DNA from: Bacilli bacterium
GTDB lineage: Bacteria > Bacillota_I > Bacilli_A > RF39 > UBA660
Length of the DNA: 45,962 nucleotides
NCBI GenBank assembly: GCA_017511375.1
Contig: JAFWKJ010000015.1
Location: forward strand, 1-45,962
Direction of reading: 5' to 3'
Below, one piece after another: positions 1 through 45,962 of the stretch (within the stretch, counting starts at the first letter, position 1; each line of letters starts with the position of its first letter). The translations under genes were made by a program, and so were the position numbers. The notes below the pieces were generated by a model, which was not told the origin of the DNA, made no database searches, and saw only the letters and a list, made by a program, of their open reading frames with translations.

Positions 1-2
1 AA

Positions 3-1700
3 GAAAAGAAAAAAAGAAAAAGAAAAGTTCATGTAAAAAATAAAAAAGTGGTTATTCCCCTTGTATTATTTTTGTTAATTGTTTTAACGGTTGGATGTTT
101 TTTTGGATATAAAGAATTAGAAAAAAATACCATACGCTCTATTAAAAAGCATTATGCTTCTCATATTGTCTTAACAAGAAATACTAAACTTTATAATAAG
201 AATAAAAAAGTGATTGGTTCTATCAAAAAAGGTTATTCTTTTGATCTTGAAAAAGTTACTAGTTTTTCCATTAAAAATACACATCTAAAAATGAAAGACT
301 ATGATTATTATGTTTACTATAAAGATATTAAAAAAGCAACGAAGCAAGAAGAAAAAGAAAAAGCAGATAGTTATTATTTACCTTTAGGAAAAGATTTAGA
401 AACGAGTGGTGAAGTTGTTTTATATGATCAAGGCAAAAAAGCTATTCAATTAAAAGACGGCATCAAAGTTCCTATTCTCCGTATGGATGATAAGAATTAT
501 GTTACTTCTTTTCTTGGTTATACTTTTACCATTAAAAGAAATAAAAAGATGAAAGAAATTGATAATAAAGAGGTATCTACTGAGGGAAGGGCTTCCCACG
601 TTAGTGCCATCTATTATGATAAGATTTTAGATGACTGTGGTGGAGATGATACTTGTTTAAGACCTGCTAGTGTTCGGGCTCATATCAATCGAATTAAAAG
701 AGAAGGATATTACTTTATTACAAAAGAAGATTTTGTAAATTATGTTAAAGGATATATTAATTTAAAAGATAAAGCTGTTTTCATCGCAACAGGAAATGAA
801 AATGATGCTACTAAAAAAATTAATGAAGATTTAAAAGTATCTATTTCTAAAATAGAAGATGCAGATGGTATAAAGTTGGTTGTAAGTAACAAGACTGCTA
901 CTTCCAGTGATGACAAAGATAAAGTTAATTGTTATCAAGCAAAAAGTTATACAATTATTGATAAGTATCTAGCTATGGCTCATGGAGATGAGGTGTCTGA
1001 TAATGGAAAAGAAACTTCAGATAATCAAGCGATTGCTGTCTTAAATTATCACTTCTTCTTTGATCAAACTATTCCTGGAGAAAGTGCTGTGTGTAATGAA
1101 TCCATTTGTTTAGAAAGAGAAAAATTAAAATCTCATTTGCAGTGGTTGCAAGACAATGGTTATAAAACATTAACGATTCAAGAATATGCTGATTGGATGG
1201 ATGGTATTATTGAAATTCCTGATAAATCTGTTCTTCTTACCATTGATGATGGAGCTCATGGAACAGGAAAACATAATGGAAATGTTTTAATTCCTTTACT
1301 GGAAGAGTATAAAATGCATGCAACACTTTTCTTAATTGCTGGTTGGTGGGACATTGAGAATTATCAATCTCCTTACTTAGATATTCAGTCTCATAGTTAT
1401 AACCTTCACTATGAAGCAACTTGCCCTGATGGACGAGGAAAAGTAGCTTGTTCTGATTATGCTACTGTAAAAAGTGATCTACAACAATCTTTGGATGTTA
1501 TTAAAGATAACACGTCCTTCTGTTTCCCTTTTTATAGTTATGATAATGAATCTCTTCAAGCTATTAAAGAACTTGGATTTAGGGTTTCCTTTGTTGGAGG
1601 AAGTGTTAAATCTAGAAGAACTAATGATCATTATTTGATTCCAAGATATCCTATTATGTATGATATTACGTTAGATGAGTTTATTGGAATGGTTAGTTAA
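3..1700 (+). CDS. Membrane-anchored polysaccharide deacetylase, N-terminus cut by window edge
   Basis: This is a NodB-type (CE4) polysaccharide deacetylase, a family that removes acetyl groups from cell-wall or other surface glycans outside the cell. The reading frame is open to the left edge and encodes a strongly basic stretch just before a hydrophobic segment (VVIPLVLFLLIVLTVGCFFG). A GTG at 48 exists but lacks a Shine-Dalgarno, so the true start is probably outside the window. Counting from that GTG, residues 1-20 form the anchor. Residues 30-180 are probably SH3-like or other beta-rich modules. The catalytic domain runs from about 325 to 550. Motif 1 appears as TIDDG near residue 400 (two metal/catalytic Asp) and motif 2 as SHSYNLH near 448. 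The gene stands alone and is convergent with the next one, sharing a bidirectional terminator. The family call is secure; the substrate is unknown. Confidence 0.85.
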   Translation, partial: EKKKRKRKVHVKNKKVVIPLVLFLLIVLTVGCFFGYKELEKNTIRSIKKHYASHIVLTRNTKLYNKNKKVIGSIKKGYSFDLEKVTSFSIKNTHLKMKDYDYYVYYKDIKKATKQEEKEKADSYYLPLGKDLETSGEVVLYDQGKKAIQLKDGIKVPILRMDDKNYVTSFLGYTFTIKRNKKMKEIDNKEVSTEGRASHVSAIYYDKILDDCGGDDTCLRPASVRAHINRIKREGYYFITKEDFVNYVKGYINLKDKAVFIATGNENDATKKINEDLKVSISKIEDADGIKLVVSNKTATSSDDKDKVNCYQAKSYTIIDKYLAMAHGDEVSDNGKETSDNQAIAVLNYHFFFDQTIPGESAVCNESICLEREKLKSHLQWLQDNGYKTLTIQEYADWMDGIIEIPDKSVLLTIDDGAHGTGKHNGNVLIPLLEEYKMHATLFLIAGWWDIENYQSPYLDIQSHSYNLHYEATCPDGRGKVACSDYATVKSDLQQSLDVIKDNTSFCFPFYSYDNESLQAIKELGFRVSFVGGSVKSRRTNDHYLIPRYPIMYDITLDEFIGMVS

Positions 1701-1701
1701 T

Positions 1702-1738
1702 AAAAAAAAGATATCTACGCACGATATCCTTTTTTTTG
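1702..1738. terminator. Bidirectional intrinsic terminator between convergent genes
   Basis: An A-run, then GATATC, a 7-nt loop, GATATC and a T-run. It can act on both strands and overlaps the stop codon of the minus-strand gene at 1715. Confidence 0.75.
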
Positions 1739-2197
1739 TTCAATATATAATTGTATATCAAATGGTAATTCTCTTGCTTCTAAAGATTGCTTTTCATATT
1801 TTATTTCAATAGAACCTGTCTTCTTTTCTCCACTTTTTAATTCACCAATCTCTGTAACTGTAATATGAAAATTATCATCTAGATACTCTTCTTTGTCGTT
1901 TACTAGTACTGTTACTTCCACATCGTAAGATAAACTGTTATTTAATACTTCATATTGAATCGTCTCTGCATCCCCTACGTGTTTTAATACAATTTCCTCT
2001 ATTACGATTCCTTGATGATTTGGAGTTAAAGAAACAACTGTTCCATTAGTTGATTTAACATCGGTAAATGAAACATCTAAATAATTTGATCTTGTAGCAT
2101 ATGCATTATCTTTTGTTACATTCATATTTTGACTTGAGAAAAAGATACTTGCAATCGACAAGATTGAAACGAGAACACACGTTATTCTTTCAAACAT
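1715..2197 (-). CDS. Exported or anchored beta-rich orphan protein
   Basis: I do not recognise this family. With the start at 2197 the product is 160 aa and begins MFERITCVLVSILSIASIFF, a typical signal or anchor segment. The rest is beta-rich, with alternating hydrophobic residues, and contains the pattern LKHVGDAETIQYEVLNN, which looks like an Ig-like domain. The start at 2197 is preferred over an ATG 24 codons upstream because a GGGGG Shine-Dalgarno precedes it and the upstream extension covers the promoter. It has its own extended -10 promoter. It resembles, in layout only, the anchored orphans at 15548, 32045 and 34073. Confidence 0.6.
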   Translation of the reverse strand: MFERITCVLVSILSIASIFFSSQNMNVTKDNAYATRSNYLDVSFTDVKSTNGTVVSLTPNHQGIVIEEIVLKHVGDAETIQYEVLNNSLSYDVEVTVLVNDKEEYLDDNFHITVTEIGELKSGEKKTGSIEIKYEKQSLEARELPFDIQLYIEQKKGYRA

Positions 2198-2240
2198 AAA
2201 TACCAAACCCCCATACATATTATCCATATGTATTGGGCAT

Positions 2241-2269
2241 ATTATACCACATTTCGGCAAAAAAAGCAA
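2241..2269 (-). promoter_or_regulatory. Promoter for the orphan at 1715-2197
   Basis: Extended -10 TGGTATAAT (2241-2249), with TTGCTT (2264-2269) 17 bp upstream. The -35 is part of the 3' arm of the preceding terminator. Confidence 0.65.
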
Positions 2270-2283
2270 GTTTTCGCTTGCTT
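2259..2283 (-). terminator. Second of two tandem terminators after the DUF4127 gene
   Basis: On the minus strand: AAGCAAG, a 6-nt loop, CTTGCTT, then a T-run. Confidence 0.75.
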
Positions 2284-2285
2284 AT

Positions 2286-2315
2286 AAAAAGAAGGATTTG
2301 ATTATCCTTCTTTTT
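2286..2315 (-). terminator. First of two tandem terminators after the DUF4127 gene
   Basis: An 11-bp stem (AAAAAGAAGGA paired with TCCTTCTTTTT) with an 8-nt loop, overlapping the stop codon of the upstream gene. Confidence 0.8.
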
Positions 2316-4194
2316 ATTTTTGATAACTAACTGTTTTTGGAACTGTAATAGAATGCCTATCTTGGATAGCTCCATATAGTTTGACACTTATTTCTTCTTT
2401 ACGATCCCATGGGAATGTATAATTACTTATCGTAACATGTCTTATTCCTTTTTCTTCATATGGATTCAAATCGGAAATATAATTAGAATTACTTAAATTA
2501 TCTAATATCATTTTATTTTGGGCATCCATTAACAATTCTAATTCTTTTATTTCTAGAGAAGAGTCGTAATTTGATAAGTAACCCATATCTTCTATAAAGG
2601 ATAATCCCATTGTCATTAGGAATCCTTTATCCATGTCGTCTCTTTTGTTTGTATTTCCTTTTAAATATAAAAATCTTGTAACGCCTTCCGCAACACCTAT
2701 ACGAGCACTATTTTTAAAGCCGTTCCAGTTACTATAGCCAATAAGGTATCCTAATGGAACTTGGGTAGATTCATAATTACTTAAATTATTAACTAAATAT
2801 TTGTCTTTTGTTAAATCGGCATCATTAATGATAACTGTTGGAACTTTATTATGAATGTTATCTAAGTATTGTTGAATTAGTTTATTAGAAGTTTCTTCAT
2901 TTTTTCCATCTTCCTTAGTATTATAAACTAATATTTCAAAATTTTGTTTTGTATTTACTTCTTTCATTCCCAAGTCTTTGATTATATGACTCATGTATTC
3001 TTTATAACTATCATTGGTTCCAGGAACAGTTCGGTTCTCATCCCCATAATAGGAAACTTTAACTTTTACCTTGGCTGTTACCGCATCTAATTGCATATCA
3101 GCAAATGCTAATTCACTCAATGTAGATACCCCTTCACGCATGGTAATGGATGTTTCATGTTTTTGTGCCACTTTCTTTATATAGGCAATGTCATTCTTTT
3201 GAATATTTGTATTATGATTTCCACTATCTTCAATTCCATAATAGATATGAACATTTTTATTGTCTCTTTTATCCATAATTTCATAAAGAGAGGTACTATA
3301 TTCTAGTTTTCTTTTTCTTGCATCTAAATACTTATTTAGAATGATTTCATCTTCTGTTGTTTGAATCTCTTGACCTGTTTTATCTAATTTATATTCTTTT
3401 ACAATATTATCAATTGATAATTCTTCCGTTTCAAGTGTTTTTCTTTCTACATTAGAATAAGCTAGAATATTTTGATAATCTTCTTCCGTTAATCCCATAA
3501 ATCCAGGCGTTATTGATAATCCTGTAATGGAATCTATTATATATATATGATTATTTGCATCGGCTAAAAGGGATTCAATGACCTTTTTATAATAATCCAT
3601 TTTCTGACCGTAGATTGTTATTTCTTCATCACTAATATATTGGGAACTAACAAGTCCTCCCGAAAACATTTGATCCAATGAAATAATAAAGTAGTCACAA
3701 CCCTCTTTATCTAAATCGACCAGCCATGAACTAATTTTCGCAGGATTTCCATATTTCGTATTGTATTCTGCGTAGGAATTTTCTCCCGTACCAATATGAG
3801 TTCTATAATTTTTTGCTTCTGGCATTTTTAATTCAAATCCAGCAGATCTTGCTAGATACTCTATTCTAGTTGTATGGATTGGTCGGTCATCTATGGGAAC
3901 ATAAGCAACGACTTCCCCCGCCATAGAACTCTTATAAGACTCTGTTTTTGTTTTTTGTTCTTTTTCTTTTTTCTTAAAAATATCTACGTTAAAGCCTTTC
4001 CATTTAAAATTACTTAAATCCAAACTAAAACCATTTTCATAAAAAACAAAAGCAAAAATAAAGACCAAAATAAATATAATGAATCTTATTACTTTTCTTT
4101 TTCTTTCTTTTTTAATTCTTTTTCTTGCTAAATATGCTTGTCTTTGTCTCTCACGCATTAATCTTTCTTGCGTTTCTCTACTCATATCACCCAT
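2314..4194 (-). CDS. DUF4127 family protein with N-terminal membrane anchor
   Basis: The product is 626 aa. Residues 1-35 are very basic, 36-53 form one membrane segment (IRFIIFILVFIFAFVF), and the DUF4127 region starts near residue 93. Family hallmarks visible are VAYVPIDDRPIHTTR, the W-L-x-D-L-D stretch and IISLDQMFSGGLVSSQY. DUF4127 has no established biochemical role that I know. The basic-then-hydrophobic N-terminus suggests the domain lies outside the membrane. The start has GGGAG placed 9 nt upstream. It is monocistronic: it has its own extended -10 promoter upstream and two tandem terminators downstream. A palindrome sits in its promoter. The family assignment rests on motif recall and is fairly firm; function is open. 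Confidence 0.8.
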   Translation of the reverse strand: MGDMSRETQERLMRERQRQAYLARKRIKKERKRKVIRFIIFILVFIFAFVFYENGFSLDLSNFKWKGFNVDIFKKKEKEQKTKTESYKSSMAGEVVAYVPIDDRPIHTTRIEYLARSAGFELKMPEAKNYRTHIGTGENSYAEYNTKYGNPAKISSWLVDLDKEGCDYFIISLDQMFSGGLVSSQYISDEEITIYGQKMDYYKKVIESLLADANNHIYIIDSITGLSITPGFMGLTEEDYQNILAYSNVERKTLETEELSIDNIVKEYKLDKTGQEIQTTEDEIILNKYLDARKRKLEYSTSLYEIMDKRDNKNVHIYYGIEDSGNHNTNIQKNDIAYIKKVAQKHETSITMREGVSTLSELAFADMQLDAVTAKVKVKVSYYGDENRTVPGTNDSYKEYMSHIIKDLGMKEVNTKQNFEILVYNTKEDGKNEETSNKLIQQYLDNIHNKVPTVIINDADLTKDKYLVNNLSNYESTQVPLGYLIGYSNWNGFKNSARIGVAEGVTRFLYLKGNTNKRDDMDKGFLMTMGLSFIEDMGYLSNYDSSLEIKELELLMDAQNKMILDNLSNSNYISDLNPYEEKGIRHVTISNYTFPWDRKEEISVKLYGAIQDRHSITVPKTVSYQK

Positions 4195-4220
4195 ATTTAT
4201 TCTCTCCCTATTCTATGTTT

Positions 4221-4229
4221 ATTATATCA
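4221..4229 (-). promoter_or_regulatory. Extended -10 promoter of the DUF4127 gene
   Basis: TGATATAAT on the minus strand, about 27 bp before the start codon. The -35 is weak. Confidence 0.6.
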
Positions 4230-4233
4230 CAAA

Positions 4234-4246
4234 ACATAGTCTATGT
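4234..4246. promoter_or_regulatory. Possible operator, palindrome ACATAG-T-CTATGT
   Basis: A perfect 6+1+6 inverted repeat lies in the -35/-10 spacer of the DUF4127 promoter. A further CTATGT half-site lies at 4213-4218, just past the -10. No known regulator is assigned. Confidence 0.35.
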
Positions 4247-4286
4247 ATTACAAAACTCTTTGTTTAACAAAAATGGACATTTATTT

Positions 4287-5369
4287 TCAATCTCTTTTTT
4301 TAGAAACATTTAGGAGAATTCCCATGGATGCCATGGAAACAAATAAAGAGGATCCACCATAAGAAAGAAAGGGTAAAGTTACTCCTGTTACGGGTATTAA
4401 TCCTACTACAACCATAAGATTTAGAATCATTTGAAAAACGATTTGAAAGATTAAACCAAAGGATAAATACTTTGAAAATAAGTCTTTGGTATTCATGCTA
4501 ATTTTTATTCCTTGATGGAGTATGATTCCAAATAAACCCAACACAATTAATACGCCTATTAGACCTAATTCTTCTACAATAATAGAAAATATAAAATCTG
4601 TTTGCGGTTCTGGTAAGTAAAAATGTTTTTGGATAGAGTTTAAAAAACCAGTTCCCAGTAATCCACTGGGGCCTATGGCATATAAACTTTGAATCATTTG
4701 GAAACCTGTTCCTAAAGGATCTTTCCAAGGGTTTAAAAAGGAGATAATACGATTCATTCTATAAGGAGCGATTACGATTAGGATAATTCCCCCTATAATT
4801 CCTAAAACTCCCCCTATTGTGAATAATTGTGTGGGTGCACCTGCGATCAATAGTAAACATAGTATACTACACATAATGATAAAACCAGTCCCAAAATCCG
4901 GTTGCAGCATAATTAATCCAAAAATGAGAATAGGAAATAATATAATAGGAAATATTCCTTTAAAAAAAGAGGATAATTCTTTCTCACTTACTGATAAATA
5001 CTTACTTACAAATATAATCAGGCTTATTTTAGCTGCTTCACTTGGTTGAATTCCTAATCCTCCAATACCGAACCAACTTCTACTTCCATTTCGTACACTA
5101 CCAATTCCTGGTATTAGTACGAGAATCAGTAACAAAATGGTTAACCCTAATATAAGATTAGCGTTTCGATAATAAAAAGAGACGGGTATCTTAGATAAGA
5201 TAAATAGAATGATTAACCCAATTAGAAAAAAAACACATTGATATTTTACATAATGAAAAGAATCATGAAATTTATAAAGCGCCCAAACATTGGATGCAGA
5301 ATAAATCATCATTATTCCAAATAGACAGATACTTATCACAGAGAATAATAAGAGTTTATTGTTCTTCAT
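4287..5369 (-). CDS. ftsW: SEDS-family peptidoglycan glycosyltransferase FtsW/SpoVE
   Basis: SEDS proteins polymerise lipid II glycan strands together with a class B penicillin-binding protein. This 360-aa protein has about ten hydrophobic segments. Its conserved elements are SRSWFGIGGLGIQPSEAAK in the first half, the loop LPEPQTDFIFSI carrying the conserved Asp, and GVTLPFLSYGGSS near the C-terminus, all typical of FtsW/RodA/SpoVE. The start at 5369 is favoured because AGGTGAT precedes it closely; an ATG five codons upstream has no Shine-Dalgarno. It lies on the same strand as the one-PASTA PBP and mraY, recalling the spoVD-mraY-murD-spoVE order, so the SpoVE role is possible. FtsW, RodA and SpoVE cannot be told apart securely by eye. 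Confidence 0.92.
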   Translation of the reverse strand: MKNNKLLLFSVISICLFGIMMIYSASNVWALYKFHDSFHYVKYQCVFFLIGLIILFILSKIPVSFYYRNANLILGLTILLLILVLIPGIGSVRNGSRSWFGIGGLGIQPSEAAKISLIIFVSKYLSVSEKELSSFFKGIFPIILFPILIFGLIMLQPDFGTGFIIMCSILCLLLIAGAPTQLFTIGGVLGIIGGIILIVIAPYRMNRIISFLNPWKDPLGTGFQMIQSLYAIGPSGLLGTGFLNSIQKHFYLPEPQTDFIFSIIVEELGLIGVLIVLGLFGIILHQGIKISMNTKDLFSKYLSFGLIFQIVFQMILNLMVVVGLIPVTGVTLPFLSYGGSSLFVSMASMGILLNVSKKRD

Positions 5370-5400
5370 TCTATCACCTATCAAACTATATGTATCAATA

Positions 5401-5425
5401 AAAAAAATAAGAACTTAGTTCCTAT
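5401..5425 (-). terminator. Intrinsic terminator of the transglutaminase-like gene
   Basis: An 8-bp stem (ATAGGAAC with GTTCTTAT, one wobble pair), a TAA loop and a T-run. It overlaps the stop codon. Confidence 0.8.
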
Positions 5426-6531
5426 TTTCTGCATTTCTTAATCTTCATTTTAATCTTTTCAATTTCTTGATCTGATAAGTGAGCATGTGGATATAAATCT
5501 GTATATATTTGTCCTTCATTTGGTTTATACCCGGCTGCATCTAAATTTTTAAATAATCCTCGTAAGGTAGTACAACACTGTAAGATATGATGATCTATTA
5601 CCATATGACTCCAACAATGATGCTCTCCTGAGGGAATGACTCCTGATATTTTATCAGCTGGAATTCGTATCTCAGGACTACAAAGAACAGAATTTAATAA
5701 TCTTGCTTGCCCTTTGCATACACCTTTTTTATGTTCAAGGGTTCCTGCTGGTTTTGATTCCCATCTTGTTTTGGATGGTTTCAATCTTTGTGTTCCCCAA
5801 GCATCTCGAAACGTTTGACTGGTAGCATAAGTGATATTAATAGGTGTGATAGCTATATTTAGTGCATACAATTTATCAAATAAATAGTGATAAGTTATGT
5901 ACGCTTTATCAAAATCATTTAGACAATCTATTCGATAGGTATGATCTAATTTATTCATATATTCGTGAATAAATCTTTTTAATTTCATGGTATCCGTTAA
6001 TACTTCATGCTCTACTTTTCCTGGTAACAAACGTAGTGTTTTATCAGGAAACCATAATAATTTTTCTTCCGGTATTTCAATTTTTCCTCTCGCTTGTTCT
6101 AGAGGGATTCTTTTTTCTGTAATTGGATTTCTATCAATACTCATATAATAAGTTGTTTTATTTTCCTGATCCCAATTCATACTGTTCATAAACGATATAT
6201 AGGCAGGCATTGAAGAGTCTGATAGGAAGAACTCATACGTTGCATTAGGAAATTGTTTTAAATACTTTAAAAATTGAAATCTTATAAGGCATTCTTCTCT
6301 TGTTTGAATCTTTACTTCATCATAGATTCTGAAGTGAAGGATATTGGGTAAGTTTTTAAATAAACCTTTTTGCATACATTCCATAAATCTATCAAAAGAT
6401 ATTTGTATGTAATAAGAAGATGGAGTAAAAATAGTGCCTAAAATTCCCCCTGTTTCTACTCTTCTTCCAGGTAAAGGTGTTTTATCAATAGTACATAAAC
6501 CCGTATGTACATACTTTTGATATCGATCCAT
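5422..6531 (-). CDS. Transglutaminase-like superfamily protein
   Basis: A 369-aa cytoplasmic-looking protein. The C-terminal part contains the transglutaminase-like signatures: a nucleophile motif KKGVCKGQARLLN and, about 45 residues on, an H-x-W motif in SGEHHCWSHMVID. The third catalytic residue, usually Asp shortly after the His strand, is not evident: the aligned stretch reads LQCCTTL. The N-terminal 230 residues match no family I recognise. The start at 6531 has a near-perfect AAGGAGGGG. The open frame extends 37 codons further, but this extension runs across the promoter. The gene has its own promoter and terminator and so appears monocistronic. It could be a peptidase or a non-catalytic relative. 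Confidence 0.65.
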   Translation of the reverse strand: MDRYQKYVHTGLCTIDKTPLPGRRVETGGILGTIFTPSSYYIQISFDRFMECMQKGLFKNLPNILHFRIYDEVKIQTREECLIRFQFLKYLKQFPNATYEFFLSDSSMPAYISFMNSMNWDQENKTTYYMSIDRNPITEKRIPLEQARGKIEIPEEKLLWFPDKTLRLLPGKVEHEVLTDTMKLKRFIHEYMNKLDHTYRIDCLNDFDKAYITYHYLFDKLYALNIAITPINITYATSQTFRDAWGTQRLKPSKTRWESKPAGTLEHKKGVCKGQARLLNSVLCSPEIRIPADKISGVIPSGEHHCWSHMVIDHHILQCCTTLRGLFKNLDAAGYKPNEGQIYTDLYPHAHLSDQEIEKIKMKIKKCRK

Positions 6532-6559
6532 GCCAACCCCTCCTTTTTTATGGCTCCCT

Positions 6560-6588
6560 ATTATAACATATTTGGAGAGAAATTGCAA
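6560..6588 (-). promoter_or_regulatory. Promoter of the transglutaminase-like gene
   Basis: TTGCAA (6583-6588), a 17-bp spacer, then TATAAT (6560-6565) with an upstream TG. It starts right after the T-run of the preceding terminator. Confidence 0.75.
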
Positions 6589-6611
6589 AAAAAAGAAACC
6601 TAAGTTTCTTT
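6585..6611 (-). terminator. Intrinsic terminator of the M18 aminopeptidase gene
   Basis: AAAGAAAC paired with GTTTCTTT, a 4-nt loop, then a T-run. Confidence 0.8.
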
Positions 6612-8000
6612 TTATGCTTCTTTTAAGAAGGCAATATAACATTTATAGGCTTCATAAATATCTGCCTTGGCAGTTACTTCCCATGGAGCATGCATACTTA
6701 ATACTCCTACTCCACAATCAATTACATTAACGTTCTTGTTTGCCAAAATATAGGCAATCGTTCCTCCGCCACCGGCATCTACTTTTCCTAATTCAGATAT
6801 TTGGAAATAAACTGAATTCCTATCCATAATATTTCTTAATTTTGCAACATATTCGGCATTTGCATCGTTACTTCCACTTTTTCCACGAGAACCTGTATAC
6901 TTGCAGAAGACGACACCTTGGTTGAAATAAGAAGCATTTCTTTTATCCATGACATCACTATAAAGGGGATCATAAGCTGCATTGACATCACTTGATAACA
7001 TATAGGAATTACTTAGACATCTTGCTAAAGCAACATTCTCAGGATGTCCTAATAGATTACAAATTTCTAATAAAGCATTTTCATAGAAAGTGGAACACAT
7101 ACCGGTTGCTCCAACACTTCCTATTTCTTCTTTGTCTACTAAAATACAACTGATTGTTTTGTCACAGGTTGGACAATCTAAGAAAGCACGTAAAGAAGAA
7201 TAAGCGCACACTTTATCATCTTGACCATATGCCATTATCATGGAACGATCTAGGCCAAAATCTCTAGCACGTCCCGCAGGTACTACCTCAATTTCAGCAG
7301 ATAGGAAATCGTCTTCATCCATATTGTATTTGTTCTTCAATATATTTAGTATATTTCTTTTTACTAAATCTTCTTTTTTAGAATCCTCTTCCGTTTCTTC
7401 ACATGGCATGCTTCCAATTAAAACGTCCAATCCTTCTCCCTCTATTACAACAGAGGCTTCTTTTTTCATTTGTTCTTTTCCAAGATGTGGAAGCAAATCA
7501 GTAATTCCTATGACTGGATCTCTTTCATCTTCCCCAATTACCACATCCATTACTTCTCCATTCTTTTTTACAACAACTCCGTGTAATGCAAGAGGAATCG
7601 TAACCCATTGGTATTTTTTAATTCCTCCATAGTAATGTGTATCCAAATATGCAAATTCATTTTCTTCATATAAAGGATTTGCTTTTAAATCTAGTCTTGG
7701 AGAGTCTACATGAGCTCCTAATATATTGATTCCATTTGTAATATCTTCTCTTCCTATTACAAACAAAGCAAGGCTCTTATTTCTATTGTTTACATAAATT
7801 TTATCTCCTACTTCTAATTTTTTGTTTTCTTTTATATAGGTATTTAAATCTACAAAACCTCTTTGCTCTGCTATTAGAATTGAGTTTTTAATTACTTCTC
7901 TTTCAATTTTACTAATACTTAAAAACTTACGATAATCATCACAAATTTCACTTAAGCGATTAATATCTTCATCCTTATATTTTTTCCATACGTTTTCCAT
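6612..8000 (-). CDS. M18-family zinc aminopeptidase
   Basis: M18 (aminopeptidase I) enzymes are cytosolic dodecameric metallopeptidases that trim N-terminal residues from peptides. This 462-aa protein is full length for the family. Metal and catalytic positions are visible: GAHVDSPRLDLKA (His97, Asp99), the Asp in GQDDKVCAYSSL, the Glu pair in DKEEIGSVGA, the Asp in LSSDVNAAYDP and the final His in SMHAPWEV. The GGGGT metal-site neighbour is also present. The start at 8000 has AGGAGG six bases upstream; an ATG six codons earlier would overlap that site. It has its own extended -10 promoter and terminator, so its place between mraY and ftsW looks like insertion rather than shared expression. 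Confidence 0.93.
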   Translation of the reverse strand: MENVWKKYKDEDINRLSEICDDYRKFLSISKIEREVIKNSILIAEQRGFVDLNTYIKENKKLEVGDKIYVNNRNKSLALFVIGREDITNGINILGAHVDSPRLDLKANPLYEENEFAYLDTHYYGGIKKYQWVTIPLALHGVVVKKNGEVMDVVIGEDERDPVIGITDLLPHLGKEQMKKEASVVIEGEGLDVLIGSMPCEETEEDSKKEDLVKRNILNILKNKYNMDEDDFLSAEIEVVPAGRARDFGLDRSMIMAYGQDDKVCAYSSLRAFLDCPTCDKTISCILVDKEEIGSVGATGMCSTFYENALLEICNLLGHPENVALARCLSNSYMLSSDVNAAYDPLYSDVMDKRNASYFNQGVVFCKYTGSRGKSGSNDANAEYVAKLRNIMDRNSVYFQISELGKVDAGGGGTIAYILANKNVNVIDCGVGVLSMHAPWEVTAKADIYEAYKCYIAFLKEA

Positions 8001-8022
8001 TTTTATCCTCCTCATCATTATT

Positions 8023-8031
8023 AGTATATCA
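8023..8031 (-). promoter_or_regulatory. Extended -10 promoter of the M18 aminopeptidase
   Basis: TGATATACT on the minus strand. The spacer and weak -35 fall in the T-run of the mraY terminator. Confidence 0.55.
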
Positions 8032-8045
8032 TACTTTTTTCATAA

Positions 8046-8073
8046 TATAAAAAAGAACTATCAAATAGTCCTT
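8046..8073 (-). terminator. Intrinsic terminator of mraY
   Basis: A 9-bp stem (AAGGACTAT with ATAGTTCTT, one wobble pair), a 3-nt loop and a T-run, reaching into the stop codon. Confidence 0.8.
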
Positions 8074-9053
8074 TATACCCATACTCCGAATACAATTCCT
8101 GCCATGGCAAGAATTAATCCTGCTACCCAGAATAGTTTTACGATATCTCTTTCATCCCATCCTAATTTTTCAAAATGATGATGAAGAGGCGTCATTAAAA
8201 AGATTTTCTTTTTAAATACAATCATCCAAAATGTTTGTAAGATGACAGATAATGTTTCAATGACGAAGATAAAAGCCACCACTAATAAGGTTAACTCTCT
8301 ATGAGTTAGAATAGCTATAGCTCCCATCACAGCCCCTAACGCTAAGGAACCGGTATCTCCCATAAATATTTTGGCTGGATTTGTGTTATATACTAAGAAA
8401 CCAAATAAACTTCCTACTAATATTAAACTAAATAAACCAATATCTTCAAACCCTACTGATAAGGAAATCAGTGCGTAGGCAACAAAAGCAATGGCAGATA
8501 GTCCTCCTGCTAGTCCATCTAACCCATCTGTTAGATTCACAGCGTTACTAGCACCTACTAATACAAATAGAATGGCCAATCCATATAACCAACCTAACTC
8601 AAAATCAATATGAAGAGTACCTACTACCCATGCAGTTTGTCCTCCACTTCTCATATAAATATAGAAAAAACCAATGGCAATAAATACCTGCATCAATAAT
8701 TTTTGATATACTGTTAATCCTTCATTATTTCCTTTTTTAATAGATAAAAAGTCATCTAAAAAACCAATTAACATATATCCAATACACACAAGTAATACGA
8801 TTCCTAAATTCGAGGTATAGGTAATCTTATGTGTCATAATTAATCCTAATGTCGCGAGTACTGTTGGAACAATAAAGATTAGTCCTCCCATAGTAGGAGT
8901 TCCTTCTTTTTTACGATGGGTTTCCCCAACAAATATGGATATTTTTTGTCCAACTCTCATTTTCTTTAAAATGGGTACTAGAATAAATCCTAATACAACA
9001 GATGACAAAAAACCAATCATAATTGCAAAAACAGCCTTTGTTAATAATAGCAT
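8073..9053 (-). CDS. mraY: Phospho-N-acetylmuramoyl-pentapeptide transferase MraY
   Basis: MraY transfers phospho-MurNAc-pentapeptide from UDP to undecaprenyl phosphate, making lipid I in the membrane. The 326-aa protein has about ten membrane segments and all landmark loops: THRKKEGTPTMGGLIF, the Mg-binding DD of GFLDDFLSIKKGN, NAVNLTDGLDGLAGG, FMGDTGSLALG and the TPLHHHFE motif. The start at 9053 is an ATG eight bases after GGAG; a GTG three codons upstream is worse placed. In Bacilli it normally follows spoVD or ftsI directly; here a coiled-coil orphan separates it from the PBP, and it has its own promoter with a palindrome at the -35. Confidence 0.97.
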   Translation of the reverse strand: MLLLTKAVFAIMIGFLSSVVLGFILVPILKKMRVGQKISIFVGETHRKKEGTPTMGGLIFIVPTVLATLGLIMTHKITYTSNLGIVLLVCIGYMLIGFLDDFLSIKKGNNEGLTVYQKLLMQVFIAIGFFYIYMRSGGQTAWVVGTLHIDFELGWLYGLAILFVLVGASNAVNLTDGLDGLAGGLSAIAFVAYALISLSVGFEDIGLFSLILVGSLFGFLVYNTNPAKIFMGDTGSLALGAVMGAIAILTHRELTLLVVAFIFVIETLSVILQTFWMIVFKKKIFLMTPLHHHFEKLGWDERDIVKLFWVAGLILAMAGIVFGVWV

Positions 9054-9077
9054 GTTTTTCACTCCATTTCTTGACTC

Positions 9078-9086
9078 ATTATATCA
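9078..9086 (-). promoter_or_regulatory. Extended -10 promoter of mraY
   Basis: TGATATAAT on the minus strand, about 24 bp before the start. The -35 region is replaced by a palindrome. Confidence 0.6.
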
Positions 9087-9097
9087 CAAATGATTAT

Positions 9098-9111
9098 GGT
9101 TTATGTAAACC
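9098..9111. promoter_or_regulatory. Palindrome GGTTTATGTAAACC at the mraY -35 position
   Basis: An almost perfect 14-bp inverted repeat directly upstream of the mraY -10. A further TGTAAAC half-site lies about 20 bp away toward the preceding gene. No T-run follows, so it is not a terminator. It may be an operator. Confidence 0.35.
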
Positions 9112-9127
9112 AAATCCTTTTTTTACA

Positions 9128-10969
9128 CTAGTTTACAGGATATTCTCCCCTAGTTTTAACTTTAGCATCATTTTTTTCTAATTCTTTTTCTTGTTTTGCC
9201 TTGATGCGTTGCATTTCATATTCTTTTTCTTTCATTTCTCTTTTTACCTTATGCAAGTTTGCAAGTAATTCATCACATTCTGGAATAACCCCTATATAGT
9301 CTTTAAATTTTTCTTTGATTTCTGAAATCATTTTTTCAATTTGAGATGTGGTTTTTCCAAGAATACGAATCACATCATCTATCGCATTAATACTACCTTG
9401 TATCTCCTCATGATAATCCTTGACTGTAATGACTTTATAGCGTGTTGTTTTGGTTGTGGGTTTCATTACATTCTTCATAAAATATAAATAAGCAGCCGTG
9501 GCAGTAGCTGCACGTTTTGCTCCTCGCAATCCTGGAAATAACATTTGGATGGATAACATTCTAAGCAATCTTCTACTTTGTCCTGTTAGTCCTACAAATT
9601 CTTCTTTTACCTTTTCTGTTTCTGTTACGGCGTTAGCTACTTTGTTTTGAATTTCTCTTAACAATCTACTTTGATCATATTGAAATTCCATTAATTGATT
9701 ATTGAATTGACTATAAGAATCATATTTCTTTTTGACTTCTTCAAAATCGATTTCTCTCTCTTCCAGTTTTTCTTTTTTATCACTTACTTCTTTTGATAAA
9801 GAGCCTCTTTTCTTATCCAACTCTTCTAGTTTTTCCTCTAAAAGAATGTATAGAGGAGAGTCTTTGACTTCACGTACTACCCTTTTATCGCGAAATTCTT
9901 TTAAATATCCTTCTATTAAGAAATAAATATAATTATCATCATATTGATCTAGATTCTCTATCTTTATTCTTGCTTTCAATTCTTCAATCTTATCAATAAT
10001 CTGAGAAAGCCTCTCAAGAATAATTTCCGCCTCTCGGCTCAAAACAACTCTTTCTTCCTCATCTACTAAAGCATTATATTCATAAATAATTTGTCTTAAC
10101 TCAAAGCGAATATCTTTTAACCTTTTTTCATATTCTTCTACTATTTTTCTAGATTTTAATTTTCCTAATGTTTCTTGAGCATCTTGTGATAAATTTTCAA
10201 ATTCCACATCGCCTAGTTCTTGATCAATAAAGTCCTCTACATCTACCTGTTCTTCTTTTGCTTCCGTCTTAGGTTCTTTCGCAAGAATACTAGTAGGAGA
10301 TATTCCTTTACTTGGCTTTGCTGTTTCCTGTTTTTTAGGAGGTTTTATTGTTTCCTTGGAAAGTGTTTCTTCCTCCTTCCCATCTTGTGGAAGAGAAATA
10401 TCCTTCTCTTCATGATTCACTTCTTCTTGCTCCTCTTTTACGGATGCATTTTCCTCTTGCTTTTTTTCTATCACAGGAGATGTTTTTGGTTGTTTTATTT
10501 CAAAATCAGTTGGTTCTACAAAAATGAATGTGGGTTCTTTTTCTGGTTTTTCTTCTATAGGCTTTGCCTCTTCTTGTTTTTCTACTAATGATGTTTCTAT
10601 ATAAACAACTACTTTTTCACCGGTTGGTGTCGTAACGATTTTTTTCTTCTTTTCTTCAAATTCTTTGGGAGTATAGTGCGTAACATCTTGATCATACTCC
10701 TTTATGATCCAACGAGAACCTTCCTCTTCTTTATTTTCCTTCTTTTTGTTTTTTGCCGTATCATATAATACCTGAATGGTTCCCCCACCAATAGCGATTG
10801 GTAATGTTTTGATCAAGGTATATATTTGTTTTCTTTTTACTCTTTTTTCAAGTTCGGCAAGTTCTCTTTCTTCTTCATAATCCTTTAGTTTTTTCTTCTG
10901 GTTTTGATTAATCGTCATCACCCGACGACGATCATTTGCCCCACCCTTTGCACCAACTGTCTCGTTCAT
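9128..10969 (-). CDS. Large coiled-coil orphan protein between a PBP gene and mraY
   Basis: I do not recognise this 613-aa protein. About residues 1-45 are basic. A weakly hydrophobic stretch follows (YTLIKTLPIAIGGG). Residues 95-250 are low-complexity and rich in Glu, Lys and Pro. From about 265 to 460 it is heptad-like coiled coil. A short hydrophobic Ala-rich stretch (GAKRAATATAAYLYF) lies near 490, followed by more coiled coil to the end. There is no signal peptide. The start at 10969 is chosen because GGTGAT precedes it. Its place between the class B PBP and mraY, on the same strand, suggests a scaffold or divisome-linked role, but that is inference only. A weak extended -10 (TGATAAAAT) lies just upstream. 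Confidence 0.6.
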   Translation of the reverse strand: MNETVGAKGGANDRRRVMTINQNQKKKLKDYEEERELAELEKRVKRKQIYTLIKTLPIAIGGGTIQVLYDTAKNKKKENKEEEGSRWIIKEYDQDVTHYTPKEFEEKKKKIVTTPTGEKVVVYIETSLVEKQEEAKPIEEKPEKEPTFIFVEPTDFEIKQPKTSPVIEKKQEENASVKEEQEEVNHEEKDISLPQDGKEEETLSKETIKPPKKQETAKPSKGISPTSILAKEPKTEAKEEQVDVEDFIDQELGDVEFENLSQDAQETLGKLKSRKIVEEYEKRLKDIRFELRQIIYEYNALVDEEERVVLSREAEIILERLSQIIDKIEELKARIKIENLDQYDDNYIYFLIEGYLKEFRDKRVVREVKDSPLYILLEEKLEELDKKRGSLSKEVSDKKEKLEEREIDFEEVKKKYDSYSQFNNQLMEFQYDQSRLLREIQNKVANAVTETEKVKEEFVGLTGQSRRLLRMLSIQMLFPGLRGAKRAATATAAYLYFMKNVMKPTTKTTRYKVITVKDYHEEIQGSINAIDDVIRILGKTTSQIEKMISEIKEKFKDYIGVIPECDELLANLHKVKREMKEKEYEMQRIKAKQEKELEKNDAKVKTRGEYPVN

Positions 10970-11018
10970 TAGTATCACCATAAATATTTTATCAAAGTTT
11001 TATCTATTTTTCACTATT

Positions 11019-12920
11019 TTATTGAACGAAAATTCTTACTTTACTTTGTTCTTCTATTCTTTCTCCTGCCTTAGGAGCTTGTTCATAGACGATTTCCCCT
11101 TCTCCTTCTATCACGACTTCAAATTGAGATAATTCTTTTTTTGCTTTTTTTACGGGTTTTCCTATCACATTTGGTACATCGAATACTCTTTTATCAAACC
11201 ATTCTAAGTCCTTGTCTTGCGCAGATTCTTGCCTCGGTATTTTTAAGGCATCAATAATATCAAGTAAGATTCTTCTTGCGATGGGAGTTGTTGTATAACT
11301 AGATAACATAGCTGTATTCTTAGGATTATCGATGGCTATATAAAAAACTGCTTGGGGATTATTTGATGGGACAACACTCATGAAGGACATAATATAGTTA
11401 TTTACTAAATAAGACCCATTTTCACTTTTTTGAGCAGTTCCTGTCTTTCCTCCGATTCGATATCCATCGATATATGCACTTTTTCCTCCTCCTTTGGCTA
11501 CAACGCTTTCCAAAGCATCTCTCATGATGAAGGAAGTTTCTTGAGAGATGACTTTTCTTTTTAATATAGGTCCATATTGTTCATATATTGTATTTTTATT
11601 ATCACTGATACTTTTCACAATATATGGTTGATATAGATACCCTCCATTTACGATAGCTGAGACAGCCATTACTTGTTGGATGGGTGTTACACTGGGTCCT
11701 TGTCCAAAGGCAGAGGTTGCTAGTTCTACATTTCCTACTTTTTCTATGGGAAAAAGAATTCCCGTACTTTCTCCATTTAGATCTACTCCTGTTTTCTCCC
11801 CAAAACCAAATTGATTAATATAGAAAAACAATTTGTCTTTTCCAAGTCTTTGTCCTAGTTGAACGAATCCTGGGTTGCATGAGTTTTGTAATACTTGTAA
11901 GAAGGTTTGATCTCCATGTCCTTCAATTTTCCAGCATTTTAGTGTACTTCCATCTACATGGACTTTTCCACTATCATAAAAATGATCCTTATAAATATCT
12001 ACGACTCCTTCTTCTATAGCGCTTGCCATTGTAACTACTTTAAAAGTACTTCCTGGTTCATAAGAAGACCATATAGGTAAATTTCTATTTAATACTTCTT
12101 TCGAATAATTTTTATATTGATTTGGATTAAAATTGGGATAAGAACTTATAGCTAATATTTCACCTGTATTCGGATCTACCACGATTGCTAAAGCATTATC
12201 AGGATGAAACATGTCTCGTATATTATTCATTTCTCTTTCTAAGGATTCTTGAATTTGAAAATTAATGGTTAATTGTAGATTCAGTCCTGGAGTTGGAGAT
12301 ACATATACATCACTCTTTTTTAATTGATTTCCGTGAGCGTCTGAGTAAAATTGTATTTTCCCATTTGTTCCAGTCAGATAGGAATTGTATTGCAATTCTA
12401 GTCCCGATAGTCCTTGATTATCTATTCCTACATATCCCAAAGTATGGGATAGTAAATTATTATATGGATAATATCTTTTTGCTTCTTTTACTAAATATAC
12501 CCCTTCATAGTTTAAAGCTTTTATTTTTTGAGCTGTATCTAAAGATAATCTTCTTCCTTCTGGATGAACTCTTTCAATCGATACTTTTTTTGTTACATGT
12601 TTTTTCATTTCTTCATAGGATACTCCTAGAATTTGGGCTAAATCTTTACTGACTTTTTCTTTGTCTTTGATTTGATTTGGTACCAGCATCAGAGAAGCTG
12701 TCGTTAAATTGTCTGCTAAAACAATTCCTTCTCGATCTAGTATTTTTCCTCTATCTGCCTCAATTTCTAGATCTCTACTCCACAAATCATCTGCTAAATC
12801 ATGTAGTTTATCATATTCAAATACCTGAATATAGAATACTTTTAATCCGATTAAAATAAATCCTAATAATAGAAAAATGTATATGATTTTGATTCTACTA
12901 TGTATTTTTTTAAAAAACAT
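11019..12920 (-). CDS. Class B penicillin-binding protein with one PASTA domain (SpoVD/FtsI type)
   Basis: Class B PBPs are membrane-anchored DD-transpeptidases that cross-link peptidoglycan. Residues 1-30 form the single membrane anchor, followed by the PBP dimer domain (about 50-215) and the transpeptidase domain (about 240-560). Active-site motifs are STFK near residue 291, SCN near 346 and KTGTAQ near 492. One PASTA domain closes the protein, beginning DVPNVIGKPVKKAKK. A single PASTA plus 633-aa length matches SpoVD; with SigK in the same window a sporulation role is plausible, but a vegetative PBP2 role is equally possible. The start has GAGGTGT just upstream. The promoter upstream is unclear. 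The window holds a second class B PBP in the mraZ operon. Confidence 0.92.
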   Translation of the reverse strand: MFFKKIHSRIKIIYIFLLLGFILIGLKVFYIQVFEYDKLHDLADDLWSRDLEIEADRGKILDREGIVLADNLTTASLMLVPNQIKDKEKVSKDLAQILGVSYEEMKKHVTKKVSIERVHPEGRRLSLDTAQKIKALNYEGVYLVKEAKRYYPYNNLLSHTLGYVGIDNQGLSGLELQYNSYLTGTNGKIQFYSDAHGNQLKKSDVYVSPTPGLNLQLTINFQIQESLEREMNNIRDMFHPDNALAIVVDPNTGEILAISSYPNFNPNQYKNYSKEVLNRNLPIWSSYEPGSTFKVVTMASAIEEGVVDIYKDHFYDSGKVHVDGSTLKCWKIEGHGDQTFLQVLQNSCNPGFVQLGQRLGKDKLFFYINQFGFGEKTGVDLNGESTGILFPIEKVGNVELATSAFGQGPSVTPIQQVMAVSAIVNGGYLYQPYIVKSISDNKNTIYEQYGPILKRKVISQETSFIMRDALESVVAKGGGKSAYIDGYRIGGKTGTAQKSENGSYLVNNYIMSFMSVVPSNNPQAVFYIAIDNPKNTAMLSSYTTTPIARRILLDIIDALKIPRQESAQDKDLEWFDKRVFDVPNVIGKPVKKAKKELSQFEVVIEGEGEIVYEQAPKAGERIEEQSKVRIFVQ

Positions 12921-12944
12921 GAGACACCTCTATAAAAAGGTATG

Positions 12945-12976
12945 TAAAAAAAAGAAAAATAGTATCTATTTTTCTT
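12945..12976 (-). terminator. Intrinsic terminator of the ATP-grasp gene
   Basis: An 11-bp stem (AAGAAAAATAG with CTATTTTTCTT), a 3-nt loop and a T-run. The stop codon lies in the stem. Confidence 0.85.
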
Positions 12977-13865
12977 CAAACAAATCCAAAATAGCTTTTC
13001 GATATATTTTCTTTGCGATTTCTTTTCCATTTTCCATAATCTTAGCAAAATTTTCCATCATAACTCCACTATTTATTTCTAGTACCATAATCTCACCATT
13101 TGTCAGTTCAATGATATCGATACTAGCAAACTTTATATTCAGTCTTTTCGCAACTTTTAGGGCTAACTCCTCTATTTTTTGCTTTGTTTCATTCTCTTCT
13201 ACATAAAAAGGAATTGCTCCTCGGGAGAGATTATGTTGCCATCCATATTCGTAAATTTCTCCTTTTTCTAATATTCTCTTGAGATTCTCATCTTCTTTTT
13301 TCTTTTCAAAATACTTAGGATTAAAATCGCATAATAATTCATAGATTGTTTTTTCTCCGTCTCCTTCTACAATAGGTCTCTGTTTTCCATAAAACAACTC
13401 TATTTTATCTTTATATATGATGGAACGATATTCATTTTTTATTTCATAAAAAGGTGAAATACTAATGGAATATGATTTTTTTAGGGTTTTATCTATCTTT
13501 TCAAACAATTCTTCTTTGGTATGTACTTGATAAGTATCTTTTCCGCAGGTTCCTTCGTTTGGTTTTACAACTAAATGATATTGATACTTTTTTGCATATT
13601 CCTCTACTTGTTCCTCATTATAATTAGGAAAAATAATATAGTGTTCTGCCACAGGCAAATGATAATTTTTTAAAACATCATACATTGCATATTTATCATC
13701 ACATACTAGTCCTAAAGCATGATCATTCAAGCCAAATTTATATCCCGCAATTAATCTAGTTTTATCATTCTTTTCTAGAATCATAATCCAGTTTTTAGAT
13801 ACTAAATGAAATGAAATATCCTCTTCCATGCATATTTCTTCTATTAGTTTTTGCATCTCATTCAT
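12966..13865 (-). CDS. ATP-grasp family ligase
   Basis: ATP-grasp enzymes join a carboxylate to an amine or thiol through an acylphosphate. This 299-aa protein shows the ATP-grasp order: an N-terminal lid region with VCDDKYAMYDVLKNYHLPVA, the ATP-binding strand HLVVKPNEGTCGKDTYQV (Lys plus glycine-rich loop), the element VEGDGEKTIYELL seen in cyanophycin-synthetase and glutathione-synthetase relatives, and the metal-binding end ASIDII...VLEINSGVMMENFA. The final acidic-Asn motif is intact. Substrate cannot be deduced; amino-acid or peptide ligation is the family default. It is monocistronic, with a TATAAT at 13887-13892 and a strong terminator. Confidence 0.85.
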   Translation of the reverse strand: MNEMQKLIEEICMEEDISFHLVSKNWIMILEKNDKTRLIAGYKFGLNDHALGLVCDDKYAMYDVLKNYHLPVAEHYIIFPNYNEEQVEEYAKKYQYHLVVKPNEGTCGKDTYQVHTKEELFEKIDKTLKKSYSISISPFYEIKNEYRSIIYKDKIELFYGKQRPIVEGDGEKTIYELLCDFNPKYFEKKKEDENLKRILEKGEIYEYGWQHNLSRGAIPFYVEENETKQKIEELALKVAKRLNIKFASIDIIELTNGEIMVLEINSGVMMENFAKIMENGKEIAKKIYRKAILDLFEEK

Positions 13866-13886
13866 GGTCTCACTTCCCTATAGTTC

Positions 13887-13892
13887 ATTATA
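13887..13892 (-). promoter_or_regulatory. Probable -10 of the ATP-grasp gene
   Basis: TATAAT on the minus strand about 22 bp before the start codon. The -35 is poor and lies in the preceding terminator. Confidence 0.45.
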
Positions 13893-13902
13893 ATTGAAAT
13901 TC

Positions 13903-13934
13903 TATAAAAAAAATAGACTGAGTCAGTCTATTTT
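13903..13934 (-). terminator. Intrinsic terminator of the HerA-like ATPase gene
   Basis: Long perfect stem around AAATAGACTGA/TCAGTCTATTT followed by eight Ts. Confidence 0.85.
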
Positions 13935-15481
13935 AATATTTTTTTAAAGATAGCATTTAAACCTTTATTGATTAGTTTATTGGTTGCAGCATTGGTTACT
14001 TTTTTGCCTAATTTATACTCAATGCTGTTCTTTCTGGCTTTTTCTTCTTCTCTTTTCTTCTTTTCTTCTAAACGTTCTTTTTCTTTTTGTTCTTTTTCAG
14101 CTTGTTTGGCAGCTTTTTCTGCTTCTTTGGCTGCTTTTTCTGCCTCTTTTGCTTCCGCAATCGCTTGTTTTTCAGCTTCTTCTGCTTCATATTTTTCTTT
14201 AATCATTTTATCTAATTCTTCATAAGCAGAATCCCTTTCTACTGCTTCTTCATATTTACCAAGAATCGTTGAAGAATTAATGATTTTGTTACGGGAAATA
14301 TCATCTAATACACCCATCATACTTTGTGGAGGTAAAATAAGAACTTTTTCTACGATAGTTGGTTCTCCATTTTCATTTTGGAAAGAAACTAAAGCTTCTC
14401 CTGTTCCTAAAGCAAGAATTGCATCTGCTGTATTAAAGGCAGGGTTAGCTCTAAAAGAGTCAGCTGCCACTTTTACAGTTCTTTGTTCTGCAGGGGTATA
14501 AGCTCTTAATGTATGTTGTACACGGTTTCCTAATTGCGCAATAATTTCATCTGGAATATCCGTTGGACTTTGAGAGATAAAATATAATCCAATTCCACGA
14601 GATCTAATTAGTTTTACAACTTGTGTAATTTGTTTCAATCGATAAGTTGGCATTCCATTGAATAGTAAATGGGCTTCATCAAAGAAGAATACAATTTTTG
14701 GTTTATCTAAATCTCCTACTTCTGGCATATTATTGAATAGGTTCGTTAATAACCATAGTAAGAAAGAAGCATATAAATCTGGAGATTGAAATAATTTTAC
14801 AGCATGTAAAATATTAATCATACCTTTGCCCTCTGCATTTACGGCAATAAAATCATTAATATCTAGTTCTGGTTGTCCAAAGAACATATTAGCACCTTGG
14901 TTTTCTAGCGTCAATAAACATCTTTGAATTACACCAACACTTTGAGATGTAATATTTCCATATTTGGTAATAAAGTCATTTTTATTATCTCCTACATATT
15001 GTAGCAATAATCTTAAATCTTTTACATCATCTAATTTCCAACCATTTTCTTGGGCAATCTTATATACAATGGCTAAAACACCCTCTTGTGCTTCAGAAAG
15101 ACCCAACATCATAGAAAGAATATCTGGACCTACTGAATCTAATGTAGTACGAATCGGATGTCCAAACTCACCAAATATATCCCAAAATCTAACTGGGAAT
15201 CCTTTATATTCAAAATTATCAATTCCTAGTTTTGCAAGTCTGCTATCTAAAAATTCACTTGGAGTACCACTTGCAGCTGTACCTCCTAAATCTCCCTTTA
15301 CATCGGCTAAAAAGACCGGAATTCCTGCATCTGAAAATGATTCTGCCATCACTTTTACTGTGGTTGTTTTTCCTGAACCACTGGCACCGGTAATAATTCC
15401 ATGACGATTTGCCATTTTTGGAAGAATATAAAATTCTTCTTTTTCATTTTTCCCAACGATTATTTTATTATTTAAATACAT
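13928..15481 (-). CDS. HerA-like ATPase, YjgR/DUF853 family
   Basis: This family consists of hexameric HerA/FtsK-like P-loop ATPases of uncertain role. The 517-aa protein has Walker A GASGSGKTTT near residue 33, the family stretch ADVKGDLGG near 60, a Walker B FFFDEAH near 270 and the sensor/arginine region LYFISQSPTDIP. The last 110 residues are a charged coiled coil rich in Ala, Glu and Lys (EAEKAAKEAEKAAKQAEKEQ), also typical of the family. The start at 15481 follows GGAGGAG; an ATG four codons upstream overlaps that site. It has an extended -10 promoter immediately after the neighbouring gene's terminator, and its own terminator. Confidence 0.9.
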   Translation of the reverse strand: MYLNNKIIVGKNEKEEFYILPKMANRHGIITGASGSGKTTTVKVMAESFSDAGIPVFLADVKGDLGGTAASGTPSEFLDSRLAKLGIDNFEYKGFPVRFWDIFGEFGHPIRTTLDSVGPDILSMMLGLSEAQEGVLAIVYKIAQENGWKLDDVKDLRLLLQYVGDNKNDFITKYGNITSQSVGVIQRCLLTLENQGANMFFGQPELDINDFIAVNAEGKGMINILHAVKLFQSPDLYASFLLWLLTNLFNNMPEVGDLDKPKIVFFFDEAHLLFNGMPTYRLKQITQVVKLIRSRGIGLYFISQSPTDIPDEIIAQLGNRVQHTLRAYTPAEQRTVKVAADSFRANPAFNTADAILALGTGEALVSFQNENGEPTIVEKVLILPPQSMMGVLDDISRNKIINSSTILGKYEEAVERDSAYEELDKMIKEKYEAEEAEKQAIAEAKEAEKAAKEAEKAAKQAEKEQKEKERLEEKKKREEEKARKNSIEYKLGKKVTNAATNKLINKGLNAIFKKILK

Positions 15482-15517
15482 ACTCTCCTCCATCAGTATT
15501 CATGTTTTTTCAACACT

Positions 15518-15526
15518 ATTATATCA
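15518..15526 (-). promoter_or_regulatory. Extended -10 promoter of the HerA-like ATPase
   Basis: TGATATAAT directly after the T-run of the preceding terminator, so the terminator occupies the spacer and -35 region. Confidence 0.6.
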
Positions 15527-15549
15527 AAAAAATGCAAAAAATGCATTTT
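15524..15549 (-). terminator. Intrinsic terminator of the anchored orphan at 15548
   Basis: AAAATGCA paired with TGCATTTT, a 5-nt loop, then a T-run. Confidence 0.75.
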
Positions 15550-16120
15550 ATTTAAAAGCTGGTATAACTACAGAACTACCATCTGTCGTTTCCGTAATAG
15601 GTGGTCCTGTTTTCTTATACTTATTTCTATAATCATGAATGGAAAATTCTACATCTATGTCTTTTTGTTCTTGTAATTGAACAAAGTATTTGGCATAAAA
15701 GTCTTTTCCTTCTCCATATACTTCTACATTTTTATTATTGATAATGGCACGAGGTATATTGGCTAATTCTTCTTCAAATGAAAAAGATAAAGTTATCATA
15801 TTACCATATTTTGCTTCTGATGGATTTTCAAAATTATCACTCTCAATATGAACTGTTACAATTTTAGGAGCTTTCGCGGAACGAAAGACAACATAACCAC
15901 CTAATATAACAGAAGAAATAATAACGACAATACAAATAGCAAGAACCACGAGTATTGTATGTCTATTTTTTTCTTTTTTTGTTTGAACTTTGATATCCTC
16001 TTCTTCTATCACTTCATCATCAAAATCCAAATCAAGTGGATCTTCATCTGTGATGATTGTATCGGCTTCCCCATCTCCATCTACATCTATATATTTATTT
16101 CTAAAGTCAAAACCATTCAT
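15548..16120 (-). CDS. Single-pass membrane protein with acidic N-tail and Ig-like exterior
   Basis: I do not recognise this 190-aa protein. Residues 1-45 are acidic and include YIDVDGDGEADTI, which has the Asp spacing of an EF-hand-like calcium loop. Residues 46-54 are basic (TKKEKNRH) and 55-80 form one membrane segment. By the positive-inside rule the acidic tail is cytoplasmic, and residues 85-190, a beta-rich domain, lie outside. It is divergent from the CofE-like gene and has its own extended -10 promoter and terminator. Similar anchored beta-domain proteins recur in this window without obvious sequence relation. Confidence 0.6.
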   Translation of the reverse strand: MNGFDFRNKYIDVDGDGEADTIITDEDPLDLDFDDEVIEEEDIKVQTKKEKNRHTILVVLAICIVVIISSVILGGYVVFRSAKAPKIVTVHIESDNFENPSEAKYGNMITLSFSFEEELANIPRAIINNKNVEVYGEGKDFYAKYFVQLQEQKDIDVEFSIHDYRNKYKKTGPPITETTDGSSVVIPAFK

Positions 16121-16142
16121 AAATCATCTTCCTAACGATAAT

Positions 16143-16151
16143 ATTATATCA
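16143..16151 (-). promoter_or_regulatory. Extended -10 promoter of the anchored orphan
   Basis: TGATATAAT on the minus strand in the divergent intergenic region. Confidence 0.55.
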
Positions 16152-16156
16152 TAAAA

Positions 16157-16187
16157 TTGTCAAACAAAAATATAATTGTGATATAAT
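16157..16187 (+). promoter_or_regulatory. Promoter of the CofE-like gene
   Basis: Extended -10 TGATATAAT (16179-16187), with TTGTCA at 16157-16162. The spacer is 19 bp, so the extended -10 probably carries most of the recognition. Confidence 0.6.
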
Positions 16188-16210
16188 TTGATTGGAAGGT
16201 AGGTTTTATT

Positions 16211-17398
16211 ATGAGAGATTTGGGTACTGTAGTTAGAGGGATTCGTACACCCATTATTAAAGAAGGAGACGATTTGGCAACGATTGTTACTGATACAATT
16301 ATTAATGCTAGTAAGAATAATCATTTTGATTTTAATGACAAAGATATTGTTGCCATTACAGAAGCAGTTGTGGGAATATCTGAAGGAAACTATGTTACTG
16401 TTAACACGGTAACAAAAGACATTCAAAATAAATTTGATAATCCAGAAGAGTTAGGAATTGTTTTCCCTATTCTATCTAGAAATAGATTTTCACTTATTCT
16501 AAAAGCCATTGCAAGAAGTACAAAGAAATTATATGTTCAATTATCTTTTCCAGCAGATGAAGTTGGAAATGGCATTTTAGATGAAGAAAAATTATATAAT
16601 AGTCAATATACAAAGGACTCTGTTATTACAGAGGAAGAATATAGACAAACTTTTGGAGATTGGATACATCCCTTTACGGGAATCAATATGATTGATTTTT
16701 ATAAAGAACTAATTGAGGCTGAAGACTGTGAAGCACATTTCCTATTATCTAATAATCCAAAGGATATTTTACAATATACAAGGAATGTTATTACTTGTGA
16801 TATTCATACTAGATATCATACCAAGTATTTATTAGAAGAATATGGTGCAAAAGTTGTTGGATTGTTTGAAATCATGACAGAACCTATTAATGGAAGCGGT
16901 TATAACGAAAAATATGGAATGCTTGGATCTAATAAATCTACAGAAGAAAAATTAAAATTATTCCCAAGAACGGGTCAAAAACTAGTAGAAGATATTCAAA
17001 AACGTTTGAAAGAAAAAACAGGTAAAACAATTGAAGTAATGGTTTATGGAGATGGAGCTTTTAAGGACCCAGTTGGAAAGATTTGGGAATTAGCAGATCC
17101 TGTTGTATCTCCTGCTTATACGAGCGGATTAGAGGGAACCCCTAATGAAATTAAATTAAAATATGTATCTGATAACAAGTTTGCGGATTTAAGAGGAGAA
17201 GAATTAAAAGAAGCTATTAAAAAAGAAATTCGTAATAAAGAAAAAGATTTAAAAGGAAAAATGATTACCCAAGGAACCACTCCTAGAAGACTTACAGATT
17301 TAATTGGATCCCTTTGTGACCTAACAAGTGGATCTGGAGACAAGGGAACTCCTGTTGTCTTTATCCAAGGATACTTCGATAATTTAGCAAACGAGTAA
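16211..17398 (+). CDS. CofE-like protein (coenzyme F420-0:L-glutamate ligase family)
   Basis: The 395-aa product matches the CofE fold family, which in archaea and actinobacteria adds glutamates to coenzyme F420. Recognisable pieces are GDDLATIVTDTI near the N-terminus, the DKDIVAITEAVVGISEG stretch, a metal-site-like CDIHTRYH and EVMVYGDGAFKDP. It is longer than classical CofE (about 250 aa), as are many homologs in Bacillota. No other F420 gene is visible here, and such bacteria generally lack F420, so the real acceptor is probably another molecule. The start follows a GGAAGG/AGG region. It has its own promoter and a bidirectional terminator. Confidence 0.8.
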   Translation: MRDLGTVVRGIRTPIIKEGDDLATIVTDTIINASKNNHFDFNDKDIVAITEAVVGISEGNYVTVNTVTKDIQNKFDNPEELGIVFPILSRNRFSLILKAIARSTKKLYVQLSFPADEVGNGILDEEKLYNSQYTKDSVITEEEYRQTFGDWIHPFTGINMIDFYKELIEAEDCEAHFLLSNNPKDILQYTRNVITCDIHTRYHTKYLLEEYGAKVVGLFEIMTEPINGSGYNEKYGMLGSNKSTEEKLKLFPRTGQKLVEDIQKRLKEKTGKTIEVMVYGDGAFKDPVGKIWELADPVVSPAYTSGLEGTPNEIKLKYVSDNKFADLRGEELKEAIKKEIRNKEKDLKGKMITQGTTPRRLTDLIGSLCDLTSGSGDKGTPVVFIQGYFDNLANE

Positions 17399-17399
17399 A

Positions 17400-17429
17400 A
17401 AAAAAGAACAATTTAATTTGTTCTTTTTT
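17400..17429. terminator. Bidirectional terminator between convergent genes
   Basis: AAAGAACAA paired with TTGTTCTTT, a 6-nt loop, with an A-run before and a T-run after. Confidence 0.85.
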
Positions 17430-17632
17430 TATGCTTGTTTTGGAAACAATAAAATTCCATTTTCTCTACTGATTAAAACTGTATTGCGTGAAACCAAACT
17501 TAATACTTTTGTAGTAGGAGTTGTTGTCTTTTTTTCAATTAAAAAGTATTTTGATGGGGTCTTTGTAAAATAGATTTTTTTAGCCGATTGATATGTATAT
17601 AAACTGGTTGTGTTATTTTGAATTGGTTCCAT
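17429..17632 (-). CDS. Small orphan protein, 67 aa
   Basis: Not recognised. It is a basic, Thr-rich soluble protein (KKIYFTKTPSKYFLIEKK; TTTPTTKVLSLVSR) with no membrane segment. Support for a real gene is a GGAG eight bases before ATG, an upstream TTGCCT/TATTAT promoter-like pair about 50 bp away, and the shared terminator that overlaps its stop. It may be strain-specific. Confidence 0.5.
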   Translation of the reverse strand: MEPIQNNTTSLYTYQSAKKIYFTKTPSKYFLIEKKTTTPTTKVLSLVSRNTVLISRENGILLFPKQA

Positions 17633-17742
17633 AATTCACACTCCAAACATTTCTTTCTAATATCATAATACTATAGCCTTTTACCATAAGGCAAACATAT
17701 ATTTTTAATAGAGTCCATAAAAGTTTTTTATACTTATAAAAA

Positions 17743-17772
17743 TAAATAAGTAGTACTTATGTTAGTACTACT
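17743..17772 (-). terminator. Terminator of the LysR-radical SAM operon
   Basis: AGTAGTACT paired with AGTACTACT, a 6-nt loop, followed by a T-rich run. It reaches into the last stop codon. Confidence 0.8.
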
Positions 17773-18343
17773 CATTTTTGTTTTTTATTTTTTGGTAGGC
17801 ATCTTCACATACGGTAGATAATTCTTGTTGATTTGAAATGTAGATTGTTGTTTCAGGATCTAATAAATCTTGAAATTCTTGTAAAAACTGTTCTCTTTTT
17901 TCTACTTGATCTAATACTTTGTCTAGTTCGTCTTTTCCCCTTCTCATTAATCTTCTTTGTCTTGTTTCTTCATCTAATTCTACAAAGATCGTTAAATCTG
18001 GTTTTAATAGATCATTCCCAAAGACATTATAATCTAAATCCATAGGAATTCCTGCTACTCTATTGGATACCACTGTATCAATTAAGTAACGAACTAAATA
18101 AACATTTCTATTTTTATAATCACAATGATTTTTTATATAATCTGAAATATAAATATCCGAAGATAAATAATACATCATATGGGCAACAGGAGAGTCTTTA
18201 CGAACAACATCGTCTATTTTAAAACGATCCCCATATGCCGTAGATGGAGTTTTTAAAAGAATAGAGCCTTCATCTAATTCATGTAATTTTTCTGCTACAG
18301 ATGAAGTTCCACTTCCATCTAATCCTGTTATAACAATCAACAT
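17768..18343 (-). CDS. Thymidylate-kinase-like P-loop protein with substituted Walker lysine
   Basis: The 191-aa protein begins MLIVITGLDGSGTSSVAEKL, the N-terminus of a dTMP-kinase-like nucleotide kinase. The Walker A lysine is Thr (G-L-D-G-S-G-T-S). Other family positions are partly kept: RYLIDTVVSNRVAG in place of the usual DRY...S, FVELDEETRQRRLMRRG as the base/LID region, and an acidic DELDKV. Loss of the lysine would normally weaken phosphoryl transfer, so it may bind a nucleotide or use an unusual substrate. It is the last gene of a six-gene operon; its Shine-Dalgarno (AGGTG) overlaps the stop codon of the CYTH gene 8 bp away. A housekeeping dTMP kinase role is unlikely. Confidence 0.75.
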   Translation of the reverse strand: MLIVITGLDGSGTSSVAEKLHELDEGSILLKTPSTAYGDRFKIDDVVRKDSPVAHMMYYLSSDIYISDYIKNHCDYKNRNVYLVRYLIDTVVSNRVAGIPMDLDYNVFGNDLLKPDLTIFVELDEETRQRRLMRRGKDELDKVLDQVEKREQFLQEFQDLLDPETTIYISNQQELSTVCEDAYQKIKNKNE

Positions 18344-18351
18344 GTTAACAC

Positions 18352-18939
18352 CTACATTCTATTTAAAATTAACTGATATGCCTTCTTTACATCATAATCA
18401 TCTGATACTTCCAATTGATAAGACTTTAACTCTTGAAGCATCTTTTGTTTTTCCGCTAATATTTCTTCTTTAGAAACATCTTGGAAGTCTCTTGTGCTTT
18501 CGTATTCTACAAGGAGACCTAAATCTTCTACTAATTGAAAAGCGAGTTCCACATTTCCTCGTTTATATACGATTACATCATAACGTACATCTACGATTTT
18601 CTCAAACTTTAAAGCTTTTAGTAATTTTTCTGCTTTTTCTAAATCTTCAATTTTTAATACAATTTTCTCTTCAGATAGTACGGTATCTCCCGAGTAATCC
18701 TTTTTCTTATAAGTAATGTTTTTATATGTTTCTTTTCCATCTACACATAAATAACGAATTAAAACACAGTGCATCAATACCGATATAATATTGTCTTTTG
18801 TAAGTTCCTCATTTTCAGGACTCATATATCGATCTTCTACTCTACTTTTACGAATACATTCAAATCCTTGTTTACTTAGAATATCATGTACTTCTTCTAA
18901 GCTTTGTTTGACATTCGTTGTAACTTCAATTTGTTTCAT
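18352..18939 (-). CDS. CYTH-domain protein
   Basis: CYTH (triphosphate tunnel) proteins bind triphosphates or organic phosphates inside a beta barrel; members include thiamine triphosphatase and class IV adenylate cyclase. This 195-aa protein begins MKQIEVTTNV, a position occupied by the ExExK-like strand in the family, though that motif is degenerate here. It then shows repeated charged beta strands (KNITYKKKDYSG, EEKIVLKIEDLEKAEKLL, VDVRYDVIVYKRGNVELAFQ, LLVEYESTR) in CYTH order. The start at 18939 makes an ATGA overlap with the aminotransferase stop; the longer frame upstream is the aminotransferase gene read in another frame. It is operonic with the kinase-like gene. Enzymatic activity is uncertain. 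Confidence 0.72.
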   Translation of the reverse strand: MKQIEVTTNVKQSLEEVHDILSKQGFECIRKSRVEDRYMSPENEELTKDNIISVLMHCVLIRYLCVDGKETYKNITYKKKDYSGDTVLSEEKIVLKIEDLEKAEKLLKALKFEKIVDVRYDVIVYKRGNVELAFQLVEDLGLLVEYESTRDFQDVSKEEILAEKQKMLQELKSYQLEVSDDYDVKKAYQLILNRM

Positions 18940-20381
18940 TTTTCCAACTTCTTTCTTATGATTTGGTTGATTAAGTTTATTGTATTTATTATAGTATCTA
19001 CATCTAATGCATAGGTTATTCTCATAATAATTTCTTTTTCTTTTGGCCAACTAAAGGATTGCCCTACTAGAAATTTTATACCTTCTTCTTCATAGAATAA
19101 ACGCAACAATTCTTTTTCACTATTAATGATACCTTGTTTTTTTAATTCTGTAAAATCTATTAGTAAGAAAAATCCAGATTCTGGTTTTAATACTGTTTTC
19201 GCACAAGGAGTTCCTGTTAAAAGATAAGGTTGTTTTTCCTTTTTTAATCTTTTAAATATTTTAGAATAGTATTTACTATCTTGAATTGACTCTATTCCAT
19301 CAATAAGAGCTATACATAAATCTCTTTTATATTCATATTCTTCTATTAAAGGATCAAAATACTTTTTATAGGCTTTTTCTCTTTCTTTGGTATCTTGAAA
19401 GGCCCCTGCTAAAAGACTTGCTTGGAGGATGGATGCTGAATCCATTGTCGCAAACACTTGATCTCTTAATAAACGTATGATTTCTTCATTCGCTACTACA
19501 AAACCACTTCTTGTTTGGGCAAGTCCATAGGACTTGGATAATCCAAATAAGGAAATGGACAAATCAAAATATTCTTTGATTGTACCCATTGGTTTTGCAA
19601 GATGATTTCTGTCATAAGATAAATCTCTATAGATTAAATCATCAATAATAAACACTTGATTATTCTTACATACTCTACCAAGTTGTTTTAATAATATTTC
19701 ATCTTTATCCGATAACACCGTTCCTAAAGGATTGTGTGGATTTATATTTAAGAAAGCTCTTACTTTAGGAATATATCCTAATTTTTTATATTTCTTTTTT
19801 AAGTCTTCATTAATCTTATGAATGAAGCTTTCTAATTCTTTTGGATTAACTTTATAATCATTTTCTTTCTTTAAATCAATCGTATGAACTGATATATTTT
19901 CTCTTTCTGGCATAAAAGCAAATAAACCGTAGTTAGGTGCTGTCATAATAATGGCATCATATGGTCTAAATAATGCTTTTAATATCAGATAGAAACCATT
20001 GGTTGTTGAATTTGTAATGATGATATTGTTGAAGGAAATCTTGTTAGGAAACCCTTCTTTTATTAGGTATTTTGAAATGTCTGCTCTCAGTTCTTCATCT
20101 CCGGCAGCTGCCGAATACTGATAAATGTTTTGAGACATTTGCTCTTTTAATTTTTTCATACACAAAGGAAATGGCTTATAATTTAATGGATCTCCACTTC
20201 CTAGCTTTGTGATTTCTTTTTTTGTTTTTAAATTATATAGTTCTGTATCATAGAAATACCATGCTTCTTCAATCTTTTGAACATCTTTTGAAAATGGATT
20301 CTTATCTCTTCTACATCCTATATTAGGAAAACCAGGTTTTCCTTTTATTACTTCTGGATGATCTTTTAATAATTCATCCAT
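18936..20381 (-). CDS. PLP-dependent class I/II aminotransferase
   Basis: A fold-type I aminotransferase of 481 aa, about 80 residues longer than typical, mainly through an N-terminal extension (residues 1-55). PLP-binding elements, in this numbering, are the NPHNPLG loop (Asn217), IIDDLIYRDL (Asp247/248, Tyr251), the Schiff-base Lys283 in GLSKSYGLAQTRSGF with Arg291, and the carboxylate-binding Arg in MRITYAL near the end. The start at 20381 follows AGAGG six bases upstream; a GTG five codons earlier overlaps that site. It lies between the NADAR and CYTH genes in a coupled operon, so it probably acts on an intermediate made by the radical SAM enzyme. The substrate is unknown; alanine or aspartate aminotransferase-like specificity cannot be inferred. 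Confidence 0.9.
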   Translation of the reverse strand: MDELLKDHPEVIKGKPGFPNIGCRRDKNPFSKDVQKIEEAWYFYDTELYNLKTKKEITKLGSGDPLNYKPFPLCMKKLKEQMSQNIYQYSAAAGDEELRADISKYLIKEGFPNKISFNNIIITNSTTNGFYLILKALFRPYDAIIMTAPNYGLFAFMPERENISVHTIDLKKENDYKVNPKELESFIHKINEDLKKKYKKLGYIPKVRAFLNINPHNPLGTVLSDKDEILLKQLGRVCKNNQVFIIDDLIYRDLSYDRNHLAKPMGTIKEYFDLSISLFGLSKSYGLAQTRSGFVVANEEIIRLLRDQVFATMDSASILQASLLAGAFQDTKEREKAYKKYFDPLIEEYEYKRDLCIALIDGIESIQDSKYYSKIFKRLKKEKQPYLLTGTPCAKTVLKPESGFFLLIDFTELKKQGIINSEKELLRLFYEEEGIKFLVGQSFSWPKEKEIIMRITYALDVDTIINTINLINQIIRKKLEK

Positions 20382-20407
20382 CATATACCTCTTCACAATA
20401 TCACAAC

Positions 20408-20851
20408 CTATTTTACTTCTTTTCTTAGTTCCTCTCGTACTCTCATGAGTATTTTCCCCATATGGTTTTCACCATCTAGATTGGGGCCTACTCCCCAAAA
20501 AGACTCTTTGGTAGTCATTTCTCTTATGGCTTCATTTCCTGTATCTAGTAATTTTTTCGCAAGTTCTGGATTTTGTCTAAATTTTTCTAGATTTGCTTCA
20601 TACATTTTTTGAATCTTGACTTCTTTAAAATTAGGAATACGTATATTATTTCTATCTCTCCCTATCATAGAGGCTTCCTTAGGCGTTTTACAATTAAGTA
20701 TCTTATTAATGATTTTTTCATCGTCAAATTTACTGGCTTGATAATAATGCTCTACTGTTGGATAATAAATGCCATTTACTTCAAACCCATGATCTGAATA
20801 ACTGGCAAGATATCCTAACTCTCCAAATTCTTTATAGAAATCTACTGACAT
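20408..20851 (-). CDS. NADAR-domain protein (YbiA/DUF1768 family)
   Basis: NADAR proteins cleave N-glycosidic bonds; E. coli YbiA acts on early riboflavin-pathway intermediates, and others act on ADP-ribose adducts. The 147-aa protein is family-typical over its whole length, with GYLASYSDHGFEVNG and YYPTVEHYYQASKF at the N-terminus and the hallmark FWGVGPNLDGENHMGK plus LMRVREEL at the C-terminus. The start codon overlaps the radical SAM stop codon (TAATG), with AGGAG upstream. Its place inside a radical SAM, aminotransferase and kinase operon suggests it removes a base-type group from a pathway intermediate or clears a damaged one. Confidence 0.9.
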   Translation of the reverse strand: MSVDFYKEFGELGYLASYSDHGFEVNGIYYPTVEHYYQASKFDDEKIINKILNCKTPKEASMIGRDRNNIRIPNFKEVKIQKMYEANLEKFRQNPELAKKLLDTGNEAIREMTTKESFWGVGPNLDGENHMGKILMRVREELRKEVK

Positions 20852-22482
20852 TATTCTACTTCTCCTGGGTATAAATATTTATTATTTTCATCCATCTTGA
20901 CATTAAAATTCTCAATTTCAATTCTTTTCTTAATCGAAACTTGACCTTCTACAGAAGCTGTATTAAATAAATCAAGTTTTTCTATTAAAATGTTATCATT
21001 AAAATCACATCCAAGTAACCAGGCATAGTTTTCTTGTTTCATCGTGGAACAGTGTCTACCATAGTTTCTTTCATGGATAGGAGTTAATGGTTCATTAATA
21101 AATTTGGTAATTCCTTTAAATAAATTAATGGCTCTTCCTAAATTACAAATAATTCCCGTATCTATCGTAAAGTTTTTATCAAAGAATACATCAGAAGAAT
21201 ATCCTGATTCCTGTAAAGCTTTTATATAAACTTCTATTAAAGGAATGACGTGTTCTGTAATATAGATACTCTTTTCGTTTTTGCCTATCTCTTGATAGTA
21301 TTGAGCGTATTCTTTTAAAATATCCGTTACTTCCAAGCAATCATCAAATGTTGTATTTGATACTAAGTCTCTTAATTCAAGTCCTCTTCTTTGTTTATAA
21401 TTATAGAGAGCATTTATAAAGAATCTTTCTGTAATAATATATCCTGACTTTGTACGAATCTCGGTCTCTGGATAAATTTGAATACCGAAGTTTCCTTCTT
21501 TTGTTAGTTTTGGATCAATAGAATAATAGATTCCATCTTTGTTCTTAAACAAATAGACTTCTACTTCACGAACAGAATCTTCTCTAGCTTCTTCTAGGAT
21601 TTTGATTAGTTCCTCTTGATCTTCTATCTTTTGATCTAAATTATATTCGTAGAAAGGAATCCCTTCTGTTGATAAAGATAAACTATGGTTATATGGGTTA
21701 TCTATAAATGTTTCTTCAAAAGTGATATTTTCTTCTTTTGAAATATATAAGTAATTGGATGTCGCAATGACAAAATGATTGTTGTGTTCAAAGTGAAAAA
21801 CCTTTGCATTTTCTACTAAGGGATTAAATCTTAATTCACAACACATTTTTCTTGGACCTGATCCACATAGATCATAGTATGGCTTGTAGATCGATAAAAA
21901 ATTGGCTAAATCTAGGGCATATTCTTCTAGGGAGTTCTTTTTACTCTGCTCTTCCCAAACTCTACCATATTGACTGATAGATAAACGAACGCCTCCTAGG
22001 GCACATAAATAATCTCCTGAACCAATTCTTTTATGCATTTCATTTAATGCTTTATTATGTCTTGAAAAACCAACCGTTGATATTCTGGTTCTGGCTCCTA
22101 ATTCACGATAACATAATAAAATATATTCATCTAAATAAGGATATGCCGCTATATCATTATTTAGATATGGGAATACAACTCCTACACGGTGTTCTCTTCT
22201 ATCCCAAGCAAGTAATACATCATCTGTTGTATATTTCTTAGAGATAGCTTTTAAAGAAGCTATAATATTTCTTAATGATTGTAAGCTCCAATACTCACTT
22301 TTACATACGGAAAATTTACTACAAAAACTACAATTGTTAAAGCACCCAACTTGTGGTTGAAGATGTCTCATCTTTGATACAAAATTATCTGGTAAATTCA
22401 TGAATTCTGTAACTAATTTTTTTCTTATTTCATAATCTTCTTCTGAGATTTCTTTCTCATCACTTAATAGAAAATCCATCAT
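20851..22482 (-). CDS. Radical SAM enzyme of unknown specificity
   Basis: The 543-aa protein carries a CX3CX2C radical SAM motif (Cys47, Cys51, Cys54 in GCFNNCSFCSKFSVC), which binds the 4Fe-4S cluster that cleaves S-adenosylmethionine. Cys60 lies just after it. A second cysteine group (Cys206, Cys214, Cys215 in LCGSGPRKMCCELRFNP) could ligate an auxiliary cluster. The expected barrel runs roughly 45-250; the C-terminal 280 residues are an unrecognised domain rich in charged beta strands and helices. No SPASM or B12-binding domain is visible. The start has AGGGG six bases upstream and follows the LysR stop after one base, so the two are co-translated. It is probably the key chemistry step of this operon. 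Confidence 0.82.
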   Translation of the reverse strand: MMDFLLSDEKEISEEDYEIRKKLVTEFMNLPDNFVSKMRHLQPQVGCFNNCSFCSKFSVCKSEYWSLQSLRNIIASLKAISKKYTTDDVLLAWDRREHRVGVVFPYLNNDIAAYPYLDEYILLCYRELGARTRISTVGFSRHNKALNEMHKRIGSGDYLCALGGVRLSISQYGRVWEEQSKKNSLEEYALDLANFLSIYKPYYDLCGSGPRKMCCELRFNPLVENAKVFHFEHNNHFVIATSNYLYISKEENITFEETFIDNPYNHSLSLSTEGIPFYEYNLDQKIEDQEELIKILEEAREDSVREVEVYLFKNKDGIYYSIDPKLTKEGNFGIQIYPETEIRTKSGYIITERFFINALYNYKQRRGLELRDLVSNTTFDDCLEVTDILKEYAQYYQEIGKNEKSIYITEHVIPLIEVYIKALQESGYSSDVFFDKNFTIDTGIICNLGRAINLFKGITKFINEPLTPIHERNYGRHCSTMKQENYAWLLGCDFNDNILIEKLDLFNTASVEGQVSIKKRIEIENFNVKMDENNKYLYPGEVE

Positions 22483-22483
22483 T

Positions 22484-23377
22484 TTATTCCCCTATTTTAT
22501 TACTTACTAATAAATCTACAAATTTATGAGTGGCTGTCGTTAAGAAATCATCAATGTATACACAACATACATCTACTGCAGGTAATTCATCTTTAAAGGT
22601 AATGACTGCAAAATCATCTTTATCACTTTGCGTATCAATTACATTTTTGACAAAGTATCCTATTCCAACACCTTCACGAACCATTTCTATCATAATCTCT
22701 GTAGTCCAAGATTCTAATACTGGCAATAATTTTGTATTTTGACTTTCCATGAATTCATCTAATTTTAATCGAATGGATGAAGTGGCAGATGGAAGAACTA
22801 ATGGATAGTTTTTCAAGTCTTCTACTTTCTCCACATGAACATCTTTCATCATTTTTTTGTTATAAGCGAAACAATTTTGTAGTTTTGATAAGGTGACTTT
22901 TGTCACTTGTTTTTTACTATTAATAGGTAAAGTATCGACTATAATATCTAGTTTTCTCGTTTCCAACATTTCTACCATTTCAGATGTAGATTTACAAACA
23001 ATATCAAATCTAATTCCCGGATAGATCTTTCTGAAATCAGAAATATATTTTGATAAGTAAAATACACCGATATGAGATGGTGTTCCAATGCGAATACATC
23101 CAATATTTAAACTATTTAAATTCTTAATATGCTCTTCGGCATCATTTAGAATATTAAAAGCAGTTGAAATATAGGAATATAATTCTTTGGCTTCTAAGGT
23201 TGGTTCGATTCCTTTACTGTTTCGATAGAATAAAGTATATCCTAACTGGTTTTCTAGTTCCTTCAAACTATAGCTGATTGCCGGTTGAGAAACATATAAT
23301 TTTGCGGCAGTTTTTGAAATACTTTTTTCTTCATATAGATATAAAAATATCTTGTATAAATTGTAATCCGTATTCAT
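22484..23377 (-). CDS. LysR-family transcriptional regulator
   Basis: A 297-aa LysR regulator. The N-terminal winged helix-turn-helix is clear (SISKTAAKLYVSQPAISYSL, residues 18-37), followed by the linker helix and an effector-binding domain from about 90 to 290. Unlike most LysR genes, which are divergent from their target, it is the first gene of the operon it presumably controls, one base before the radical SAM gene. Its promoter has a good -35/-10 and a palindrome over the -10, suggesting autoregulation and control of the whole operon by a pathway metabolite. Confidence 0.93.
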   Translation of the reverse strand: MNTDYNLYKIFLYLYEEKSISKTAAKLYVSQPAISYSLKELENQLGYTLFYRNSKGIEPTLEAKELYSYISTAFNILNDAEEHIKNLNSLNIGCIRIGTPSHIGVFYLSKYISDFRKIYPGIRFDIVCKSTSEMVEMLETRKLDIIVDTLPINSKKQVTKVTLSKLQNCFAYNKKMMKDVHVEKVEDLKNYPLVLPSATSSIRLKLDEFMESQNTKLLPVLESWTTEIMIEMVREGVGIGYFVKNVIDTQSDKDDFAVITFKDELPAVDVCCVYIDDFLTTATHKFVDLLVSNKIGE

Positions 23378-23392
23378 ATTTATCCCCTCGCG

Positions 23393-23405
23393 ACATATTA
23401 TATGT
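23393..23405. promoter_or_regulatory. Possible LysR operator, palindrome ACATA-TTA-TATGT
   Basis: A perfect 5+3+5 inverted repeat covering the -10 of the LysR operon promoter. A 13-bp palindrome of this kind is compatible with a T-N11-A LysR box, but AT-rich palindromes arise easily by chance. Confidence 0.35.
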
Positions 23406-23425
23406 TACATTTATAAAAAAGTCAA
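23397..23425 (-). promoter_or_regulatory. Promoter of the LysR-radical SAM operon
   Basis: TTGACT (23420-23425), a 17-bp spacer and TATAAT (23397-23402): near-consensus for the main sigma factor. Confidence 0.85.
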
Positions 23426-23447
23426 TTATTATAATATTTATTTATAA

Positions 23448-23475
23448 AATAAAAAAGAGAAGAAAATCTTCTCTT
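23448..23475 (-). terminator. Terminator of the ABC-2 exporter operon
   Basis: AAGAGAAGA paired with TCTTCTCTT, a 3-nt loop, then a T-run. Confidence 0.85.
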
Positions 23476-24250
23476 ATGATCCTACACTGGTATATCTTTT
23501 CATACCCCAATAAAATAATAGAATACAAGGAATCAGAAATAACCCAACTAATAAGGGAGAAAATGCATAGTAGATGGTTTCTTTCTTTCCTATAAAATAT
23601 AATAATGGATAATAATTTACAAAAGCATATGGGATTACAAATATGAAGAACCAAACAAAACCTTTTTTAAAGATTCCGATAGGATATTGTGCCATATGTT
23701 TTCCTCCATCTGTAAAGACATTTCTTACTTCTAAGCCTTGTACTGTAAAGAAACAATAAGCTGCCGCTGCTAAGAATATTCCAAAAAAGATGGCGCAACT
23801 TGATACAAGCATTAATAATAATGTAAGAACTCTTAATAAACTCCACTCAATCGACAAATGACATAAAGCTATAATCAGTACAATGATTGCTTGAATGAGC
23901 CTAGAAGATTTCACAAAATCACTATCACTACATAATACTTGTAGAATGATATTGCGAGGTCTTAACAGTAATCTATCAAATTCTCCTCGTATGATTAGAT
24001 TATCAAAATGGTCTATTCCTCTTGCAAATACTTCATTAAAGGAAAAACCAAATTGAATAATAGAAAAACATAATAATACTTCATATAATGTAAATCCTTT
24101 AATATGATCAAATTTTGTAAATAAAGCTAAGATAATAAAATAATATGTAAAAAATACTAATATTTGGGATAGAAAAGATAGAATGAAATTCACTCGATAC
24201 TCTAATTCTCCTTTTAGATGCATAGCGAGTGATTCAAAATATATTTTCAT
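23474..24250 (-). CDS. ABC-2 type permease, second subunit
   Basis: A 258-aa integral membrane protein with six predicted hydrophobic segments, of the ABC-2 exporter permease group (COG3694-like). The N-terminus MKIYFESLAMHLKGELEYRVNFI and the central ARGIDHFDNLIIRGEFDRLL motif are characteristic. Its start directly abuts the stop of the other permease, with GGAGG upstream. With its two neighbours it forms a heteromeric exporter. The cargo is unknown; related systems have been linked to antibiotic or polyketide-type resistance and to lipids or polysaccharides. Confidence 0.85.
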   Translation of the reverse strand: MKIYFESLAMHLKGELEYRVNFILSFLSQILVFFTYYFIILALFTKFDHIKGFTLYEVLLCFSIIQFGFSFNEVFARGIDHFDNLIIRGEFDRLLLRPRNIILQVLCSDSDFVKSSRLIQAIIVLIIALCHLSIEWSLLRVLTLLLMLVSSCAIFFGIFLAAAAYCFFTVQGLEVRNVFTDGGKHMAQYPIGIFKKGFVWFFIFVIPYAFVNYYPLLYFIGKKETIYYAFSPLLVGLFLIPCILLFYWGMKRYTSVGS

Positions 24251-25054
24251 CTATCCTCCTTGTACAACAACTCTCTTAATATTCTTTTTCATCAAGCAAT
24301 TTCCTAAGATGATTAAAATTATAATCCAAATAATTTGGATACACATACCGAAAACTCCATCTGTTAAAGAAACATTGCCTACATATAGTCGAAATGGTAA
24401 ATCACTAATGTATTGAAAAGGTAAAAAGGATGATATTACTTGTAATGGTTTTGGAAAAAAAGGAATAGGAACGACGATTCCTGATAAGATATCTGCAATC
24501 GTAATCATGATATTGACAATTCCCTTCTCATTGAGAGTTCTCAAAGCTACAATGGGATAAAAAACTGTTAGGGCTGTAACTAATAAGGCTCCTAGTCCGA
24601 GCGAAAGTAAAAAGAAAAGAAAATGGTAAATGGATTCTGGAGCCCCTAAATGAAAGGGAAATGGTAATATTATTGTCACTACAAGCAAGGGAACAACACG
24701 AAGTGTAACATTTGCTAATCTTTGTCCAATTACTTTGAAATACCACATGAAATATATATTTTTTGGTCTTGCTAATTCGTAAGAAATTCCTCCTTCTCGA
24801 ATAAGCTTAAATAATTCTGGATCACGAGTAAATTGATTCACTAAGGCAAGTAAAGCTTGATTGAGCCAAAGATATGTTACGACCTGAGAAAGGTTCATGG
24901 GTAGATTTTTTCCTCCTGATTCATAAAAAGCAACATACACCATGATATAGACAAATCCAAAGAAGAACTGTGTCGCAACCCCTGCCCAGGCAGCACTTCG
25001 ATATTGAAGACTACTTATAAATTTTAATTTAAAGTAAGAAATATAAGCTTTCAA
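24251..25054 (-). CDS. ABC-2 type permease, first subunit
   Basis: A 267-aa permease with about six hydrophobic segments (COG4587-like). It shows the conserved element RDPELFKLIREGGISYELARPKN, the counterpart of the RGEFDRLLLRPRN element in its partner. The start overlaps the ATPase stop by 4 bp (ATGA), indicating translational coupling and a fixed ratio with the ATPase. Confidence 0.85.
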   Translation of the reverse strand: MKAYISYFKLKFISSLQYRSAAWAGVATQFFFGFVYIMVYVAFYESGGKNLPMNLSQVVTYLWLNQALLALVNQFTRDPELFKLIREGGISYELARPKNIYFMWYFKVIGQRLANVTLRVVPLLVVTIILPFPFHLGAPESIYHFLFFLLSLGLGALLVTALTVFYPIVALRTLNEKGIVNIMITIADILSGIVVPIPFFPKPLQVISSFLPFQYISDLPFRLYVGNVSLTDGVFGMCIQIIWIIILIILGNCLMKKNIKRVVVQGG

Positions 25055-26031
25055 ATTTTATAATCCTCATATAATTTTACAATAATACTATCAATATCTT
25101 CATGGTCAATTTCTATATCATCAATCTTTATTTTTTTAGAAATGATATTTAGTAATTCTGAAATACTTATTTCTTTTGAATCGATGATGAAATCATATCC
25201 TTCTTTTGTTTTTGTTTTTTGTTTAATTCCTTTTTTTCTTATATCCAATTTGTCGTTTGTTTTGATGGATACATATTTTTCTGTTTCGTATTGATTTTGT
25301 AGTTTTTTTAAACTACCATCATATAAAACATGTCCTTTTCCAATTAGGATAACTCTTTTTGCGAGTGATGTAATATCCGCCATATCGTGACTCGTTAAAA
25401 TTACAGTTGTTTTTTTCTCTTTATTTAATTTTTTAATAAAGTCTCTTACTACCTGTTTAGATACAGCATCTAGTCCTATCGTTGGTTCATCTAAAAACAA
25501 CAATTCTGGATTATGTAGTAAGCTAGCTGCAATTTCACAGCGCATTCTCTGTCCTAGACTTAATTGTCTGACTGGAATGTTTATGATATCTTGTAGATTT
25601 AATTTTTCTATTAAATCTTTTTTAGTAGCGATATATTCTTCTTCTGGAATCTCATACATGTCTTTTAATAAATCAAATGTATCCTCTGCAGGAATGTCCC
25701 ACCATAGCTGACTTCTTTGTCCAAAGACTACACCGATTTTTTTGACATATTTTACTCTATTTTTCCGAGGAGTCATAGAATCGACCTTACATTCTCCCGA
25801 ATCCGGAAGTAAAATTCCACTCAATATTTTAATTGTGGTACTTTTTCCTGCACCATTTGGTCCGATATATCCTACGATTTCTCCTTTTTCAATAGAAAAA
25901 GATATATCCTCTACTGCTTTCACTTCTATCATTTCTCTCTTAAAGAAAGATTTAATAGATTCTTTGAGTCCACTTTTTTTCTTAGCAACTCTGAAAGTTT
26001 TCGATATCTGCTTTACCTCGATGAATGACAT
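25051..26031 (-). CDS. ABC transporter ATP-binding protein (ABC-2 exporter)
   Basis: A 326-aa ATPase that powers the two downstream permeases. It has Walker A GPNGAGKST, the subgroup element FGQRSQLWWDIPAEDTF (COG4586-like), signature LSLGQRMRCE, Walker B LLFLDEPTIGLD and the switch His in LTSHDM. The last 80 residues are an accessory domain. The start at 26031 fits the family N-terminus, but the strong Shine-Dalgarno (AAGGAG, 26045-26050) is 13 bp away and is instead ideally placed for a short out-of-frame ORF at 25982-26038. A structured leader precedes it. Together this hints at translational or transcriptional attenuation. Confidence 0.93.
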   Translation of the reverse strand: MSFIEVKQISKTFRVAKKKSGLKESIKSFFKREMIEVKAVEDISFSIEKGEIVGYIGPNGAGKSTTIKILSGILLPDSGECKVDSMTPRKNRVKYVKKIGVVFGQRSQLWWDIPAEDTFDLLKDMYEIPEEEYIATKKDLIEKLNLQDIINIPVRQLSLGQRMRCEIAASLLHNPELLFLDEPTIGLDAVSKQVVRDFIKKLNKEKKTTVILTSHDMADITSLAKRVILIGKGHVLYDGSLKKLQNQYETEKYVSIKTNDKLDIRKKGIKQKTKTKEGYDFIIDSKEISISELLNIISKKIKIDDIEIDHEDIDSIIVKLYEDYKI

Positions 26032-26038
26032 TTTTCAT
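25982..26038 (-). CDS. Possible 18-codon leader ORF overlapping the ABC ATPase start
   Basis: It encodes MKNVIHRGKADIENFQSC and a TAA stop. The ATG is 6 bp after AAGGAG, better placed than the in-frame ATPase start at 26031, which lies inside this ORF in another frame. It may regulate ATPase translation, or it may be an accident of an AT-rich start region. Confidence 0.3.
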   Translation of the reverse strand: MKNVIHRGKADIENFQSC

Positions 26039-26056
26039 TATTCACTCCTTTCCAAC

Positions 26057-26109
26057 GCAAAAAAGCCACATGTTCAAACACCATGGGTATCTGTCATCTA
26101 GCTTTTTGC
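26057..26109 (-). promoter_or_regulatory. Structured leader or attenuator before the ABC-2 operon
   Basis: In the transcript GCAAAAAGC can pair with GCTTTTTTGC across a 34-nt interval. Inside it, CCCATG can instead pair with CATGTGG (U bulge) and is then followed by six Us, an alternative terminator-like hairpin. The two structures share the U-run, as attenuators do. It matches no riboswitch consensus that I recall. Confidence 0.4.
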
Positions 26110-26125
26110 AAAAACGTCACTAACC

Positions 26126-26154
26126 ACTATACACTATTTATAAAAAAAAGTAAA
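26126..26154 (-). promoter_or_regulatory. Promoter of the ABC-2 exporter operon
   Basis: TTTACT (26149-26154), a 17-bp spacer and TATAGT (26126-26131). The -35 is the 3' arm of the preceding terminator hairpin. The transcript leader would be about 90 nt. Confidence 0.65.
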
Positions 26155-26172
26155 GAGTTTTTTCTTTACTTT
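26147..26172 (-). terminator. Terminator of the YbjQ operon
   Basis: AAAGTAAAGA paired with TCTTTACTTT, a 6-nt loop and a T-run, overlapping the stop codon. Confidence 0.8.
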
Positions 26173-26480
26173 ATTTTAACAGCTGTTCCATATACGATGA
26201 TTTCAGCAGCACCTTGCATGACTGCAGATGATCCATAACGGATTCCTACTACAGCATCTGCTCCTAACTTTTCTGCTTCCTCTACCATTCTTTTCGTAGC
26301 AATTTGTCTTGCTTCCCGTATCATTTCTGTATAGCCAGCAATTTCTCCACCTACAAGTGTTTTCATGCCAGCCATGAAATCTCTTCCAATATTTTTAGAT
26401 TGAACAATTTCTCCTTTTACTACTCCTAGCGTTTCTTTGATTTCTTTTCCTTTAATTTCTTCTGTCGTTACAAGTATCAT
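26166..26480 (-). CDS. YbjQ/UPF0145 family protein
   Basis: A 104-aa protein with the complete YbjQ fold: start MILVTTEEIKGKEI, the central SKNIGRDFMAGMKTLVGGE, the helix ARQIATKRMVEEAEKLGADA and end VVGIRYGSSAV. The family forms small pentameric rings and is sometimes called heavy-metal-binding, but its role is not settled. ATG follows AGGAGG at good spacing. It is the second gene of a two-gene operon, 10 bp after a small membrane protein. Confidence 0.92.
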   Translation of the reverse strand: MILVTTEEIKGKEIKETLGVVKGEIVQSKNIGRDFMAGMKTLVGGEIAGYTEMIREARQIATKRMVEEAEKLGADAVVGIRYGSSAVMQGAAEIIVYGTAVKIK

Positions 26481-26490
26481 AATTTTCCTC

Positions 26491-26727
26491 CTAATATTTT
26501 TTTGCTTCTTCTAATTCTCCCTTTTTAATCTCTTTTATACGAAGTATTAACGCAATCAAAATTCCTACGATTGGGAATGCTATCCCTATTGTAATGATAA
26601 TGAATGCTGGTATTGGTACATCCCCTTCCATGAAACTCGTATAGGTAAAAAATACAAGAATAAATATCAAGTAAATGATTAATAAAACAGCAGGGATGAT
26701 TGCACCTAAAAGTTTTTTCTTTTTCAT
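26491..26727 (-). CDS. Small membrane protein, two predicted helices
   Basis: A 78-aa protein, not assigned to a family. Residues 1-5 are all basic after Met; membrane segments lie at about 7-28 and 41-63, with a short acidic loop (MEGDVPIP) between and a charged tail (IKEIKKGELEEAKK). Both ends are predicted cytoplasmic. GGAAGTG precedes ATG. It is co-transcribed with the YbjQ-family gene, and may anchor or partner it. Confidence 0.65.
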   Translation of the reverse strand: MKKKKLLGAIIPAVLLIIYLIFILVFFTYTSFMEGDVPIPAFIIITIGIAFPIVGILIALILRIKEIKKGELEEAKKY

Positions 26728-26758
26728 TTTTTCACTTCCATTCTTTTTTTATTATGGA

Positions 26759-26785
26759 AAAAGATATTATTATCTAATATCTTTT
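26759..26785 (-). terminator. Terminator of the giant repeat-protein gene
   Basis: An 11-bp stem (AAAAGATATTA with TAATATCTTTT), a 5-nt loop and a T-run. Confidence 0.8.
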
Positions 26786-29700
26786 ATCTATATCTTTCCA
26801 TTTCCTCTTCTTCAGTTCCATACAAGTAATCATTCATCATATCTGTAATTTCATTTCCATATTGTCCTTTTCTGTTTGTTTGTTTCATACTTGCGGAAAC
26901 ATTAGCAGCTAGAACTGCAGCGGAAGCTGCACATACAATTGTGGATGCCATATCACTTGGTAAAGAACTTAAAGCTGTCATTTGTGTTGCTTGTAATCCC
27001 TTTAATCCTTCTGCCATATTTGTTACATCAACAATTGCTTCATTCATATCGGTAATAGCATTTGGATGTTTTACAAGATAATCCATAGATTGCTCTACCG
27101 CAGTTAAATCAAATTGAGGATGGGTTGCTTTATATGGCCTTAAGATTTGTAGACTACTATCCACTACTTGTTGTAATGTATTTTGTGCATCATTACTAAT
27201 TTGGGCCATTTTTTCTAAAGCCTCTGCTTGTGTGATTACTCCTTGTGCATAATCAGAAGTTACAGCATTTATTTCTTTTGTAACGTCTGCCCCGAATTGA
27301 TTGTAAGCAGCATGCCCTGCATCATCGGCAGCACGGTATGCTCTATTGAAGTGCCAATTTGTTAAATCAAGGTGAGCTCTTTCACGTACATCTGCATGGG
27401 TTAAGATATCTTGTTCTGCTTGCGCTTCCATTCCTTGTTGGAACGTATCTCGTTTTCCAGTAATTTGATCCGCTGTTTGATGCACCTGATCCATCGCTGC
27501 TTGATTTTGTGTATTTATGGTATTGGCTTGTGCTTGTTGATCACTTAAAACTTGTTGAGATTCAATTTGATGAACGCGAATAGCATTAATAGCGCTTACA
27601 GCTGCTGAGGTTACAGCAATGGTTGTAAATAAATCTCGAATAAATGGATCGTCTCGATAATCAAATTGTTCAGCCACTGGGCTATAGTATTTGCTTCCTA
27701 CACTTCTTCTACCGGCAATACTACCACGAATCTCCGTATTATCATAGTAACAACTCTCTAATCCCATGAAATTTTGAACAATTGCTTCACTATCTCCATT
27801 TGCAATAGCAATATTCAAGTTTTGTCCTAAAACACCTAATTGATGTTGTAATTCATTATCGAAGTCATTTGCTCTACCAAATCTCATACCTACATAGTTC
27901 ATCTTAGAAGCAACGGCTTTAAAGTCTTCTTCTATTCCATGTACACCACTTGATAAGATATTGTTGGCTTTATTTCTATTTTCAATAATAGACTTAATAT
28001 GTTGGGCTGCTTCTTGCATAAGAACCATTCTTTGGTTTTCTAATGTCTGCGTGTCCCCTCCATTTTGTTGGATTCTTTCTTCTAAGGCATTGATTTGTCC
28101 AAGGTGTCCAAATAAGGAAACATAATCTTGTTGAATTGCTTGATTTAAAGAAGCAACTCTTTCTAATCCATATCGTTTTAAACGATCTAATATTAATGGA
28201 TTAATTTGATTATTCATATCTGTTTTTAATTGTGTCCCTTTGTATTCTTCAAATAGTACATCCAACTCTTCTTCTGATAAACTTGCTAAACGTTCTTCTA
28301 TGGTACCCATAGCTTCTTGGGCACGTGCACGTGTCATTAATTTTCCTGCAAGTTTTCTAAATACGCTGATTCCGGCTTTCAAAATGGCTGGTACAACATG
28401 AACAATGTTATAGGCATAATTACCACTATGTAACTCTTCTCTAAAACTTTTGGAAATTCTTAAGTTACTTGCTTGATAACGTTTTGCATCTTTTGCCCTT
28501 ATATCTAAATCTTCTGTCAAAACATCTAGGATGGCTTCAACATGAGGTTTTACATGAGTTGGTTCTATTGTTTTTACTTTCACATCTACATATCGTACTT
28601 CTAATTTTGGGCTCTTGCTCATTTTCGCAATACTATTGATAATTTGGTCCGTATCTCTACTTATTTTATGACATGGTTCCCCATTTACGATAGTAGGCTC
28701 TTCTGCCATTCGAATACCGAACTTACGTAATACTCTATCCGGAGCATATACTTGATTATTATCATTCGTATCTCTGTACAACGTTATTAATTCTACATTT
28801 GTTTTTTCTTCTGGTGGAGTTGTTGGAACAGGTCCTGTTGGAACAACTGGTTCTTGTTCCTTTCCAAAAGAGATGTCTTTTATTTCTACTTCATAAGGAG
28901 AATAGTCATTATTTTGATTATTGATAATATCATTTACGTCTTCTGGGTGGATTTCATTTCCTGCGACGTCTCCTAACCTAATTTCTTCTCCTAATGGTTC
29001 TGCATCAAATCTTTCAAAGACTGGTTTGTAGGCATAAAACTTATTTGGATTATCTTTATCTCTAAAGATGACAAATTTTTCTTTGGCTCCTCCACTTGTT
29101 AAAGAAACATTTCTATCTTCTCTATTAGTTGGAACAACAGGTTCTTGTTCTTTTCCAAAAGAAATGTCTTTTATTTCTACTTCATAAGGAGAATAGTCAT
29201 TATTTTGATTATGGATAATATCATTTACATCTTCTGGATGGATTTCGTTTCCTGCCACATCTCCTAGTCTGATTTCTTCTCCTAATGGTTCTGCATCAAA
29301 TCTTTCAAAGACTGGTTTGTAGGCATAAAATCTATTTGGATTATCTTTATCTCTAAAGATTTCAAATTTTTCTTTTGCACCTCTCGTTTCTAATGATTCT
29401 TCTACGATAGGTGGTACTTCTATGGATGATAGGTTTGTTTCTTGATTTTGTCTTTCTGTAACTTTCACATCCATATATTCTATATGATATGGAGAGTAAT
29501 CATTCTCTCTATTTGCTTCTATTGCTTCTAAATCTTCTCTAGAAATTGGATAACATAAAGCTCCTGCTATACGAACGCCTTCTCCTATAGGATCTATATC
29601 AAATCTATCAAACAAGAATTTTCTAGCATATAAATTGTCTTGATTATCTGCATCTCTAAAAATCGTATATCTTTCCGTTGTTTGATTAGTTGTATTTGTT

Positions 29701-31667
29701 TCCTCTATAGGAGTATCTCCTGCCGTTTCTTGTTCTTCTTGTGCTTCCACAACGTCTTCTTCTATTAATCCACTCTCAGGAGTTACGTTTGTTTGAGCCA
29801 TTGCCTCTTGTCCTGTTCCAAACAAACGACTATAGTAGTCTTTTAAGAAGGAAACATATTCTTCATCTGTTTCATCATTTCCTCTATAACGAGGTCTTTT
29901 GAAGTTTGTTCCTGGAATAAATTCATCACTTTCTTCTGATGGAAGGATTTCTCTTTTACTTGCACTACTTTCTTCCACCATGGTTTTTTCTAATGCTTTT
30001 CCAACTTCTAATTCTCCTTCTATGGTAGCTTCCTCTTCTTGAACAATATAAGGGGAATAATCATTCTCTCTATTTGCTAAAATCTTTTCAGCATCTTCTT
30101 TGCTCATTTCATAGCACAATGCATTATTAATACGAACCCCAGGGCCTAACTCTTCTACATCAAATCTTTCAAATACATTGGCACGAGCAAATATCTTATC
30201 AGGATATCTCGCATCTTTAAAGAATACAAAACGATCAATGACAGGGTGAATCTCATCTGTTCTACTTTCCATTACGTCTTTCATATCTTCTGGTGCTTCC
30301 CCTGGTGTATAGGATTTATCTACTTCTTCTTGCCCCATTATCTTTTCTGGCATCTTCGTAATGTTTTTCTTTATATTTTCTAAAGAAGTAGGTCTTACAA
30401 TTAAAACTCTTTGTTTTCCTCTTAGGGATACCTCTGTTTCTACTCCATATAATGCTTCTACTAAATCTAGGATAGATGATTCTTTTTTCTCTTTTTTTGC
30501 TTGCGCTAATTCTTCTAAGATTTCTTGACGAATTGCTCTAATTTGTCTTTTTTGTTCTGGTGTTCTTTCAGAAGCTGGGATTGCAATTAAATCTCCTAAT
30601 CCTTTTTTCTCAATAATAGCAGCTACTAATTTGCGGCTTCTAAAACTATCCGTTATTTCTTTATATTCCATAGCTGATATTCCAAGTTGTTGTGCCATAT
30701 TAAAATCTTTACGAATTCGATTTTTCTTTTTTAATAGTTTACTTAATTCTTCCGTTTGTTGTTTAATACTCTTACGAATTTCCATGGATTGTGTGTTTTC
30801 TGCTTTTGCCTTGGCAATTAATTCTTTTATCTTTTGCTCATATTCTGAAGAATCTTCTTTTGTCATATTCATATATTCTTCTTCTATCTTTTTCATACGA
30901 TCATAAGATTGCTCGTATTCTGTATTGTAAGCAGAAATAGTTTCATACAAAGCATTAATTTGTTCTTCCATTTCATTAAGAGCCTCTTCAAATGGTTCAT
31001 AATCTCTACTAGATTCAGCAACTAATTCATCCATTTTGCTAGATAATTCCGTGATTCTATCTGATAATCTAGCAATTTCTTCTGCATTGGTTGTTGCATG
31101 AAGTTTTTCTCCTAAAGTAATTAGTTCTTCATAGATTTCTTGAAGGGTATGTTCTTCTTCAGCAATTTCTTTTTCTTCTCCTGTTAATTTTTCTTTTGTA
31201 ACTCTATATACAACAAACTTTGTTGATTGTGTTTCACTTTCTCCGTAGTTATCGTCTGCGCCCTCATAACGAATTTCAATTTCGTCTTCTTTTTCTACAT
31301 CAATACCATCTTTTTTCATTACATCTAGAATTTTCTTACGTTGTTCTTCTGGAGACATACGTAATCCATCTAATATCCAAATTCCATTATATATTTCTTC
31401 TCTTTTTTCTCTATATGGAACTGGTTTTTGATAGGTTCTTGTTACTACATAATGGGAAGTTTGTGTTTCACTGATTCCGTTATTGTCTTCTGCCCCTACG
31501 TATCCAATTAGATATTCATCTTCATTTTCTACAGGGATTCCAGCATTTCTCATGGTTTGAAAAATGGATTCATTTTGTTCTTGTAGTGTCATATGACCAT
31601 CTAGTATTAGATCACCTTCAAATACTTTTTCCGTAACTGTCTCATCTATATAAATAATATTATCCAT
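26784..31667 (-). CDS. Giant (1627 aa) orphan protein with two classes of tandem repeats
   Basis: Not recognised. Residues about 15-79 and 91-157 are two copies of a 65-70 aa module (pattern ILDG...EQ...I...G-I-x-V-E-x-E-D-E then GA-x-D-N-x-G-x-SETQ). Residues 165-340 are coiled coil. From about 480 to 1030 come five copies of a roughly 65-aa module marked by (F/Y)RD...YA...F-x-R-F and ending NDYSPY in the first four; copies 2 to 5 recur every 97 residues, and copies 3 and 4 differ at only three positions over 82. The C-terminal 500 residues are helical, with hydrophobic Ala-rich segments near 1345 (TIAVTSAAVSAINAI) and 1590. There is no signal peptide. The start at 31667 follows GGTGGAAGT; an ATG 13 codons upstream overlaps the DUF1292 gene. 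It probably works as an intracellular or membrane-edge scaffold. Confidence 0.7.
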   Translation of the reverse strand: MDNIIYIDETVTEKVFEGDLILDGHMTLQEQNESIFQTMRNAGIPVENEDEYLIGYVGAEDNNGISETQTSHYVVTRTYQKPVPYREKREEIYNGIWILDGLRMSPEEQRKKILDVMKKDGIDVEKEDEIEIRYEGADDNYGESETQSTKFVVYRVTKEKLTGEEKEIAEEEHTLQEIYEELITLGEKLHATTNAEEIARLSDRITELSSKMDELVAESSRDYEPFEEALNEMEEQINALYETISAYNTEYEQSYDRMKKIEEEYMNMTKEDSSEYEQKIKELIAKAKAENTQSMEIRKSIKQQTEELSKLLKKKNRIRKDFNMAQQLGISAMEYKEITDSFRSRKLVAAIIEKKGLGDLIAIPASERTPEQKRQIRAIRQEILEELAQAKKEKKESSILDLVEALYGVETEVSLRGKQRVLIVRPTSLENIKKNITKMPEKIMGQEEVDKSYTPGEAPEDMKDVMESRTDEIHPVIDRFVFFKDARYPDKIFARANVFERFDVEELGPGVRINNALCYEMSKEDAEKILANRENDYSPYIVQEEEATIEGELEVGKALEKTMVEESSASKREILPSEESDEFIPGTNFKRPRYRGNDETDEEYVSFLKDYYSRLFGTGQEAMAQTNVTPESGLIEEDVVEAQEEQETAGDTPIEETNTTNQTTERYTIFRDADNQDNLYARKFLFDRFDIDPIGEGVRIAGALCYPISREDLEAIEANRENDYSPYHIEYMDVKVTERQNQETNLSSIEVPPIVEESLETRGAKEKFEIFRDKDNPNRFYAYKPVFERFDAEPLGEEIRLGDVAGNEIHPEDVNDIIHNQNNDYSPYEVEIKDISFGKEQEPVVPTNREDRNVSLTSGGAKEKFVIFRDKDNPNKFYAYKPVFERFDAEPLGEEIRLGDVAGNEIHPEDVNDIINNQNNDYSPYEVEIKDISFGKEQEPVVPTGPVPTTPPEEKTNVELITLYRDTNDNNQVYAPDRVLRKFGIRMAEEPTIVNGEPCHKISRDTDQIINSIAKMSKSPKLEVRYVDVKVKTIEPTHVKPHVEAILDVLTEDLDIRAKDAKRYQASNLRISKSFREELHSGNYAYNIVHVVPAILKAGISVFRKLAGKLMTRARAQEAMGTIEERLASLSEEELDVLFEEYKGTQLKTDMNNQINPLILDRLKRYGLERVASLNQAIQQDYVSLFGHLGQINALEERIQQNGGDTQTLENQRMVLMQEAAQHIKSIIENRNKANNILSSGVHGIEEDFKAVASKMNYVGMRFGRANDFDNELQHQLGVLGQNLNIAIANGDSEAIVQNFMGLESCYYDNTEIRGSIAGRRSVGSKYYSPVAEQFDYRDDPFIRDLFTTIAVTSAAVSAINAIRVHQIESQQVLSDQQAQANTINTQNQAAMDQVHQTADQITGKRDTFQQGMEAQAEQDILTHADVRERAHLDLTNWHFNRAYRAADDAGHAAYNQFGADVTKEINAVTSDYAQGVITQAEALEKMAQISNDAQNTLQQVVDSSLQILRPYKATHPQFDLTAVEQSMDYLVKHPNAITDMNEAIVDVTNMAEGLKGLQATQMTALSSLPSDMASTIVCAASAAVLAANVSASMKQTNRKGQYGNEITDMMNDYLYGTEEEEMERYR
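28841..29400 (-). repeat. Tandem 291-bp duplication inside the giant gene
   Basis: Two adjacent copies offset by exactly 291 bp (97 codons), for example at 28861 and 29152, differ only at scattered, mostly third-position bases. They encode repeat modules 3 and 4. The near identity points to a recent duplication that kept the frame. Confidence 0.85.
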
Positions 31668-31683
31668 ACTTCCACCACCAATC

Positions 31684-31962
31684 CTACTTGTACTTGCTTT
31701 CCTCATCGAACTTAGTTAAAACCTCGCCAATCATTTGTAATTCTTTTTCGTCTGTAATATCTTCTAACTTTAATACTGGCTGAAACGGATCAAAAGAAGA
31801 CACATAAATATTCTTACGTCCATTAGAGGCAATTGAATGATCTGTATATCCTATATAGGATTTCATAGTATCTTCAGAGTCAAAAGTAAACAATATATCA
31901 CATTCTACTGTTTGGCCATCTTTCTCAAGTTGAATTTTTTCATTTTCTAAATCAAATTCCAT
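31684..31962 (-). CDS. DUF1292 family protein
   Basis: A 92-aa acidic protein of the DUF1292 (YrzB-like) type, small cytosolic proteins of unknown function in Bacillota. Visible features are the start MEFDLENEKIQLEKDG, the central ILFTFDSEDTMKSYIGYTDH and an acidic C-terminal LEDITDEKELQMIGEVL. The start at 31962 has GGAGG nine bases upstream; a GTG two codons earlier is too close. It is the first gene of a two-gene operon with the giant protein, 16 bp apart. In other Bacillota DUF1292 genes lie by yrzL-yrrK, so this pairing is unusual. Confidence 0.8.
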   Translation of the reverse strand: MEFDLENEKIQLEKDGQTVECDILFTFDSEDTMKSYIGYTDHSIASNGRKNIYVSSFDPFQPVLKLEDITDEKELQMIGEVLTKFDEESKYK

Positions 31963-32002
31963 TGTCACAAACCTCCAATTTATCTTAATCTTATACTATT
32001 TT

Positions 32003-32031
32003 ATTCTATCATTCGCCAAAAAAAAAGTCAA
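32003..32031 (-). promoter_or_regulatory. Promoter of the DUF1292-giant protein operon
   Basis: TTGACT (32026-32031), a 17-bp spacer and TAGAAT (32003-32008) with upstream TG. The -35 is formed by the 3' arm of the preceding terminator. Confidence 0.8.
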
Positions 32032-32041
32032 TGTAATTGAC
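32017..32041 (-). terminator. Terminator of the anchored-protein pair at 32045-34011
   Basis: GTCAAT paired with ATTGAC, a 3-nt loop, then nine Ts. Confidence 0.8.
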
Positions 32042-32044
32042 CCT

Positions 32045-32626
32045 TTAACTTGCAACTTCTATATGGAGTTTATCTCCTTCTTTTAGTTGTGAATTTTCCT
32101 TTACTGTGAAGTAGAAAATTGTCTCTTCTTTCTTCGTTTTGCTGAAAGGAACTCCTTGGATAATTGTTTGATTTTGATCTGTCATTAAGTTCTCTGTATT
32201 ATCATCTTGATGGATGATAATTTCCGCATCAGAATTATTGGTTATCGTAAGAGTATATGTAGAACCCTTTGTATTCAGTTTTCCTTTACGATGGTTCGTA
32301 ATTTTCATAGAATACTCGTGTCCTACAAGTGTTTGTAATTCTAAATCGATATAATTCTTTGTTTTTTCTTCCATAATAGAAAATACAATATTACTTTGTT
32401 TTGCCTTTTGTTCATTCTCCTTTACTGTTGCTACTACGAATAAAAAGATAACTAATACGAGTAGAAAGGCAAACATAGTATACAAAAAGGAATAGGACAT
32501 TAAGAACCTTTTTGCTTTCTCTTTAAATGGTTCATTATTAGGTACGGCGTTTTTTTCTCTTCTATTCTTTTTTACTGGCTTTTTACCAGTTGTTTTTTGT
32601 GTTCTTTTTTTCTTTTTCTCTTCCAT
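32045..32626 (-). CDS. Membrane-anchored orphan with beta-rich exterior
   Basis: A 193-aa protein, not recognised. Residues 1-40 are extremely basic (KKKKRTQKTTGKKPVKKNRR), 45-68 form one membrane helix (YTMFAFLLVLVIFLFVVATV), and 75-193 are beta-rich with TYTLTITNNSDAEIIIHQDD, which looks like an Ig-like fold. By charge the N-terminus is inside and the beta domain outside. It is second in a two-gene operon, 14 bp after its partner. Confidence 0.6.
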   Translation of the reverse strand: MEEKKKKRTQKTTGKKPVKKNRREKNAVPNNEPFKEKAKRFLMSYSFLYTMFAFLLVLVIFLFVVATVKENEQKAKQSNIVFSIMEEKTKNYIDLELQTLVGHEYSMKITNHRKGKLNTKGSTYTLTITNNSDAEIIIHQDDNTENLMTDQNQTIIQGVPFSKTKKEETIFYFTVKENSQLKEGDKLHIEVAS

Positions 32627-32640
32627 AATCTTCCTCTTTT

Positions 32641-34011
32641 CTATTTTTCTAATCTTTCTTTTATCGTTTCTTTTAATCCCTTTAATCTTTCTTCTTCTGC
32701 TTCGGTTAGAGAAGCTCTCAATACCGATGACTCTGTGTCAACCGTTATTTTAGGATCTGCACTCACATTGGATTCGGCTTCTATATCTCCTTGTAATTGT
32801 ATGGCTTTGTTTTTAATCCATTTAAAGGTAAGATGATCTTCTCTCACATAAGATGTTTTCTTTTGATCTTTATACTTGGCAGAGTACGTCAAATCAAATT
32901 TTTGTTTCTTTAATTCTATTGTCGCTGTAATCATCGTGTTTTGGTCATCTTTTTCTCCTTTGATTGTACCAATCTGATTTTCATTTCGATCAAAAATGAT
33001 AATACTTGTTCTTCTCTTTGTAGACTGATATTCTGCTGTGTACTTTATATTTCCGTTTTCAGAAAAATAGAATACTCCTTTATTCATATCTCCTTCAATA
33101 GAATAGATAAATTCCTGACTTTCTTTTAAATATACAAAGTCATATTTTACTAACTTCAAAAGCGGTTTAGATACATATAAATTTATTTGAAAGACTTCTT
33201 TTGGATTAATATAGTGCTTTTTCGCATTTACTTTCAAGTCTTCCACACGATACTGCCCAACGGATAAAATCTCTTTAGCTCTTTTATCAGCTTTTATATC
33301 CTTTAGAATTGCCTTTAATAATCTTTTGTATTCTTTATCCGTAATTCTATAAGAAATCTTGCCTACTTTTACACGTTCATTATGAAGCGTTGTAACTTCA
33401 TTGTAAGCTTTCAATTGTCCTTTTGTCACGTTCTTCTTAAGAGAATCCCCTATAAAATCATATAAATAATTTATATTATCGACCGTTGTCTGTTCTTCAC
33501 TAAAGGCTTCAAAATAGTTGTTGTTTCCATCATTTACATAATTACTCAGTACATTTTTCACTAAAAAGTATTGGGTTGAATTATTTATATAACGTTGTTC
33601 TCCATAGATTTCCTCTTCTCCTATTTTAGCATTCCATTCTGTATAGACCTGTTGTTTGTTTCTATCTTGTTGGAAAAGATAAGAAATATCCATCATCGAT
33701 AAATTGTTTAATCTTTTATTTTTTTTCTCATATTCAGGGTTCGTCGTGGCTTTGTTTTGATAAGTTTCACTTGATAAATTCATTTTCATTGTTCCTTCAA
33801 CCTGGAAGGAATCCCCTAGATTATGATCAGGTGAAATAGAAAAAATCTCTTTCGATTTTCCCATGACTTGGTCAACGGCTTCTCCAAAAATATACTGTTC
33901 GTCAGTTAATTTTGTAAAGTATAGTCCTGTCATAATCATAGCAATTGCTATAGATATTAATAGTAAGAATAGTAGTGTTCTAAAAAATACACGTTTTATT
34001 TTTCTAAACAT
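32641..34011 (-). CDS. Membrane-anchored extracellular orphan, 456 aa
   Basis: Not assigned with confidence. Residues 1-30 are a basic patch plus a membrane segment (TLLFLLLISIAIAMIMTGLY). The remaining 420 residues are predicted outside, with alternating beta strands (VGKISYRITDKEYKRLLK; FQINLYVSKPLLKLVKYDF; GTIKGEKDDQNTMITATIEL) resembling large lipoprotein-like beta sheets such as LolA/LppX-type folds. The C-terminus is a charged helix. It has a very good promoter and is the first gene of the pair with the anchored orphan at 32045. Confidence 0.6.
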   Translation of the reverse strand: MFRKIKRVFFRTLLFLLLISIAIAMIMTGLYFTKLTDEQYIFGEAVDQVMGKSKEIFSISPDHNLGDSFQVEGTMKMNLSSETYQNKATTNPEYEKKNKRLNNLSMMDISYLFQQDRNKQQVYTEWNAKIGEEEIYGEQRYINNSTQYFLVKNVLSNYVNDGNNNYFEAFSEEQTTVDNINYLYDFIGDSLKKNVTKGQLKAYNEVTTLHNERVKVGKISYRITDKEYKRLLKAILKDIKADKRAKEILSVGQYRVEDLKVNAKKHYINPKEVFQINLYVSKPLLKLVKYDFVYLKESQEFIYSIEGDMNKGVFYFSENGNIKYTAEYQSTKRRTSIIIFDRNENQIGTIKGEKDDQNTMITATIELKKQKFDLTYSAKYKDQKKTSYVREDHLTFKWIKNKAIQLQGDIEAESNVSADPKITVDTESSVLRASLTEAEEERLKGLKETIKERLEK

Positions 34012-34036
34012 TTACGATCACTTCCTACTCTATTTA

Positions 34037-34064
34037 ATTATATCAAAAAAGAAGTAGTTGTCAA
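34037..34064 (-). promoter_or_regulatory. Promoter of the anchored-protein pair
   Basis: TTGACA (34059-34064), a 16-bp spacer and TATAAT (34037-34042) with upstream TG. The TTGACA spans the loop of the terminator hairpin of the mraZ operon. Confidence 0.85.
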
Positions 34065-34072
34065 ACTACCTC
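34045..34072 (-). terminator. Terminator of the mraZ operon
   Basis: GAGGTAGTT paired with AACTACTTC (one wobble pair), a 4-nt loop, then a T-run. Confidence 0.85.
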
Positions 34073-34615
34073 TTACGATTCTATTTTTGATTCTGTGATA
34101 ATACCAATTCTTCCGCTTAATGATTGAGATTTATTTTTAAATTCAGCATTTTCAACGGGATTATAAATGGCACTTATTTTAACAGTTGCTTCTTCTCCCG
34201 GTTCTAATACCTTTCCACTCATATCAGAAATACTAATAACAACAGGAGAAATGTCTTTTATTACTTTTTTAGATTTAAAATCTGGACTAGAGAACAAACT
34301 GACGATGGTAGCCTGTAAAGTCCCTTCATTTTTAATGGTTACTTCATAATCCACTTCATCGTGTTCATGATATAACTCAAAATCCATTTTTAATATTTTC
34401 CCAGAAGAATCAATCTTTATTTTACCAGAAGGATTCTTTTCTCCTCCTTTAATAGAAGATAAAAGTTTAGCTGACTGAAAATGCACATCAAAAATATCTT
34501 GTTCTTTACGATAGTCTTCCAATTTCATGGATAATACCATAAAACCAATTCCCATGGCAATGATCGTAATGCAAAGAATTATAATAATTGTATTTTTTAT
34601 ATTTCCTTTTTTCAT
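34073..34615 (-). CDS. Membrane-anchored beta-rich orphan at the end of the mraZ operon
   Basis: A 180-aa protein, not recognised. Residues 8-30 form the anchor (TIIIILCITIIAMGIGFMVL). The exterior carries a typical Ig-like pattern (DYEVTIKNEGTLQATIVSLF; VLEPGEEATVKISAIYNP). ATG overlaps the stop of the preceding gene (TAATG), so translation is coupled. The site is occupied in other Bacilli by cell-wall genes (mraY/murD), suggesting a role at the division site, by inference only. Confidence 0.6.
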   Translation of the reverse strand: MKKGNIKNTIIIILCITIIAMGIGFMVLSMKLEDYRKEQDIFDVHFQSAKLLSSIKGGEKNPSGKIKIDSSGKILKMDFELYHEHDEVDYEVTIKNEGTLQATIVSLFSSPDFKSKKVIKDISPVVISISDMSGKVLEPGEEATVKISAIYNPVENAEFKNKSQSLSGRIGIITESKIES

Positions 34616-35454
34616 TAAGCTTCACATTCCCCTTTCGTTCTATCATCAATGGTTCCTTTATAACAATAAGCGTATGATTGTTTCTCATCTTTTATTTCAA
34701 TAAATGCATAGATTTTTTCATTTTCTATTTTATACCAACTACGATCTGTTGGATAATACTTATGATTTTCATCAGCAGGAATAAGAGAAATCGGTATTTC
34801 TTCTTCATCCTTGCTATTTTTTAATTGTTCTAATTTCTTGTAGATGTTGTTTGCATATTCAGATGAAGTTCTTTCATCTAACGTTTCTTGTTTTTGTGCA
34901 TATGCTTTTATGATTTCTTTGGAATATAAGTCTATCTCCCATAAAGTGGAAGAAAAAGAGTCTGTATCTATTCCTAATTGTTTTGCTCGATCTGTTATAT
35001 CTTGTTTTTCTTCTGTGATTGTGGGAGAAATGCCGTTTTTATTCATTATTTCTATCCAACTTGTATGAAATAATTCATATTTTTCATCATCAGTACGTAA
35101 TATTTCTATTTGAGATTCTGAACGTAACAATTGATTCTCAATTAGAATCGTTATGATTCTTTCAATTCCGTTTTCTATAGTTTGCGATTCTATACTTTTA
35201 TTATACAAAGACATAGAATAATTGTCAAAGAAGAAAAGATGGATAATCCTTCCTTTTGCATTGTACGCTAACATAAAGTCTGTTTGATTATCTATCCTTA
35301 CTTCTACTAAGTTTACGACTTGAGAACTATTGATAAAACGATCACTCGATCCTGTATTCTCTTTATATTCTGGTATCATAATTTTTATAATATAATATGC
35401 CATAGCAAGTATTATGATACTTATTTCTAAAAAGGTAACTATTTTTTTATTCAT
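34615..35454 (-). CDS. Membrane-anchored orphan, possible RsgI-like outer domain
   Basis: A 279-aa protein with an anchor at about 8-26 and an exterior part. Residues 45-120 (NLVEVRIDNQTDFMLAYNAK, then RIIHLFFFDN and GIERIITILIENQLL) resemble in layout the middle domain of RsgI-type anti-sigma factors, where a conserved D-x-N-x stretch is followed by an amphipathic helix. The resemblance is weak and no intracellular sigma-binding domain is present. The C-terminal 100 residues form charged helices, then a final beta domain with two cysteines. It starts 3 bp after the PBP stop, so it belongs to the mraZ operon. Function is unknown. Confidence 0.55.
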   Translation of the reverse strand: MNKKIVTFLEISIIILAMAYYIIKIMIPEYKENTGSSDRFINSSQVVNLVEVRIDNQTDFMLAYNAKGRIIHLFFFDNYSMSLYNKSIESQTIENGIERIITILIENQLLRSESQIEILRTDDEKYELFHTSWIEIMNKNGISPTITEEKQDITDRAKQLGIDTDSFSSTLWEIDLYSKEIIKAYAQKQETLDERTSSEYANNIYKKLEQLKNSKDEEEIPISLIPADENHKYYPTDRSWYKIENEKIYAFIEIKDEKQSYAYCYKGTIDDRTKGECEA

Positions 35455-35457
35455 AAA

Positions 35458-37617
35458 CTACTCCACCGCAAATTTAGGAGAAAGTTTTAAATTAATCTCT
35501 AATCCTTCTGTAATATCTGTTCCCTCAGGAAGAGATTGTTCTACTACATACCCTACTCCATCAAGGTTTACTTTTACTCCTAATTTTGATAGTAAGTCTT
35601 TTGCTACCTTTGATGAGTATCCTACTACATTTGGAATCTTTATAGAAGAATCATTGGTAATTAAGAAGACAGTATCTTTGTTTGTAATTATTTCTCCCTT
35701 ACTTGGTGTTTGCTTTATGACTTTGTTTCCATTTCCTATAACAGCATAAGGAATGCCAGAAGCATCTAACGTTGTTTTGGCATAATCTAATTTTTTATTG
35801 ATAAAGCTTGGTACTTTAAAATCATTAATTGGAACAACGTTTGTATTGGTATCAGTATTGCCGTAATATTTAGATACATTAAATACAATATCTTTGATTG
35901 CATTACTAATACTTTTTTGACTTCCTCCTGATGGTTTTTTGACAGAAGCATAAATGATAATTTGAGGATCACTTTTTGGATAAATCCCTGCGAATGAAGA
36001 AATAATATCTTCTTCTCCATTCAAATACCCTCCTCCTTGTTCGTTGGCAATTTGGGCAGTACCTGTTTTTCCGATGAGTTCTCCTCCTTCAATTCGATAA
36101 CCGCTTCCTGTATTTCCATAAGCATTTACCGTATCATCCATCAATTGCAATATTTTTTGGACGGTTTGGGTAGAAGCCACTCTCTCAATTTCTGCTCTTT
36201 TGTTTTCTAAAATGACTTCCTGTGTTTCTGCATCGACAATTTTACTAATCAAATAAGGTTCTAATAACATTCCATCGTTTGTTAGGGCTGTCATAGCTTT
36301 CGCATTTTGAATAGGTGTCGTCAAAATACCTTGTCCAAATCCAGCATTATAGATTTCGGTTTCATATTTAAAATCTAATTTCCCTCTATTTTCACTTGGT
36401 AATTCAATTCCTGTTTTTTTACCAAAACCTAATCGTTTAAAATACTGACGTAACATCGTACTATTCATATGACGATGAATCATGTTAATAACACCTACGT
36501 TACTACTGTAGGCATATCCTTGATCAAAAGAGATAACTCCCCATCCATTACGATTCCAGTCACCAATCACTGTTCCATCGCTTGTCTCATATAATCCAGA
36601 AAGATAGGTTTCACTTCCATCATATACTCCATTTTCCATAGCAGCCATATAAGTAAATGTTTTCATGGTACTTCCTGGCTCATATGGTGTTTGACAGAAA
36701 ATATCCATATAATTAGAAATATTTCTCACGTTTGGATCAAATCCAGGATCAGAAGCTGTTGCTAAAACAGCACCTGTTTTGGCATCTAAAATCGTTACTG
36801 TAAACCATTCCCAATTATAGTCTTTATGGGAATCGTTAATGGCTTGTTCTACAAAGAATTGAATACTCGAATTAATAGTTAAATAGATATCTTTTCCTTG
36901 GATAGCATCTTGTCTAACGATAGGAGTATCTGGAATTCGATAACCTTTTAAGTCCTTTTGATAAGTAATGGAACCATCCTCACCTTTTAGGGTCTTATCA
37001 TATTGCTTTTCAATTCCCATTTCTCCTTTTATATTTCCCTCATCATCTTCTTTGGCATATCCTATGACATAGGAAGCAAATTGTCCTTTGGGATAATATC
37101 TTTTATAACTTTCCATAAAACCTAGTCCTGGAAGATTTAATTCTTCAATTTGGTTCTTTGTAATTTCATTTAAACCTTTTCCTTTGGGGCCAAATTCTGT
37201 TTGATACACATTTTCTTTGCTTAAGTAATGCAATATCTCTTCTTTATCAATTCCTAAAATAGGAGATAGTTTTTCTGCCGTCTCTTCTTTATCAATTACA
37301 TGTTGTGGTTTCTTAGGATTGGTTGTTCTTTTAGAATCTAAAAAAGCAATTAGTTTATAAGAGGCAACATTTTGTGCTAAAGCATCTCCGTCAGATGCAT
37401 AAATGGTTCCTCTCTGGGCACTAATTGTATCTTTTTTTGTTGTTCTTTTACTTGCTAATTCTTTTAAATTCACACCATCAATTTCTTGAGATGTTCCTAA
37501 TTGAATCACTCTACCAATCATAGCGCAAAATAAAAAAAGAGATATTAATATAATCAATTTTGAATATTGTATATTATTTTTTCTCTTTTTTTTCTTTTTC
37601 AATCTAATCACGTCCAA
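35458..37617 (-). CDS. pbpB: Class B penicillin-binding protein with two PASTA domains (FtsI/PBP2B type)
   Basis: The division transpeptidase partner of FtsW. Of 719 aa, residues 1-17 are basic, 19-37 form the anchor, about 60-250 the pedestal domain and 265-590 the transpeptidase. Active-site motifs are STMK near residue 316, SSN near 371 and KTGTAQ near 518. Two PASTA domains follow (about 599-655 and 657-719; PNVVGYSSKVAKDLL). Position after mraZ-rsmH-ftsL fits FtsI/PBP2B. There is no ATG at the start: the frame opens with TTG at 37617 or GTG two codons on, and no clear Shine-Dalgarno is seen, so translation is probably coupled to ftsL, which ends 5 bp upstream. Confidence 0.93.
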   Translation of the reverse strand: MDVIRLKKKKKRKNNIQYSKLIILISLFLFCAMIGRVIQLGTSQEIDGVNLKELASKRTTKKDTISAQRGTIYASDGDALAQNVASYKLIAFLDSKRTTNPKKPQHVIDKEETAEKLSPILGIDKEEILHYLSKENVYQTEFGPKGKGLNEITKNQIEELNLPGLGFMESYKRYYPKGQFASYVIGYAKEDDEGNIKGEMGIEKQYDKTLKGEDGSITYQKDLKGYRIPDTPIVRQDAIQGKDIYLTINSSIQFFVEQAINDSHKDYNWEWFTVTILDAKTGAVLATASDPGFDPNVRNISNYMDIFCQTPYEPGSTMKTFTYMAAMENGVYDGSETYLSGLYETSDGTVIGDWNRNGWGVISFDQGYAYSSNVGVINMIHRHMNSTMLRQYFKRLGFGKKTGIELPSENRGKLDFKYETEIYNAGFGQGILTTPIQNAKAMTALTNDGMLLEPYLISKIVDAETQEVILENKRAEIERVASTQTVQKILQLMDDTVNAYGNTGSGYRIEGGELIGKTGTAQIANEQGGGYLNGEEDIISSFAGIYPKSDPQIIIYASVKKPSGGSQKSISNAIKDIVFNVSKYYGNTDTNTNVVPINDFKVPSFINKKLDYAKTTLDASGIPYAVIGNGNKVIKQTPSKGEIITNKDTVFLITNDSSIKIPNVVGYSSKVAKDLLSKLGVKVNLDGVGYVVEQSLPEGTDITEGLEINLKLSPKFAVE

Positions 37618-37622
37618 TACAT

Positions 37623-37925
37623 CTAACTATCTTCGACTACTGTTTTGATGTTATTATTATTATAGCGCAATCCTTGTTCTTCTGCAACCGCTTGAATCTT
37701 TGTCAAAGAAGCTAATTCATCAATAGCCATTGCTAAGGATTCATTTGTTTTCTTTTGTTCTTCTATTTCTTTTTTTTGTTTTTCTACTTCAAAACTTATT
37801 TTCGATAAGGTCGCTTTGGAAAAAACGATAGATACAGGTGCTATTACTAACAAAAGAACAGCAAGTGTATATAATAGTTTTTCAAATTTTGAAGTTTTAG
37901 CAACCTTCTTCTTTCTTTTTCCCAT
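37623..37925 (-). CDS. ftsL: FtsL-like cell division protein
   Basis: FtsL is a bitopic divisome protein that works with DivIC and DivIB to activate FtsW-FtsI. The 100-aa product has a basic N-terminus (GKRKKKVAKTSK), one membrane helix at 17-38 (YTLAVLLLVIAPVSIVFS) and an outer leucine-zipper-like coiled coil (EVEKQKKEIEEQKK). Size, topology and place between rsmH and the PBP identify it; FtsL sequences themselves are poorly conserved. AGGAGG precedes ATG. Confidence 0.85.
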   Translation of the reverse strand: MGKRKKKVAKTSKFEKLLYTLAVLLLVIAPVSIVFSKATLSKISFEVEKQKKEIEEQKKTNESLAMAIDELASLTKIQAVAEEQGLRYNNNNIKTVVEDS

Positions 37926-37935
37926 CTTAGTCCTC

Positions 37936-38868
37936 CTATTTTATTCTTTCCATTACTCTTAGTTTTGAGCTTCTTGCTCTAGGATTTCTTTCCAATTCCT
38001 CTTCTGTAGGCGCTATTGCCTTATTAGTTATTAGTTTGAAATCCGGCAAATATTCCTTTGGAATGTTTGGCATTCCTTTTACTTTCTCATCGATTGCACA
38101 TTTTTCTTTAAAATAGTTTTTTACTATTCTATCTTCTAAAGAATGAAATGTGATGACACATACCCTTCCCCCTGGTTTTAATAATTCTAAAGCCTGGTCT
38201 AGGGCAGGTTCTAATACATCTAATTCATGATTCACTTCAATACGTATCGCTTGAAATATTTGACGTGCAGGGTGTTTTTCTATTCTAAATTTCATAGGTA
38301 CTGCACTTTTAATAATTTCCACGAGTTCTAGGGTTGTTTCTATTGGTTTTTGTTCTCGATACTCTACGATTTTTTTCGCAATATTATTTGAGAATTTATC
38401 TTCTCCATATTTTAAAAATATTCTAGTTAAATCTTCTTTCGAATATTTGTTAACGACATCATAAGCTGAGAGTTTTTGGGTTTGATCCATTCGCATATCA
38501 AGTTTGGCATCTTTACGATAAGAAAAACCTCTTTCAGTTTCGTCTAATTGAGGCGAAGAAACCCCCAAGTCAAATAAAACTCCATCAACTTGAGTTACTC
38601 CTCTCTTCTCCAGTTCTTCTTTCATATGTACAAAATTGCTTTTAATGATAGTGAAGTTAGCACCAATCTTAGATAAACGATCGGTGCTATGCCGAATTGC
38701 TTCACTATCCTGGTCAAAGGCGAATAAATACCCCATATTTATTCTCTCCAAGATGTTACTACTATGTCCACCATAGCCTAAAGTCGCATCTACTATTACA
38801 CTATTTTCATTTAAATTTAGGGAGGAAATAGTTTCATCAAGTAGAACACTTATATGTTTTTCTGTCAT
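37936..38868 (-). CDS. rsmH: 16S rRNA (cytosine(1402)-N4)-methyltransferase RsmH (MraW)
   Basis: RsmH methylates N4 of C1402 in the ribosomal P site, using S-adenosylmethionine. The 310-aa protein is full length. SAM-binding motifs are DATLGYGGHS near residue 28, FDQDSEAI near 52 and GVLFDLGVSSPQLD near 100. The family hallmarks HPARQIFQAIRIEVN and VITFHSLEDRIVK are intact, and the C-terminus ends with the usual NPRARSSKLRVMER. The start overlaps the mraZ stop by four bases (ATGA). Confidence 0.97.
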   Translation of the reverse strand: MTEKHISVLLDETISSLNLNENSVIVDATLGYGGHSSNILERINMGYLFAFDQDSEAIRHSTDRLSKIGANFTIIKSNFVHMKEELEKRGVTQVDGVLFDLGVSSPQLDETERGFSYRKDAKLDMRMDQTQKLSAYDVVNKYSKEDLTRIFLKYGEDKFSNNIAKKIVEYREQKPIETTLELVEIIKSAVPMKFRIEKHPARQIFQAIRIEVNHELDVLEPALDQALELLKPGGRVCVITFHSLEDRIVKNYFKEKCAIDEKVKGMPNIPKEYLPDFKLITNKAIAPTEEELERNPRARSSKLRVMERIK

Positions 38869-39302
38869 AAGTTCACGCTCTCATTAAATAAATTCTCGGC
38901 TATGTCTGACATATTGTCCTGTGTAGAATTGAAGAAGTTGGTCCAGTCTTCTAATGACCATATTTCTAGTCGATCCCCCGTTCCGATCACCACACACTCT
39001 TTATTTAGATGTGCATAGTTGATTAGCGGAGTAGAAATATTAATACGACCTTGTTTATCTAATTCTACACTGGTAGCACCTGACATAAAGAAGCGATTAA
39101 AAACTCTCGCATCTTTTTTAGTGAAAGGCAATGAATTAAGTTTTTCACAGATATCATTCCAATTCTTGTTTGGATATACAAAAAGACAATTTTCAATTCC
39201 TCTTGTAACAATAAAAGAATCTCCTAATTCCTCACGAAACTTCGCAGGAATAATAATTCTTCCTTTCTCGTCAATTGAATGATGATACTCTCCAATAAAC
39301 AT
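38865..39302 (-). CDS. mraZ: Transcriptional regulator MraZ
   Basis: MraZ is a ring-forming DNA-binding protein that controls its own division-and-wall operon. The 145-aa product has the two typical half-domains, each with a D-x-x-G-R core: DEKGRIIIPAKFREEL near residue 12 and DKQGRINISTPL near 84. The start at 39302 gives the canonical N-terminus MFIGEYHHSIDEKGR and has GGGGG seven bases upstream. The GTGG operator repeats overlap this ribosome-binding region, so binding could affect both transcription and translation initiation. Confidence 0.96.
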   Translation of the reverse strand: MFIGEYHHSIDEKGRIIIPAKFREELGDSFIVTRGIENCLFVYPNKNWNDICEKLNSLPFTKKDARVFNRFFMSGATSVELDKQGRINISTPLINYAHLNKECVVIGTGDRLEIWSLEDWTNFFNSTQDNMSDIAENLFNESVNL

Positions 39303-39311
39303 ATTCATCCC

Positions 39312-39335
39312 CCACTTTTCACCACAATCAACCAC
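39312..39335 (-). promoter_or_regulatory. MraZ operator: three GTGG direct repeats at 10-bp period
   Basis: On the minus strand, GTGG occurs at 39332-39335, 39322-39325 and 39312-39315, exactly 10 bp apart, between the promoter and the mraZ start. Known MraZ sites are three or more short G-rich repeats on one DNA face at 10-bp spacing upstream of mraZ, so this is probably the autoregulatory site. Confidence 0.8.
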
Positions 39336-39346
39336 TACTTAACTAT

Positions 39347-39375
39347 ATACTACCTAATTTATGGAAAAAAGTAAA
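39347..39375 (-). promoter_or_regulatory. Promoter of the mraZ operon
   Basis: TTTACT (39370-39375), a 17-bp spacer and TAGTAT (39347-39352). An alternative TATAGT lies a few bases downstream. Confidence 0.6.
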
Positions 39376-39420
39376 GTTTTTCAAAGCATATATTTCCACG
39401 TTTACAGTTTTTTTACAAAA

Positions 39421-39444
39421 TAAAAAAGTCACTTTCGTGACTTT
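39421..39444 (-). terminator. Terminator of the exported pilin-like gene
   Basis: AAAGTCAC paired with GTGACTTT, a stable GAAA tetraloop and a T-run. Confidence 0.9.
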
Positions 39445-39451
39445 GTTGTTT

Positions 39452-40507
39452 TTAACTAAATCCAGAACAGCCTGATGTAGATTTTCCCGTGGAAGAATCA
39501 TATAAAACTACGCAATATCTACCATAATTATCTGTTGCAGCATCATACTCTACTATGGCAATTGATCCAGTTTGCGTTGCAATTGCTCTAACACCATTTT
39601 TTGTACACTGATACCATGTATCATTTGCATCTGATTCTAAACTGCATTCTGTTTGTGCAGTAAAAATTTGGTTCATTGTAGTAACACTATGTGCATAATC
39701 ATTGACATACAGTTCATATATAGTATATAGCCCCGGATCATTAGATGATTCTTTAAAATATGCTATACCGGATGAGGTTATTTGTGCATCATTCACTTGG
39801 TGACGAAGAGCATACACTGTATTATAGTGATCAATCAATCTAGCACCCTTATCATCTGTTTCAAATAGCGCAGGTGGCATATCATCTCCTTCTTGTAATT
39901 CTTCATCGCTTACTCTATAGATAACCCCAGCAGGATCATTTGCAGTACTATCTGCTTGCACAAATCTAAATGTTACATTAATATTTAATGTCGAATCTAC
40001 GGTAGGTAAATAATTAGGGGATAGTTCTTTTGCATTCTTATACCTCAACCACATCATAATGGTTGTTCGAGAGTTTGCTCTTATTCTATCATGTGTTTTA
40101 TAGCCTAATCCATAGGCATATCTTGCCTCCAAATTTAAAAATCTTAAAAAATTACTATCTCCAGTCGTAGTATAATCTCCATCAACATTTCCAATCATGG
40201 CATCAATTGAACCATCATTTACCACATCAAACGTGTATGCATAATAATCTCCTGGTTCTGTTAAACTAATTCTAAAAGAGATGGTGTCTTCTGATATAGA
40301 CGGTGCTGATATTACTTTGGCTCCTGAAACGGATCCTGGTAAAACACTAAAAGAGTTTTCATCTATATACACATTCCATTCATTCGCTCTAAAACTAGTT
40401 GTTCCATCTATCAATAGGGATGTATTTAAGAAAGCGTAACCAAGGCCTAAGAACATAAGTAATAACACGATATATAATATGATTTGTTTTTTCTTATTCT
40501 TTCTCAT
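39452..40507 (-). CDS. Exported anchored orphan with pilin-like C-terminus
   Basis: A 351-aa secreted protein. Residues 1-25 form a signal or anchor (KKQIILYIVLLLMFLGLGYA), followed by LNTSLLIDGTTSF, a pattern common at the start of SipW/TasA-like exported proteins in Bacilli. Residues 35-195 are beta-rich with PGDYYAYTFDVVNDGSIDA. The C-terminal 140 residues hold four cysteines (TECSLES, WYQCTKNG, RYCVVLYD, TSGCSGF) and resemble the cysteine-bridged end of type IV pilin-like proteins. No pilus or SipW peptidase gene is near. The start at 40507 follows AGGAGG; a GTG two codons upstream is less likely. Confidence 0.6.
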   Translation of the reverse strand: MRKNKKKQIILYIVLLLMFLGLGYAFLNTSLLIDGTTSFRANEWNVYIDENSFSVLPGSVSGAKVISAPSISEDTISFRISLTEPGDYYAYTFDVVNDGSIDAMIGNVDGDYTTTGDSNFLRFLNLEARYAYGLGYKTHDRIRANSRTTIMMWLRYKNAKELSPNYLPTVDSTLNINVTFRFVQADSTANDPAGVIYRVSDEELQEGDDMPPALFETDDKGARLIDHYNTVYALRHQVNDAQITSSGIAYFKESSNDPGLYTIYELYVNDYAHSVTTMNQIFTAQTECSLESDANDTWYQCTKNGVRAIATQTGSIAIVEYDAATDNYGRYCVVLYDSSTGKSTSGCSGFS

Positions 40508-40529
40508 ATACACGCCTCCTTATAATATT

Positions 40530-40537
40530 ATTATATC
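40530..40537 (-). promoter_or_regulatory. Probable -10 of the exported pilin-like gene
   Basis: GATATAAT on the minus strand. The expected -35 falls in the T-run of the yqeH terminator. Confidence 0.45.
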
Positions 40538-40552
40538 TTACTGCTTTATATA

Positions 40553-40577
40553 AAAAAAAGTCTATATAAGACTTTTT
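40553..40577 (-). terminator. Terminator of yqeG-yqeH
   Basis: AAAAAGTCT paired with AGACTTTTT, a 5-nt loop, then a T-run. Confidence 0.8.
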
Positions 40578-41572
40578 CGTGTATAAGTGTCAATATCTTT
40601 GTCAATATATACATCAATGGTACCTTTATCTACAATTTTAATAAATCCCATTCCATTAATGACTAAATCTTCATCATACTTCATATTATAAGTAATCTTA
40701 TTCTTATCTTTTAAATCTTTATTATGAAATATATTTAATAATCTTTTTACTTTTAAATCATTCGAAATGAATAATGTAAAACTATTCTTTTCTCCTTCTA
40801 CATAGTCAATTCTCACTAAATTTTCTATCACAAGTGATTGATTTGCTTTTAACTGATAAGTACGTGGTTTTATTTCTGTTTTTACAGAAATCTTTTTTAC
40901 CATTTTGGGATCTACATGATTTAGAATAGATCCTGTCTCGACTAGTCCTGGTGTATCAATGAGTGTTAAATGATCATTGATATCAATTTGAATCGTACTT
41001 AAAGTCGTAGATGGTAGTGGGCTCATGGTTAGTTCTTGTGTGTTTTCTGAATAATTTTTAATTAGTTTGTTTATTAAACTACTCTTTCCTGCATTTGTAT
41101 GTCCTACTACATAAACATTTTTACTTGTTTGGAAATATTTAATTCTTTTTAATAAATAATCAATATTGTAGTTTTTAGCTGTGCTTATTACAATGATTTC
41201 TTCAAAGTGGATGTTTAATTCCGCTAAATAGTTTTTTAATTTTTCTTCTTTTACAGATTTAGGAAGCACATCCATCTTATTCAATACTAATATCATTTTG
41301 TTCGGTATGATACTACGGATTTGTTCTATATTTTTTTCTAGATTTAATAAATCCGTAATGTATAACACTAAGTCTTTTGTTTTTCCTACTTCTTTTAAGA
41401 TATCTACATACTCATCATTTGATTTTGTAATGACTTGATATTCTCCATAGTTCTTCATACGAAAACATCTTTGGCAAAGGTCATTTTCTAGATTGGTTGT
41501 ATATCCCTCTTGTAGAACATTCTCATCTTGTAGGAGCACTCCACACCCTTGACATCGTTTTTCATCATTCAT
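40562..41572 (-). CDS. yqeH: Ribosome biogenesis GTPase YqeH
   Basis: YqeH is a circularly permuted GTPase needed for 30S subunit assembly. The 336-aa protein has an N-terminal zinc finger (Cys7, Cys10, Cys33, Cys36), then the G motifs in permuted order: LNKMD (G4), VISTAKN (G5), GHTNAGKSS (G1) and IDTPGL (G3), followed by a C-terminal RNA-binding-like domain. The start at 41572 has GAGGT seven bases upstream and overlaps yqeG by 8 bp. Confidence 0.96.
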   Translation of the reverse strand: MNDEKRCQGCGVLLQDENVLQEGYTTNLENDLCQRCFRMKNYGEYQVITKSNDEYVDILKEVGKTKDLVLYITDLLNLEKNIEQIRSIIPNKMILVLNKMDVLPKSVKEEKLKNYLAELNIHFEEIIVISTAKNYNIDYLLKRIKYFQTSKNVYVVGHTNAGKSSLINKLIKNYSENTQELTMSPLPSTTLSTIQIDINDHLTLIDTPGLVETGSILNHVDPKMVKKISVKTEIKPRTYQLKANQSLVIENLVRIDYVEGEKNSFTLFISNDLKVKRLLNIFHNKDLKDKNKITYNMKYDEDLVINGMGFIKIVDKGTIDVYIDKDIDTYTRKSLI

Positions 41573-42083
41573 AATATTTACCTCTTTCAAATACCCCTTT
41601 TTTTTGGTATTGTTTTATGATTTTATTTTCTATCTTTCTATTTAAATTTGTTATTTTTAAATCTTTTTCTCCCATTGGATCTACTAATATCGTCTTAATA
41701 TGGAATCTATTGCCAGATAAAATATCGGTAAGCATTTGATCCCCTATTAAACACATTTCTTCTTTTTTTAAATGATATTTCTTTAAAATAGATTTTAATC
41801 CTATGGTAGTTGGTTTCATACTCAAACAGATTCCTTCTACTTCTAGTTCTTCTAAATAAGGTTGAATTCTATTTTTAAAATTATTAGAACAAATAAGAAC
41901 TAAGAAATCTTTCTTTAATTCTTTAACTAATTCTTTTACTTGTTGTGGACATTTTTTATGATGAATCATCCCTAACGTATTATCCAAGTCAAAAACAAGG
42001 CAAGTAATGCCAAGTTTTTTTAATTGAGAATAATTTATCTCAAAAATACTTTTTTGATACATTGTTGGTTGAAATAATCTCAT
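41565..42083 (-). CDS. yqeG: HAD-family phosphatase YqeG
   Basis: YqeG is a IIIA HAD phosphatase, some relatives of which act on phosphatidylglycerolphosphate. The 172-aa protein has motif I DLDNTLG near residue 32, motif II with LICSNN, the Lys region SMKPTTIGLKSILK and motif III GDQMLTDILSGNR. The start at 42083 follows AGGGGAG. It forms a two-gene unit with yqeH, the start of the conserved yqeG-yqeH-aroE-yqeI-nadD cluster of Bacilli, but here the later genes are absent and a terminator follows yqeH. Confidence 0.93.
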   Translation of the reverse strand: MRLFQPTMYQKSIFEINYSQLKKLGITCLVFDLDNTLGMIHHKKCPQQVKELVKELKKDFLVLICSNNFKNRIQPYLEELEVEGICLSMKPTTIGLKSILKKYHLKKEEMCLIGDQMLTDILSGNRFHIKTILVDPMGEKDLKITNLNRKIENKIIKQYQKKGVFERGKYYE

Positions 42084-42099
42084 AATAACTCCCCTCAAC

Positions 42100-42128
42100 A
42101 TTATATCTTATTCTGTTTTTTTTGTCTA
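42100..42128 (-). promoter_or_regulatory. Promoter of yqeG-yqeH
   Basis: TAGACA (42123-42128), a 17-bp spacer and TATAAT (42100-42105). Confidence 0.75.
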
Positions 42129-42132
42129 ATTT

Positions 42133-43542
42133 CTAGTTATTTACACGTTGTGTTATCATGGTCGTACAATTGTTGATTTTACTGATTTGATAACCATTGT
42201 CTTTACAATAACGAATAATATTTCTTAAGGCATCTCTAGTGTATGGTTTAATATCATGCATTAAAACCATATTGACTCTATCTTTTCTTAAAGCACTTGT
42301 TACATTTAAATAAACTTGATTTGGATCTGTCGTAGCTCCCGCGTCTCCTGAAGAAACATTCCAATCATAATATTTATATCCACGGTTTTGTACTTCTTGT
42401 GTTAGACGAGACATAATACCATTTGAATAACGTCTACTCACTGTATTGCTTGCTCCTCCTGGGAAACGAATAAATTTAGAATCATAACCTGTTAAATTAT
42501 ACACACGATCATGTACTTGCTGTAAGTCATTAAAGTATGCTTCCTCTGATGCATAGATTACAGAATAATCATGAGAGGCTGTATGAAGTGCTACCGTATG
42601 TCCTTCATCAAATTCTCTTTTGATAAGTTCATCTGGACCATTGTTCGTAACAAAGAAAGTAGCTTGTACCCCTTCTTCTTTTAAGATGTCTAAAATGACA
42701 TCGGTTGTTCCTTCATTTGGTCCATCATCAAAAGTCAAATAGACCACACCATTTTGATCTCCATTACTAACACGAACTGTACGGCTTGCTTCTCCCGTAT
42801 TTCCTGCTTTGTCGGTTACTTTATAGGTAATTTTATAATCTCCTACTAAACTATTATCTACGGTTCCTTCTACTTGTACTTTATCTGTTAAATCATTATC
42901 GCAATTATCTAGTGCTTTATATCCTGGATCTTGATATGCTTCATTCGTACACATATCTAGTGTTTCCGTACCAGAAAGGGTAATTACCGGTTTTTCTATA
43001 TCTTTATAAAAAATCTTCTTTGTTAAAACTCTTTTATTTCCATGACTATCTGTTACCGTATAGGTTACCATATCCTTTTTTAATTCACTTTGAACTTTAT
43101 CAGTAAGATCTCCATCATAATTATCCATGGCTTTTATTTTTTCGACTTTATATTTAGTACCTGGACATACATATATATCTTTTTTATCTGTTTTTAATCT
43201 TGGCTTTGTAGTATCTTTTACTTCTACAACACGAGTTACCTTACGCGAAAAAGCTCCTGATTTAACTTGATAGGTAATTTTATATTGTCCTAATTTATTT
43301 GTATTTACTTTTCCACTTGTTTTTACATCATTTGTTAAATCTTTTCCGAGATGTTTTGCTGTGTAACCCTTTTCTTTATATTTAGCCTTGTATTCTATGG
43401 TAACACGTTTTCCTCCCTCTAATTTTATTTGAGGAAGTAACAAATAATTCACTCCTAAAAAGATTGCTACAATCGCTAGTATAAAACATCCAATTATTAT
43501 AATTGCCTTTTTATTTAATTTTCTTTTTTCTTTTTTTCCCAT
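42133..43542 (-). CDS. Polysaccharide deacetylase with three Ig-like domains
   Basis: A 469-aa membrane-anchored CE4 deacetylase. Residues 1-13 are basic and 14-37 form the anchor. Three Ig-like (DUF5011-type) domains follow, at about 45-110, 114-180 and 184-258; the last two have the D-N-x-D-G/D-L-T-D-K-V signature. The NodB domain runs about 265-460 with TFDDG (Asp272, Asp273), HTASH (His320, His324), RFPGG (Arg359), DWN and the terminal MHD, so all five catalytic motifs are intact, unlike the partial set at 48-1700. The likely substrate is peptidoglycan or another wall glycan. It has an excellent promoter; the terminator is unclear. Confidence 0.94.
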   Translation of the reverse strand: MGKKEKRKLNKKAIIIIGCFILAIVAIFLGVNYLLLPQIKLEGGKRVTIEYKAKYKEKGYTAKHLGKDLTNDVKTSGKVNTNKLGQYKITYQVKSGAFSRKVTRVVEVKDTTKPRLKTDKKDIYVCPGTKYKVEKIKAMDNYDGDLTDKVQSELKKDMVTYTVTDSHGNKRVLTKKIFYKDIEKPVITLSGTETLDMCTNEAYQDPGYKALDNCDNDLTDKVQVEGTVDNSLVGDYKITYKVTDKAGNTGEASRTVRVSNGDQNGVVYLTFDDGPNEGTTDVILDILKEEGVQATFFVTNNGPDELIKREFDEGHTVALHTASHDYSVIYASEEAYFNDLQQVHDRVYNLTGYDSKFIRFPGGASNTVSRRYSNGIMSRLTQEVQNRGYKYYDWNVSSGDAGATTDPNQVYLNVTSALRKDRVNMVLMHDIKPYTRDALRNIIRYCKDNGYQISKINNCTTMITQRVNN

Positions 43543-43569
43543 AATACCATCTCACTACTCTTCTCCTAC

Positions 43570-43598
43570 ATTATATATAATAAAATGTTATTTGTAAA
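43570..43598 (-). promoter_or_regulatory. Promoter of the Ig-domain polysaccharide deacetylase
   Basis: TTTACA (43593-43598), a 17-bp spacer and TATAAT (43570-43575), immediately after the stop of the preceding gene. Confidence 0.8.
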
Positions 43599-43600
43599 TT

Positions 43601-44386
43601 CTATTCTGTTTCTGAAAATCTATTTTTTATGAGACCCATCTTAGATAATGCAAAATCATAATAAACATCTTTCATAGTAGTATGACAATATTCACAAGTT
43701 CTACCTTCAATATGTGCCCCACAGTTAGGACATAGAATATTTTTTTCTTGGTTAATCACGAAATCTAATAAATATTGTACATGCTGGAAATGGTCATCAT
43801 CTCCACGAAGGTATTCTCCTTTTTTATCCGTTACATAATCCATATAAGAAACATGAAGAGACATTTGGATGGAAAGAGTCCCATTTTCTTCTATTATTTT
43901 TTGAATGTTATATGCATATGGGGCTATTTTATCCACCACATGTATTTCCCCCTGGGAATCATAATTATGATATTCATTGGAAAGTGACTGATATAAATCA
44001 TCTGTTGTCATTTTTCTCACTACTTCTAACTCTCCTTTAGATATGGCTTCTTCTACTTGTTTGAATCGATCATATAACTGTTCTAGTAATTCTTGTTCTC
44101 CTTTGATTTCAGGTAAATATTTTTGAATCGTTTCATCATAATCATGAATTGTACTATCCTCTTTTTCTATATGAGATTCTCCTCTTGCTTTTTTATTGAT
44201 GCGTTCTGAAATAAAAACAAAAGAAAAAAGCGCTGTGAAGAATAGTACGACAAAATTAATTAAATAAAGCGTTTTGACTTGGGGCGAAAAATTGTTTGCT
44301 TGTTTCATAAATACAATCCAAATTATAAACTGAATTCCTGTAATGATAAAGACAGTGTTCTCCACTCTTTCTCTCTTTTTTTTCAT
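43601..44386 (-). CDS. Tim44-like domain membrane protein with C-terminal zinc ribbon
   Basis: A 261-aa protein with two membrane helices (11-28 and 40-60), a charged linker and a Tim44-like fold at about 98-215 (LYDRFKQVEEAISKGELE; VVRKMTTDDLYQSLSNEY). It ends in a zinc ribbon with Cys219, Cys222, Cys231 and Cys234 (CPNCGAHIEGRTCEYC). The fold binds membranes or partners in the mitochondrial Tim44 family; the bacterial role is not settled. The fold assignment is from pattern, not a search. It is the second gene of an operon, 4 bp after a related protein. Confidence 0.7.
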   Translation of the reverse strand: MKKKRERVENTVFIITGIQFIIWIVFMKQANNFSPQVKTLYLINFVVLFFTALFSFVFISERINKKARGESHIEKEDSTIHDYDETIQKYLPEIKGEQELLEQLYDRFKQVEEAISKGELEVVRKMTTDDLYQSLSNEYHNYDSQGEIHVVDKIAPYAYNIQKIIEENGTLSIQMSLHVSYMDYVTDKKGEYLRGDDDHFQHVQYLLDFVINQEKNILCPNCGAHIEGRTCEYCHTTMKDVYYDFALSKMGLIKNRFSETE

Positions 44387-44390
44387 ACTT

Positions 44391-44909
44391 CTACTCCATT
44401 TCCACGATTAAATAGTTGTGTGTTTCTCCTAAAAGACTTTTTCCACAATGAGGGCATATTTTATCTGTGGTAATATCATAAGAGGCTCCACATCCCTGAC
44501 AACGATAAAATGAAAGTGCTTCTTTCCTTTTTTGTACTTTAAAATTATGAATGACTTGAATTTGCTTTGTTTCGTTTCCTCTTACCACTTCTCCCTCTTT
44601 CACATAGTATTTTGCAAAAGTACATGTAGAGGTAATTTTAATGACGGGAATATTATTTTCTAATTCAAAAGATCTAATAACAGAATCAATTGAAACATAC
44701 TTAAATTTTAAGGAGGATCCATCTTGCGTATTTCTTTCTAAAATTGCTTGAATCTTTTGATATACCTCTTCCTTTACATATTTTTTAATTCTTTCTACTT
44801 GGTTTTCTGTGATTGCCATATAGATATCTTGAATCATTTGATTCATTTCTCCTATAAACAATGAACGATTAAATGTTGTATCAATCTTTGTATATTCTTC
44901 TATAGTCAT
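44391..44909 (-). CDS. Soluble Tim44-like protein with C-terminal zinc ribbon
   Basis: A 172-aa protein with no membrane segment. Residues 15-130 have the same Tim44-like layout as its partner (MNQMIQDIYMAITENQVERI; KKYVKEEVYQKIQAIL), followed by a zinc ribbon with Cys137, Cys140, Cys152 and Cys155 (CQGCGASYDITTDKICPHC). It is the first gene of the pair and has a strong promoter. One soluble and one membrane-bound paralog suggests a complex at the membrane. Confidence 0.65.
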   Translation of the reverse strand: MTIEEYTKIDTTFNRSLFIGEMNQMIQDIYMAITENQVERIKKYVKEEVYQKIQAILERNTQDGSSLKFKYVSIDSVIRSFELENNIPVIKITSTCTFAKYYVKEGEVVRGNETKQIQVIHNFKVQKRKEALSFYRCQGCGASYDITTDKICPHCGKSLLGETHNYLIVEME

Positions 44910-44935
44910 AAGTCCTCCTACCCTGTTCTATCATC

Positions 44936-44964
44936 ATTATATAACGGAATATAAGGTTTGTAAA
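44936..44964 (-). promoter_or_regulatory. Promoter of the Tim44-like pair
   Basis: TTTACA (44959-44964), a 17-bp spacer and TATAAT (44936-44941). Confidence 0.85.
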
Positions 44965-44967
44965 TTC

Positions 44968-45651
44968 CTACAATTGATTGTTTTTCATAAATTCTCTTAA
45001 CAATTTTGTAAGGGCTCTTTTTTCAATTCTTGATACATAACTACGACTAATTCCTAACTTCTTAGAAATATGTTTTTGAGTTTGTTCTTCTCGATCTTCT
45101 AGACCATAACGATTCTTAATAATCTCTTTTTCTCTAGGTGTTAAAACATGCATGTATTCCTTTAAACTTTTTTTATTATCCTTTAATTGCACTTCTTCTG
45201 AAAAATCGACTCCATCAAACTTTAAGACATCTACTATTTCAATTGGGTTTCCATCTTTGTCATAGCCTATTGCTTCATGAAGAGAAATATTGTTTTGATA
45301 TTTATTGTTCTTTCGAAAATACATGAGAATTTCATTTTCAATACACCTGGCACAATACGTTGTGATTCGTACTTGTCTATTCATTTGATAGGTATCAATT
45401 CCCTTAATTAACCCGATTGTTCCAATACTAATTAAATCATCCATGTCTCCTTCTTTTTTGTCATACTTTTTTACAATATGAGCTACTAATCTTAAATTAT
45501 GTTCAATGAGCTTGTTCCTGCTTTCGGGATTGGAATCTTTTTCTAAAATACATTTTTCTTCCTCTTCTTTGCTTAACGGTTCTAAAAAAGCATCTATCGA
45601 ATAACTTCCTGTTAAAGCAAACAAATGAGAAAGAAGCGTTAAAAAAAACAT
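44968..45651 (-). CDS. sigK: RNA polymerase sigma factor, SigK-like
   Basis: A sigma-70 family factor closest by eye to sporulation sigma-K, which directs late mother-cell genes. The 227-aa protein has a hydrophobic N-terminus (MFFLTLLSHLFALTGSYSIDAF) matching a SigK pro-sequence, then PLSKEEEEK, region 2 (RNKLIEHNLRLVAHIVKKY; DLISIGTIGLIKGIDTY; ARCIENEILMYFR) and region 4 (LTPREKEIIKNRYGLE; ISKKLGISRSYVSRIEKRAL). Known SigK proteins share these stretches nearly verbatim. The gene is unbroken, unlike the skin-element-split gene of B. subtilis. The start at 45651 follows GGTGAT. Sporulation in this organism is possible but not proved by one gene. Confidence 0.88.
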   Translation of the reverse strand: MFFLTLLSHLFALTGSYSIDAFLEPLSKEEEEKCILEKDSNPESRNKLIEHNLRLVAHIVKKYDKKEGDMDDLISIGTIGLIKGIDTYQMNRQVRITTYCARCIENEILMYFRKNNKYQNNISLHEAIGYDKDGNPIEIVDVLKFDGVDFSEEVQLKDNKKSLKEYMHVLTPREKEIIKNRYGLEDREEQTQKHISKKLGISRSYVSRIEKRALTKLLREFMKNNQL

Positions 45652-45674
45652 ATAATCACCATTCAATTATATGT

Positions 45675-45962
45675 TTATTTTTCATGTTTTATTTTCTTTT
45701 TCATTGTTTCAAAACACTTTTTCAAAAAACTGAAATTTGTTAGAAAAGCATAAATACAAGCAATTGCTAAACTCAATATATTGGTAAGTAAATGATTGTA
45801 ATAATATAAATATATCGTTATAGTAAAGACAATAATACTTCTCAAGAATAAATCTTTTTCATATTGAATATTTACATATTTTTTTAAATCCATATGTCTA
45901 TACATAAACATTACAAAATAAGAGATGGTTGTAGATACTGCTGCTGCATATAAACCAATATA
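45675..45962 (-). CDS. C-terminal part of a polysaccharide flippase (Wzx/MATE-like), cut by window edge
   Basis: The frame stays open to the right edge. It encodes YIGLYAAAVSTTISYFVMF, then YRHMDLKKYVNIQY, membrane helices and a basic tail (MKKKIKHEK). The G-x-Y-G/A-A-A-x-S-T-x-x-S-Y pattern followed by R-x-x-D-x-K-K-Y is the hallmark of the last third of Wzx-type O-antigen/teichoic flippases that move lipid-linked sugars across the membrane. Only 95 residues are inside the window. It ends 24 bp before sigK and may be co-transcribed with it. Confidence 0.8.
   Translation of the reverse strand, partial: YIGLYAAAVSTTISYFVMFMYRHMDLKKYVNIQYEKDLFLRSIIVFTITIYLYYYNHLLTNILSLAIACIYAFLTNFSFLKKCFETMKKKIKHEK

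Follow-up and report, generated by a model that had tools for sequence, protein, structure and literature searches.

The stretch of DNA analyzed here, called the window throughout, comprises positions 1 to 45,962 of contig JAFWKJ010000015.1 from the Bacilli bacterium assembly GCA_017511375.1 (GTDB lineage Bacillota_I; Bacilli_A; RF39; UBA660). It contains, at 26784-31667, a gene for a giant modular protein of 1,627 residues, the stop codon (26784-26786) included in these limits. This open reading frame had been singled out from the sequence alone in an initial annotation, and it proved real, with the coordinates right. No strand was given then; the gene lies on the minus strand, and stop codons abound on the plus strand. 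All features of the giant gene, its upstream partner, and their promoter given below are likewise on the minus strand. A second in-frame start is present at 31706, and the start at 31667 agrees with the N termini of the relatives (MDNIIY, MEDIIY, or MESIIY). Between relatives, divergence at the first, second, and third codon positions was 0.24 to 0.26, 0.14 to 0.17, and 0.40 to 0.49, respectively, and this concentration of differences at third positions is in keeping with purifying selection on the encoded protein. Directly 3' of the stop codon, an AT-rich hairpin followed by a T run can be read from the sequence (26755-26783); it is a possible terminator, at which the terminator scan made no call. 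Two genes downstream of the giant, there is a YbjQ-family gene (26169-26480; PF01906, E value of 5.7e-40), kept downstream of the giant in several congeners.

Iterated profiles recovered both N-terminal ILDG/SETQ modules recognized by the initial annotation, here called I modules, with 101 bits for the first (residues 12 to 83; 31419-31634) and 106 bits for the second (residues 89 to 160; 31188-31403). They are followed by a coil-like helical stretch that aligns across relatives (residues 166 to 465; 30273-31172). Its composition, with only 5% of Pro plus Gly and 49% of Ala, Gln, Glu, Lys, and Leu, is as expected of the long coiled coil that had been proposed. Five NDYSPY-type modules had also been proposed, and all five of these N modules were found by iterated profiles (77 to 98 bits): N1 at residues 478 to 549 (30021-30236), N2 at 665 to 736 (29460-29675), N3 at 766 to 837 (29157-29372), N4 at 863 to 934 (28866-29081), and N5 at 959 to 1032 (28572-28793). 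However, the NDYSPY motif itself is found in four of them and is missing from N5. Between N1 and N2 is a linker motif, DEFIPGTNFKRPRYR..ETDEEYVSFLKDYYSRLFG (29814-29924), common to other proteins of the genus. A 269-nt segment of DNA is 91% identical between the N3 and N4 regions, indicating a recent tandem duplication and a module array that is still growing; among the proteins examined, the counts vary from zero to five I modules and from zero to eight N modules.

No described family was found to account for any of these parts. The whole giant and its parts gave at most scattered matches below threshold in Pfam, NCBIfam, PHROGs, and PADLOC, and no match among PDB sequences (the I module was searched alone against PDB sequences and within the whole protein against the others). 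The N module could be modeled confidently with AF2 (pLDDT of 92.7 for N2; N5, within a model of residues 949 to 1627, reached about 80), and the predicted order of elements is strand-strand-helix-strand-strand-helix-strand. A fold search of the N2 model gave no clear match among PDB structures, and the best hit in a viral structure library had an E value of 0.07. The best structural alignment was to the N-terminal mismatch-recognition domain of MutS (Z score of 4.0, within the stated noise floor of the tool; root mean square deviation of 3.5 Å over 67 to 68 residues; 12 to 17% identity; Foldseek E value of 0.37), and no other part of MutS is present in the giant. This likeness, drawn from a predicted model, is not evidence of relationship. 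The earlier failure to place the protein in a known family thus stands, both for the profile searches and for the fold search with the N module.

The remainder of the protein is a conserved C domain of 592 residues (residues 1036 to 1627; 26787-28562), with 41 to 70% identity within the genus and distant members in other genera. The helical composition and hydrophobic patches described before were recovered, and hydropathy across homologues defined three patches, A (residues 1085 to 1103; 28359-28415), B (residues 1342 to 1360; 27588-27644), and C (residues 1573 to 1591; 26895-26951). In 17 homologues, each of them is among the most hydrophobic few percent of sequence windows, the worst case being in the top 5.5%. 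Their peak Kyte-Doolittle values of ca. 0.6 to 1.7 are borderline for a membrane span, and patches of such strength may form a buried core and not a membrane-facing surface. AF2 applied to residues 949 to 1627 with eight sequences reached a pLDDT of 51, too low for a model of the C domain. Fold-search matches of this prediction were generic helical ones and were discarded, and matches of the C domain to aBAK (E value of 0.0024) were confined to a 68-residue helical segment and regarded as chance. As had been noted, the window protein has no export signal, its N terminus being without a hydrophobic segment; by eye, the homologues inspected also start without a signal peptide or anchor.

The gene immediately upstream (31684-31962, ca. 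92 residues, with an alternative GTG start at 31968) encodes a member of DUF1292 (PF06949; 28.5 bits against a cutoff of 24, E value of 2.9e-6) and ends ca. 17 nt before the start of the giant. This DUF1292 paralogue was found directly upstream of the giant in all 23 loci compared, usually with a gap of <20 nt and sometimes overlapping, with one exception in detail: in G171, a frameshifted N-terminal fragment of the giant comes between the paralogue and the rest. There (L070:6771-11272), the giant is split inside an N-terminal repeat by a frameshift that is either real or an assembly error. Across the family, scores against the paralogue profile were bimodal, ≥105 bits for one class and ≤95 bits for canonical DUF1292. 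The window paralogue, with 153 bits against the profile of its own subfamily, falls outside the canonical YrzB class, and the lower-scoring copies in the same genome are separate genes (C9 and C11). Thus, the partner shares the PF06949 profile with YrzB but forms a second, distinct subfamily tied to the giant gene, while nearly all family genomes searched also keep canonical-class copies. The giant itself is not a DUF1292 protein. High-class paralogues and C domains were each found in 15 genomes, 14 of them common to both. In G244, the high-class paralogue is followed by a coil-type ORF cut by the contig end, and G258 has the C domain and is absent from the paralogue matches listed. The giant is therefore the second half of a two-gene unit with a divergent DUF1292 paralogue. 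Among the control genomes, DUF1292 (YrzB) was present in Bacillus subtilis and Lactococcus. The literature searched on this family contains passing mentions that give no function, one of them as a “putative anti-sigma factor” (PMC3814617).

Upstream of the DUF1292 gene, a predicted promoter, TTGACT-N17-TAGAAT with a TG extension, is located at 32003-32031, the single exact match to the motif within the window. The form conserved in the genus of the window is TTGACT, 17 nt, and an extended -10 element, TGnTAnAnT. A stricter version of the motif occurred once in each of 17 matching loci, always at the unit, and the motif is retained in L079, where the pair sits outside the dcw block. The scores at individual loci were often nonsignificant by shuffling, the support coming from this repetition across loci, which identifies a conserved promoter belonging to the unit within the genus. 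Distant homologues have a weaker or different sequence at this site.

The initial annotation called the giant an orphan. This holds in that no described family matches it, but homologues were found in 28 of 35 congeners searched, and several of the seven without a match are incomplete assemblies. The relatives are metagenome-assembled genomes deposited under the labels uncultured Bacilli, Bacillales, or Erysipelotrichaceae; sheep and yak rumen are the source of some. A profile detected the C domain in 15 of 193 genomes of the family and 12 of 148 genera. Among 296 genomes sampled evenly across the class, no further lineage with this domain appeared, and the N module was not found in 295 genomes of the phylum outside that of the window; beyond the genus, one weak N module copy (44 bits) was found, in G082. 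These samples bear out the restriction implied when the protein was proposed as a major scaffold of its lineage, but not a general scaffold, with so few of the family genomes positive. Most genera of the family lack the unit, so any scaffold role would not be essential to the family. In distant homologues, the protein seems to be made up of the C domain preceded by a coil-like part, which suggests a later origin of the I and N modules. One of these homologues (L067:8545-11049) opens with a segment resembling a degenerate J domain that lacks HPD, which Pfam did not confirm.

Of the 13 positives in a 61-genome RsmH tree, 12 fell together, with three negatives among them, and mapping presence onto this tree required 2 changes against 11.9 in shuffles. 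The remaining positive, G082, was placed in a distant clade (support of 100/99). In the C-domain tree, however, the main copy of G082 joined the genus of the window (support of 100/99), a conflict that points to horizontal transfer of the pair. Contamination as the origin of this copy was disfavored, since the MiaA encoded next to it shares 69% identity with the MiaA of G247, a congener of G082, and ≤58% with the others; the contig with the pair is probably native. As read from the trees, the unit has passed on mainly by vertical descent and has been transferred at least once. G082 also has, on contig C74 (L072:1723-6700), a second and very divergent copy of the pair, with the C domain duplicated and broken. 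In the genus of G065 and G258, the giant (L074:6971-8071 in G065 and L087:5498-6634 in G258) is shortened to 367 to 379 residues and keeps only the start of the C domain, which suggests decay; in G065, it immediately follows the DUF1292 paralogue. New with respect to the initial annotation are the DUF1292 partner found at every locus compared, the promoter of the unit, and the passage of the pair into another lineage.

Parts of the giant recur in other proteins of the genus. Four of them (L077:6833-10402, L078:211-3543, L081:6080-8446, and L055:1180-2199) have N modules, the motif PGTNF..ETDEEYVxFLxxYY, or both, and three of the four adjoin rpsO-pnp. Two proteins with the N module or PGTNF motif gave weak, sub-cutoff transglutaminase-like matches (E values of 0.0023 and 0.026), and in L077 and L078 the putative transglutaminase catalytic residues appear degenerate by eye. 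The genome of the window also encodes, on contig C17 (about 63557-64876; L059/L075), a 483-residue protein with ca. four divergent N modules and without the C domain. The sharing of N modules and of the PGTNF..ETDEEY motif suggests a small network of proteins with common interaction parts.

The variable module counts, the duplication of N3 and N4, the stretch poor in Pro and Gly, the conserved patches, and the lack of an export signal together give the giant a scaffold-like anatomy. For this two-gene unit with its own promoter, we tentatively favor, with rather less than even confidence, a reading in which the giant is a cytoplasmic, extendable scaffold or tether that works with its DUF1292 partner. 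The working end would lie in the C domain, which would probably attach to the inner face of the membrane or assemble via its three patches. The coil and the varying number of I and N modules would act as spacers and as beads on which other proteins dock, and some of these proteins may carry the same N modules and PGTNF..ETDEEY motif. The DUF1292 protein would bind the giant during synthesis and chaperone, regulate, or recruit it. The data show the module anatomy, the fixed pairing, the promoter, the co-occurrence, the restriction to a lineage, and the transfer; the scaffold or tether role, the peripheral membrane docking, and the direct binding of DUF1292 are what we infer. The earlier designation as a major scaffold is compatible with the size, module duplication, coil, and conserved nonexported C domain predicted here, and only that. 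Large bacterial coil-plus-repeat scaffolds are of the same kind, i.e., nonexported and very long, with a coil and tandem small domains and with length changing by module duplication. However, no sequence relationship with them was found, the modules and C domain of the giant matching no described family. The EAGR box is a mark of the terminal-organelle proteins of Mycoplasma; for the whole giant, Pfam gave no match of any kind.

An unlikely alternative is that the giant is a large effector or a protein of contact-dependent antagonism that leaves the cell without a classical signal, the DUF1292 protein serving it alone as chaperone or adaptor. Such a system would explain a small gene immediately upstream of a giant modular one, as well as the scattered occurrence of the pair and its horizontal transfer, but the conserved part of the giant is its C terminus, the opposite of what is seen in polymorphic toxins. 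Moreover, toxin, secretion, and immunity families gave no match, and no conserved immunity-like gene lies downstream.

The position of the pair raises the question whether the giant belongs functionally to the dcw block, as an accessory in cell division or peptidoglycan synthesis that works together with the small membrane proteins encoded after ftsI. In the window, as in many congeners, the pair immediately follows mraZ-rsmH-ftsL-ftsI and the genes for four conserved single-span proteins. These four membrane-anchored proteins (32048-35454 in the window), between ftsI and the DUF1292 gene, are conserved in the genus and could be assigned to no family. Most loci of the pair are behind dcw genes, but it was found in at least six genomic settings, the others (gene names by inspection) being behind genes for thymidine kinase, agmatine deiminase, a sensor kinase, or glutamine amidotransferase, or near miaA, so that in several genomes it stands outside the block; the pair also has a promoter of its own. 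Conversely, relatives of one member of the block (c6, 32644-34011) occur in 42 of 179 family genomes, and many of these genomes lack the giant. With the pair occurring elsewhere and a block member occurring without it, we consider this role quite improbable.

A cell-surface adhesin or S-layer-like repeat protein would account for tandem beta/alpha modules whose number differs between species, yet the window protein has neither signal peptide nor anchor, and the starts of the homologues inspected by eye likewise show neither, making a surface location very improbable. Least probable is an origin from a phage or mobile element, e.g., as a tape measure or structural protein: the great length, the coil, the Ala/Gln-rich hydrophobic C-terminal helices, and the transfer to G082 are of that kind, but the neighbors are housekeeping genes, inheritance is mostly vertical in one clade, matches to PHROGs were inconsistent (the best weak and scattered), and no relative was found in 50,697 phage records, 72,556 plasmid records, or viral contigs.

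Returning to the scaffold or tether, its broadest form, which we put forward as rather doubtful, is that gut and rumen Bacilli have a hitherto undescribed cellular structure of two components, a dedicated DUF1292 protein controlling the assembly of a giant scaffold that extends by module duplication, and that the two are inherited as a unit that can pass to other lineages. If true, this reading would provide the first concrete partner for the widespread YrzB/DUF1292 family. With a duplicated DUF1292 fixed beside one giant, the question of what DUF1292 binds becomes a simple pull-down. Two module families and a 592-residue domain of the giant are absent from the family libraries searched, and the N module has a confident model yet no clear match among solved structures.
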